From an alpha proteobacterium SCGC AAA288-G21 (GTDB taxonomy: Bacteria; Pseudomonadota; Alphaproteobacteria; Pelagibacterales; Pelagibacteraceae): a DNA stretch of 42,569 nt. Of this stretch, positions 1 to 42,569 are shown piece after piece. The stretch is from the NCBI GenBank assembly GCA_000513075.1, contig AZYC01000004.1:1-42569 (forward strand). Reading direction: 5' to 3'. The notes under the pieces were generated by a model. The model was not told where the DNA came from. It worked only from the letters and a program-made list of their open reading frames with translations, and searched no databases. Position numbers and translations under genes: made by a program. How positions within the stretch are numbered: position 1 is the first letter of the stretch; every line of letters starts with the position of its first letter.

Positions 1-95
1 TCTCACTTTATCTTGTAAGAACCACGATGATAAAAGTTGGTGCGTCAATTGAAAAAGAAGTTCAACAAAATTTGATCGAAGCAATAATAAAATCA
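1..95 (+). repeat. 95-bp inverted repeat copy R1a at window start
   Basis: These bases are an exact reverse complement of 8697-8791, checked base by base; identity ends at base 96, where g faces a mismatch. The stretch encodes part of the MsbA transmembrane domain. In the reconstructed order it is one and the same locus as the other copy, so it is probably a single genomic sequence present twice because of assembly. Confidence 0.95.
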
Positions 96-1514
96 GACAC
101 ACAGGTAATTGAAAATAAACATTCTGGAAAATTTATGTCAAATGTGACATTTGATGCTGCACTAATTATTCAATTGGTAAGCACATCACTATTGAGTTTA
201 ATAAAAGACGGTTTAACTTTAATCGCTTTGTTAAGTTTGATGTTTTATCAAAATTGGAAGCTTTCTTTACTTGCGATTATAATGATTCCACTCGCAGCAT
301 TTGCAGCAAAATCTCTAGGAAAAAGAATGGGCAAAATAACAACTGAACTTCAAATAAAAGTAGGAATGATCACATCTTATTTTTTGGATATATTAAAAAA
401 TTCCAAAATAATCAAAACTTATCAAAAAGAACCATTTGAATTTGCAAGGGCAGATATGTTTTTAGAAGGGTTAAAAGAAAAAGGTCAAAAAATGGGAATC
501 ATTCTTGTTAGAGCCACCCCAATTATGGAGATTTTGACTGGATTTATGATAGCAGGTTTAATTTATTGCTCCGCTATAATGGTCAATAACGGTACTCTTG
601 AAATAAACAATTTTTTTTCCTTTCTTGCGGCAATGATGTTGTCTTATCAGCCTGTGAGATCCTTAGCCACACTTAACATGGGTGTACAGCATGGCTTGTC
701 TGGAGCTAGAAGAGTTTACGAAATTATTGATCTAAAAAGAAAAATTGACGAAAATATAAATGCCAAAGATTTGGTAATTGATAAAGCAAAAATCGAATAC
801 AAAGATGTAAGTTTTGCCTATGATGGTGAAAAAGAAGTATTAAAATCTGTAAATCTCAAAATGGAAGGCGGAGATGTCATTGCTTTGGTTGGTCACAGCG
901 GAGCTGGAAAAACCACCATAATGAATTTGATCCCAAGATTTTATAACGCATCAAGTGGTGAAATACTGATTGATAATCAATCAATATATAAAATATCTTT
1001 ATTTTCCTTAAGAAAAAATATTTCTTTAGTCAGTCAAGATATTACATTATTTGATGATACAGTTTTAGCAAATATAGCTTACGCAAATTCTGAGGCATCG
1101 AAAGAAAAGATACTCGAAGCGAGTAAATTTTCTGCTACACATGACTTTGTAGAACGGTTACCAGAAAAATACGATACACTAATAGGAGAAAACGGTGTTC
1201 GATTATCTGGTGGTGAAAAACAAAGAATATCCATTGCAAGAGCCATTCTTAAGAATGCGCCAATTATTTTACTTGATGAAGCTACTTCATCATTGGATGC
1301 TGATACTGAGCACAAAATACAGGAAGCAATAATGTATCTAACAAAGAATAAAACAACTATTATTATAGCCCATAGACTTTCTACTGTATTGAGAGCAAAT
1401 AAAATTTTTATAATCGAAAATGGCAGAGTTGCAGCTGAAGGAAACCATGATTCTCTTCTAAAAAATTCAGAAATTTATAAAAACTTTTATAATAAACAAT
1501 TAAGACCTAACTAA
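1..1514 (+). CDS. msbA: Lipid A export ABC transporter MsbA, 5'-truncated (C-terminal 503 residues or so)
   Basis: This is an inner-membrane ABC half-transporter that flips lipid A core to the periplasmic leaflet. The frame is open from base 3, so the ATG at 27 is internal rather than a start. Counted from that ATG, several membrane helices fill residues 40-230, followed by an ATPase domain with Walker A GHSGAGKTT near 289, Q-loop SQD near 336, signature LSGGEKQR near 393, Walker B IILLDEATS near 413 and the H-loop His near 449. The missing 83 N-terminal residues are at 8697-9014 on the minus strand; joined through the shared 95 bases they give 578 aa, a normal MsbA length. It is followed after 3 bases by waaA, and the neighbouring LPS genes support MsbA over another exporter of the family. 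Confidence 0.9.
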   Translation, partial: SLYLVRTTMIKVGASIEKEVQQNLIEAIIKSDTQVIENKHSGKFMSNVTFDAALIIQLVSTSLLSLIKDGLTLIALLSLMFYQNWKLSLLAIIMIPLAAFAAKSLGKRMGKITTELQIKVGMITSYFLDILKNSKIIKTYQKEPFEFARADMFLEGLKEKGQKMGIILVRATPIMEILTGFMIAGLIYCSAIMVNNGTLEINNFFSFLAAMMLSYQPVRSLATLNMGVQHGLSGARRVYEIIDLKRKIDENINAKDLVIDKAKIEYKDVSFAYDGEKEVLKSVNLKMEGGDVIALVGHSGAGKTTIMNLIPRFYNASSGEILIDNQSIYKISLFSLRKNISLVSQDITLFDDTVLANIAYANSEASKEKILEASKFSATHDFVERLPEKYDTLIGENGVRLSGGEKQRISIARAILKNAPIILLDEATSSLDADTEHKIQEAIMYLTKNKTTIIIAHRLSTVLRANKIFIIENGRVAAEGNHDSLLKNSEIYKNFYNKQLRPN

Positions 1515-1517
1515 TTA

Positions 1518-2780
1518 ATGCTAATATTATATAGGTTGATAGTAAATGTAGTTTATTTTTTTGCTCCAATTATTCTTAAAATAAGAATCTATAAAAAAAA
1601 AGAAGATAAAAATAGATATACAGAAAAATTATCTATAATAAAAACAAAGAAACCACGAGGTAAGCTTATATGGTTTCATGCTGCTAGCGTAGGAGAACTA
1701 ATGAGCATCTTGCCTCTTTTAGAAAAGATTGAAAAAATTAAAGAAATTAAATCAATTCTTTTGACAACAAATACTCTAAGTTCATCAAAAATATTTAAAA
1801 AAAAAATAAAATCAAAAAAAATAATTCATCAATTTTTTCCCTTTGATAAAGATATTTTTACAAAAAAATTCCTTAGTCATTGGCTTCCGGACTTAGTCAT
1901 TTTTGTTGACTCAGAAATTTGGCCAAATTTTATTTTTAACATTAAGAACAAAAAGATTCCTTTAATTTTATTAAATGCAAGAATTACAACCAAAACTTAT
2001 TTACGATGGAAAAAAATTTCTAATTTTGCAAAATCAATTTTTAGCAGTTTTGATATATGCTTGTGTCAAAATAAAGAAACAGAAAAATATTTAAAGAATT
2101 TGGGTGCAAAAAAAATTAAAAATTTAGGAAATTTAAAATTCTCAAAATCAAAATTTATTTCATCAAGCAAACTTAACAAAAATATCTTAAAAATATTTCA
2201 ATATAAAAAAATATGGTGTGCTACCAGTACACACAATGGTGAAGAAGTTTTTTGTGGCAAAATACATATTGAATTAAAAAAAAGATTAAAAAATGTTATA
2301 TTAATAATAATACCAAGACATATTCATCGAAGTCATGAAATAGTTAAAGAATTAAATGAGATGAATTTAAAAACACATTTGCATACAAGTAAATCAAAAT
2401 TCAATCGTGATACTGATATATATCTTGTGGATACTTTCGGAGAAACGCAAAAGTTTTTTAATATTTCTAAATCTGTTTTTTTAGGTGGATCATTAATTAA
2501 TCATGGTGGTCAAAATCCAATCGAACCTACTAGAATGGGTTGCTCAATTTACCATGGCCCACATATAAACAATTTTAAAGAAGTTTACTCATATTTAGAT
2601 TCTCATAATATTTCAAAAGAAATTAATACTATTAACAATCTAAAAAGATTTTTATTAAAAGACCTGAGCTCAAAACAGAAAAGAAGCATAAAATTAAAGA
2701 AAAAAATAAATTTTATGGGCCAATCAATATTGAAAAATATATATTTAGAAATAAAAAAATTTATCATAAGTAATAAATGA
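1518..2780 (+). CDS. waaA: 3-deoxy-D-manno-octulosonic acid (Kdo) transferase
   Basis: Transfers Kdo from CMP-Kdo to lipid IVA on the cytoplasmic face of the inner membrane. The 420-aa protein has an N-terminal membrane anchor (about residues 4-22), the WFHAASVGE motif near 53-61 whose Glu is the usual catalytic residue, the SEIWPN motif in the N-terminal domain, and the C-terminal LGGSLINHGGQNPIEP segment typical of the family's CMP-Kdo-binding half. It starts 3 bases after msbA and its stop overlaps the lpxK start (ATGA), so it lies in one LPS operon. Whether it adds one or two Kdo residues cannot be told from sequence. Confidence 0.93.
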   Translation: MLILYRLIVNVVYFFAPIILKIRIYKKKEDKNRYTEKLSIIKTKKPRGKLIWFHAASVGELMSILPLLEKIEKIKEIKSILLTTNTLSSSKIFKKKIKSKKIIHQFFPFDKDIFTKKFLSHWLPDLVIFVDSEIWPNFIFNIKNKKIPLILLNARITTKTYLRWKKISNFAKSIFSSFDICLCQNKETEKYLKNLGAKKIKNLGNLKFSKSKFISSSKLNKNILKIFQYKKIWCATSTHNGEEVFCGKIHIELKKRLKNVILIIIPRHIHRSHEIVKELNEMNLKTHLHTSKSKFNRDTDIYLVDTFGETQKFFNISKSVFLGGSLINHGGQNPIEPTRMGCSIYHGPHINNFKEVYSYLDSHNISKEINTINNLKRFLLKDLSSKQKRSIKLKKKINFMGQSILKNIYLEIKKFIISNK

Positions 2781-3706
2781 AAATTTATAAACCAAGATTT
2801 TGGGACAGTAGGAAATTTTCAATTTGGCCGTATGTTTTTTTTCCTTTTTCTATAATTGTCAATTTGATTGGCCTAGCAAAATTTAAATATTCAAAAAGAG
2901 AAAATTTTGACATTCCAATAATCTTAGTTGGAAATATTTATCTAGGTGGAACAGGTAAAACACCTCTTTGTATAGAAATATTTCAAATACTTAGGTCACT
3001 AAAATTAAATCCAGCATTTATAAAAAAACACCATGAAAAATATGCTGATGAAACAAAATTGTTAGAAAATATTGGTAAAGTATTTTCAAATAAACAAAGA
3101 TCAGAGGCAGTAAAGTCGTTGATTAGTAATAATTTTAAAATGGCTATTTTTGATGATGGTTTTCAAGATCCAGGTGTAAAAAGTGATATATCTATAATTT
3201 GTTTTAATGAAAAACAGTGGATTGGAAATGGTTTTGTAATTCCTTCAGGACCACTGAGAGAAAAACTTAATGCATTAAAAAGATGCAACTATGTATTTAT
3301 TAATGGAAACCAAAATTTGGAATTTGAAAAAACTATAAATAAATTTAATCCTGAAATTAAAGTTTTTTATACTCAATATAAACTGACAAATTTAGATGAT
3401 GTAATAAATAGAAAAGTTTTAGCATTTGCAGGTATAGGAAACCCTGAAAATTTTTTTGATCTTTTGAAAAATAATAATATAGAAATAATAGAAACTTTAA
3501 AATTTCCTGATCATTATAATTTTAAAAAAATAGATATTACAAAACTGAACAAAAGAGCTAGAGAGTTGGATGCATGTTTGGTAACTACCGAGAAAGATTA
3601 TTTTAGACTAAGTAATGAAGATAAAAAAAATATTAAATATTTAAAATTCGAATTACTTATTAATAAAAAAGAAGAATTTATTAATGAATTAAAAAAAATT
3701 ATATGA
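2777..3706 (+). CDS. lpxK: Tetraacyldisaccharide 4'-kinase (lipid A 4'-kinase)
   Basis: Phosphorylates the 4' position of the lipid A disaccharide to make lipid IVA. The 309-aa protein has an N-terminal hydrophobic segment (about residues 17-35) and a P-loop GGTGKTP near residues 58-64. The IFDDGFQD motif and the later TTEKD segment are also characteristic of LpxK. The start codon overlaps the waaA stop as ATGA, and its own stop overlaps the next gene the same way, indicating translational coupling. Logically its product is the acceptor for the upstream-encoded WaaA. Confidence 0.93.
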   Translation: MKIYKPRFWDSRKFSIWPYVFFPFSIIVNLIGLAKFKYSKRENFDIPIILVGNIYLGGTGKTPLCIEIFQILRSLKLNPAFIKKHHEKYADETKLLENIGKVFSNKQRSEAVKSLISNNFKMAIFDDGFQDPGVKSDISIICFNEKQWIGNGFVIPSGPLREKLNALKRCNYVFINGNQNLEFEKTINKFNPEIKVFYTQYKLTNLDDVINRKVLAFAGIGNPENFFDLLKNNNIEIIETLKFPDHYNFKKIDITKLNKRARELDACLVTTEKDYFRLSNEDKKNIKYLKFELLINKKEEFINELKKII

Positions 3707-4572
3707 AAATCATTAAATATTTTTTACAATTTATAATAGTTTCATCGTTATTTATGACTTTTAAAATTATTGGACATCGAAATGCATCCTTTATGGGAAG
3801 CAATCTTGCCAAAATATTAGGTCCATTACTTAGATCAAAAAAGATTATAGAAAAAAACTTAATGATTTGTTTTAAAAAAATTGACCAAAAAGAAATTAAA
3901 AAAATATCTCTTGGTATGTGGAACAATATTGGCAGGACTTTTTCTGAATATGTTTTTTTGAATAATTTTCAAAAAAATCATAACCATTTAATAAAATTAA
4001 ATGGAACGGAATATTTGGATGAAATTAAAAATAGCAATAAACCCGTAGTTTTTGTATCAGGTCATTTCTCAAATTTTGAATTGTTAGGAATCAAATTGAA
4101 TCGATATGGAATTAGATTTTGTGCAATCTATCGACCTCTAAATAATATTTTTTTAAATCCAATCATGGAATACCTGAGATTAAAATATATATGTCCTATA
4201 ATGATTAAAAAAGGAAGATCGAATATCAGAGAACTATTAAATAAAATCAAAAGTGGATATTCGGTAATTATAATAGTCGATCAAAGAACTAGCGAAGGAA
4301 AAAAAATTGAATTTTTCAATTGTCCTGCATTAACAACAACTATCCCGGCCCAAATATCACTCAAATATAACTGCAAAATTGTACCTCTGCGTATGGAAAG
4401 ATTGTCATATAATAATTTTGAAATGACAGTTTACAAACCTCTTGAATATAAAAAATCTGACAATTATGAGAAAGACACTTACAACCTTACATTACAAGTT
4501 AATAAACAGCTTGAAAAAATGATTTTAAAGAGACCTGAACAATGGCTTTGGTCACACAACCGTTGGAAATAA
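3703..4572 (+). CDS. lpxL: Lipid A biosynthesis acyltransferase (LpxL/HtrB family)
   Basis: A membrane-bound late acyltransferase that adds a secondary acyl chain to Kdo-lipid A. The 289-aa protein has one N-terminal membrane helix and the family catalytic HX4E motif in GHFSNFE near residues 119-125, followed by a YRPLNN segment and the DQRT block near 198 that match the LpxL/LpxM family. It is the last gene of the msbA-waaA-lpxK-lpxL run, joined by a 4-base overlap. LpxL and LpxM cannot be separated from the sequence alone, so the symbol is the general one. Confidence 0.85.
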   Translation: MKIIKYFLQFIIVSSLFMTFKIIGHRNASFMGSNLAKILGPLLRSKKIIEKNLMICFKKIDQKEIKKISLGMWNNIGRTFSEYVFLNNFQKNHNHLIKLNGTEYLDEIKNSNKPVVFVSGHFSNFELLGIKLNRYGIRFCAIYRPLNNIFLNPIMEYLRLKYICPIMIKKGRSNIRELLNKIKSGYSVIIIVDQRTSEGKKIEFFNCPALTTTIPAQISLKYNCKIVPLRMERLSYNNFEMTVYKPLEYKKSDNYEKDTYNLTLQVNKQLEKMILKRPEQWLWSHNRWK

Positions 4573-4584
4573 ATTTGTAAATTA

Positions 4585-4779
4585 TCATTTTTTTAATTCT
4601 TCAAATCGTATTTGTGCTTCTTTAGGTGAAAAATAGGCTTCTTGTAAATCAACATTCCAATAGGTAAGTTTATCCAAAGGAATTTTTTTTTCCGAGACAG
4701 CACAAATCACGTAATTGCCTCTTTCTACTACTTCAAAAGAATTAGGTCCGTACTTTAATTTCGCTAAAATTTCATTCAT
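4585..4779 (-). CDS. DUF2093 domain protein
   Basis: A 64-residue protein recognised as DUF2093, a small alphaproteobacterial family of unknown function. The KLKYGPNSFEVVERGNYV opening, the IPLDKLTYWNVDLQEAY block and the closing region rich in Ala and Glu match the family pattern. In-frame ATGs exist at 4803, 4785 and 4779; I chose 4779 because the family normally starts only a few residues before the LKYG segment, and none has a clear Shine-Dalgarno. It converges on lpxL with 12 bases between stops. No function can be proposed. Confidence 0.75.
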   Translation of the reverse strand: MNEILAKLKYGPNSFEVVERGNYVICAVSEKKIPLDKLTYWNVDLQEAYFSPKEAQIRFEELKK

Positions 4780-5195
4780 AATCATATATTTTTTATATAT
4801 CAATATTATATGAATATAGGATGAATTGGAAAAATGATTTTTTAGAAAAGATATTGATTAACTTGTGGTAGATAAAAAACAAAACAATAATGCGAATAAT
4901 TTCTGGAAAATTTAGAAGTACAAAACTGTTCATTCCCCTAGATAAAGAAACAAGACCTCTTAAAGATATTACTAAAGAGTCAATTTTTAATACATTGCTT
5001 CATTTTAAAAAATTACCATTTAAATTCAAAAATGCAAAAATTTTAGATCTTTATTCGGGCACTGGATCTTTTGGCCTAGAGTGTCTATCTAGAGATGCCA
5101 GCAAAGTCACATTTGTTGAAAACAATAAAAATGCCCTAAAAATATTACAAAAAAATATTTATAAACTTAATATTGAAAAAAAGACCTCCATAATT

Positions 5196-5263
5196 GAATA
5201 TTCGGTATTAAATTATTTATCTAATATTGACAATTTTAATTATAGAGTAGATTTGATTTTTTT
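5196..5263 (+). repeat. rsmD tandem duplication, copy 1 (68 bp exact)
   Basis: Identical over 68 bases to 5270-5337; the 6 bases between copies make the period 74. Just before the repeat the two copies read att-gaa and atc-gaa, a difference that keeps the same Ile-Glu residues. Confidence 0.95.
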
Positions 5264-5269
5264 TTGATC

Positions 5270-5337
5270 GAATATTCGGTATTAAATTATTTATCTAATA
5301 TTGACAATTTTAATTATAGAGTAGATTTGATTTTTTT
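5270..5337 (+). repeat. rsmD tandem duplication, copy 2 (68 bp exact)
   Basis: Second copy of the 5196-5263 sequence. It ends in a run of seven T followed by ggatcc, whereas copy 1 ends in nine T followed by gatc, so the join lies in a homopolymer and a shared gatc. Confidence 0.95.
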
Positions 5338-5521
5338 GGATCCTCCTTATAAAGAAAGAAATATTTTTGAATTAACTAAAAGTATTATTAAAGCAAATAT
5401 CCTTAAAAAAAATGGAATCGTTGTAATTCATAGAAATAAAAAATCGAAAGATAGTTATCCAAGCAATTTCAAAATATTAGATATAAGAAAGTATGGTACT
5501 TCAAAGATTATTTACGGAATT

Positions 5522-6724
5522 TTAGCCTTTTAAGAGAATTTTTTTAGTATCTTGTTTTACATTTTCAACAGCTGGTTGATCAAAAGGATTTAGTTTCATT
5601 AATCTTGATAAAAGAATCGTTTCTAAAACAAAAAAAGTAAAAATCGTACCCAGTTCTTGCTCGCGTTTCTTTAAAAAGTAAAAACTTCTAAAGGGAATTC
5701 TGTTTTTAATTAAAGCATTCTCCATTGCTTTTCTTTGTGCATATAAAATAGTTTCTAAATTTTTTTTTGCTATATATTTAATAGATTTTGGTATTAAGTA
5801 ATTAGATAATCTATATTTCGTTTGGTGTCTTGACGCAAATATTGTAAAAAAATTATTTTTGGGTCCATCTAAATATAGCTGAAGCAAGCTATGATGATCT
5901 TTTGGCATAATAGAAACCATTGGGATAAAGCCTTTTCCTTTTTTTCCAAGGCTTTCTGCTATTAATTGTTGATACCAATAACCAAGATCGTTCATATCGG
6001 GATCATAATTTAGGATTATTGAATTCAAGATATTTTGTTTAGATAAATCGTACAAACAGGATACATCAGAAATTAATCGATTAACAAAATTTTTGTTATT
6101 AATTAAGTAATTTAAATTTTTAAATTTTTTTACATTTAAATTCATTAATTCGGCTGGCAACATTCCAACTTCTGACATTACAGAATATCTTCCTCCTATA
6201 AAGTTTTTATGCTCTATAATTTCAGCTTTTAGTTTATTTGCAATTTCGGTGATTGCATTATTTGTTTTTTCAGTAATAAAAATTTTTGTATTATTTTTTT
6301 TATTTTTAATAATTAAATTCATATTTGTGACAGTTTCGATAGTATTTCCAGACTTAGATATAAAAATATAAGCTGGTTTTATAAATTTTTTTGAATTCAG
6401 CTCTAAAATATTTTTTTCGCTTAGATTATCTAGAAAAAAAAATTTTTTTTTAATTTTTCGCTTTAAAAATGAATACAATACTTTTGCCCCAAGAATTGAA
6501 CCACCCATTCCTACCAAAATTATATTTTTTTTTTTTCTTAAGACTTTAACTAATTTTTTTGAGTAACTAAGCTTATAATTTTTTTCGAAACTAGTAAGTA
6601 ATGCAATTTTTTTCTCTTTATAATTTTTTTTTAATTCCCAAAATTTTTTTTTAGTTTTTAAAATATTTTTTGATTTTATTTTCTTAATCAAATTATTTTT
6701 GAAAAGAATAGTCTTAATTAACAT
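5522..6724 (-). CDS. pgi: Glucose-6-phosphate isomerase
   Basis: Interconverts glucose-6-phosphate and fructose-6-phosphate in the cytoplasm. The 400-aa protein has the first sugar-isomerase motif VGMGGSILGAKVL near residue 72, the SKSGNTIET phosphate-binding loop near 124, the GGRYSVMSEVGMLPAEL block near 178 and the C-terminal DQPAVENVKQDTKK. This is short for Pgi, which is usually 450-550 residues; the conserved blocks are all present so the shortening lies in loops and the N-terminus. It lies 5 bases downstream of the bamF-like gene in a leftward run with lspA and ileS, and converges on rsmD with overlapping ends. Confidence 0.93.
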   Translation of the reverse strand: MLIKTILFKNNLIKKIKSKNILKTKKKFWELKKNYKEKKIALLTSFEKNYKLSYSKKLVKVLRKKKNIILVGMGGSILGAKVLYSFLKRKIKKKFFFLDNLSEKNILELNSKKFIKPAYIFISKSGNTIETVTNMNLIIKNKKNNTKIFITEKTNNAITEIANKLKAEIIEHKNFIGGRYSVMSEVGMLPAELMNLNVKKFKNLNYLINNKNFVNRLISDVSCLYDLSKQNILNSIILNYDPDMNDLGYWYQQLIAESLGKKGKGFIPMVSIMPKDHHSLLQLYLDGPKNNFFTIFASRHQTKYRLSNYLIPKSIKYIAKKNLETILYAQRKAMENALIKNRIPFRSFYFLKKREQELGTIFTFFVLETILLSRLMKLNPFDQPAVENVKQDTKKILLKG

Positions 6725-6729
6725 TATTA

Positions 6730-7059
6730 TTACTTAATTTTTTCTAAAATTGACCCTTCTAAATTGCCTTCGCCTTGTTCATAATTAGTTGAACTTTTTT
6801 CATTTTTTTCCAATTTCATAAGTTCCTCAATATCAGTCACCTCCTCAAATTCGTCATTTGATTTCATTACCCCACCTGGCTCTGGTAAATTTTTCCATTT
6901 TGGTGGCATAACAAGAGGTTCCTTTTTTCTTACTAAAAATTCATCCGTAGATGTTCTTTTTTCACCACCCAATCCTTGTTTAACATCTTGCCAAGATTCA
7001 GCACACGCTGTAATGAGAAAAAAAATTATTATGATTATTTTATTAAGTATTTTTTGCAT
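6730..7059 (-). CDS. DUF3035/BamF-like lipoprotein
   Basis: A 109-residue secreted lipoprotein. The signal peptide ends in the lipobox-like LITAC (Cys about residue 19), so the mature protein would be an outer-membrane lipoprotein processed by the LspA encoded just upstream. The DEFLVRKKEPLVMPP segment matches the DUF3035 family, which I recall as BamF, an alphaproteobacterial subunit of the outer-membrane beta-barrel assembly machine. The order lspA-DUF3035 is common in alphaproteobacteria. Its start overlaps the end of lspA by 17 bases. The tail is acidic and low-complexity. The family assignment is from memory of the motif and context. Confidence 0.65.
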   Translation of the reverse strand: MQKILNKIIIIIFFLITACAESWQDVKQGLGGEKRTSTDEFLVRKKEPLVMPPKWKNLPEPGGVMKSNDEFEEVTDIEELMKLEKNEKSSTNYEQGEGNLEGSILEKIK

Positions 7060-7552
7060 TAAGTTCTTTATTTATATTTTTGCTAAAAATTTCAACTAAA
7101 ATTAGGCAAATTACACCGATTGTAATGAATATATCTGCAATATTGAATATGAACCAATGAAAATTTCCAATATGCAGATCCACAAAATCGGGTACAGCAA
7201 AATAGTAAATTCTATCAAAAAAATTTCCGAATGAACCGCCTAGAATCATAGAAATGAAATATTTTCTAATACCATTTATATTAAATAATAAAATTATTAA
7301 CGCCAAGTTAATCATTCCAATTAAAGCAGTTAAAAAATGATAAAAAATGTTTGGATCTGTAGAAAATAAACCAAATCCTATACCAGTATTCCAGGCCAAG
7401 TAAATATTTAGAAAGGGAAAAATATAAAAATCCACATCAATACCGTTTTCGTGTAAATTTAGAAGATAAAGTTTGCTTACTCGATCAATAATAAAAATTA
7501 AAATTATTATAATAAAATGATTTAGTAAATTTTTTAACTTAATACTGGGCAA
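7043..7552 (-). CDS. lspA: Lipoprotein signal peptidase (signal peptidase II)
   Basis: Cleaves the signal peptide of lipoproteins in the inner membrane. The 169-aa protein has four predicted membrane helices, an N-terminal DRVSK motif, the GNFFDRI motif with the first catalytic Asp and FNIADIFITIG with the second. The start is a TTG at 7552, chosen because an AGAGGA ribosome binding site lies just before it and no ATG fits the family's N-terminus. It begins 10 bases after the ileS stop, keeping the widespread ileS-lspA order. Confidence 0.93.
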   Translation of the reverse strand: MPSIKLKNLLNHFIIIILIFIIDRVSKLYLLNLHENGIDVDFYIFPFLNIYLAWNTGIGFGLFSTDPNIFYHFLTALIGMINLALIILLFNINGIRKYFISMILGGSFGNFFDRIYYFAVPDFVDLHIGNFHWFIFNIADIFITIGVICLILVEIFSKNINKELNAKNT

Positions 7553-7562
7553 TTATTCCTCT

Positions 7563-8696
7563 TTACATAGCACACATATTTTTGTCACATTTATTATTTG
7601 TTATTTTCCAACATCTTGGACATTTTTTACCTTTTGCTTTTTTAACCAAAACCTTGACTCCTGAAATATTTTCAATCTGGAATAAATTTTCTTTTTTATC
7701 ATCGAAAGGTTTTGCTATTGCCCGCGAAGTTATACAATACTCAGATAAATTAATTTCTTTAGCAAGTTTTAGATATTGATCGTCTAAATATATTTCCAGA
7801 TCTGCTTCTAAACTCGATCCTAATTCCTTATTGGATCTCTTTACTTCTATAGCTGAATTACAAACTTGTCTTACATAATTTAATTTACTCCATTTTTTAA
7901 ACAAGTGATCATTTTTCCATGCTAATGGTATATCTGGAAAATTTTTTAGATGAATACTGTCATTTTCATTTTTATTAACTATTTTATAAATTTCTTCTGT
8001 TGTAAATGACAATATGGGAGCAAACCACTTTAATAAAGAATCTAGTAAAATATTTAATAAATTTATACAAGCTTTTCTAGTTTGCGAATCTTTTCCGTCA
8101 CAATACAGCGTATCTTTTCTAATATCAAAATAGAAAGCTGATAGATCTTGAGAACAAAAATTCAGTAGATCTTTATAAAGTTTATGAAAATTGTATTCTC
8201 TAAAATAAAATTTATAATTTTGATCTAGCAGATAAATTTTATGTAGCATATATTTTTCAAGATCAGGCCAATTTAAAACTTTATCCGAATTAAAATTAAT
8301 ATCAGTTTTTTGATCCTGAAGATTGCCCAGTAAAAATCTAAAGGTATTTCTTATTTTTCGATATGACTCAGCATGTTGATCTAATATGGAAAAATCAAGT
8401 CTTAGATCTTCCGCATAATCGGATGCAGCTACCCAAACTCTTAGTATGTCTGCACCATATTTTTTTAATATATCTGCAGGTGAAACTATGTTTCCTGTAG
8501 ATTTTGACATTTTAAACCCTTTTCCATCAACTACAAATCCGTGGGACAATATACTTTCATAAGGGGCCCTACCTCTTGTACCGCATGACTCTAATAATGA
8601 AGAATGAAACCAGCCACGATGTTGGTCAGATCCTTCTAAATACATTGATGCTGGCCATTTCAAATCATCTCTTTTTTCTAAAACAAAGGAGTGTGT
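7563..8696 (-). CDS. ileS: Isoleucyl-tRNA synthetase, C-terminal part (5' end missing)
   Basis: Charges tRNA-Ile. About 378 residues remain: the STHSFVLEKR and YLEGSDQHRGWF segments of the end of the catalytic domain, the KMSKSTGN signature, the anticodon-binding helical domain, and a C-terminal zinc ribbon with CPRC followed by CDKNMC. The N-terminal 500 or so residues including the HIGH motif are not in the window. The reading frame continues into msbA N-terminal sequence at 8697, making an apparent MsbA-IleS fusion that I judge to be a chimeric join. Stop at 7563 is 10 bases before lspA. Confidence 0.9.
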   Translation of the reverse strand, partial: THSFVLEKRDDLKWPASMYLEGSDQHRGWFHSSLLESCGTRGRAPYESILSHGFVVDGKGFKMSKSTGNIVSPADILKKYGADILRVWVAASDYAEDLRLDFSILDQHAESYRKIRNTFRFLLGNLQDQKTDINFNSDKVLNWPDLEKYMLHKIYLLDQNYKFYFREYNFHKLYKDLLNFCSQDLSAFYFDIRKDTLYCDGKDSQTRKACINLLNILLDSLLKWFAPILSFTTEEIYKIVNKNENDSIHLKNFPDIPLAWKNDHLFKKWSKLNYVRQVCNSAIEVKRSNKELGSSLEADLEIYLDDQYLKLAKEINLSEYCITSRAIAKPFDDKKENLFQIENISGVKVLVKKAKGKKCPRCWKITNNKCDKNMCAM

Positions 8697-8791
8697 TGAT
8701 TTTATTATTGCTTCGATCAAATTTTGTTGAACTTCTTTTTCAATTGACGCACCAACTTTTATCATCGTGGTTCTTACAAGATAAAGTGAGA
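8697..8791 (-). repeat. 95-bp inverted repeat copy R1b at the MsbA/IleS join
   Basis: Exact reverse complement of bases 1-95. The join to ileS sequence is at 8696/8697; the shared tca Ser codon there (part of both the MsbA IKS and the expected IleS GSTHS sequence) means the breakpoint can be placed only to within about 3-4 bases. Confidence 0.95.
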
Positions 8792-9014
8792 TTCCTTTAA
8801 TCGTAAAAACCAATATTATTGCGATAGGAATTAGTAACATAAATTCTTTATTTTTTTCCACGAATATTTTTTTAATTGCCGGATCAAGCAACCAAGCTAC
8901 AGCAGCAGTACTTCCAGCAATTATTATTGAAAAAAATAATGCTAAAAAAAATTTTTTAAGATACCTGCTAACATATTCTTTATACAATCTTTTTATAATT
9001 TCTTTGTCAGTCAT
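8697..9014 (-). CDS. msbA: Lipid A export ABC transporter MsbA, N-terminal part
   Basis: Encodes the first 106 or so residues of MsbA: a basic cytoplasmic start, transmembrane helix 1 (about 22-42) and helix 2 (about 57-80). The protein then changes abruptly to IleS sequence. Residues 75-106 are encoded again at bases 3-95, where the rest of MsbA continues normally. It begins 15 bases after ubiA on the same strand, so the likely true operon is ubiA-msbA-waaA-lpxK-lpxL. The MsbA-IleS reading frame of 483 residues should not be annotated as a fusion gene. Confidence 0.88.
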
Positions 9015-9029
9015 ATTTTTTATTAAAAT

Positions 9030-9890
9030 TTAAATATTTGTAGTCATTAAAGTTAGAAAAACTAAAAAACCAAAAAAGTTATTACTTTTAAAAATAATTA
9101 AACAACTATTCGAATTATTTTTATCTAGACGAGTCATTTGATACAAAAGATGCATAACGGGAAAAATTAAGAATGTAAAATAATACATTTTATTTTCTTC
9201 CAGGAAACCTAGAATAATCAAAAACAAAACACAGATAAAGTAGAATAGACCAATAAAGAGTTTGTAATTTTCTTTAAATTTAATTGATGTTGATTTTACT
9301 CCAATTTTTTCATCATCATTAATATCCTGAAAGCCATAAATGGTGTCATAACCCAATGTCCAAAATATGGCTGCAATGTATAGCAAAATGGGTTCCAAAG
9401 ATATTTCGTCTTTTAACGCAGTCCATCCCAACAAAATGCCCCAATTAAAAGTAAGTCCTAAAAAAAGTTGAGGCCAGTAGGTCAACCTTTTCATATATGG
9501 ATAGGAGAAGGCAAGGGGTATTGATAACAAACCTAGAATAATTGTTAAAAAATTAAATTGAATTAAAATGATAAAAGCAACCAAACACAATAAAATTATA
9601 TACACAAAAGACTCTTGCGTTGAAATTCCTCCCGAGGGTATAGGTCTATTTTTTGTTCTATCTACTTTTTTATCAAAATCTTTATCAGCGATATCATTAA
9701 ATATACAGCCAGCACTACGCATTAATACTGAGCCTAGAAAAAATAAAATAATATAATTTATAAACAATCTGAATTCTCCAGTTTGATGAAAAGCAAGAGC
9801 CAATCCCCAAAGGCAAGGCCAAAATAGAAGCATAAATCCGATTGGCTTATTCAATCTAGTAAGCTCGATGAAAATTTTGATTTTATTCAT
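9030..9890 (-). CDS. ubiA: 4-hydroxybenzoate polyprenyltransferase
   Basis: Attaches the polyprenyl tail to 4-hydroxybenzoate in ubiquinone synthesis at the inner membrane. The 286-aa protein has about eight hydrophobic helices and the two Asp-rich motifs of the family: NDIADKDFDKKVDRTKNRP near residues 65-83 and DTIYGFQDINDDEKIG near 180-196. A heme O synthase reading is ruled out by the first motif and by a separate ctaB at 18784. Ubiquinone links this gene to the bc1 complex genes elsewhere in the window. It starts 55 bases from the divergent DUF2721 gene. Confidence 0.92.
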   Translation of the reverse strand: MNKIKIFIELTRLNKPIGFMLLFWPCLWGLALAFHQTGEFRLFINYIILFFLGSVLMRSAGCIFNDIADKDFDKKVDRTKNRPIPSGGISTQESFVYIILLCLVAFIILIQFNFLTIILGLLSIPLAFSYPYMKRLTYWPQLFLGLTFNWGILLGWTALKDEISLEPILLYIAAIFWTLGYDTIYGFQDINDDEKIGVKSTSIKFKENYKLFIGLFYFICVLFLIILGFLEENKMYYFTFLIFPVMHLLYQMTRLDKNNSNSCLIIFKSNNFFGFLVFLTLMTTNI

Positions 9891-9945
9891 TTAAGAAATG
9901 ACTTGTAAATAACAAAGGGTAGATTCATAATCAATCTGATTCGTT
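9891..9945. promoter_or_regulatory. Divergent intergenic region ubiA / DUF2721 gene
   Basis: Fifty-five bases separate the two divergent start codons, so both promoters must lie here or in the coding ends. I see no convincing -35/-10 pair or operator; the call rests on layout only. Confidence 0.3.
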
Positions 9946-10350
9946 ATGAATGTAGATTATACTGTCACGGCACTCATGTTTCCAGCCATACCGTTATTAA
10001 TGAACGTTTATGGTAATCGGTTTCACACATTAAGCGCTCTAATAAGAAAAATACATGACGAATATATTTGGGAAAAACATATTCCTCATGAATGGGAAAA
10101 ACAGCTTATTAATTTAAATGGAAGAGTTAGATTGTTAAAATATACAGTTGCCTTTGCAAGTTTTGGTTTTTTATTTAACATGTTAACTGTTTTTGCTCTT
10201 TATTTGGACAGAATATTTGAAGCTAGAATAATTTTTGGTACTTGTTGTATGACAATGATAATTTCAGTACTTTTTTTTCTTAGAGAAATACAAATTTCTA
10301 CAAGAGCTTTAAAGTTACATTTATCAGATATGAAAATTGATTTAGATTAG
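9946..10350 (+). CDS. DUF2721 integral membrane protein
   Basis: A 134-residue protein with an N-terminal hydrophobic segment, a middle amphipathic stretch (residues 25-60) and two further membrane helices (about 65-85 and 94-112). The FLREIQISTRALKLHL ending is the hallmark of DUF2721, a family without known function. Its stop overlaps the stop of the convergent quinone oxidoreductase gene by 4 bases. No ribosome binding site is evident before the ATG. Function unknown. Confidence 0.7.
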   Translation: MNVDYTVTALMFPAIPLLMNVYGNRFHTLSALIRKIHDEYIWEKHIPHEWEKQLINLNGRVRLLKYTVAFASFGFLFNMLTVFALYLDRIFEARIIFGTCCMTMIISVLFFLREIQISTRALKLHLSDMKIDLD

Positions 10351-11321
10351 GGAACAATAATTGCTGGACCAATTATTTTTCTCTCTTCCAGGTCTTTGTG
10401 AGCCTGAACGACATCTTCTAAATCATATTTTTTGGATATCTCTACTTTAATTTTACCTAGTTTAACTTTTTCAAATAATTTTTCTGTCCCTTCCTCTAAT
10501 TCATTTTTTGTTGCCAAGTAATGAAACATGGTGGGTCTTGTAAAATAAAGACTTTTTGGTTGTATCATTTTTTTTACATCAATATTTTCTACAGGACCTG
10601 ACGAGTTTCCGAAAGATACCAACATTCCTCTCATTTGTAAGCATTCAATTGATCCTTCAAAAGTATTTTTGCCTACTCCATCGTAAACAACAGAAACACC
10701 TTTGCCTTTAGTCAATTCTAAAACTTTTTTTGCAAAATTTTCCTTAGAATAATTTATTACAAAATCACAACCATTTTTTTTGGCTACACTAATTTTTTCT
10801 TCTGATCCAACTGTTCCAATAACTTTACAACCTAAACTTTTTGCCCATTGACAAAAAAATTGTCCAACACCACCAGCCGCCGAATGAAACAATAAAGTTT
10901 CCCGTGATGAAACAGGATAGGTTTTGTAAAGTAAATAGTAAGCAGTCAAACCTTTGGTCATTAAGGTAGCAGCAATATTAAAATCTATTTCATCTGGTAT
11001 TTTAACTAAATTTTTTATGGGATAATTTCTTTCTGATGAATACGCTCCAAGTGGTACACCAGCGTACGCTACACGATTGCCAATTGAAAAATCTTTAACT
11101 TTTGACCCAATTTTTTTAATGACACCCGAGCCTTCCGCACCTATGCCAGATGGCAATTCAATAGGGTATAAGCCTGATCGATGATAAGTATCTATGAAAT
11201 TTAATCCTATTGCCTTTTGCTCAATTAGCACTTCTTCTGGGCCCGTTGTACCAAGCTCAATTTTTTCAATTTTTAGAACTTCTGGCCCACCAGTTTTTTC
11301 AATTTTTACAACTTTTGTCAT
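10347..11321 (-). CDS. Zinc-free NADPH:quinone oxidoreductase (zeta-crystallin type)
   Basis: A 324-residue medium-chain dehydrogenase/reductase family member. It has the GroES-like N-terminal domain (IGLNFIDTYHRSGLYP), the Rossmann nucleotide-binding motif AAGGVGQFFCQWAKSLG near residue 148 and the VYDGVGKNTF block. The zinc-ligand residues of alcohol dehydrogenases are absent, as in QorA-type quinone reductases. The start overlaps the pirin stop by 4 bases, so the two are co-translated, perhaps as a redox-stress pair; this last point is inference. The physiological substrate is unknown. Confidence 0.85.
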   Translation of the reverse strand: MTKVVKIEKTGGPEVLKIEKIELGTTGPEEVLIEQKAIGLNFIDTYHRSGLYPIELPSGIGAEGSGVIKKIGSKVKDFSIGNRVAYAGVPLGAYSSERNYPIKNLVKIPDEIDFNIAATLMTKGLTAYYLLYKTYPVSSRETLLFHSAAGGVGQFFCQWAKSLGCKVIGTVGSEEKISVAKKNGCDFVINYSKENFAKKVLELTKGKGVSVVYDGVGKNTFEGSIECLQMRGMLVSFGNSSGPVENIDVKKMIQPKSLYFTRPTMFHYLATKNELEEGTEKLFEKVKLGKIKVEISKKYDLEDVVQAHKDLEERKIIGPAIIVP

Positions 11322-12160
11322 TTTTGAACAAAGTTTCCACTGTGATAATCTTGAACAGCTTTAAGGATTTCTTCTTTAGTATTCATTACAAAAGGTCCTC
11401 CCCTTGCAATTGGTTCTTCAATAGGTTTTCCTGCTATGACTAAAAATTTACTTTTTATAATAGCAGAAATATTCAAATCATTTCCATTTTGAAGACAAAT
11501 CAGACTTGAATTTTGTAATTGGTTGTGTTTTTTATTTCCTATTTTTATCTCTCCTGTAACCAAGTAAACGAAAGTATTGTGTGAAGAAGGAATAATAAAA
11601 TTAAAAATTTTATCTTTTTCTAATTCTACATCTATATAAATTGGATCAACAGAAATACCTTTTACAGGACCAATTCTATCTTGAAATTTTCCAGCTATTA
11701 TTTTTATTTTTTTTTCTTGATCTTTAAATTCAGGAATTTTTTTAGGCTCAATATTTTGATATGAAGGTTTGCTCATTTTTAGTTTTGCTGGCATATTTAC
11801 CCATAATTGAAATCCATGTAATTTTCCTTCTTTCATTATTGGCATTTCAGAATGGATAATTCCACCGGCTGCCGTCATCCATTGTACGCTGCCCGGACCC
11901 AAATCACCTTTATTACCTGTGCTGTCCTCGTGTCTAAATTCTCCACTGAGCATATAAGTGACCGTTTCTATACCTCTGTGAGGATGAGGTGGAAAGCCAG
12001 CAATATAATCATCTTTATTTTCAGAACCAAATTCATCAAACATTAAGAATGGATCGATAAAATCAAGCTCAGGGATTCCCATGCTTCTCTTTAGCTTAAC
12101 ACCAGCTCCATCAGATGTTTCAATAGCTTTAACAATTTTTTTAATTTCTATTGTCGACAC
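11318..12160 (-). CDS. Pirin family protein
   Basis: A 280-residue bicupin of the pirin family. The N-terminal cupin carries the metal-binding set FPPHPHRGIETVTYM (about residues 56-70) and GGIIHSE (about 99-105), and the sequence ends in the family's GGPFVMNT motif near residue 259. Bacterial pirins have been linked to quercetin dioxygenase activity or to protein binding; nothing here decides between these. It is coupled by a 4-base overlap to the downstream quinone oxidoreductase gene. Confidence 0.88.
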   Translation of the reverse strand: MSTIEIKKIVKAIETSDGAGVKLKRSMGIPELDFIDPFLMFDEFGSENKDDYIAGFPPHPHRGIETVTYMLSGEFRHEDSTGNKGDLGPGSVQWMTAAGGIIHSEMPIMKEGKLHGFQLWVNMPAKLKMSKPSYQNIEPKKIPEFKDQEKKIKIIAGKFQDRIGPVKGISVDPIYIDVELEKDKIFNFIIPSSHNTFVYLVTGEIKIGNKKHNQLQNSSLICLQNGNDLNISAIIKSKFLVIAGKPIEEPIARGGPFVMNTKEEILKAVQDYHSGNFVQK

Positions 12161-12211
12161 AGAACGATTTTGTTCTAATTATTTAACTAATTCAAGTAGT
12201 TATATTTTTTA

Positions 12212-13285
12212 TTATTGTAATAAATCTTCTAATTTTTTTGTTTCACCAATTTTAAATATAATAGCGTCATCTTTGTGATAACCATACATATTTGTTGCAT
12301 TTTTAAATCGTACCGCAGGTTCCATTATTGGTTCTAGAGATAATACAACTGTACCCCAGTGCATGCCAATCACTTTTTTACTTTTTAAGTCTTGGGCAAT
12401 ATTTAAAGCTTCTTCGGGATTTGTATGATAGATAGATTTATCTTTTCTTGGTGCCATGGGGTAAAAATTATAGGCTCCTATATTAATAAAGGTTAAATCA
12501 ATAGGCCCATATTTTTCTCCAAGTTCTTTATAAATATTTCCATAGCCAGTGTCACAAGCAAATAATATTTTTTTATCTTTATACTCTATTAAAAAATTAC
12601 CCCACAAAGTTTTATTTGTGTCCCATAGACTTCTTTTAGACCAATGAACTGCAGGCACAAAAGTAATTTTTAAATCATTTACTTTTATTTCATCATACCA
12701 ATCCATTTCTTTTACATCTGAATAACCATTTCTTGTAAAATATTTTCCGAGTTTGAGAGGAGCTAAAACTTTGGCTTTTTTGTAAGGAAATCTTTGTATG
12801 GTTCTAGTGCTCAAGTGATCGTAATGATTATGTGTTAATAAAAATAAATTTACCTCTGGTATCTCCTTAAGATTAATTGCAGGATCTACATATCTTTTAG
12901 GACCAAAGATTAAAGGTCCCATATTTTTTTCAAAAACAGGATCAGTAATGATAGTGGTATTACCAAGTTTGATTAAAAATGTAGCGTGTCCTATCCAAGC
13001 CACATAATCTTTGTTTTTATATTTTTTAAGATTTTCTAAAACTTCTTTTTTATTTATGACATGATCTGGTGGAATATTTATATTAAGTTTCTTTTTTTCT
13101 TCATTGAATATCTTAAAACTCCAATTAAAAGATGGATCCCTTTGAGGAGAGCCTTCGGGATTTCTAAAAGTTCCATCTGGTAAGTGATGATAAGGTCTTT
13201 CTTTCATAGTTTTCGCAAAAGTACTATAATTTAAAAAAAAAAAGTTAATAACAATGAATAGAATAATGTAAAGTTTTTTTTTCAT
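12212..13285 (-). CDS. Exported MBL-fold metallohydrolase (NAPE-PLD/UlaG-like)
   Basis: A 357-residue protein beginning with a signal peptide (basic MKKK, hydrophobic core to about residue 22, TFAKT), so it probably acts in the periplasm. The metallo-beta-lactamase fold is shown by THNHYDHLS near residue 150, VPAVHW near 211, the FACDTGYG Asp near 246 and the GMHWGT His near 308, which together give a binuclear metal site. The pattern fits the NAPE-phospholipase D-like branch; the substrate is unknown. Its ATG overlaps the ATG of the divergent rsmE by two bases (CATG at 13283-13286). Confidence 0.8.
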   Translation of the reverse strand: MKKKLYIILFIVINFFFLNYSTFAKTMKERPYHHLPDGTFRNPEGSPQRDPSFNWSFKIFNEEKKKLNINIPPDHVINKKEVLENLKKYKNKDYVAWIGHATFLIKLGNTTIITDPVFEKNMGPLIFGPKRYVDPAINLKEIPEVNLFLLTHNHYDHLSTRTIQRFPYKKAKVLAPLKLGKYFTRNGYSDVKEMDWYDEIKVNDLKITFVPAVHWSKRSLWDTNKTLWGNFLIEYKDKKILFACDTGYGNIYKELGEKYGPIDLTFINIGAYNFYPMAPRKDKSIYHTNPEEALNIAQDLKSKKVIGMHWGTVVLSLEPIMEPAVRFKNATNMYGYHKDDAIIFKIGETKKLEDLLQ

Positions 13286-14003
13286 GACTTCTAAAATAAG
13301 ACTATATTTTTCTAATAAAATTCAAAGTGATTTAGTAACGCATCTAAATAAAAACCAATCTCATTATATAAAAAATGTAATGAGATTAAAACCGGGAGAA
13401 AATATATCAATTTTTAATAGTTATGGCGAATGGAATTCAAAAATTGAAAGTTACCAGAAAGGAAAGGCACATATAAAAATTTTGGATAAAGTACGAGATG
13501 AAGAGAATGAAAGAAAAATTTGGCTAGCATTTTCTCCAATAAAACAAAATCCATTAAATTTTATGATACAAAAAACTACTGAGCTTGGTGTTCAAAAATT
13601 TATTCCCTTAATATGTGAGAGATCAATAGTAAAAAATATTAATACTGAAAGAGTTAAAAAGATTATAATTGAATCGAGCGAACAATCAAATCGGCTTTCA
13701 ATACCTGAAATAAAAAAAATTGAATCACTAAAAAATTTTATAAAAGCTTTTCCAAAGAATGGATGTATAATTTTTTGTGATATAAATTCTGACAAAAAAA
13801 ACTTAAAGGAAATTTTAACGAAAAAGATTGAAGGACCAATATGTATTCTCGTAGGTCCCGAAGGAGATTTTTCTGAAAATGAAAGACAATTAATAATCAG
13901 TCTTAATCAAGCATATCCTTTATCTTTAGCAACCAATATACTGCGAGCTGAAACAGCAGCTATAGTGGCTATTACTATTGTTAATTTTCAGCTTAATTCA
14001 TAA
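13284..14003 (+). CDS. rsmE: 16S rRNA (uracil1498-N3)-methyltransferase
   Basis: Methylates U1498 of 16S rRNA. The 239-residue protein has an N-terminal PUA-like RNA-binding part and a C-terminal SPOUT (knotted) methyltransferase domain with the ILVGPEGDFSENE motif near residue 190 and the LATNILRAETAA motif near 215, both diagnostic for RsmE. The ATG at 13284 shares bases with the start of the divergent MBL gene, so its promoter must lie inside that gene. Confidence 0.93.
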   Translation: MTSKIRLYFSNKIQSDLVTHLNKNQSHYIKNVMRLKPGENISIFNSYGEWNSKIESYQKGKAHIKILDKVRDEENERKIWLAFSPIKQNPLNFMIQKTTELGVQKFIPLICERSIVKNINTERVKKIIIESSEQSNRLSIPEIKKIESLKNFIKAFPKNGCIIFCDINSDKKNLKEILTKKIEGPICILVGPEGDFSENERQLIISLNQAYPLSLATNILRAETAAIVAITIVNFQLNS

Positions 14004-14088
14004 TAATTTTTATACAAAAATGTCGCAATAAAATCAGTATATCTTTAGTGTTATTCAGGTATGTATATATAGGATTTGTAGGAAAAAA
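14004..14088 (+). promoter_or_regulatory. Leader of the cytochrome c oxidase operon
   Basis: An 85-base AT-rich gap before the first cox-operon gene. It contains a TATATATA run near 14064-14072 that could serve as a -10 box and an AGGA ribosome binding site a few bases before the ATG. No clear -35 element is seen, so the promoter call is tentative. Confidence 0.3.
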
Positions 14089-14343
14089 ATGAGCACTTCG
14101 TATACAATTTTGGCGTCAGTCATTGGTCTTTTAATATTATTTCTATACCTGTCGTGGGTATATGTTTCAGCGAAATATGTATGGATAAAGGACAATGATA
14201 ATTCAGTTTTAAAAAAAAATCCAAAGCGGTGGAAAAACATTGTGGATTCAAAAAATAAAGATCTTGGATGGTTTGATTTGGGAAATCACATAATAATTAT
14301 AGGAGTTGTTTTATTTGCAATATTTATTGTAAAGAATACATAA
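14089..14343 (+). CDS. Small two-helix membrane protein at the head of the cox operon, paralogous to the Rieske N-terminus
   Basis: An 84-residue protein I do not recognise from a named family. It has a membrane helix at about residues 6-28, a basic middle (KKNPKRWKN) and a second helix at about 66-82. Residues 1-29 are 20/29 identical to residues 1-29 of the Rieske protein encoded at 40261-40872, including the shared FLYLSWV core. It lies 4 bases before coxB, so it is expressed with the oxidase and may be a small accessory subunit or a supercomplex tether (inference). An AGGA site precedes the ATG. Confidence 0.75.
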   Translation: MSTSYTILASVIGLLILFLYLSWVYVSAKYVWIKDNDNSVLKKNPKRWKNIVDSKNKDLGWFDLGNHIIIIGVVLFAIFIVKNT

Positions 14344-14347
14344 AAAA

Positions 14348-15196
14348 ATGTTTCCGTTAATAGTTGCGCATATTTTTGTTTTGATCGTTGTGGCTTCAGT
14401 CGCCTTTCATTTTTGGTCTCCTTGGTGGTGGACTCCAGTAGCTTCTAATTGGGGAGGTATGGACGATACAATCCTTCTTACATTTTGGGTAACCGGAGTA
14501 GTGTTTATTGCAGTGTGCTTGTTCATGGCTTATTGCATATGGCGTTATCGTTATCAGAAAGACAGAAAAGCAGAATATAAACCCGAAGATAAAAAATTAG
14601 AATTTCATCTTACTTGGTTAACCACACTAGGCGTGATAGTTATGCTAGCCCCAGGACTTGTGGTTTGGCACAAATATGTAACAGTTCCTGAAGATGCTCT
14701 TAATGTTGAAGTCGTAGCCTACCAATGGGGTTGGAAATATAGATTGCCTGGCGAAGATGATATTTTAGGCAAGACTGAAATAAAATTTATAAATGACGAA
14801 AATCCTTTTGGTTTAAATTTAAAAGACCCAAATGGCAAAGATGATATATTAGTAGATAGTGGTGACCTTCATATACAAATAGATAAACCTGTTAAGTTTC
14901 TACTTCGATCCTTGGATGTTCTTCATAATTTTTATGTTCCCCAGTTTAGAGGAAAGATGGATATGGTTCCAGGTCATATTACCTATTATTGGTTAACTCC
15001 GATAAGAACCGGAGATTTTGAAGTTTTGTGTGCAGAATTTTGTGGGGTTGGACATTATGCAATGAGAGGTCGTGTTTTTGTAGATGATGAAAAAAATTAC
15101 AATCAATGGTTAGCTCAACAAATCACTTTTGAGAAGATGCTAGCTCAAAATAAAATAGATAACAAATCATTGAAACTAGTAAAAAATATAGAATGA
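14348..15196 (+). CDS. coxB: Cytochrome c oxidase subunit II
   Basis: Carries the CuA centre that accepts electrons from cytochrome c. The 282-residue protein has three N-terminal hydrophobic segments (about 1-22, 41-64, 87-107), the first of which may be a signal or an extra helix, then the cupredoxin domain. The VAYQWGWKY aromatic patch, the LDVLHNFYVPQF His region and the CAEFCGVGH CuA loop with later Met are all present. There is no fused cytochrome c domain. The WSPWWWTPVASNWGG stretch between helices one and two is unusual to my eye. Confidence 0.92.
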   Translation: MFPLIVAHIFVLIVVASVAFHFWSPWWWTPVASNWGGMDDTILLTFWVTGVVFIAVCLFMAYCIWRYRYQKDRKAEYKPEDKKLEFHLTWLTTLGVIVMLAPGLVVWHKYVTVPEDALNVEVVAYQWGWKYRLPGEDDILGKTEIKFINDENPFGLNLKDPNGKDDILVDSGDLHIQIDKPVKFLLRSLDVLHNFYVPQFRGKMDMVPGHITYYWLTPIRTGDFEVLCAEFCGVGHYAMRGRVFVDDEKNYNQWLAQQITFEKMLAQNKIDNKSLKLVKNIE

Positions 15197-15235
15197 ATTT
15201 AATGATACATTTATTTATGATAAAGTTTAGGAATT

Positions 15236-17074
15236 ATGTCAGACGAATTTGATAAAAAAATAGAAGCTAAAGCTGATACCATAGTTGATGCAGGATCGGT
15301 ACCTTCCGGTTCAGTTCCAGGTATTGATTATGTTCCGGCACATGAAAGACCAGATCAAGAACTTTATCATTCACATAGTTGGTGGACAACATATGTGTTT
15401 TCTCAAGATGCAAAATATATAGGAATTCAATATGCCATTACCGCAATAGGTACAGGATTAATAGGATTAGTGCTTTCATGGATGATGAGATTACAGCTTG
15501 CTTTTCCTGGTCTGGGTATTCTTGAACCTTCGGCATATTATCAGTTCATTACCATGCACGGAATGATTATGGTAATTTATTTGCTTACAGCATTATTTTT
15601 AGGTGGATTTGGAAACCTTCTTATTCCACTCATGTGTGGAGCTCGGGATATGGCTTTCCCCTATTTGAATATGGTTAGTTATTGGGAATTCCTATTAGCG
15701 GTGTTGATTCTACTTTCAAGCTTTTTTGTTCCTGGTGGACCAACGGGAGCCGGTTGGACTTTATATCCACCTCAAGCAATAACGTCAGGGACTCCGGGAA
15801 GTTCAGCGGGCATTGTATTGATGTTGATATCTCTTTGCGTTTTTGTGGCAGGTTTTACGATGGGCGGTCTAAATTATATTATTACTATGTTACAGTCTCG
15901 TGCTCGTGGAATGACTTTAATGAGATTGCCTCTTACTTGCTGGGGTATTTTTACGGCAACGGTACTTGCTTTATTAGCTTTCCCAGCACTCTTGGTTGGT
16001 TGCATAATGATGACGCTTGATAGTTTATTGGGTACAAGTTTTTTTATGCCTGCAATGATTTCAATGGGAGAAAAACTCTCATATGATGGTGGCAGTCCAT
16101 TATTATTTCAGCATCTTTTTTGGTTCTTTGGTCATCCCGAAGTTTATATTATAGCATTACCAGCTTTTGGTATTATTTCAGATCTTATATCGGTTCATGC
16201 TAGAAAAAATATTTTTGGTTATAGAATGATGGTTTGGGCAATCGTAGGCATCGGTGCTTTAAGCTTCTTTGTCTGGGCTCACCATATGTATGTTAGTGGA
16301 ATGACTCCTTGGTTTGGTTACTTTTTTGCAACCACAACTTTGATTATTGCTGTTCCAACAGCTATCAAAGTTTACAACTGGGTTTTAACTCTTTGGAGAG
16401 GAAATATTCAATTAACTTTACCGATGCTATTTGCTTTAGCCTTTATCGTTACATTTGTTAACGGAGGATTAACAGGAATATTTTTAGGTAATGTTACAGT
16501 GGATGTACCTCTGTCCGACACTTATTTTGTAGTTGCTCATTTCCATATGGTGATGGGTATAGCACCTATTCTAGTCGTATTCGGCGCTATTTATCATTGG
16601 TTTCCTTTGATTACTGGAAGAATGTTGCATGAAGGAATAGGCAGAATCCACTTTTGGGTAACTTTTTTAGGTTCTTATGCAATTTATTTTCCGATGCACT
16701 ATCAAGGATTTGTGGGAGTACCGAGAAGATATTTTGAAATCTATGACAGTCCATACATTACCACGTCAACACTACATCTAAATGTATTTATTACCATAGC
16801 TGCCCTGATTGTTGGTGCAGCTCAACTGTTATTTTTATTTAACTTGATATATAGCGCTCGAGCAGGAAAAAAAGCTGAAAAAAATCCTTGGAAAGCAAAC
16901 TCTTTAGAGTGGTTAACTCCTGAAATGCCTCCTGGGCATGGAAATTTTGGAAAAGAATTACCAGTGGTTTACCGTTGGGCTTACGATTTTAATGTTCCTG
17001 GAGCGGATAAAGATTATATTCCGCAAACTGTTCCTCCAAGCGAAGTAAGATCAGCCAAGGTTGAGAAAACATGA
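15236..17074 (+). CDS. coxA: Cytochrome c oxidase subunit I
   Basis: Catalytic heme-copper subunit that reduces oxygen and pumps protons. The 612-residue protein has a polar N-terminal extension of about 60 residues before 12 membrane helices. Visible ligands are the heme His in FITMHGMIMV, the CuB His and cross-linked Tyr in FFGHPEVYI, the HH pair in WAHHMYVSG and the heme a/a3 His pair in VAHFHMVMG. The Glu of GHPEVY and the Asp of GARDMAFP (D-channel entrance) mark it as an A1-type oxidase. An AGGA site precedes the ATG; its stop overlaps the next start. Confidence 0.96.
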   Translation: MSDEFDKKIEAKADTIVDAGSVPSGSVPGIDYVPAHERPDQELYHSHSWWTTYVFSQDAKYIGIQYAITAIGTGLIGLVLSWMMRLQLAFPGLGILEPSAYYQFITMHGMIMVIYLLTALFLGGFGNLLIPLMCGARDMAFPYLNMVSYWEFLLAVLILLSSFFVPGGPTGAGWTLYPPQAITSGTPGSSAGIVLMLISLCVFVAGFTMGGLNYIITMLQSRARGMTLMRLPLTCWGIFTATVLALLAFPALLVGCIMMTLDSLLGTSFFMPAMISMGEKLSYDGGSPLLFQHLFWFFGHPEVYIIALPAFGIISDLISVHARKNIFGYRMMVWAIVGIGALSFFVWAHHMYVSGMTPWFGYFFATTTLIIAVPTAIKVYNWVLTLWRGNIQLTLPMLFALAFIVTFVNGGLTGIFLGNVTVDVPLSDTYFVVAHFHMVMGIAPILVVFGAIYHWFPLITGRMLHEGIGRIHFWVTFLGSYAIYFPMHYQGFVGVPRRYFEIYDSPYITTSTLHLNVFITIAALIVGAAQLLFLFNLIYSARAGKKAEKNPWKANSLEWLTPEMPPGHGNFGKELPVVYRWAYDFNVPGADKDYIPQTVPPSEVRSAKVEKT

Positions 17075-17703
17075 AAAAAGAAGAAGGCATTTTTAAAATA
17101 CTTTCGCAAAAACCTTGGGAAGCATCCCAGGCAGTGATCGACAATAATCATGATGGCAAAACTTTTGGAATAAGCAAAGCAAAACTTGGAGTTAGAACTA
17201 TAATGACTGTTAGTACAGTTATCTTCTCTTTATTTATTGTTGCTTACGCAGATAGAATGTTAATTCATGACTGGAGAAGCATGCCAGAACCTTGGTTACT
17301 TTGGGTGAATACGGCTGTTCTAATAATGAATAGCTATTTCTTTCACAAAGTTAAAGTTTCCGCAGACCAAAATAATAATAAAGAAATTAGAATAGGACTC
17401 TATACTGTTGGCTTTTTAGCTTACACATTTCTTATTGGTCAACTAATAGTTTGGTATCAACTCATGAGTCTTGATTATTTTGCAACATCAAATATTGCAA
17501 ATGCTTTTTTCTATCTTTTTACGACATTACATGGCTTACATTTATTAGGTGGTTTATATTTTTGGGGAAAAGTTACTTCAAAGTTTTTAAAAGGAGATTA
17601 TAAATTATCAAGTGTACAACATGCGATTGAACTTTGTGCAATTTACTGGCATTTTTTACTATTTGTTTGGCTGGTATTGTTTGGCTTAATGTTATTCACT
17701 TAA
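17071..17703 (+). CDS. Cytochrome c oxidase subunit III family protein, first copy
   Basis: A 210-residue protein with about five membrane helices (near 42-60, 76-92, 108-131, 139-163, 185-208). The TTLHGLHLLGG motif and the C-terminal ELCAIYWHFLLFVWLVLF match the subunit III superfamily (CoxC/CyoC/NorE). It lacks the first two helices of the seven-helix mitochondrial form. It overlaps the coxA stop (ATGA) and is followed 9 bases later by a second, distinct member of the same family, so the oxidase may carry two different subunit III-like proteins, or one may act in assembly. Confidence 0.85.
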   Translation: MKKEEGIFKILSQKPWEASQAVIDNNHDGKTFGISKAKLGVRTIMTVSTVIFSLFIVAYADRMLIHDWRSMPEPWLLWVNTAVLIMNSYFFHKVKVSADQNNNKEIRIGLYTVGFLAYTFLIGQLIVWYQLMSLDYFATSNIANAFFYLFTTLHGLHLLGGLYFWGKVTSKFLKGDYKLSSVQHAIELCAIYWHFLLFVWLVLFGLMLFT

Positions 17704-17712
17704 AGGAAAAAA

Positions 17713-18420
17713 ATGGATCAAGCTGCTTTAAAAAAACTTCCAAGAGGATGGAAAAGTATACCGAGTGATTTAAATTCAGATCAAACTGCGTTCAAAGGAG
17801 TTAATTGGGGCAAAGCGATGATGTGGATTTTCTTGTTAAGTGATACATTTATTTTTAGTTGTTTCTTACTTTCTTACATGACGGGTCGTGGATCAACAGT
17901 CTTACCTTGGCCAAATCCAAGCAAAGTTTTTGCATTAGATTTTATGGGTGTACCTGTTCCTTTATTATTGATTGCAATTATGACTTTTGTTTTAATTACA
18001 AGCAGTGGAACCATGGCTATGGCTGTTAAATATGGCTATGAAAAAAATCGCAAATTATGTGGGACATTTTTATTATTAACAGCAATTGGTGGACTCACCT
18101 TTGTTGGTATGCAGGCGTTTGAGTGGTCCAAATTAATTTTTCATGAAGGAGTTCGTCCTTGGAGTAATCCTTATGGGGCCCCTCAATTTGGTTCCTTCTT
18201 TTTTATGATTACAGGTTTTCATGGGACACATGTATCCATTGGAGTAATTTTTCTTTTTATTTTTTCAAGAAAAGTTTTCAAGGGCGATTTTGATAGTGGA
18301 AGAAAAGGTTATTTTACTTCTATGAAATCTGATTATGTGGCAATAGAAATCTTAGGACTTTATTGGCACTTTGTTGATTTAGTTTGGGTATTTATTTTTG
18401 CATTCTTTTATTTGTGGTAG
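17713..18420 (+). CDS. coxC: Cytochrome c oxidase subunit III, second copy
   Basis: A 235-residue protein with about five membrane helices. The core reads GKAMMWIFLLSDTFIFS, then GFHGTHVSIGV near residue 170 and ILGLYWHFVDLVWVFIF at the C-terminus, the standard subunit III signatures. It is closer to canonical CoxC than the 210-residue paralogue before it because it keeps the full WHFVDLVW ending. An AAAGGA site precedes the ATG. Neighbouring subunit IV follows 8 bases after the stop. Confidence 0.88.
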   Translation: MDQAALKKLPRGWKSIPSDLNSDQTAFKGVNWGKAMMWIFLLSDTFIFSCFLLSYMTGRGSTVLPWPNPSKVFALDFMGVPVPLLLIAIMTFVLITSSGTMAMAVKYGYEKNRKLCGTFLLLTAIGGLTFVGMQAFEWSKLIFHEGVRPWSNPYGAPQFGSFFFMITGFHGTHVSIGVIFLFIFSRKVFKGDFDSGRKGYFTSMKSDYVAIEILGLYWHFVDLVWVFIFAFFYLW

Positions 18421-18428
18421 GATTGAAA

Positions 18429-18764
18429 ATGGTAGAAAATATTAAAAAGGAACAAGCAACAACACATAAACTAGGCATTTACCTTTGGATTTGGGGTCTA
18501 TTATTTGTTCTTAGTTTCTTTTCATACATGGTTGACTGGTTACAATTTCAAGGCTTATTGAGATGGACCTTAATTTTAACATTCATGTTTTTAAAAGCTG
18601 GTTTAATTATGGCATTCTTTATGCATTTATTTTGGGAACGCTATACACTTGTAAATGTTCTGCTTTGGCCAATGACAGCAATAGCAACCTTTGTTGGACT
18701 AATGGTTGCAGAATCAAAATATACTGTTTTCACACGATTTTTTTATTTCGTTTTAGGAAGTTAA
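18429..18764 (+). CDS. Cytochrome c oxidase subunit IV family protein
   Basis: A 111-residue protein with three membrane helices (about 14-34, 45-65, 73-95) of the prokaryotic CyoD/COX4 type; the FLKAGLIMAFFMHLFWE motif is characteristic. I start it at the ATG at 18429, which has an AGGA site 6 bases upstream, and not at the upstream ATG at 18384 inside coxC. It probably stabilises the oxidase. Confidence 0.8.
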   Translation: MVENIKKEQATTHKLGIYLWIWGLLFVLSFFSYMVDWLQFQGLLRWTLILTFMFLKAGLIMAFFMHLFWERYTLVNVLLWPMTAIATFVGLMVAESKYTVFTRFFYFVLGS

Positions 18765-18783
18765 ATAATTTTTAGGAAATCAA

Positions 18784-19695
18784 TTGCTTAATACTAGTGC
18801 TAAATCAGAAACGCTGAAGTTAAATTTTTTTAGTTATCTAAAGGCTTTGTTTAATCTTATGAAGCCTCGAGTAATGTCATTAGTGATTTTTACTTGTGTA
18901 GTAGGTCTATTAATTGCACCCACAAAAGTAAATTTTTTGAATGCAATCTTTTCTATCCTTGCAGTAGCTTTGGGTTCTGGCGCTGCTGGTGCATTAAATA
19001 TGTGGTATGAAGCAGATTTGGATTCAATAATGAGCAGGACATGTCTTAGACCAATTCCGACAGGAAAAGTTACTAAAAATCAGGCTTTGATTTTCGGAAT
19101 TTTAGCTTCACTAATTTCGGTAGTGGCTTTATATTTTTTTTCAAATTTAGTTGCTTCATTTATATTAGCAACTACAATTTTATTTTATGTTTTTATTTAC
19201 ACAATTTGGCTTAAACAAAAGACTCCTCAAAACATTGTTATTGGTGGGGCAGCTGGAGCCTTACCACCTGTAATAGGCTGGGCTATTGCAACAGGAGATA
19301 TAGCGCTTCAGCCTGTTATATTATTTTTAATTATTTTTATTTGGACACCCTCTCATTTTTGGGCACTCAGCTTATATAAGACAGAAGATTATAGAAAAGC
19401 TAATATTCCAATGCTACCAGTTACATCTGGAGTAAAAACAACCAAACTAAATATCTTTGTTTACGCTTTACTCCTGTTTGTAATTGTTTTAGCTCCATTC
19501 TTTCTTGAATATTTTGGTTTAATTTATTTGGTATTTTCAGGAATACTGGGTTTTTATTATGTATTTATCTGTTACAGATTATTGAGAGCAAATGAAACTA
19601 GATTAGAAAAGAAAATTGCTAAACAAATATTTGGTTTTTCGATTTTTTATCTTTTTATGATTTTTGCCTCCATCTTAGTAGATAGAATAATATAA
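18784..19695 (+). CDS. ctaB: Protoheme IX farnesyltransferase (heme O synthase)
   Basis: Adds a farnesyl group to heme b to make heme O, precursor of heme a for the oxidase. The 303-residue UbiA-superfamily membrane protein has MKPRVMSLVIFT in helix one, the Asp-rich NMWYEADLDSIMSRT near residues 72-86 with RPIPTG after it, and the second acidic region KTEDYRKA near 198. The start is TTG at 18784 with an AGGA site upstream; the next in-frame ATG (in LMKPRV) is too far inside the conserved helix. It sits in the cox operon, as usual. No heme A synthase (ctaA) is in the window. Confidence 0.92.
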   Translation: MLNTSAKSETLKLNFFSYLKALFNLMKPRVMSLVIFTCVVGLLIAPTKVNFLNAIFSILAVALGSGAAGALNMWYEADLDSIMSRTCLRPIPTGKVTKNQALIFGILASLISVVALYFFSNLVASFILATTILFYVFIYTIWLKQKTPQNIVIGGAAGALPPVIGWAIATGDIALQPVILFLIIFIWTPSHFWALSLYKTEDYRKANIPMLPVTSGVKTTKLNIFVYALLLFVIVLAPFFLEYFGLIYLVFSGILGFYYVFICYRLLRANETRLEKKIAKQIFGFSIFYLFMIFASILVDRII

Positions 19696-19721
19696 AATTT
19701 TAAAAAAATTACATTTAATTA

Positions 19722-20222
19722 ATGACCGAAAAAAATAATAAAACTGTAACAATTATATTAATTTCAATATTTGTGGTGCTTATAGTTTTTGCTTTTATAG
19801 CAATAAAAATATTTCAAAAAAAACAAATTACAGCTTTAGAAAACCATTTTATAAATGTGAGTTTAATTACAAGCGTACATCCAAGTTTGCCATGGAAATT
19901 TTCGGCTAAAGAACCTAATATAAAAATAAAGCCAGGAGAGGTAAAAACTATAGAATATATAGTAGAAAATCCTAGCGATGAAACAACTTTTGGTGTTGCA
20001 ACTTTTCAGTATCATCCTAAAGAATTGGGAAACTATTTTACTAAGTTAAACTGTTTTTGTTTTGATAAACAAACTTTAAAAGCAGGAGAAAATAATAGAT
20101 ATTCTCTAGTAATTTTAATTGATCCTGAAGTGACAAAAGATAGCAAGACAAAAGATATCAAAGAAGTTATTATGCAATTTACTTTTTTTAATTATGATGA
20201 ATTTAAAAAGGGTCAAACTTGA
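19722..20222 (+). CDS. ctaG: Cytochrome c oxidase assembly protein CtaG/Cox11, lacking one cysteine
   Basis: Cox11 delivers copper to the CuB site of subunit I. The 166-residue protein has an N-terminal anchor (about residues 9-29) and a periplasmic immunoglobulin-like domain. The copper-binding CFCFDKQTLKAGE motif is at about residues 109-121. The usual membrane-proximal Cys (in a FCQxTG context) is missing: here the aligned text is HFINVSLITS. The protein is also on the short side compared with the usual 180-200 residues. It lies between ctaB and a small CxxC membrane protein. Confidence 0.88.
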   Translation: MTEKNNKTVTIILISIFVVLIVFAFIAIKIFQKKQITALENHFINVSLITSVHPSLPWKFSAKEPNIKIKPGEVKTIEYIVENPSDETTFGVATFQYHPKELGNYFTKLNCFCFDKQTLKAGENNRYSLVILIDPEVTKDSKTKDIKEVIMQFTFFNYDEFKKGQT

Positions 20223-20225
20223 ACT

Positions 20226-20414
20226 ATGATATTAAAAACTTTGACACCACAACCTGATGCCTTAATTTCAATGTGTGCTGTATGTATTTCTGATAGATCG
20301 GGAGGACAAATTGCACTACTTATCATTGTTTCTTCATTAATATTTTTAGCTATCGCAAATTGGACTTGGAAAAAATATTCTAAAAATACTAAAGAAATTT
20401 CTACAGATAAATAA
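20226..20414 (+). CDS. Small CxxC single-helix membrane protein after Cox11
   Basis: A 62-residue protein I do not recognise. It has a CAVC motif at residues 17-20, a membrane helix at about 29-47 and a Lys-rich tail, which by the positive-inside rule puts the CxxC in the periplasm. It begins 3 bases after ctaG and ends the cox operon, so a role in copper delivery or oxidase assembly is plausible but unproven. Coding status is supported by tight operon spacing and membrane-protein composition; it is short, so some doubt remains. Confidence 0.6.
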   Translation: MILKTLTPQPDALISMCAVCISDRSGGQIALLIIVSSLIFLAIANWTWKKYSKNTKEISTDK

Positions 20415-20478
20415 ATTATATAATTAAAATTCTGCGTTTTGGGGTAGCTAACGGTCCCATTCTATACTAAAAAAAGCT
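20415..20478 (+). promoter_or_regulatory. thrC upstream region
   Basis: A 64-base gap with a GC-richer island (TGGGG at about 20439 pairing with TCCCA about 10 bases later as a weak five-pair stem) and a TATACT box at about 20462-20468 only some ten bases before the thrC ATG. It may be a promoter giving a nearly leaderless message, or a small RNA leader. I cannot assign a known riboswitch. Confidence 0.3.
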
Positions 20479-21861
20479 ATGCAGTACATCAGCACAAGAA
20501 ATACTAAACAAACCTTCGCCTTTAAGGATGTTTTTTTAAATGGACTTGCTGCAGATGGAGGACTTTATATACCTGAAAAAATTCCATCTTATTCATTAAA
20601 GGAACTAGAAAGTTTAAAAGAGCTTTCTTACGAGCAACTTGCAGTTAAAATTATTTTTAATTTTTGCTCTGATGAATTTAATGAAATTGAAATTAAAGAT
20701 TTAGTTAATAAATCTTATAAAGAATTTAGAGTAAAAAATGTAGTCAACATTAAAAGGTTGGAAAATATTATTTTGTTAGAATTATTCCATGGGCCTACTT
20801 TGGCTTTCAAAGATATTGCAATGCAAGTAATTGGCAATATGTATGAAAAAATCTTAAGTGATAACAAAAAAGTTATCAATATAGTTGTGGCAACCTCAGG
20901 AGATACTGGTGCGGCTGCAATAAGTGCATTAAAGGGTAGAAAGAATATAAATATATTTGTTCTTCATCCTCATAAAAAAATTTCAAAAGTGCAAAGAAAG
21001 CTAATGACAACATTTGAGGAAAATAATGTTTATAATTTAGCAATCGAAGGCAATTTTGATGATTGTCAAAAGTTAGTTAAATCAATGTTTATTGATCGAT
21101 CATTCAATAATGAAATTAATATGTCAGGAGTAAATTCAATTAATTGGGCAAGAATAATTGCTCAAATTGTATATTTTTTTTTTAGTTATTTTAAAATTAA
21201 CAATGGCAGTCAAAAAATCAATTTTTCCGTACCTACTGGAAATTTTGGAGATGTTTTTGCTGGATACATAGCAAAAAAAATGGGTTTGCCAATAAATAAG
21301 CTTATTGTTGCTACTAATAAAAATGATATTTTAAAAAGAGTTATTAGCACTGGTGTCTATAAACCCAAAGAAGTTTTTCAAACCATTTCACCTAGCATGG
21401 ATATTCAAGTAGCTAGTAATTTTGAAAGATTAATTTTCTATATTAGTTCAAATAATGATCAGGCTACTTTAAATAAAATGGAAGAATTAAGAAAAAATAA
21501 TGAATTTAAATTGAGTCATGAGCAGTTAAGTCATCTTAAAAAAGATTTTGTATCCGAAAGTTTAACTGAAGAAGAAACAAAAAGTATCATAAAAAAAATC
21601 TATAAGAATTATAATATTTTTATCGATCCACATACAGCTGTGGGATTAGGCGTTTTAGATAAACTTTCAAATGACGAAATAAACATAATTTTGTCAACAG
21701 CACATCCAGGAAAATTTCCTGAAGTTATAAAAGAAGTAACTGGTAAATATCCAGAGCTGCCTGCTAAAACCAAAAAAGTTATAGATGAAAAAGAAAAATT
21801 TGATATCTTACCTAATGATTTAAATACAATTAAAAAATTTATAAAAGAGAAAGCTAAATGA
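20479..21861 (+). CDS. thrC: Threonine synthase
   Basis: Converts O-phosphohomoserine to threonine using PLP. The 460-residue protein has the N-terminal STRN and GLAADGGLYIPE segments, the PLP-lysine motif GPTLAFKDIAMQ near residue 115, the VATSGDTGAAA phosphate loop and NWARIIAQIVYF. This is the longer class I form found in proteobacteria. thrB, encoding the preceding step, lies about 0.9 kb away on the opposite strand. The stop overlaps the next gene by 4 bases (ATGA). Confidence 0.95.
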   Translation: MQYISTRNTKQTFAFKDVFLNGLAADGGLYIPEKIPSYSLKELESLKELSYEQLAVKIIFNFCSDEFNEIEIKDLVNKSYKEFRVKNVVNIKRLENIILLELFHGPTLAFKDIAMQVIGNMYEKILSDNKKVINIVVATSGDTGAAAISALKGRKNINIFVLHPHKKISKVQRKLMTTFEENNVYNLAIEGNFDDCQKLVKSMFIDRSFNNEINMSGVNSINWARIIAQIVYFFFSYFKINNGSQKINFSVPTGNFGDVFAGYIAKKMGLPINKLIVATNKNDILKRVISTGVYKPKEVFQTISPSMDIQVASNFERLIFYISSNNDQATLNKMEELRKNNEFKLSHEQLSHLKKDFVSESLTEEETKSIIKKIYKNYNIFIDPHTAVGLGVLDKLSNDEINIILSTAHPGKFPEVIKEVTGKYPELPAKTKKVIDEKEKFDILPNDLNTIKKFIKEKAK

Positions 21862-22340
21862 AAATCAAAGAGGGCGATAAATTACCTGAAGCAAAAGTCT
21901 TTGTTATAGATATGGATAAAGAATATGAACATAAGGAAATATCTACAAGTGAAATTTTAAATAAAGACAAAATAATTCTATTTGGTTTACCAGGAGCATT
22001 TACACCTGGCTGTTCGAAAAAACATTTGCCAAGTTTTCTTGAATCCACTGAAAAACTAAAGGAGAAAAATATAAGAAAAGTTTTTTGTATTTCTATTAAT
22101 GATCCATTTGTAATGGAAGCTTGGGGTAGAAATTACAATTTAAAAGATGAATTAACTTTGCTAGCAGATGCGAAAGGTGATTTTACTAAAAACATAGGAG
22201 CCGGATTTATTTGGAGAGATTGGGGATTAAGGTCAAAGAGATACACAATGTTGTTAGAAGCTGGAGTTGTAAAAAAATTAGTTGAAGAAGAAGGAAAATG
22301 TGAACTTACTGCTGCAGAAAATTTTTTAAAAGGAATTTAA
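21858..22340 (+). CDS. Peroxiredoxin, Prx5 (AhpE/hybrid-like) family
   Basis: Thiol peroxidase reducing hydrogen and alkyl peroxides. The 160-residue protein has the Prx5 signature GLPGAFTPGCSKKHLPSF with the peroxidatic Cys near residue 53, the later WGRN and a GFIWRDWGLRSKRYTML block. It is translationally coupled to thrC and its stop overlaps that of convergent rnhA (shared TTAA). The position next to rnhA is a common alphaproteobacterial arrangement. The electron donor (glutaredoxin or thioredoxin) cannot be told. Confidence 0.9.
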   Translation: MKIKEGDKLPEAKVFVIDMDKEYEHKEISTSEILNKDKIILFGLPGAFTPGCSKKHLPSFLESTEKLKEKNIRKVFCISINDPFVMEAWGRNYNLKDELTLLADAKGDFTKNIGAGFIWRDWGLRSKRYTMLLEAGVVKKLVEEEGKCELTAAENFLKGI

Positions 22341-22759
22341 ATTAAAGCCGCTTTTTTCGCCAATTTATCAACCATATTATTCATTGGGTTTCCCGAATGA
22401 CCCTTTATCCACAGCCATTCAATATCGTGAAAATTTGATAAAGTGTTTAATTTTATCCATAACTCAACATTTTTTACTTTTTTTTTATTGGCTGTTTTCC
22501 AATTATTTTTTTCCCAAATTTTTATCCAATTGGTAATTCCCTCTTTAACATAATTTGAATCTGTATAAATTTTGATTTTTTGTTTTTTTTTTAAAAAAAC
22601 TAATGCCTTAATCGCGGCCATTAATTCCATCTTATTATTTGTTGTATGTTTCTTTTTCCCAGAAATAATGTTTTGTTTATCACCATTAAGTATTATTGCT
22701 GCCCAACCCCCAGGACCAGGATTGCCTATGCAAGATCCATCTGTATAAATTTTAATCAT
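22337..22759 (-). CDS. rnhA: Ribonuclease HI
   Basis: Degrades RNA in RNA-DNA hybrids. The 140-residue protein begins IKIYTDGSCIGNPGPGGW and has all four acidic catalytic residues: Asp in YTDGS, Glu in NKMELMAA, Asp in IYTDSNYV and Asp in MVDKLA. I use the ATG at 22759, two bases after the thrB stop; a TTG at 22771 with GAGG upstream would add four residues (MYLG) and is a real alternative. Confidence 0.93.
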   Translation of the reverse strand: MIKIYTDGSCIGNPGPGGWAAIILNGDKQNIISGKKKHTTNNKMELMAAIKALVFLKKKQKIKIYTDSNYVKEGITNWIKIWEKNNWKTANKKKVKNVELWIKLNTLSNFHDIEWLWIKGHSGNPMNNMVDKLAKKAALI

Positions 22760-22761
22760 AC

Positions 22762-23730
22762 CTAAATACAATAATCCTCAAAGCTTTTTACACTATTATG
22801 AAACTCAAGTCTTTTTAGATATTCAATTGGATCTTTAACAGTTAAAAGAGCACCCTTACTTAAATTCAAATAATCAAAGACACGTGTTAACAAAAATCTA
22901 ATAGAAGCACCCTGAGCCAAAACTTTAAGATATTTTTTTTCATCGTTGTTGAGTTTTCTTATGCTTGTGTACCCTTTTATAAATTTTTTAGCCTTAGTTA
23001 CATTGAAACTTAAATTTTCCTTTACTCCATCAAAGCATAGAGCGTTTAAACAAACTGCTATTTCAAAACAATAAAAATCATTACAAGAAAAATAAAAATC
23101 AATTATTCCTGTAAATTTTTCATTTTTAAAAAAAATATTATCTGGAAATAAATCAGCGTGTATTATTCCCGAAGGTAATTTTTTTGGCCAGTTTTTTTTT
23201 ATTTCTTCTAAGCTTATTTTTATTGTTTTGGATAAATTCTTATGAATCTTTGAACAATCTTTTTCTATTTTAGCAAATAATTTTGGCCAAGAATTTATAG
23301 ATAGATTATTTTGTCTCTTTAATGAAAGATTTTTAGTAATTTTATGGAGCTTAGCTGTTTCAACACCTATGTCATAACAATTCTCAGAACTCAAATTTTT
23401 TTTTGCTGAACCTTCAAGAAATGATACCATGACAGCTTTTTTTCCTAAAATCTCAGAAATATAATTTCCATTCTTGTTAACAATGGGTCTTGGACATTTA
23501 AAATTTAAATTATATAAATTGGTCATTAATCCTATAAAAAAAGGAAGATCTTTTGAATCAACTCTTTTTTCGTAGATAGTAAGAATAAATTTATTTTTTT
23601 TTGTTTGAACTTGGTAATTTGTATTCTCGATTCCTTCTTTAATACCAAAGAATTTTGTAATTTTACTTATTTCATAATTCTTTAAAAAATCATTTAGTTC
23701 GTCTTTTGATATTTTTGTGTATACAGCCAT
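22762..23730 (-). CDS. thrB: Homoserine kinase (APH-fold type)
   Basis: Phosphorylates homoserine, the substrate-generating step for ThrC. The 322-residue protein starts MAVYTKISKDELNDFLKNY and has the ENTNYQVQT lysine region, GIIHADLFPDNIFF catalytic loop near residue 190 and the GIIDFYFSC metal-binding Asp, as in the choline-kinase-like ThrB of alphaproteobacteria rather than the GHMP form. It lies between ispH and rnhA in the conserved order ispH-thrB-rnhA. Confidence 0.92.
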   Translation of the reverse strand: MAVYTKISKDELNDFLKNYEISKITKFFGIKEGIENTNYQVQTKKNKFILTIYEKRVDSKDLPFFIGLMTNLYNLNFKCPRPIVNKNGNYISEILGKKAVMVSFLEGSAKKNLSSENCYDIGVETAKLHKITKNLSLKRQNNLSINSWPKLFAKIEKDCSKIHKNLSKTIKISLEEIKKNWPKKLPSGIIHADLFPDNIFFKNEKFTGIIDFYFSCNDFYCFEIAVCLNALCFDGVKENLSFNVTKAKKFIKGYTSIRKLNNDEKKYLKVLAQGASIRFLLTRVFDYLNLSKGALLTVKDPIEYLKRLEFHNSVKSFEDYCI

Positions 23731-23743
23731 TTGTGTCTTTATT

Positions 23744-24685
23744 TTATGTTAGTTTGTTGGGAATTCTGAATACTACATTTTCTTTTACAATTTCAACTTC
23801 ATTTATTTCAATATCAGCCTTTTCTTTTATTTTAGCTATAAATTCCTTAACCAAGATTTCAGGAGCAGAAGCTCCAGAGGATACTCCAATATTTTTACAT
23901 TTTAAAATTTCTTCAATGGGGATTGCATTGGTGGAATAAAGTAACTGTGATTTTGAACATCCTGATTTCTTTGCAGCTTCAACCAATCTTTTAGAATTAG
24001 ATGAATTTCTGCTACCAATAACAAAAAACATTTCACATTTATTTGCAATTTTTTTTACGGCTAACTGTCTATTTGTCGTAGCATAACAAATATCATCTTT
24101 TTTTGGTTCTTTTATATCAGGAAACTTATTTTTCAGGATTTGTATGATTTCAACTGTGTCGTCCACTGAAAGGGTTGTTTGGGTGATATAAGAAAGCTTT
24201 TTATTTTTTTTATGAACATAATTTTTTGCATCTTCATTTGTTTCAATTAAATCAATGGTTCCGTTTGATAACTGGCCCATGGTTCCTATAACCTCGGGAT
24301 GATTTTTGTGACCAATTAATAAAATGTGATAATTATATTTACATAATTGTTCAGCCTCCTTATGCACCTTAGAAACCAATGGGCAAGTTGCATCTATATA
24401 TTCAATATGTTTAAAATTTGCGTCTTCAGGAACTGATTTTGGGACTCCATGTGCAGAAAAAATAGCAGGTCTACTTCTATCTTCAATTTCACTTAATTCT
24501 TCAACGAAAATAGCACCTTTTTTTCTTAAACTTTCTACCACGTGTTTATTGTGCACGATTTCGTGTCTTACATAGATTGGAGCTCCAAATTTTTCTAAAC
24601 TTTTTTTAACAATTTCTATAGCTCTGTCAACTCCTGCGCAAAAACCTCTTGGTGAAGCTAAATGAATTGTAATTTTATTCTTCAT
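23744..24685 (-). CDS. ispH: 4-hydroxy-3-methylbut-2-enyl diphosphate reductase
   Basis: Last enzyme of the MEP isoprenoid pathway; a [4Fe-4S] protein making IPP and DMAPP. The 313-residue protein has the three cluster cysteines in ASPRGFCAGVDRA, DATCPLVSKVH and DDICYATTNRQ, and the SSGASAPE block near the C-terminus. I start it at ATG 24685, giving MKNKITIHLASPRGF; a TTG at 24712 would add nine residues not expected in the family. ispE is also in the window at 36080. Confidence 0.95.
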   Translation of the reverse strand: MKNKITIHLASPRGFCAGVDRAIEIVKKSLEKFGAPIYVRHEIVHNKHVVESLRKKGAIFVEELSEIEDRSRPAIFSAHGVPKSVPEDANFKHIEYIDATCPLVSKVHKEAEQLCKYNYHILLIGHKNHPEVIGTMGQLSNGTIDLIETNEDAKNYVHKKNKKLSYITQTTLSVDDTVEIIQILKNKFPDIKEPKKDDICYATTNRQLAVKKIANKCEMFFVIGSRNSSNSKRLVEAAKKSGCSKSQLLYSTNAIPIEEILKCKNIGVSSGASAPEILVKEFIAKIKEKADIEINEVEIVKENVVFRIPNKLT

Positions 24686-24729
24686 ACTTTGATCAGATGT
24701 GTGTGTTAGCAATATATGCTTAAAATATT

Positions 24730-25227
24730 TTAAGCTCTAGTTTTTTTAAGAGTATTTTTAGTTTGATTGAGATTTTCTTCAAAGAGAGTATCTAGTTTTG
24801 ATTTATTAATTGATGTTTTTATCAGTTTTGTAGCTGACTCTATTGAGATTTTTACAGCAGCATCTTTTATGCTCTTAATGGCGTCTTCCTTCATTTGTAC
24901 AATTTTTTGTTCGATGATTTTTTTTCTATTTTCTGAAGTTTGAAAAAATTTATTATTTATTTCTATAATAAGCTTTTCACTTTCATCTCTAGCATTTCTT
25001 ATTATTTGTTCATTTTCTTTTTGGGCATTTTCTAATTTTTCCTGGCTTTCATTTAATAAATTCTTTGATTCTTTTTTTAATTTTTCAGCTTCATTTAGTT
25101 CATTTTTAATGTCCTCTATCATAATATTTAACAAAGAATTAATTTTTTGAGGAACTTTCAAATAAACTAGTCCTACAATAAATATTATGAAAGCAATAGC
25201 TACCCAGAATGTTGCATCAATTATCAT
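24730..25227 (-). CDS. atpF: F0F1 ATP synthase subunit b
   Basis: Peripheral stalk subunit of ATP synthase. The 165-residue protein has an N-terminal membrane helix (about 4-23, containing FWVAIAFIIFIVGLVYLK), followed by a long charged coiled coil to the C-terminus. Its start overlaps the b' gene by 4 bases. The alternation of charged heptads and lack of a signal peptide fit subunit b. The usual F1 genes (atpHAGDC) are not in the window, as is normal for alphaproteobacteria where F0 and F1 operons are separate. Confidence 0.9.
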   Translation of the reverse strand: MIIDATFWVAIAFIIFIVGLVYLKVPQKINSLLNIMIEDIKNELNEAEKLKKESKNLLNESQEKLENAQKENEQIIRNARDESEKLIIEINNKFFQTSENRKKIIEQKIVQMKEDAIKSIKDAAVKISIESATKLIKTSINKSKLDTLFEENLNQTKNTLKKTRA

Positions 25228-25802
25228 ATATATTTTGTAATTTCTTTTTTTGAGGTATCTTCAACAATCGCTGAAACACTACTGGAGTTAACTTCAGTAC
25301 CTACTATTTTTCTGACAATTTCTGAAGATGTTTCAATAGCAATTTTATTAATATCTTTTATTGAAGATAATTTCAGCGTTTTAATTTCTTTTTCAGCATT
25401 TTCAATTTCCTTGCTTATTTCTAAATTAAATTGATTTTTTTTATTTTCAATGTCACGGTTAACTTTTTTTCTTGTTCCATCTAGAATTTTTTTTGCCTCC
25501 TGTTTTGCCTGATTAAGAATATTATTGTATTCAGAAAGCTTTTCTTCGGATTGATCTTTGAATTTTTGAGCATCATCCAGGTCGGTTAAAATTTGAGAAT
25601 TTCTATTTTCTAAGTTTGCATTAATTTTTGGCAAAATTATTCTCCACAAAATTATATATAGTGTTCCGAAAATCAGTATTACCCAAAAAATTTGAGATAC
25701 CCAATATTCTGGATTCAGCTGAGGCATACCTCCCTCAGCTCCAAAACATTCACCCGATAAAAGAGTAAAAAATCCAATAAATTTTAAATAATTTCGAACC
25801 AT
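25224..25802 (-). CDS. atpG: F0F1 ATP synthase subunit b'
   Basis: Second, diverged peripheral stalk subunit. The 192-residue protein has a short N-terminal hydrophobic segment, then GGMPQLNPEYWVSQIFWVILIFGTL, the usual b' entry into its membrane helix (about 33-54), then a coiled coil. Alphaproteobacteria and phototrophs carry this b' form next to b. It lies 10 bases after atpE. The symbol atpG (also written atpF2 or atpX) is used for b' here, not for the F1 gamma subunit. Confidence 0.88.
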   Translation of the reverse strand: MVRNYLKFIGFFTLLSGECFGAEGGMPQLNPEYWVSQIFWVILIFGTLYIILWRIILPKINANLENRNSQILTDLDDAQKFKDQSEEKLSEYNNILNQAKQEAKKILDGTRKKVNRDIENKKNQFNLEISKEIENAEKEIKTLKLSSIKDINKIAIETSSEIVRKIVGTEVNSSSVSAIVEDTSKKEITKYI

Positions 25803-25812
25803 TAATTAAAAC

Positions 25813-26040
25813 TTAAAATGCGAACAATATTATCAATGCAACAACCAAGCCAAATAATCCAGTAGCTTCTGCCAAGGCAAAACCCAGTAGTAAATTTGGA
25901 AATTGTTTTTGTGCTGCAGAGGGATTACGCATAGCTCCCGACAAATAATTTCCAAAAATAATTCCTATACCAACCCCGGCTCCTGCCAAAGCAATTGCCG
26001 CAAGACCAGCTCCAATCATTTTTGCTGCTTCTAACTCCAT
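25813..26040 (-). CDS. atpE: F0F1 ATP synthase subunit c
   Basis: Proteolipid of the rotor ring. The 75-residue hairpin has two helices (about 9-32 and 50-74), a polar loop RNPSAAQKQ and the proton-binding Glu at residue 58 in GFALAEATGLF. Absence of the sodium-site pattern supports proton use. It is preceded by the strongest Shine-Dalgarno I saw in the window, in keeping with its high stoichiometry. Confidence 0.96.
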   Translation of the reverse strand: MELEAAKMIGAGLAAIALAGAGVGIGIIFGNYLSGAMRNPSAAQKQFPNLLLGFALAEATGLFGLVVALIILFAF

Positions 26041-26045
26041 ATTTT

Positions 26046-26052
26046 CTCCTTT
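26046..26052 (-). promoter_or_regulatory. Strong Shine-Dalgarno of atpE
   Basis: On the minus strand the sequence AAAGGAG lies 5 bases before the atpE ATG. Most other starts in this window have at best AGGA, so this looks like selection for high c-subunit output. Confidence 0.8.
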
Positions 26053-26061
26053 CTTTTTTAT

Positions 26062-26796
26062 TTAATGATTTAAATTAAGTGCATCATTTAAATAGATGCA
26101 GGTTAAAATCGCAAAAACATAAGCCTGAAGGAAAGCTATTAATATTTCCAGACCAGTTAGTGCAACTGCAAAACTAAGTGGTAACCAACCACCTATGATT
26201 CCAAGACTAATTACGAAACCTCCAAAAACTTTTAACATTGTGTGACCTGCCATCATGTTTGCAAATAATCGTACAGATAAACTTACGGGTCTACTCAAAT
26301 ACGAAATAATCTCAATTATAACTATTAAGGGTAACAAAAATAGCGGAACTCCACTTGGAATAAATAATTTAAGATATCCTACCCCATGGTGAACAAACCC
26401 TATAATTGTTACGCCTACAAAAATAACAGCTGCTAATGCAAAAGTTACAATGATATGGCTTGTAACTGTGAAGGAGTAGGGCAACATTCCAAGCATGTTG
26501 CAGAATAATACAAACATAAATAAGCTAAAAACAAACGGAAAATAGGGTTTTGCTTTTGATCCAGCGGTATCACTTATCATTTTGGATATCAAGGTATAAC
26601 TAAGTTCTGTGAGCAGTTGTATTTTTGTGGGTATTATAGCCTTTCTCTTGGTTCCTGCAAAAAATACACTAATAATTATAAACGCACTTATCATCATAAA
26701 TAAACTTGCGTTCGTAAATGATATATCAACGTTTCCAAAACTTATCTCAGGACCAATTCTATAAACATTGAACTGATGCATTGGATTTGTTGACAT
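26062..26796 (-). CDS. atpB: F0F1 ATP synthase subunit a
   Basis: Stator half-channel subunit. The 244-residue protein has five or six membrane helices and the essential Arg in SVRLFANMMAGH near residue 176, followed by the GLEILIAFLQAYVFAILTCIYL C-terminal region that contains the conserved Glu and Gln. It lies between atpI and atpE with 19-21 base gaps. Confidence 0.95.
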   Translation of the reverse strand: MSTNPMHQFNVYRIGPEISFGNVDISFTNASLFMMISAFIIISVFFAGTKRKAIIPTKIQLLTELSYTLISKMISDTAGSKAKPYFPFVFSLFMFVLFCNMLGMLPYSFTVTSHIIVTFALAAVIFVGVTIIGFVHHGVGYLKLFIPSGVPLFLLPLIVIIEIISYLSRPVSLSVRLFANMMAGHTMLKVFGGFVISLGIIGGWLPLSFAVALTGLEILIAFLQAYVFAILTCIYLNDALNLNH

Positions 26797-26815
26797 TTTA
26801 TTTTTTCAATTTTAC

Positions 26816-27103
26816 TTAATCGTTATTTTTCTGCATTAGTTTTGCCGATCTAATGACATTTAAAATGCCAGCTGCAGAGCCAGCAAAAAAAAATATTACT
26901 GTTAACCAAGGTTTACTATCAAACCAATTGTCCAAAATAAACCCTATTATTGAGCCCACCAAAACAGCGGCAACCATTTCAGTGCTTAATTTTAGAGCTG
27001 TACCTAAAGATGAAGTATTCTTTTTATTGTTGGTAAATGAGTTTTTATTAGCTTTTTTCTTTGCAATTTTTAGGCGAGTACTCAATTCGCTAAATTTTTT
27101 CAT
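26816..27103 (-). CDS. atpI: ATP synthase AtpI/AtpZ-like protein
   Basis: A 95-residue protein with a basic N-terminal stretch and two membrane helices (about 40-62 and 67-88). The STEMVAAVLVGSIIGFILDNWF and GSAAGILNVIRSA segments match the small AtpI/AtpZ family found at the head of F0 operons, thought to help c-ring assembly or magnesium supply. It follows smc after 11 bases. Confidence 0.85.
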   Translation of the reverse strand: MKKFSELSTRLKIAKKKANKNSFTNNKKNTSSLGTALKLSTEMVAAVLVGSIIGFILDNWFDSKPWLTVIFFFAGSAAGILNVIRSAKLMQKNND

Positions 27104-27114
27104 TTGATTAAAAT

Positions 27115-29691
27115 TTACGCAACCAATTCTTCAGCCCTTTCAAGATCGACTGCAACCAACTGGCTAACTCCCTGTTCGGGCATTGTTATACCATACAATC
27201 TATTCATTTTTGACATGGTTAAAGCATGATGCGTAACAATAATAAATTTTGTGCGAGTTATTTTTACTAATTCCTCGAGTAAATTACAGAACCTTGTTAC
27301 ATTAGCGTCGTCTAGAGGTGCATCGACTTCATCCAAAAAGCATATTGGCGCTGGGTTAGTTAAAAAAACTGCAAAAATTAATGATAAAGCGGTTAGTGCT
27401 TGTTCTCCTCCTGAAAGAAGAGTTATTGATTGCAATCTTTTACCTGGAGGACTTACTAGCATTTCTAAACCAGCTTCTAAAGGATCTTCGGAGTCTACTA
27501 ATTCCAATTTAGCATTTCCTCCATTAAATAATTTTGTGTATACCTCGTTAAATTTTCTATTTACCTTTTCAAAAGCCTCAATTAATCTTTCTCTTCCTTT
27601 TTGATTTAGCTCATTAATACTTGCTTTTAATTTAATTATTGCCGAGATTAAATCTTCTCGGTCTTTTTGCATTTTTGTGATTTCCATTTTAGTCTGTTTT
27701 GTCTCTTCATCTGCTCTCAAATTTATTGAACCAAGTTTATCTCTTTCTCTTTTTTTTGCATCCAAAGTCTCCTCTTGTTCCAAAGCATCTGGAAAAACAT
27801 CTTTTCCAAACAAATTAGATGAATTAAACAAGTTGGATTCATTAAGTTTAAGATCGCTTTCAATATGTTCCAGCAAATCTGTTTTTCTGTTTTGTAGGCC
27901 CTCCGTCTTAGCAGAAGCACTAGCCCTTTTTTCTCTTGCAACCATAGTCTTTTCTTGCACAGTTTTTAGCTTTTTATTATGATCTTCATAAATGATTTCA
28001 GCTTTATTTGTTTCTTCCTCAATTTTTGATTTTTCTTGTTCTGTTATTTTAATAGTTTGCAAAGTCTGGCCTTTTTTAACGGCAATATTTTCAGGGAGTT
28101 TTTCTAAATTAATTAAATTTTGAGCAATCTTTTCTTTTCTTATTTTTAATTCGTTCATCATTTTTTCCGAATTAGAATTCAAATTTTTCCAATTCTTAAT
28201 TTCTTCATCAATATTTTTTGTTCTTTCTTGTCTTTTTATTGAGTCAGATTTTATTGTTTGATTTTTACTATATGCAGAAGCATAACTTTCTTGTGAAATT
28301 TTTATTTTGTGATTTAATTTATTTAGTTCCTCTAATATTTGATTATTTTTTACGTCTTCAAATTTTGAAATTAATGTTTTCAAGTTATTCATTGTCTTAT
28401 TGATTAAGCTAGATGATTCGTCAATATTGCCTTCTTTCATATATTTATGGCACTTTTCCAAATCTGATAGAGAGTTTTTTATGATTTCTAAATTTTCTTT
28501 TGAACTAGAATTTATAACCAATTCTTGAGAGGTCTTTTCAAGTTTTTCTTGTTCAATTTTAAGGCTTTCAGTTGCTATGTTTAAGTCCTGGTTAGTTTGC
28601 TTTTCAAGTTCATAATATTTTGTCTCGACATCAATTAAATCTTTTTTTTCTTCTTTGAGTCTTTTTTCATTCGAAGAAGCGTCAATTAATATTTTTTTTT
28701 CTCTATCTATATCAATTTCTAACGTTTTTTCAGAATTAATTAAGCTATCTTTCTCACTTTTTATTCTAATTTCTTGTTCTTCTAGATTTTTTATTTCTAA
28801 ATTTAGTCTCTGCAATTTAGATAGTATTTCAATATTTTTGTCTCTCAAAGGTTTCAATTTTAAATTTTCTTTTTCAAGTAGTTCGGTAAAATGGTTTAAC
28901 TCAATTGTTAATCCACTTACTTCATCATCAAATTCACTAAAATTTTCATTTTCTAATTTAATATCTTTTTCAATATTCTGTAATTTTAAATAGTAAAGAC
29001 CTGCTTCAAATTTTTTAATTTCTTCTGAAATCATTTTATATTTTGTTGCTTCTTCTGCCTGTTTTCTTAAATTTTCTAATTGTTTTTCTTGCTGTCTTCT
29101 TAGTTCATCTGATCTTTTTAAATTATTTTCTGCTGAATTCAGTCTTAATTCAGACTCATGTCTTCTTGCGTGAATTCCTAATATTCCAGCGGCCTCCTCT
29201 AAAATAGCTCTTCGATCCGATGGTTTTGCAGTAACAAGCGCTCCGATTCTTCCTTGGCCAATAATTGAAGGTGAGTGTGCTCCAGTAGATAGATCTGCAA
29301 AAAATGTTTGAGCATCTCTTGCTCGAACTTCTTTTTCATTAATAAAATATTTGGAACCCTTGTCTTTTTCAATTCTTCTCTTTACATCAATTTTTTCAAG
29401 GTTCCTAAATTGTATTAGTCCATCTTTTTCGGTATTTTCTAAACTAATAATTACCTCAGCAATATTTTTTGAAGGTTTATTAGCGGTGCCAGAAAAAATA
29501 ACATCTTCCATCCCTGAGCCTCTCATGCTTTTTGCAGATGTTTCTCCCATACACCATCTTAAAGATTCTACAATATTTGATTTACCACAACCGTTAGGAC
29601 CCACAATTCCTGTTAAACCGTTTTCGATTAAGAACGTTGTCTTTTCGACAAATGATTTAAAACCTGTTAATTGAATTTTTTTAAATTCCAT
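27115..29691 (-). CDS. smc: Chromosome segregation protein SMC, short form
   Basis: Condensin-type ATPase that organises the chromosome. The 858-residue protein has the N-terminal ATPase lobe with Walker A GPNGCGKSN (31-39), a first coiled coil (about 165-390), a second (about 460-700) and the C-terminal lobe with signature LLSGGEQAL (758-766) and Walker B CFLDEVDAPLDD (784-795). Typical alphaproteobacterial SMC is about 1150 residues; here the 395-470 region between the coiled coils is polar and helical with no sign of the usual 150-200 residue Gly-rich hinge. It is the third gene of DUF721-dsbA-smc. Confidence 0.93.
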   Translation of the reverse strand: MEFKKIQLTGFKSFVEKTTFLIENGLTGIVGPNGCGKSNIVESLRWCMGETSAKSMRGSGMEDVIFSGTANKPSKNIAEVIISLENTEKDGLIQFRNLEKIDVKRRIEKDKGSKYFINEKEVRARDAQTFFADLSTGAHSPSIIGQGRIGALVTAKPSDRRAILEEAAGILGIHARRHESELRLNSAENNLKRSDELRRQQEKQLENLRKQAEEATKYKMISEEIKKFEAGLYYLKLQNIEKDIKLENENFSEFDDEVSGLTIELNHFTELLEKENLKLKPLRDKNIEILSKLQRLNLEIKNLEEQEIRIKSEKDSLINSEKTLEIDIDREKKILIDASSNEKRLKEEKKDLIDVETKYYELEKQTNQDLNIATESLKIEQEKLEKTSQELVINSSSKENLEIIKNSLSDLEKCHKYMKEGNIDESSSLINKTMNNLKTLISKFEDVKNNQILEELNKLNHKIKISQESYASAYSKNQTIKSDSIKRQERTKNIDEEIKNWKNLNSNSEKMMNELKIRKEKIAQNLINLEKLPENIAVKKGQTLQTIKITEQEKSKIEEETNKAEIIYEDHNKKLKTVQEKTMVAREKRASASAKTEGLQNRKTDLLEHIESDLKLNESNLFNSSNLFGKDVFPDALEQEETLDAKKRERDKLGSINLRADEETKQTKMEITKMQKDREDLISAIIKLKASINELNQKGRERLIEAFEKVNRKFNEVYTKLFNGGNAKLELVDSEDPLEAGLEMLVSPPGKRLQSITLLSGGEQALTALSLIFAVFLTNPAPICFLDEVDAPLDDANVTRFCNLLEELVKITRTKFIIVTHHALTMSKMNRLYGITMPEQGVSQLVAVDLERAEELVA

Positions 29692-29699
29692 AAAACTTA

Positions 29700-30290
29700 T
29701 TATATTAATTTTTCAAGTGTTTTTTTTAAATTGTTGTATTCAAGATCATCTTTAAATATTTCATCGTTTATAACAATTGTTGGTGTTGATTTTATTTTAA
29801 ATTTTTTTACAGCTTCAATTCTACTATTTAATATATAATTTTCCACGTCTTCAAAAGCTAAACATTTATCAAAATTGTCTTCATTAAGACCAAACTGTTT
29901 CACAGATTTTTTGAGATTTTGATTTATATCCTCTATTTTTTCACCTCTTATCCAACTTTCTTGTGTTTTATATAAGTGATCTAAAAAAGAAATTCTTTTT
30001 TCTTTATTTACACATTGGGTAATTTTTGCAGCATTAAGCGCTGCTAAGTCTAGAGGAAAATGTTTAAAATATATTTTTACGATTCCTGTATCTATATAAT
30101 CTTTTTTAAGAAGGGGATAAATTTTAGCATGAAAACTCGCACAATGTGGACAAGTTAAAGATTGATAGGAATAAATCTTTATTTTTGCATTTTCATTTCC
30201 TTCGGTGATATCACTTAATTTATAATTTTCACCAGCAAAAGAATTTATACTTAAAAAAGAAAATAATAGAATACAAATTATTTTTTTCAT
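29700..30290 (-). CDS. DsbA-family thiol:disulfide oxidoreductase
   Basis: A 196-residue secreted thioredoxin-fold protein. It has a signal peptide (MKK, hydrophobic core, INSFAGE cleavage region), a CPHC active site near residue 48-51 and the cis-Pro in KSTPTIVI near 168. This arrangement is typical of the alphaproteobacterial DsbA-like protein found beside smc and mutY. It may help fold cytochromes and outer-membrane proteins. Start overlaps the DUF721 stop by 4 bases. Confidence 0.88.
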   Translation of the reverse strand: MKKIICILLFSFLSINSFAGENYKLSDITEGNENAKIKIYSYQSLTCPHCASFHAKIYPLLKKDYIDTGIVKIYFKHFPLDLAALNAAKITQCVNKEKRISFLDHLYKTQESWIRGEKIEDINQNLKKSVKQFGLNEDNFDKCLAFEDVENYILNSRIEAVKKFKIKSTPTIVINDEIFKDDLEYNNLKKTLEKLI

Positions 30291-30772
30291 TTTTGAATTA
30301 CGTTTATTAATTCTATTAAAGATTTTTTTATTTTTTCGTTATTTAGTGATTTTAGAGAATTTTTAAATTTCTCTTTAGTGTTTGTGGAAATATTCATTTT
30401 TTTTTTATTAATATTTTCTTTTAAATTATTAAATGTTTCTAAACGAACGTTATTGAGAATTTTATAACCAAAAAAACCATTAATCTTTTCTATGATGGTA
30501 TTTTTGCTAAATTCTATATTAACTTCATTTCCTCTTTGTACGTTTATTATTAAAGTTCCTGGAGCATTTTTCCCACTAGGCTTAAATGTTTTTGGGAAAG
30601 ATACCTTTGATATTTCATTACCTACCAAATAATTCCACCTGTTTAGTATTTCAGAGTAAACAAAACCTTTTTTATTCAAGATTTTTTTTACGTTTTTTGG
30701 CAAAGAATTTTTAAACGATCGTAAACCTTGAATATAAAACGTCTTTTGTTTTATATTGTTTTTTATATGCAT
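30287..30772 (-). CDS. DUF721 (DciA-like) protein
   Basis: A 161-residue protein with the DUF721 core: ILNRWNYLVGNEISKVSFPKTFK near residue 42, GTLIINVQRGNEVNIEF and IEKINGFFGYKIL. DUF721 includes DciA, the ancestral loader of the replicative DnaB helicase, so such a role is likely if the gene is the only family member in the genome. The C-terminal 40 residues are Lys-rich. Its ATG (30772) overlaps the mutY start region on the other strand. Confidence 0.78.
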   Translation of the reverse strand: MHIKNNIKQKTFYIQGLRSFKNSLPKNVKKILNKKGFVYSEILNRWNYLVGNEISKVSFPKTFKPSGKNAPGTLIINVQRGNEVNIEFSKNTIIEKINGFFGYKILNNVRLETFNNLKENINKKKMNISTNTKEKFKNSLKSLNNEKIKKSLIELINVIQK

Positions 30773-31786
30773 GAACTTGTGTCACTTTTACCAAAAAAAA
30801 TACTTTATTGGTACGATAATAACAAAAGAATTTTGCCCTGGAGGATCAAAACACCAAAAAACAAAAAAGAATACTACGTACTTGTAAGTGAATTTATGTT
30901 GCAGCAAACACAAGTTAAAACTGTAATCCCATATTTTACAAAATTTGTTAAAAAAATTCCAAATTTAAAAAGTTTATCCACAAGTAATGAAAAAAAAGTT
31001 TTAAAGCTTTGGGAAGGACTAGGGTATTACAGAAGAGCAAGAAATTTACATAAAACTGCAAAGATTTTAGTCAAAAACTATAATGGTAAACTTCCAAAAA
31101 AATTCGAAGAAATTATAAAATTGCCGGGAATAGGAGAATATACGGCTAACTCATTATTGGCACTAGTTCATAACAAAGCATGTATTCCAATCGATGGAAA
31201 TGTAAAAAGAGTTTTTTCGCGATTATTATTAATAAATACAAGTAATCAAAATATTGATAATGAGATTAAAAAAATTACTTATAAACTACCCAAAGTAGAT
31301 AGAAATGCAGATTTTGCTGAAGCTTTAATGGAATTTGGTGCCTTAGTTTGCAAACCTCAAAATCCATTATGTAAAATTTGTCATTTACAAAAATATTGTA
31401 AATTTTTTAATAGTGGAAATTATATTTCTCCTAACAAAAAGTTTTCTATTAAAGAAAAAAAAATTAATATTTATTGTTACTTAAATAAATATAAAAAAGA
31501 GATAGCTCTAACTAAAAATAAAAATCTAAGTTTTTTAAATAACTTTAAAATGCCAGAAATTCAAATGGTAGTTGCAAATAATAATTTAAAAAAAAAGGGA
31601 TGGCATTATTTATGCAGTTACAAAAATAATATTTCAAATATTAAAATGAATATAGATTTGTTTTATAAATTTACAAAAAACATACCAAAAAAATTTAATT
31701 GGTATTCCGTAGATAGATCGAACCATGAATTTATACCTTCGTTTACAAAAAAGATTTTTAAAAAAATAGCTAAAGTTTATAACTAA
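30767..31786 (+). CDS. mutY: A/G-specific adenine glycosylase
   Basis: Removes adenine opposite 8-oxoguanine. The 339-residue protein has the FMLQQTQVKTVIPYF DNA-binding/catalytic Glu region, LPGIGEYTANSLLAL helix-hairpin-helix, catalytic Asp in IPIDGNVKRV and the [4Fe-4S] cysteine set C-x6-C-x2-C-x5-C in CKPQNPLCKICHLQKYC. The C-terminal NUDIX-like domain is short. I start it at ATG 30767 (MHELVSLLPKK), which suits the family; an ATG at 30728 would add 13 hydrophobic residues and overlap the divergent gene by 45 bases. Confidence 0.92.
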   Translation: MHELVSLLPKKILYWYDNNKRILPWRIKTPKNKKEYYVLVSEFMLQQTQVKTVIPYFTKFVKKIPNLKSLSTSNEKKVLKLWEGLGYYRRARNLHKTAKILVKNYNGKLPKKFEEIIKLPGIGEYTANSLLALVHNKACIPIDGNVKRVFSRLLLINTSNQNIDNEIKKITYKLPKVDRNADFAEALMEFGALVCKPQNPLCKICHLQKYCKFFNSGNYISPNKKFSIKEKKINIYCYLNKYKKEIALTKNKNLSFLNNFKMPEIQMVVANNNLKKKGWHYLCSYKNNISNIKMNIDLFYKFTKNIPKKFNWYSVDRSNHEFIPSFTKKIFKKIAKVYN

Positions 31787-31861
31787 AAAAATTAGATTAA
31801 ATTACACCAACAAATATGATATTTTTTTTTACTGATTCGTTATGAGAAAATATAAGACAAT

Positions 31862-32947
31862 TTATGTAGATCCTTCTTGGAGATTTAAAAACTTTTGTCT
31901 AAGATTATCTATTGGAACTATTGAGCCTCCAACATTACAGTACCAGTAAGTCCAACCATTACAGCTTTCTGCACCAAGAATTTTGGCCGCTACTTTATGT
32001 ATAGAGCCTTCAACAGAACTGTGTTTGATGCTACCATCAGCCATTATTTTAGCATTAATTTTTTTCTTTTGATCGAAAATGCTAGTTCCTGGTTTAATTA
32101 TTCCCAATTCAACCAACGATCCAAACGGTACTCTTGGTTTAGACCTATTATTTTCTAGTGTATCTAAGTAGCTTTCCTCAATAACTTTAGCTTTATTAAT
32201 TCTTTCTTCAGCAGCTTTAAAATATTTTTTATCTTTTTCTATTCCGAAATATTTTCTGCCTAATTTTTTTGCTACAACCGCAGTAGTTCCAGTACCCAAA
32301 AATGGATCTAAAATGGTGTCATCTTTATTTGTTGTTGCTAAAATAATTCTATGTAAAAGTGCTTCTGGTTTTTGAGTAGAATGGACTTTTTTTCCATTCT
32401 TTTTTAGCCTCTCTTTTCCATTGCATATAGGAAATGTCCAATCAGAACGCATTTGTAAATCATCGTTTAAGCACTTCTGGGATTGATAATTAAAAGTATA
32501 TTTTGAATTTTTGTTTTTAGATGCCCATATTAAAGTTTCATGAGCATTAGTAAATCTTGTTCCTTTAAAATTTGGCATAGGATTATTTTTTTTCCATATA
32601 ACATCATTAAGAATCCAGTAACCTATATTTTGAATATGGTAACCTACACGAAAAATATTATGATAAGATCCAATTACCCAAATAGCACCATTGTCTTTAA
32701 GAACTCTTTTGCATTCACTTAACCAATCTATACAAAAATTGTCGTAGTGTTCAAAATTTTTAAATTGATCCCACTTATCTTTAACTCCATTAACTTTACT
32801 ATTATCTGGTCGTTTTAATTTCTTTCCTATTTGTAAATTGTAGGGGGGATCTGCAAAAATTAAATCAAAGGTTTTATCAGGAATTTTTTTTAATTCCTTA
32901 ATACAATTTCCGTTCAAAATATTATTTTTTAGTTGCTCTATGTTCAT
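31862..32947 (-). CDS. ccrM: CcrM-type DNA adenine methyltransferase (GANTC)
   Basis: Cell-cycle DNA methylase that modifies the A of GANTC. The 361-residue protein has the catalytic DPPYNLQIGKKLKRPD near residue 35, the FxGxG-like DPFLGTGTTAVVAKKLGR SAM site near 220 and the C-terminal CcrM-specific domain ending in SCNGWTYWYCN...SIVPIDNLRQ. A GTG at 32950 could also start it; I prefer the ATG at 32947. It lies next to rnhB as in Caulobacter. The upstream region has two GANTC sites in an inverted repeat, pointing to methylation-sensitive autoregulation. Confidence 0.93.
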   Translation of the reverse strand: MNIEQLKNNILNGNCIKELKKIPDKTFDLIFADPPYNLQIGKKLKRPDNSKVNGVKDKWDQFKNFEHYDNFCIDWLSECKRVLKDNGAIWVIGSYHNIFRVGYHIQNIGYWILNDVIWKKNNPMPNFKGTRFTNAHETLIWASKNKNSKYTFNYQSQKCLNDDLQMRSDWTFPICNGKERLKKNGKKVHSTQKPEALLHRIILATTNKDDTILDPFLGTGTTAVVAKKLGRKYFGIEKDKKYFKAAEERINKAKVIEESYLDTLENNRSKPRVPFGSLVELGIIKPGTSIFDQKKKINAKIMADGSIKHSSVEGSIHKVAAKILGAESCNGWTYWYCNVGGSIVPIDNLRQKFLNLQEGST

Positions 32948-32953
32948 CACGAT

Positions 32954-32963
32954 TTCACGTGAA
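32954..32963. promoter_or_regulatory. 10-bp perfect palindrome before ccrM
   Basis: TTCACGTGAA lies 7 bases upstream of the ccrM start, a perfect palindrome in otherwise non-symmetric DNA. It could be an operator half, or chance. Confidence 0.35.
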
Positions 32964-32969
32964 TAATTA

Positions 32970-32986
32970 GACTCTAAACAAGAGTC
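32970..32986. promoter_or_regulatory. Inverted repeat of two GANTC sites upstream of ccrM
   Basis: The sequence gactct-N5-agagtc contains GACTC at 32970-32974 and GAGTC at 32982-32986 arranged as a 6-bp inverted repeat 20-40 bases upstream of the ccrM start. In Caulobacter two GANTC sites in the ccrM leader make its transcription methylation-sensitive; the same design is seen here. In RNA it could form a 6-bp hairpin. Confidence 0.6.
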
Positions 32987-33027
32987 GCGGTCAACTTGTG
33001 ATTGAAATTAATTTACTTAAGTTGTGT

Positions 33028-33612
33028 TTATTTTTTTTTACCTAACAAGATGTTGTGCACAGGCTTAAAAGATTTTCTATGATGAATAGTGACACCAAAT
33101 TTATTAATGGCTTTCAAATGTTTTTTTGTTCCATATCCAAAATTAGTGTTCCAACCGTAAGATCTATAATTTTTTGCTAATCTAGCTATGTATCTATCTC
33201 TTGCAACTTTAGCAATAATCGAAGCAGCTGAAATAGCAGAAATTTTTTCATCTCCTCGAATAATTGTTTTGTATTGATAACTCAAATTTTTTGGTGCATG
33301 AGTCCCATCAATCAAAATTATATTTGGTTTATGTTTTAAATTATTTATAGCCCTTTTCATAGAGAGTAAAGTTGCTTGCAAAATATTCAATTTATCTATT
33401 TCTTTTATTGAAGCCTTGCCCACAGAATAAATAGAATTTTTTTTTATATAATTTGCCAATTGTTTTCTTTCTTTAGCTGGAATTTTTTTTGAGTCCCTAA
33501 GTAAATTTTTATTGATACTTTTTTTTAATATTACTACTGCAGAAAAAACAGGACCAATCCAACTACCTCTACCCACTTCATCAACACCAGCAGTTAATTT
33601 CTTTTTATTCAA
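33028..33612 (-). CDS. rnhB: Ribonuclease HII
   Basis: Removes ribonucleotides and RNA primers from DNA. The 194-residue protein starts with the catalytic TAGVDEVGRGSWIGPV motif (Asp, Glu), has the ILIDGT Asp near residue 101 and the ARDRYIARL region with the final catalytic Asp. It lies 77 bases upstream of ccrM. A second RNase H (rnhA) is at 22337, so the genome carries both types. Confidence 0.93.
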   Translation of the reverse strand: MNKKKLTAGVDEVGRGSWIGPVFSAVVILKKSINKNLLRDSKKIPAKERKQLANYIKKNSIYSVGKASIKEIDKLNILQATLLSMKRAINNLKHKPNIILIDGTHAPKNLSYQYKTIIRGDEKISAISAASIIAKVARDRYIARLAKNYRSYGWNTNFGYGTKKHLKAINKFGVTIHHRKSFKPVHNILLGKKK

Positions 33613-33630
33613 AAAATTTTACTTATAAAA

Positions 33631-34335
33631 TTACAAATTTAGTTGATTCATTTTTTCTCTTATTAACTTTAAATCAGTCCAAGCTAATTTTTTTTGATCA
33701 GGTTGTCTCATTAAAAAAGCAGGATGAAAAGATGCTATTATAAATGGTTCACAGTTTCCAATTTGTTTTTTTATCCATTTCCCTCTCGCTTTTGAAATTA
33801 CTTTATCATTTCCTATAATTGCATTTAGTGCTGTGCTACCTAAAAGCACGAGGATTTTTGGATTGATTATTTCTATATGCAATTTTAAAAAAGGGTAATA
33901 TCTCTCAATTTCCTGATCGGTGGGTCTTCTATTTTTTGGCGGTCGGTAGTTTACTACATTTGATATGTATACTTTTTTTCTATCTAAGTTTATTGCTTCT
34001 AACATTTTATCTAACAGTTTTCCTGCACGGCCTACAAAAGGTAGACCTTCTTGATCTTCTTGTGCACCAGGTCCTTCACCTATAAGCATAATCTTAGAAT
34101 TTATGTTTCCATCAGAAAAGACCATTTTATTTGCTGAATTTTTTAATTCACAGTTTTTTATTGATCCAATCATTTTTTTTAATTCTTCAAGTTGCTGTGA
34201 TTTTCTTAGACCATTTGAGAATTTCTTATTGTTATTAAATCGATTTATAGGAGAATTATTTATTAACAAATCCATATTTAACAAATTATAATATTCAATA
34301 AGTGAAAAGATTTTTTGATTTATTTTTTTATTCAT
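33631..34335 (-). CDS. Uracil-DNA glycosylase, family 4-like
   Basis: Excises uracil from DNA. The 234-residue protein has the GEGPGAQEDQEGLPFVGRAGKLLDKML motif near residue 90 (water-activating and uracil-binding residues), VNYRPPKNRRPT near 128 and the ASFHPAFLMRQ motif near 203. An N-terminal 50-residue polar segment precedes the domain. The Cys that usually bind the iron-sulfur cluster are only partly visible (NCELK near 70, NCEPF near 194), so the cluster is uncertain. Confidence 0.85.
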   Translation of the reverse strand: MNKKINQKIFSLIEYYNLLNMDLLINNSPINRFNNNKKFSNGLRKSQQLEELKKMIGSIKNCELKNSANKMVFSDGNINSKIMLIGEGPGAQEDQEGLPFVGRAGKLLDKMLEAINLDRKKVYISNVVNYRPPKNRRPTDQEIERYYPFLKLHIEIINPKILVLLGSTALNAIIGNDKVISKARGKWIKKQIGNCEPFIIASFHPAFLMRQPDQKKLAWTDLKLIREKMNQLNL

Positions 34336-34353
34336 CGTAAATTATAGGATTTT

Positions 34354-36069
34354 ATGTATTCAAGTTTACCAAAAATTTTTATTTATATCCTGATCTTTTT
34401 TAGTTTTATTTTAAATTCTAGTGCATATTCATCGAATAAAAAGATATTATATTCTAGAAAAAGTATTTCTAATTATTTTTCAGGAATAATTTCATCTAAT
34501 AATAATAATAATAAATTAGCCTTAAAATATTTCAATAACTTAAATCACTTAAAAAATAATCATGATCAGTTTAATCGCGAACTGGTTTTTACACTAGTAC
34601 AAACACAAGATTTTCCAAAGTTATTTTTATATTTAAAAAAACTAAGAAAAGAAAATTTAAAATTTTTCAATGCAAATTTATTATTAGGCATCAGTTACTT
34701 CTTAGAAAAAAATTATAAGAAATCTTCAAGTTACTTTAATTTAATTATTCAAACTAGAAAATTTTCTAATCTTGAAAAATTAATTGCACAATCACTTTTG
34801 AGTTATGTCAAGGTGTTTGAAAATCGCTTACACGATTATGAAACTGAACTTAATATTATTTCAAAATATTATAAAAATTTTGCTTTAATTAACAATACTT
34901 TTATAAGTTGTTATCTTGATAATAAAAATGTTGATGAAAATTTTTTAAGAATAATCAATCCTGATACATTAAATTTTACTAGGTATAATTTTTTTTATAT
35001 TAATTTTCTTGTTTCGAAAAATCGTAATAATGAAGCCTTAAAAGTTTTAGAGAAAAATAATGATATATTTAATACCAACTTGCTTTTAGACCAAACTAAA
35101 TCATGGTTAAAAAAAGGAAAAGCAAACAAAGTCAAAGATATATTTGATTGCAGGAATCCCAATCATTTAATCAGCGAGTTTTTTTATTTAATAGCCAATT
35201 TACATTCTAGCGAAGAAAATTATGCACTTTCAAATTTTTATTTGAATTTATCTCTTCATCTTAACCCCGATTTTATATTCAATAATGCACTGTTAGCGGA
35301 AAATTATTTTCACTTAAAAGATTATCAAAATTCAAAAAAAATTTATTTAATGTTCGATTCTAAAAATCAAATATATAGTTGGTATGCTAAAAAAAGACTT
35401 GTATGGATAAAAAGTAAAATAGAAGATGACGAATCTGCAATCAATTTTTTAAATAAAAGTTTTAAAAAATTAAAAAACCCTACGGTCAAAAATTATTATG
35501 ATTTAGCAAATCTTTTCAAAAATTTTGAAAAATATGAAGACTCTATTAAATATTATACCAAGGTCTTAAACGACATTAGTAACGACAACCCATTATATTC
35601 TGAAATTTTATATAAAAGAGGTGTAAGTTATGAAAGATTGAAATTGTGGAAAAAATCTGAAAACGATTTAATTCAGTCATTAAATTTAGTTCCAGAAGAA
35701 CCTTATGTATTAAATTATTTAGCTTACTCATGGCTTGAAAGAAATATTAATCTAGAAAAATCTGTTGGGATGTTAAAAATAGCATTTAACAAAAAAAGAG
35801 AAGATCCATATATTATAGACTCGCTAGGGTGGGGCATGTATTTGACCGGAAGATATGAAGAAGCAGAGAAGCTTTTGCAAAAGGCGGTTCAACTTATGCC
35901 CTTAGATCCCATAATTAATGATCATTACGCAGATATACTATGGAAATTAAATAAGGATTTACAGGCAAATTATTTTTGGAATTATGTTTTAAATCTAGAA
36001 ACTACAGAAAATGAAATGAAAGATAAAATTAAAGCAAAATTAATTTTGGGTGTTCAAAATCATTCTTAA
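34354..36069 (+). CDS. Exported tetratricopeptide-repeat protein
   Basis: A 571-residue protein with an N-terminal hydrophobic signal or anchor (about 6-24) and helical repeats throughout. The clearest TPR units are in the last 170 residues, for example YKRGVSYERLKLWKKSENDL, LGWGMYLTGRYEEAEKLLQKA and HYADILWKLNKDLQA. Such TPR proteins are commonly found just before ispE in alphaproteobacteria. It probably acts as a periplasmic scaffold; the specific partner is unknown. The N-terminal half is Asn/Lys-rich and poorly conserved-looking. Confidence 0.8.
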   Translation: MYSSLPKIFIYILIFFSFILNSSAYSSNKKILYSRKSISNYFSGIISSNNNNNKLALKYFNNLNHLKNNHDQFNRELVFTLVQTQDFPKLFLYLKKLRKENLKFFNANLLLGISYFLEKNYKKSSSYFNLIIQTRKFSNLEKLIAQSLLSYVKVFENRLHDYETELNIISKYYKNFALINNTFISCYLDNKNVDENFLRIINPDTLNFTRYNFFYINFLVSKNRNNEALKVLEKNNDIFNTNLLLDQTKSWLKKGKANKVKDIFDCRNPNHLISEFFYLIANLHSSEENYALSNFYLNLSLHLNPDFIFNNALLAENYFHLKDYQNSKKIYLMFDSKNQIYSWYAKKRLVWIKSKIEDDESAINFLNKSFKKLKNPTVKNYYDLANLFKNFEKYEDSIKYYTKVLNDISNDNPLYSEILYKRGVSYERLKLWKKSENDLIQSLNLVPEEPYVLNYLAYSWLERNINLEKSVGMLKIAFNKKREDPYIIDSLGWGMYLTGRYEEAEKLLQKAVQLMPLDPIINDHYADILWKLNKDLQANYFWNYVLNLETTENEMKDKIKAKLILGVQNHS

Positions 36070-36079
36070 ATAAGAAGAG

Positions 36080-36943
36080 ATGAAAACATTTCTTATTTAT
36101 TCATTTTGCAAAATAAACCTATCACTAAGAGTAATTGCAAAGTTGCGTACTGGACTACATAAAATTCAATCTATAGTAACTTTTGTCAATTTATTTGATA
36201 TTATTAAAATTAAAGAAATTAATTCGGAACAAGATCAAATAAAATTTTACGGTAAATTTAAACATAATATTAATTTAAAAGACAATACTATCTCAAAGAC
36301 ACTAGATCTTTTAAGAAAAAATAATTACCTAAAAAAAAAAAAATTTAAAATTTATGTTAAAAAAAATATACCACACAGTGCTGGACTTGGTGGAGGTTCA
36401 ATGAATTCAGCTGCATTAATAAAATTCTTTTTATCAACTTATAAATTTAATATAAATCAAGAAAAATTATATAAAATTGCAAATAAAGTAGGGTCGGACG
36501 TTTCACTGGGACTTAAAATTAGAAATACTTTTTTGTTCGATGATAAAAAATATCCTAAAAGATTCAAAGGAAAATTGAAATTACATGTTGTATTGGTTAA
36601 TCCAGGAATAAAATGTTTATCTAAGGATATTTATTCAAGGAATAAACAATTCTCCAATTCTTATAAAAAAAAAATTAATTCAAATTTTCAAAAATTATTT
36701 AGCTTAGATAATATTAGATTAGACAGAAATGATCTTGAATATGTGGTTTTTAAATTGCATCCGAAAGTAAATACTCTCAATACTTTCATAAAAGAGCAAG
36801 AAAATTGTATCTTTTCAAGGTTAACTGGTTCTGGCTCAACGTGTGTAGGATATTTTAAAAATTTCAAAAGTGCTCAAAAAGCTAAAAAAAATATAATAAA
36901 AAAATTTCCAAATTATTGGTGTGAAAGGGCAAGGACTATATAA
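36080..36943 (+). CDS. ispE: 4-diphosphocytidyl-2-C-methyl-D-erythritol kinase
   Basis: GHMP kinase of the MEP isoprenoid pathway. The 287-residue protein has the FCKINLSLRV start motif, the ATP-binding PHSAGLGGGSMNSAAL near residue 95-110 and the C-terminal LTGSGSTCVGYF motif. It starts 10 bases after the TPR gene and ends 33 bases before the tRNA. Confidence 0.93.
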   Translation: MKTFLIYSFCKINLSLRVIAKLRTGLHKIQSIVTFVNLFDIIKIKEINSEQDQIKFYGKFKHNINLKDNTISKTLDLLRKNNYLKKKKFKIYVKKNIPHSAGLGGGSMNSAALIKFFLSTYKFNINQEKLYKIANKVGSDVSLGLKIRNTFLFDDKKYPKRFKGKLKLHVVLVNPGIKCLSKDIYSRNKQFSNSYKKKINSNFQKLFSLDNIRLDRNDLEYVVFKLHPKVNTLNTFIKEQENCIFSRLTGSGSTCVGYFKNFKSAQKAKKNIIKKFPNYWCERARTI

Positions 36944-36976
36944 AGTAAAGTTTTTATGTTATATCAAAATGTATTT

Positions 36977-37050
36977 TGGGGCGTAGCCAAGCGGTAAGGC
37001 AGCGGTTTTTGGTACCGCGATCCTAGGTTCGAATCCTAGCGCCCCAGCCA
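36977..37050 (+). tRNA. tRNA-Gln (anticodon TTG), CCA encoded
   Basis: A 74-base cloverleaf. The acceptor stem tggggcg (36977-36983) pairs with cgcccca (37040-37046), followed by discriminator g and an encoded CCA (37048-37050). The anticodon stem gcggt/accgc encloses loop ttttggt with anticodon TTG, reading CAA. The T-arm carries ggttcgaatcc. It sits between ispE and cca. Confidence 0.96.
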
Positions 37051-37053
37051 TTT

Positions 37054-38340
37054 ATGCTTGATCAATTCAAATCATTTATTTCTCCTAATAAAGAATCCAG
37101 CCCCTTGGATAACATAAAAAATTTACAAGATTTAAAAAATATTGTGGCAACAAAATCAATTTTTTCAATTTTAGATAATCAAGATAAAAGTAATAAATTA
37201 AAGTTCGTAGGGGGATGCGTTAGGAAACTATTAAACAAGGAAAAGGTCAATGATATCGATATTGCAACAAGTTTAACTCCTAGCGAATTAAAAAATATTC
37301 TTACAGAAAAAAAAGTATTTTTCACTGAGATAGGCATAGCTCATGGAACAATTACCGTTGTAATTAATAAGATAAGTTTTGAAATAACTACTTTAAGAAA
37401 AGATGTATCCACCGATGGTAGACACGCAAATGTTGAGTTTATTTCAGATTGGGAAACGGATGCTAAAAGAAGAGATTTTACAATTAATGCAATTTATTCA
37501 GATTTAAAAGGTGAAATATATGATCCCTTAGATGGTTTAGCAGATTTAAAAAACGGAATTGTCAAATTTATTGGTGATCCCAATGAAAGAATTAAAGAAG
37601 ATTATTTAAGAATTTTAAGATATTTTAGATTTTATACTCAATACAGTAAGCATAAACATGATATTGCAACTATTCAATCTATCAAAAAAAATTTAGATGG
37701 AATAGCGAAAATTTCAAAAGAAAGAATCCTTGATGAATTTTTTAAAATTTTAAATTTAAAAAATTTTTATGAGCTATTTAACGATGAGGTTTCTTGTTCA
37801 GTAATTTTGACTATTTTTCCACAATTGAAGTACTATGATCGCTTTAGAAGTATAAAAAATATACCCTATAGAATCATCAGTAGATTAAATATTCCTTTGA
37901 TTTTATCAATTTTATTAATTGATAAATCAGATAATTGTGAATTTTTTTTATATAAATATAAATTTTCAAACAAAAATAAAAACAAGATATTATTTTTACT
38001 TAACAAATATAAAGAAATTAATATCGAAGAATTATTAGATGAACAAAAATTGGTTAAATTATCTTATTTAAATAGCACAGCAGAAATCATTGACTGGCTA
38101 GTTTTTTCAACCTTTATAGCGGAAAAAATAGATTTTAGCATAGTTGAAAAACGCATCATTTTTTTGGATAAATTAATATTGCCAGTTTTTCCGATCACAG
38201 CAGATTATTTGAAATTAAAATATAATTATTCTGAAAGTAAAGAATTGGGCTTGGCCTTAAAAAAGTTAGAGCAATCTTGGATAGATAATGAATTTATTAT
38301 TGATAAAAATGAAATTAAAAATATTCTAAAATTAGGTTAA
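37054..38340 (+). CDS. cca: CCA tRNA nucleotidyltransferase
   Basis: Adds or repairs the 3' CCA of tRNAs. The 428-residue protein has the nucleotidyltransferase signature FVGGCVRKLLNKEKVNDIDIAT near residue 51-72, the RRDFTINAIYSD motif near 140 and the ERIKEDYLRILRYFRFY region. The ATG lies only 3 bases after the encoded CCA of tRNA-Gln and no other start suits the protein, so its message has almost no leader if the tRNA is excised. It converges on the greA C-terminal fragment with 3 bases between. Confidence 0.93.
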   Translation: MLDQFKSFISPNKESSPLDNIKNLQDLKNIVATKSIFSILDNQDKSNKLKFVGGCVRKLLNKEKVNDIDIATSLTPSELKNILTEKKVFFTEIGIAHGTITVVINKISFEITTLRKDVSTDGRHANVEFISDWETDAKRRDFTINAIYSDLKGEIYDPLDGLADLKNGIVKFIGDPNERIKEDYLRILRYFRFYTQYSKHKHDIATIQSIKKNLDGIAKISKERILDEFFKILNLKNFYELFNDEVSCSVILTIFPQLKYYDRFRSIKNIPYRIISRLNIPLILSILLIDKSDNCEFFLYKYKFSNKNKNKILFLLNKYKEINIEELLDEQKLVKLSYLNSTAEIIDWLVFSTFIAEKIDFSIVEKRIIFLDKLILPVFPITADYLKLKYNYSESKELGLALKKLEQSWIDNEFIIDKNEIKNILKLG

Positions 38341-38343
38341 AAA

Positions 38344-38648
38344 CTAGATATATTTTACATCTTTGATTTTAAATGTCTTTTCTCCAGCAGGAGAAACGAA
38401 TTTAGCTATGTCGTTTTTATTTTTTCCAATTAATCCTTTTCCAATAGGTGCCCTAAAATAGACTAGGTTCTTTTTAATATTTGCTTCGTCTTTACCCACT
38501 ATCTTGAAAATTTTTTTTTCATTTGTTTTAGTATTAATTAATTCGACAGTAGACCCAAATATTACTTTTCCATTATTTTCGATTTTAGTTACATCAATAA
38601 CATTTGCTCTTGCGATAATATCGCCAATTTCTACTATTCTACCTTCCA
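38344..38648 (-). CDS. greA: Transcription elongation factor GreA, C-terminal part
   Basis: Encodes about the last 101 residues of GreA: the end of the coiled coil ([15 protein letters not shown]) and the FKBP-like domain with GKGLIGKNKNDIAKFVSPAG. The N-terminal part is at 42303-42569; combining the two through the shared 95 bases gives a 158-residue protein, the normal GreA size. The reading frame upstream of 38648 is out-of-frame petC sequence, so no real start exists here. Confidence 0.93.
38554..38648 (-). repeat. 95-bp inverted repeat copy R2a at the GreA/cytochrome c1 join
   Basis: Exact reverse complement of 42475-42569. The identity ends at 38649 (g faces t). The next bases belong to petC; both petC and greA share tggaagg at the breakpoint, so there is at least 7 bases of microhomology. 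Confidence 0.95.
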
Positions 38649-39004
38649 GGGCGACTAAACATCTCTCCCTCGCTATTCGGTCCATCCATAACTTCAAAGC
38701 TTGCGGCAATCTTCTTCGCTTGTTCTTTCGAAAACTCAGGTCCCCCTTTTTCTGTTAAGTTTCTATAACTTAAATATTGAACTGAGTGACAACTAGCACA
38801 CACTTCATTATATACTTGATAACCTCTTTGCAAAGCTGCCCTGTCAAACTTGCCGAATATTCCTTCAAAACTCCAATTTGTCTTAATTAAATCTATTCTG
38901 GATACCTCTGCTGTCACACTAAGATTAATGAAAATTATCAATAAAGGAGAAATACACAAAACCTTGAATATTTTTTTAAATTTTTTTTGCATGATATTTT
39001 TCAC
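38649..39004 (-). CDS. petC: Cytochrome c1 of the bc1 complex, N-terminal part (3' end missing)
   Basis: Membrane-anchored c-type cytochrome that passes electrons from the Rieske protein to cytochrome c. About 119 residues remain: a signal peptide (about 10-32), then the heme-binding CASCH motif near residue 69 followed by SVQYLSYRNL, and the GPNSEGEMFS segment. The family continues as RPGR, which is also what the chimeric frame reads before a stop at 38639, so true petC sequence extends a few bases into the microhomology. The Met ligand and C-terminal anchor are not in the window. It follows petB after 7 bases. Confidence 0.9.
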
Positions 39005-39011
39005 CTATTGC

Positions 39012-40259
39012 TCATTGTTTTTCTGAAGATAATTTACTCTCATCACCCAATACTGGATCGGAAATACTTAGCGGAAGTGGGATGGTTTTTTCCTTAAAAC
39101 CTAATAACGGCATTATCACAATAAAATGAACAAAATAATAAATTGTAGAAATTCTACCTATTATTAAATACATTCCCTCGGGTGGTTTGGCGCCAATATA
39201 TCCAAGTACAATAACATCAATAACTAATATCCAGAAAAACACTTTGTATAATGGTCTAAAAACAGCCGATCTAACTTTAGAAGTATCAAGCCAAGGTAAA
39301 AACATTAGAATAAAAACGGCAGCAAACATTACAACAACTCCTCCTAGTTTGTCGGGGACAGATCTTAGAATTGCATAAAAAGGAAGCAAATACCATTCGG
39401 GTACTATATGTGAAGGTGTAACCATTGGATTCGCTTCAATATAATTATCCGGGTGACCTAGTACATTTGGAACAAAAAATACAAATCCCAAAAAAATAAT
39501 TAAAAATATTAGCAAAGCATAGAAATCTTTAATTATAATGTAAGGATGAAAAGGAACTGTTTCTTTTGAAGGTTTCTTAATATCTATACCAACAGGATTG
39601 TTATTACCTGGAATATGCAGTGCCCATATATGTAAAATTACTAGTCCAAAAATCAAAAAAGGAAACAAATAATGCAAGCTAAAAAATCTCGTTAAAGTTG
39701 GGCTGCCTACTGCATATCCTCCCCAAAGCCATGAAGTAATACTATCTCCAACTAAAGGTATAGCGCTAAATAAATTTGTTATAACTGTAGCCGCCCAAAA
39801 ACTCATTTGTCCCCAAGGTAAAACATAACCCATAAATGCTGTTGCCATCATCAACAAATAAATAAGCATTCCTATAATCCAAATTATTTCTCTAGGTGCT
39901 TTATAAGATCCATAAAACAACGCCCTAAAAATGTGTATGTAAACCGCCAAGAAAAACATTGAGGAACCGTTTGCATGAAGGTATCTAATTAGCCAACCAT
40001 AATTTACATCTCTCATGATATGCTCAACACTCCCGAAAGCTAGGTCCGCATGAGCTACATAATGCATTGCTAAAACTAAACCTGTGATTATCTGAATAAT
40101 TAAAAAAAAAGTAAGAATTCCTCCAAAGGTCCACCAATAATTTAAATTTTTGGGGGTTGGATAATCATTTATATGATGCGCTAAAGTTAATAATGGTAAT
40201 CTGCTATCAAACCATTGTCCAAGTTTAGATTTAGGTACATACTTTTCTTCACTCATCAA
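39012..40259 (-). CDS. petB: Cytochrome b of the bc1 complex
   Basis: Quinol-oxidising core subunit. The 415-residue protein has eight expected helices, the two heme-ligand His pairs ([18 protein letters not shown] and [20 protein letters not shown]) and the Qo-site motif [14 protein letters not shown] (near 287). Length matches proteobacterial fused cytochrome b rather than split b6. The start is 1 base after the petA stop. Confidence 0.96.
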
Positions 40260-40260
40260 C

Positions 40261-40872
40261 TTAACCTATTTTGATTGTATTGTTGTCTACAAATTCATAT
40301 TTGGGTATTTCAAGGTTTGTAGGAGCCGGACCTTTTCTTATTCTGCCCGAAGTATCGTAATGAGATCCATGACATGGGCAAAACCAACCGCCAAAATCTC
40401 CTTTTTCTCCTAAAGGTACACATCCAAGATGTGTACAAACTCCTGTCATTATAAGCCACTCTGATTTCTTCACTCTATCTTCATCTTTTTGAGGATCTAT
40501 TAATTCACTTAAATTTACATTTTGAGCTTTACTTATTTCTTCCTGAGTCCTTCTTCTTATAAAAACTGGTTTACCCCTCCAAAGCACTGTAATTGTTTTA
40601 CCTAGTCCAACTGTGCTTATATCTACCTCAGTCGTAGCCAAAGCCTTAACGGATGCATCAGGATTCATTTGATCAATTAATGGCCACACAGCTGCTCCAA
40701 CACCAACTGCTCCTAAAGCATAAGAAGCGGTAAATAAAAAATCTCTTCTTTCGCTAGTTTCTTTCTTTTGTTCTTTATCTACAACTTTAATAGAAACAAA
40801 TACCCACGAAAGATATAAAAATATAATTAAAAGGACAATAACTGTTGTCAAAAATGCATATGATGAACTCAT
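40261..40872 (-). CDS. petA: Rieske iron-sulfur protein with an extra N-terminal membrane helix
   Basis: Carries the [2Fe-2S] cluster of the bc1 complex. The 203-residue protein has cluster ligands in CTHLGC (146-151) and CPCHGSHYD (165-173). The twin-Arg/membrane segment [24 protein letters not shown] starts at 41, not near residue 10 as usual, because a separate hydrophobic helix (about 6-28) precedes it. That helix is 20/29 identical in sequence to the small cox-operon protein at 14089. No Met lies between residues 2 and 68, so the long N-terminus cannot be explained by a wrong start. First gene of petA-petB-petC. Confidence 0.94.
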
Positions 40873-40965
40873 TTTTCAAATCCAGATTTATTTTTTTATA
40901 ATTATTAATAAAGTATGTAATATATATTTCTTTTATAAAAAAATATATTTTTTTCTACTACAAGA
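40873..40965. promoter_or_regulatory. Divergent promoter region petABC / trmL
   Basis: Ninety-three very AT-rich bases between divergent starts, the largest of the gaps in the window. Several TATAAT-like hexamers (for example TATAAT on one strand near 40897) occur but none with a clear partner, so exact promoters are not assigned. Confidence 0.4.
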
Positions 40966-41445
40966 ATGACACAGTCAAACTTCAAAAGTTCTACTCTAAT
41001 TAAAGTTGCACTTTATGAACCAGATATACCTCAAAATACTGCCGCAATAGTACGGCTGTGCGCATGTTTTGGAGTTAGATTAGATATTATTGAACCTTGT
41101 GGATTTTTTTTAAGTGACAAAAGATTTAAAAGGGTAGCGATGGATTATATAAATATATGCAAAGTAAAATCATTCAAAGATTTTACCGAGTTTAAAAAGG
41201 ACAAAAAAAATGAAAGAATAATCTTAATGACCACAAAGGCAAAAAGGAAATATTTCGACTTTAAATTTAATCAGAATGATACGTTATTATTTGGCCGTGA
41301 AAGTGCTGGTGTTTCCCAGTTAGTACATAAAAGTGTAGATTATAAGTTGACTATTCCAATACAAAAAGAAGCTAGATCTCTTAATATAGTTTCAAGTGTA
41401 GCAATCACTTTGACTGAGGCTCTAAAACAAAATCATTATTTATAA
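40966..41445 (+). CDS. trmL: tRNA (cytidine(34)-2'-O)-methyltransferase
   Basis: SPOUT-class methylase acting on the wobble base of tRNA-Leu. The 159-residue single-domain protein has the VALYEPDIPQNTAAIVRLCACFG start, the LLFGRESAGVSQ knot motif and TIPIQKEARSLNIVSSVAI near the C-terminus, all TrmL signatures. It is followed 2 bases later by hemF. Confidence 0.92.
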   Translation: MTQSNFKSSTLIKVALYEPDIPQNTAAIVRLCACFGVRLDIIEPCGFFLSDKRFKRVAMDYINICKVKSFKDFTEFKKDKKNERIILMTTKAKRKYFDFKFNQNDTLLFGRESAGVSQLVHKSVDYKLTIPIQKEARSLNIVSSVAITLTEALKQNHYL

Positions 41446-41447
41446 AA

Positions 41448-42299
41448 ATGGAAATTGAAATTAAAAAAAATTTAGCAAAAAACTGGTTCATTTTACTAAG
41501 AGATATCATTTGTTACGAAATTGAAGAATTAGAAAAAGAATTTGGAATCAAAAAAAATAAGAAACCAAAAAAATTGGAATCTCAAATATGGAAAAAATCC
41601 AATAATAAAGATGAGGGTGGTGGTGAATTTAGAATTTTACACGATGGACTGGTGTTTGAAAAAGTTGGAGTAAATTTTTCAGAAGTATACGGTAAATTTA
41701 ATGCAAATTTTAAAAATAAGATTTTAGGGGCAAAAAAAAACCCTAGATTTTGGGCTTCAGGTATTTCAGTGGTAATGCATATGAAAAATCCAAAAATTCC
41801 CGCAATGCATTTAAATACTAGATTTATTTTAACACAAAAGAATTGGTTTGGTGGAGGAATAGATATAACACCGTGTATAAAAGATTTAAAAGAAACTAAA
41901 TGGTTTCATAGAGAGTTGAAAATAACTTGTGATCGTCATAACAAAAAATATTATACAAAATATAAGAATTGGTGTGATAAATATTTTTACTTAAATCACA
42001 GAAAAGAAACGAGAGGCGTTGGAGGTATATTTTTTGATTATAAAAAATATAACTGGAATAAAGATTTTTCTTTCGTAAAAGATGTGGGAAACACTTTTAC
42101 TTATATATTCAAAAAAATTATTAAAAAAAAAATGTTTAATAAATGGACAAAAAAAGAAAAAAAAAATCAACTTTTAAAAAGAGGTCGATATGTTGAATTT
42201 AATTTATTATATGACCGTGGCACTCAATTTGGTCTTAATACTGACGGAAACACTGAAGCTATATTAATGTCTTTACCACCTGTTGCAAAATGGAATTAA
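41448..42299 (+). CDS. hemF: Oxygen-dependent coproporphyrinogen III oxidase
   Basis: Oxidative decarboxylation of coproporphyrinogen III to protoporphyrinogen IX in heme synthesis. The 283-residue protein has the GGGEFRILHDGLVFEKVGVN motif near residue 55, the MHLNTRFI block near 122, WFGGGIDITPC near 136 and the KETRGVGGIFFDY motif near 185. Heme from this route feeds the oxidase and bc1 genes in the window. It needs oxygen, which fits an aerobic marine cell. It precedes greA by 3 bases. Confidence 0.95.
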   Translation: MEIEIKKNLAKNWFILLRDIICYEIEELEKEFGIKKNKKPKKLESQIWKKSNNKDEGGGEFRILHDGLVFEKVGVNFSEVYGKFNANFKNKILGAKKNPRFWASGISVVMHMKNPKIPAMHLNTRFILTQKNWFGGGIDITPCIKDLKETKWFHRELKITCDRHNKKYYTKYKNWCDKYFYLNHRKETRGVGGIFFDYKKYNWNKDFSFVKDVGNTFTYIFKKIIKKKMFNKWTKKEKKNQLLKRGRYVEFNLLYDRGTQFGLNTDGNTEAILMSLPPVAKWN

Positions 42300-42302
42300 A
42301 CT

Positions 42303-42569
42303 ATGGATAAAGAACCAGTAACAGTTAATGGATTGGAAAAATTAAAAAAAGAGTTAGATCATCTTAAAAATACTAAACGTCCGAATATCATCACTGCAAT
42401 CGCTGAAGCAAGATCACACGGAGATTTAAAGGAAAATGCCGAGTATCATGCTGCCAAAGAACAACAATCTCTTTTGGAAGGTAGAATAGTAGAAATTGGC
42501 GATATTATCGCAAGAGCAAATGTTATTGATGTAACTAAAATCGAAAATAATGGAAAAGTAATATTTGGG
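42303..42569 (+). CDS. greA: Transcription elongation factor GreA, N-terminal part (runs off the window)
   Basis: First 89 residues of GreA: the antiparallel coiled coil that enters the RNA polymerase secondary channel, with the conserved tip acidic residues in [18 protein letters not shown] near residues 36-53. The sequence stops mid-gene at the window end, whose last 95 bases recur inverted at 38554-38648, where the C-terminal domain continues. GreA rescues backtracked polymerase. It lies 3 bases after hemF. Confidence 0.94.
42475..42569 (+). repeat. 95-bp inverted repeat copy R2b at window end
   Basis: Exact reverse complement of 38554-38648, ending exactly at the last base of the window, mirroring the arrangement at the window start. 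Confidence 0.95.

Follow-up and report, generated by a model that had tools for sequence, protein, structure and literature searches.

An additional N-terminal helix in a SAR11 Rieske protein and its homologue in a small protein from an alternative oxidase gene cluster

Supercomplexes of the bc1 complex and a terminal oxidase are much less known from Gram-negative bacteria than from mitochondria (PMC8361435), and the parts joining the two enzymes are mostly open. According to the passages cited, oxidase subunit III is the main contact in the supercomplexes of M. smegmatis and F. johnsoniae (PMC8361435), and in an engineered bc1-cbb3 supercomplex the helices of CcoH and cytochrome cy were tentatively placed at the interface (PMC7876108). 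The Rieske proteins of proteobacterial bc1 complexes normally have a single helix with the twin arginine (RR) near the N-terminus. The actinobacterial Rieske protein QcrA is described with three helices, dual Sec/Tat handling and as a part of a bcc-aa3 supercomplex. On the oxidase side, a COX3 doublet is given as the mark of COX operon type a-III (PMC4013037), and Pelagibacterales close to or inside oxygen-minimum zones were reported to have this type (PMC8879329). Among the titles and beginnings of abstracts considered, none describes a counterpart of the SAR11 Rieske extension or of the small oxidase-linked protein which are the subject of this paper.

The DNA analysed here, in the following the window, is a contig of 42,569 nucleotides. 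It belongs to G000, a 66% complete genome of SAR11 (Pelagibacterales). The features discussed are listed in Table 1. Residues 41-203 of PetA form an ordinary member of the single-helix Rieske proteins of the proteobacteria: this part scores 228 bits with TIGR01416 (cut-off 97.4), PF10399 (8.8e-20) and PF00355 (1.3e-9) match, both cluster-binding boxes (CTHLGC and CPCHGS) are present, petB adjoins petA, and the gene divergent from petA is shared as well. Unlike these proteins, PetA carries in front an extension of residues 1-41 with a helix. Residues 1-31 are encoded at 40780-40872, the Tat module of Pfam starts with residue 35 and the RR lies at residues 42-43; the highest 19-residue hydropathy ahead of the RR is 2.7. 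The additional helix before a late RR, which the original prediction had claimed, is therefore present, and by this helix PetA is a variant and not a typical member of the proteobacterial bc1 Rieske proteins. With QcrA it shares an extra membrane segment ahead of the RR. However, PetA has one extra helix instead of two, hence its N-terminus would be outside (N-out) and not inside, and the QcrA model NF050121 covers only residues 128-183 with 25.2 bits against a cut-off of 275. An AF2 model places the two helices of PetA at residues 3-34 and 40-69 with a mean pLDDT of only 60.6; neither this model nor that of the small protein (pLDDT 70.2) was used for contacts in view of their low confidence.

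Table 1. Positions of the features discussed in the text, given as coordinates of the window.
Feature	Position	Strand	Basis or remark
petA	40261-40872	(-)	203 aa
PetA residues 1-29, grafted N-terminal transmembrane helix with FLYLSWV core	40786..40872	(-)	identity with small cox protein; hhalign; AF2
PetA residues 30-41, short charged linker preceding the twin arginine	40750..40785	(-)	alignment of 7 Rieske proteins
PetA residues 42-203 and stop: RR, Tat signal-anchor helix, Rieske [2Fe-2S] domain	40261..40749	(-)	Pfam, TIGR01416
petB, cytochrome b	39012..40259	(-)	ORF, named by eye; petB after petA in relatives
Divergent neighbour of petA, presumably TrmL-like tRNA methyltransferase	40966..41445	(+)	ruler for in-place insertion
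Small membrane protein of 84 aa with two predicted helices; opens the alternative cox operon; presumed donor family of the helix	14089..14343	(+)	alignments, gene context
Small protein residues 1-29, common helix	14089..14175	(+)	
Small protein residues 64-83, second helix, overlaps conserved DLGNH; not in PetA	14278..14337	(+)	alignment, model
Cox subunit II, complete presumed CuA motif CAEFCGVGHYAM	14348..15196	(+)	PF00116, 49.6 bits over 22
Cox subunit I, alternative oxidase	15236..17074	(+)	PF00115, 1.7e-136
First COX3-like subunit	17071..17703	(+)	PF00510, 8.8e-6, 26.2 bits over 23.8
Second COX3 subunit	17713..18420	(+)	PF00510, 1.4e-18
COX4_pro subunit	18429..18764	(+)	start codon by eye; PF03626, 5.5e-9 on longer frame from 18384
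ctaB, haem O synthase	18784..19695	(+)	TIGR01473, 313.7 bits over 210.3

The first 29 residues of PetA and of the small protein in front of the cox genes are identical at 20 positions, in register from the start codon. The paralogy of these segments, as originally predicted, was borne out by several comparisons. BLASTP aligned the two proteins with 21 identities in 31 positions (E=1e-10). When the small protein was shuffled 200,000 times with its composition and M1 kept, 20 identities were never reached (maximum 13). In hhalign, columns 1-36 of the profiles of the small family and the Rieske extension match with E=1.3e-11. When G000 was searched in six frames with the small protein, PetA is the sole strong match besides the protein itself (6.6e-7, the next one 0.02). 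When 385 genomes of the class were searched with the profile of the small family, matches of E<=0.001 were restricted to the window's own genome, where PetA is found with E=4.3e-10; the other 384 genomes without a match serve as an empirical null. Only the small family and the Rieske extension were found in this way. The helix at the 5' end of petA and the small protein's first helix are homologous, and the common part is limited to this helix, which is shorter than the whole extension; the conserved DLGNH half of the small protein has no counterpart in PetA. A third carrier of the helix did not stand out in the sequence and profile searches. An anchored cytochrome c was considered as such and rejected, as the N-termini of the cytochromes c that were read differ from the helix.

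In the small protein two predicted helices flank a charged loop. The best Pfam match (0.039) is under the cut-off, NCBIfam gives none at 0.01, the best PDB sequence profile (0.0053) is a transporter-like protein and no usable relative, and Foldseek finds nothing at E<=10 with a query model of pLDDT 70. The family is without a model in the libraries searched and, among the genomes used here, confined to SAR11. It is present in 72 of 397 SAR11 genomes, 70 of them with E<=2.1e-26, while the divergent members of G179 and G030 are found by a profile that includes the sequence of G030 itself; ten weaker matches (E 8e-4 to 0.01) were counted as chance. The gene is located directly upstream of coxII in the genera g1, g2, g10, g13 and g14, between cox4 and ctaB in all 21 g4/g5 loci read (one locus ends before ctaB), and convergent beyond cox4 in G030 and G179. 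Through all three arrangements the oxidase gene cluster is its home in every context read, as expected for the cox-linked protein that had been proposed. A second site of the family in G001 (contig C15), beside a g4-like operon, was not counted as a paralogue, because the bin is given as 4% contaminated and the site is probably a contaminant.

The small gene of the window is followed by an operon of the order coxII-coxI-COX3-COX3-COX4-ctaB. Subunit II contains CAEFCGVGHYAM, which we take to be the CuA motif, and reaches 141.7 bits with TIGR02866, just below the cut-off of 147.7; subunit I is likewise just below the cut-off of TIGR02891 (660.3 against 670.75 bits). The window's CoxI is 42-46% identical to the usual CoxI of SAR11 (38% in one fragment) and 72-99% identical to other alternative CoxI proteins. 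The presence of two COX3 genes in one aa3 operon with coxII and coxI is a feature of COX operon type a-III and of its Bradyrhizobium counterpart, presumably coxMNOP, and the operon is assigned to this type by the COX3 doublet and not by phylogenetic placement. In contrast to the five operons of other alphaproteobacteria considered below it carries the small two-helix protein, and is thereby a variant of the type. A 2014 survey gives type b as the sole kind of COX operon in the SAR11 clade (PMC4013037), which is contradicted by the operon of the window.

Among 61 related genomes the alternative CoxI (72-100% identity) was found in 18 and the usual one in 41; two gave no match, and none shows both. 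The alternative CoxI is found alone in 15 of the 16 genomes with the small protein, many of the genomes being incomplete. Both oxidases are encoded in G179, a single contig, where the alternative operon lies in inverted orientation alongside the usual coxII-coxI genes (L230, G179:C1:590000-604000); possibly this pair is a snapshot of an oxidase replacement. The gene rsmE precedes the alternative operon in the loci read from g1, g2, g3, g4, g5, g8, g10, g13 and g14, and it precedes the usual oxidase operon in three g5 loci. In G030 the alternative operon does not follow rsmE, and in G179 not directly. The alternative oxidase mostly occupies the place of the usual one in the SAR11 lineages. In a draw of the class, CoxI proteins with 72-75% identity were obtained from 20 of 371 other genomes; in five such operons from other alphaproteobacteria the best match to the small protein did not go beyond E=0.29. 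In L204 (G001:C5:17000-33000) the alternative cox operon is present twice in tandem, and the second one was found without the small gene and the first COX3 gene.

A Rieske match was obtained in 58 of the 61 related genomes. The N-termini were read in 30 of these and in 80 public loci, partly of the same genomes, and the other 28 were judged from the start of the alignment (query residue 15 or later) together with the lack of a Rieske match to the helix; the Rieske protein of G026 is truncated by the contig end. The extension is present in seven genomes, G000-G003 (g1), G014 (g11), G016 (g13) and G017 (g14), and all seven Rieske proteins found in these four genera are extended, the fifth g1 genome (G004, 63% complete) giving no Rieske match. 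Every other SAR11 Rieske protein with an N-terminus read is without it. Outside SAR11, 27 Rieske proteins were examined from the stop codon onward, and in none of them is the RR preceded by a hydrophobic stretch (the highest mean over 19 residues is 1.06); these 27 are among the 29 best-scoring loci of 152 other genomes with a match, the remaining two being one SAR11 locus and one without the motif. In a tree of 106 rows from the PetA core and PetB, made by a quick method without bootstrap and with two rows lacking PetB, the seven extended rows are on one side of one branch with a support of 97, which corresponds to one change. The nearest rows belong to g10, g3 and g8, with a support of 83-84 and no star. 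The extension is a derived trait of one SAR11 clade that was gained once. The original prediction had named relatives without extension and without a small cox-linked protein as evidence against it; such relatives exist with regard to the extension, but the distribution of the small protein given above does not agree.

The divergent neighbour of petA, which we presume to be a TrmL-like tRNA methyltransferase, is present at 104 of 110 petA loci. From its start to the RR codons 191-216 bp are counted in ten extended loci (seven genomes, three of them twice) versus 66-139 bp in 94 plain ones. Since trmL is kept while this distance grows, an in-place insertion of about 120 bp (about 40 codons) at the 5' end of petA is the simplest account. 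From its far wider distribution we infer that the small gene was the donor of the helix. The DNA of the two helix copies differs at 0.52-0.82 of the synonymous and 0.16-0.34 of the non-synonymous sites (six genomes), and the duplication is for that reason old. The diverged DNA and the occurrence of the extension in six other genomes agree with the prediction of an old duplication instead of an assembly copy, and because of this recurrence the extension is not one of the likely chimaeric junctions of the window. The 70 bp upstream of petA and of the small gene are in none of six genomes more alike than shuffles (fractions 0.14-0.90), so that the capture of a leader sequence was rejected. Within the seven Rieske genes the helix has pn values of 0.07-0.29 versus ps values of 0.20-0.86, which indicates purifying selection, weaker than in the rest of PetA, where pn is 0.03-0.13; the helix changes faster.

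Eight invariant residues of the Rieske helix, S4, Y5, L8, I12, L15, L19, S22 and W23, fall into a sector of about 100 degrees on a helical wheel. Three further invariant residues, F18, F25 and S27, are located at the edge of or off this side. Y5, L8, F18 and S27 are invariant or nearly so in both families, and two of these four, F18 and S27, are not on the conserved side. The conservation moment of the Rieske helix at 100 degrees is significant (p=0.0009), and so is the similarity between the Rieske and small families at the same period (p=0.02), whereas no significant periodicity was obtained for plain identity between the families (p=0.11) and for conservation within the small family (p=0.24); these p values are indicative, given that they come from four measures applied to related rows. 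The one-sided conservation suggests a specific packing surface. From the charge distribution and the logic of the Tat pathway, the grafted helix appears to be oriented N-out/C-in with the RR in the cytoplasm. The order helix-RR-helix is present in the PetA sequence, and the first helix would probably be inserted by Sec/YidC before the RR and the second helix are handled by Tat. A genome-wide search for N-out dual-pathway proteins is described as having reported a YkuE-like family (PMC5449189).

The best reading considered is that the grafted helix packs at the alternative oxidase or its small protein and thus ties the bc1 complex to the replacement oxidase, which as judged from sequences is quite possible, if still short of probable. 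The helix would retain the packing side that is used in the small protein, and would bind either the oxidase itself or the small protein by a paralogous pairing of helix with helix, so that the bc1 complex would be tethered to the oxidase that replaced the usual one and the path of cytochrome c would be shorter. Docking is favoured because the conservation of the helix is one-sided and its source lies in the operon of the replacement oxidase. As the packing side is partly common with a protein of the oxidase cluster, the oxidase or the small protein is the likeliest partner, and such a side is more in keeping with a retained contact than with an anchor alone. We regard it as conceivable, and somewhat on the doubtful side, that an a-III-type oxidase with a private two-helix subunit replaced the native one and that one lineage then copied the first helix onto its Rieske protein, by which bc1 could plug in. 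CcoH of the cbb3 oxidase may work alike as a small oxidase-linked helix tentatively located at a bc1-oxidase interface (PMC7876108); in contrast to CcoH, the related helix is here fused to a bc1 subunit.

Several observations weaken the docking. All seven extended genomes have the alternative CoxI, but as the extension was gained once this amounts to one event, and the co-occurrence, which had been suggested as a check, is undecisive and was rejected as a proof. Ten of the 50 genomes with a plain Rieske protein (27 of the 50 judged from alignments only) have the alternative oxidase as well, five of them with the small protein. In G014 (71% complete) the extension is present and the small protein was not found, coxII being 63% identical and coxI a fragment of 74%. 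In g3 and g8 (L201, L202, L212) there are alternative oxidase operons for which neither the small protein, apparently lost or never gained, nor an extension was found; neither therefore seems to be required. The off-side residues F18, F25 and S27, the non-significant periodicities, the faster evolution of the helix and the role of subunit III as the main contact in the cited M. smegmatis and F. johnsoniae supercomplexes (PMC8361435) point in the same direction. A loss of cytochrome c or a c1 with two haems, by which a direct wire would be forced, was considered and is not the case where readable: six of the seven extended genomes retain a cytochrome c that has a hydrophobic stretch at its N-terminus (none was found in G002, 65% complete), and cytochrome c1 has one haem in the two extended genomes read whole. 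This speaks against a strong dependence. Such a cytochrome c would work well in a bc1-oxidase assembly.

Alternatively, the helix may be a captured anchor, a tolerated or slightly useful N-out start helix for the targeting of the Rieske protein which has no contact to the oxidase and is conserved for packing inside bc1. A single helix and not the DLGNH half is common, the grafted helix is less constrained than the Tat helix, two of the positions that both families keep invariant do not lie on the conserved side, and the Sec-then-Tat handling of a helix before the RR is described for the three-helix actinobacterial Rieske protein (PMC5449189). We nevertheless consider this doubtful, since purifying selection and one-sided invariance extend over seven genomes of four genera, the one-sided likeness between the families would be unexpected from packing inside bc1 alone, and the helix came from the gene cluster of the partner enzyme. 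That the helix is a tag for an insertase or assembly protein which handles both oxidase and bc1 and coordinates their biogenesis would agree with the same helix in the same start-codon register in both proteins, and the small single-helix proteins CcoH and CcoS of another oxidase system are described as assembly factors (PMC7876108). No candidate factor was identified, however, and the searches did not bring forward a third protein that carries the helix. We regard a shared assembly factor as unlikely. It is even less likely that the 5' end of the cox gene was captured for its translation start with the helix as a passenger: the common piece does begin at the start codon, but the upstream regions are unlike in six of six genomes, although such divergence could erase the signal, and a passenger would not stay under selection with one-sided conservation. 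A chance or convergent likeness of two short and hydrophobic helices, or a duplicate from the assembly, is refuted by the results of shuffles and of sequence and profile searches, which are far beyond chance, and by the diverged DNA in seven genomes.

If the tether to the oxidase is true, the helix that was moved by gene duplication between the genes of two enzymes would be an evolutionary pointer to their contact in an abundant ocean lineage, and an example of a helix transplanted in nature with a respiratory supercomplex as the outcome. Y5, L8 and W23 are short, mutable targets. Independent of this reading, SAR11 lineages are found with an alternative terminal oxidase at the place of the usual one, and an oxidase-linked SAR11 protein family without a model in the searched libraries can be named.

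Further observations concern the gene neighbourhoods. In L206 (G014:C69) the alternative coxII-coxI genes (63% and 74%) are divergent from an ORF which by eye resembles a small blue-copper protein. In the window petC (38344-39004, minus strand) is cut after about 120 residues and followed by a GreA C-terminal domain in another frame, probably at a chimaeric assembly junction; the near relative G003 (L063) has an uninterrupted petC. One frame at 7563-9014 (minus strand) begins as an ABC transporter and ends as the C-terminal portion of a class I tRNA synthetase, by eye IleS-like, and is likely another chimaera.
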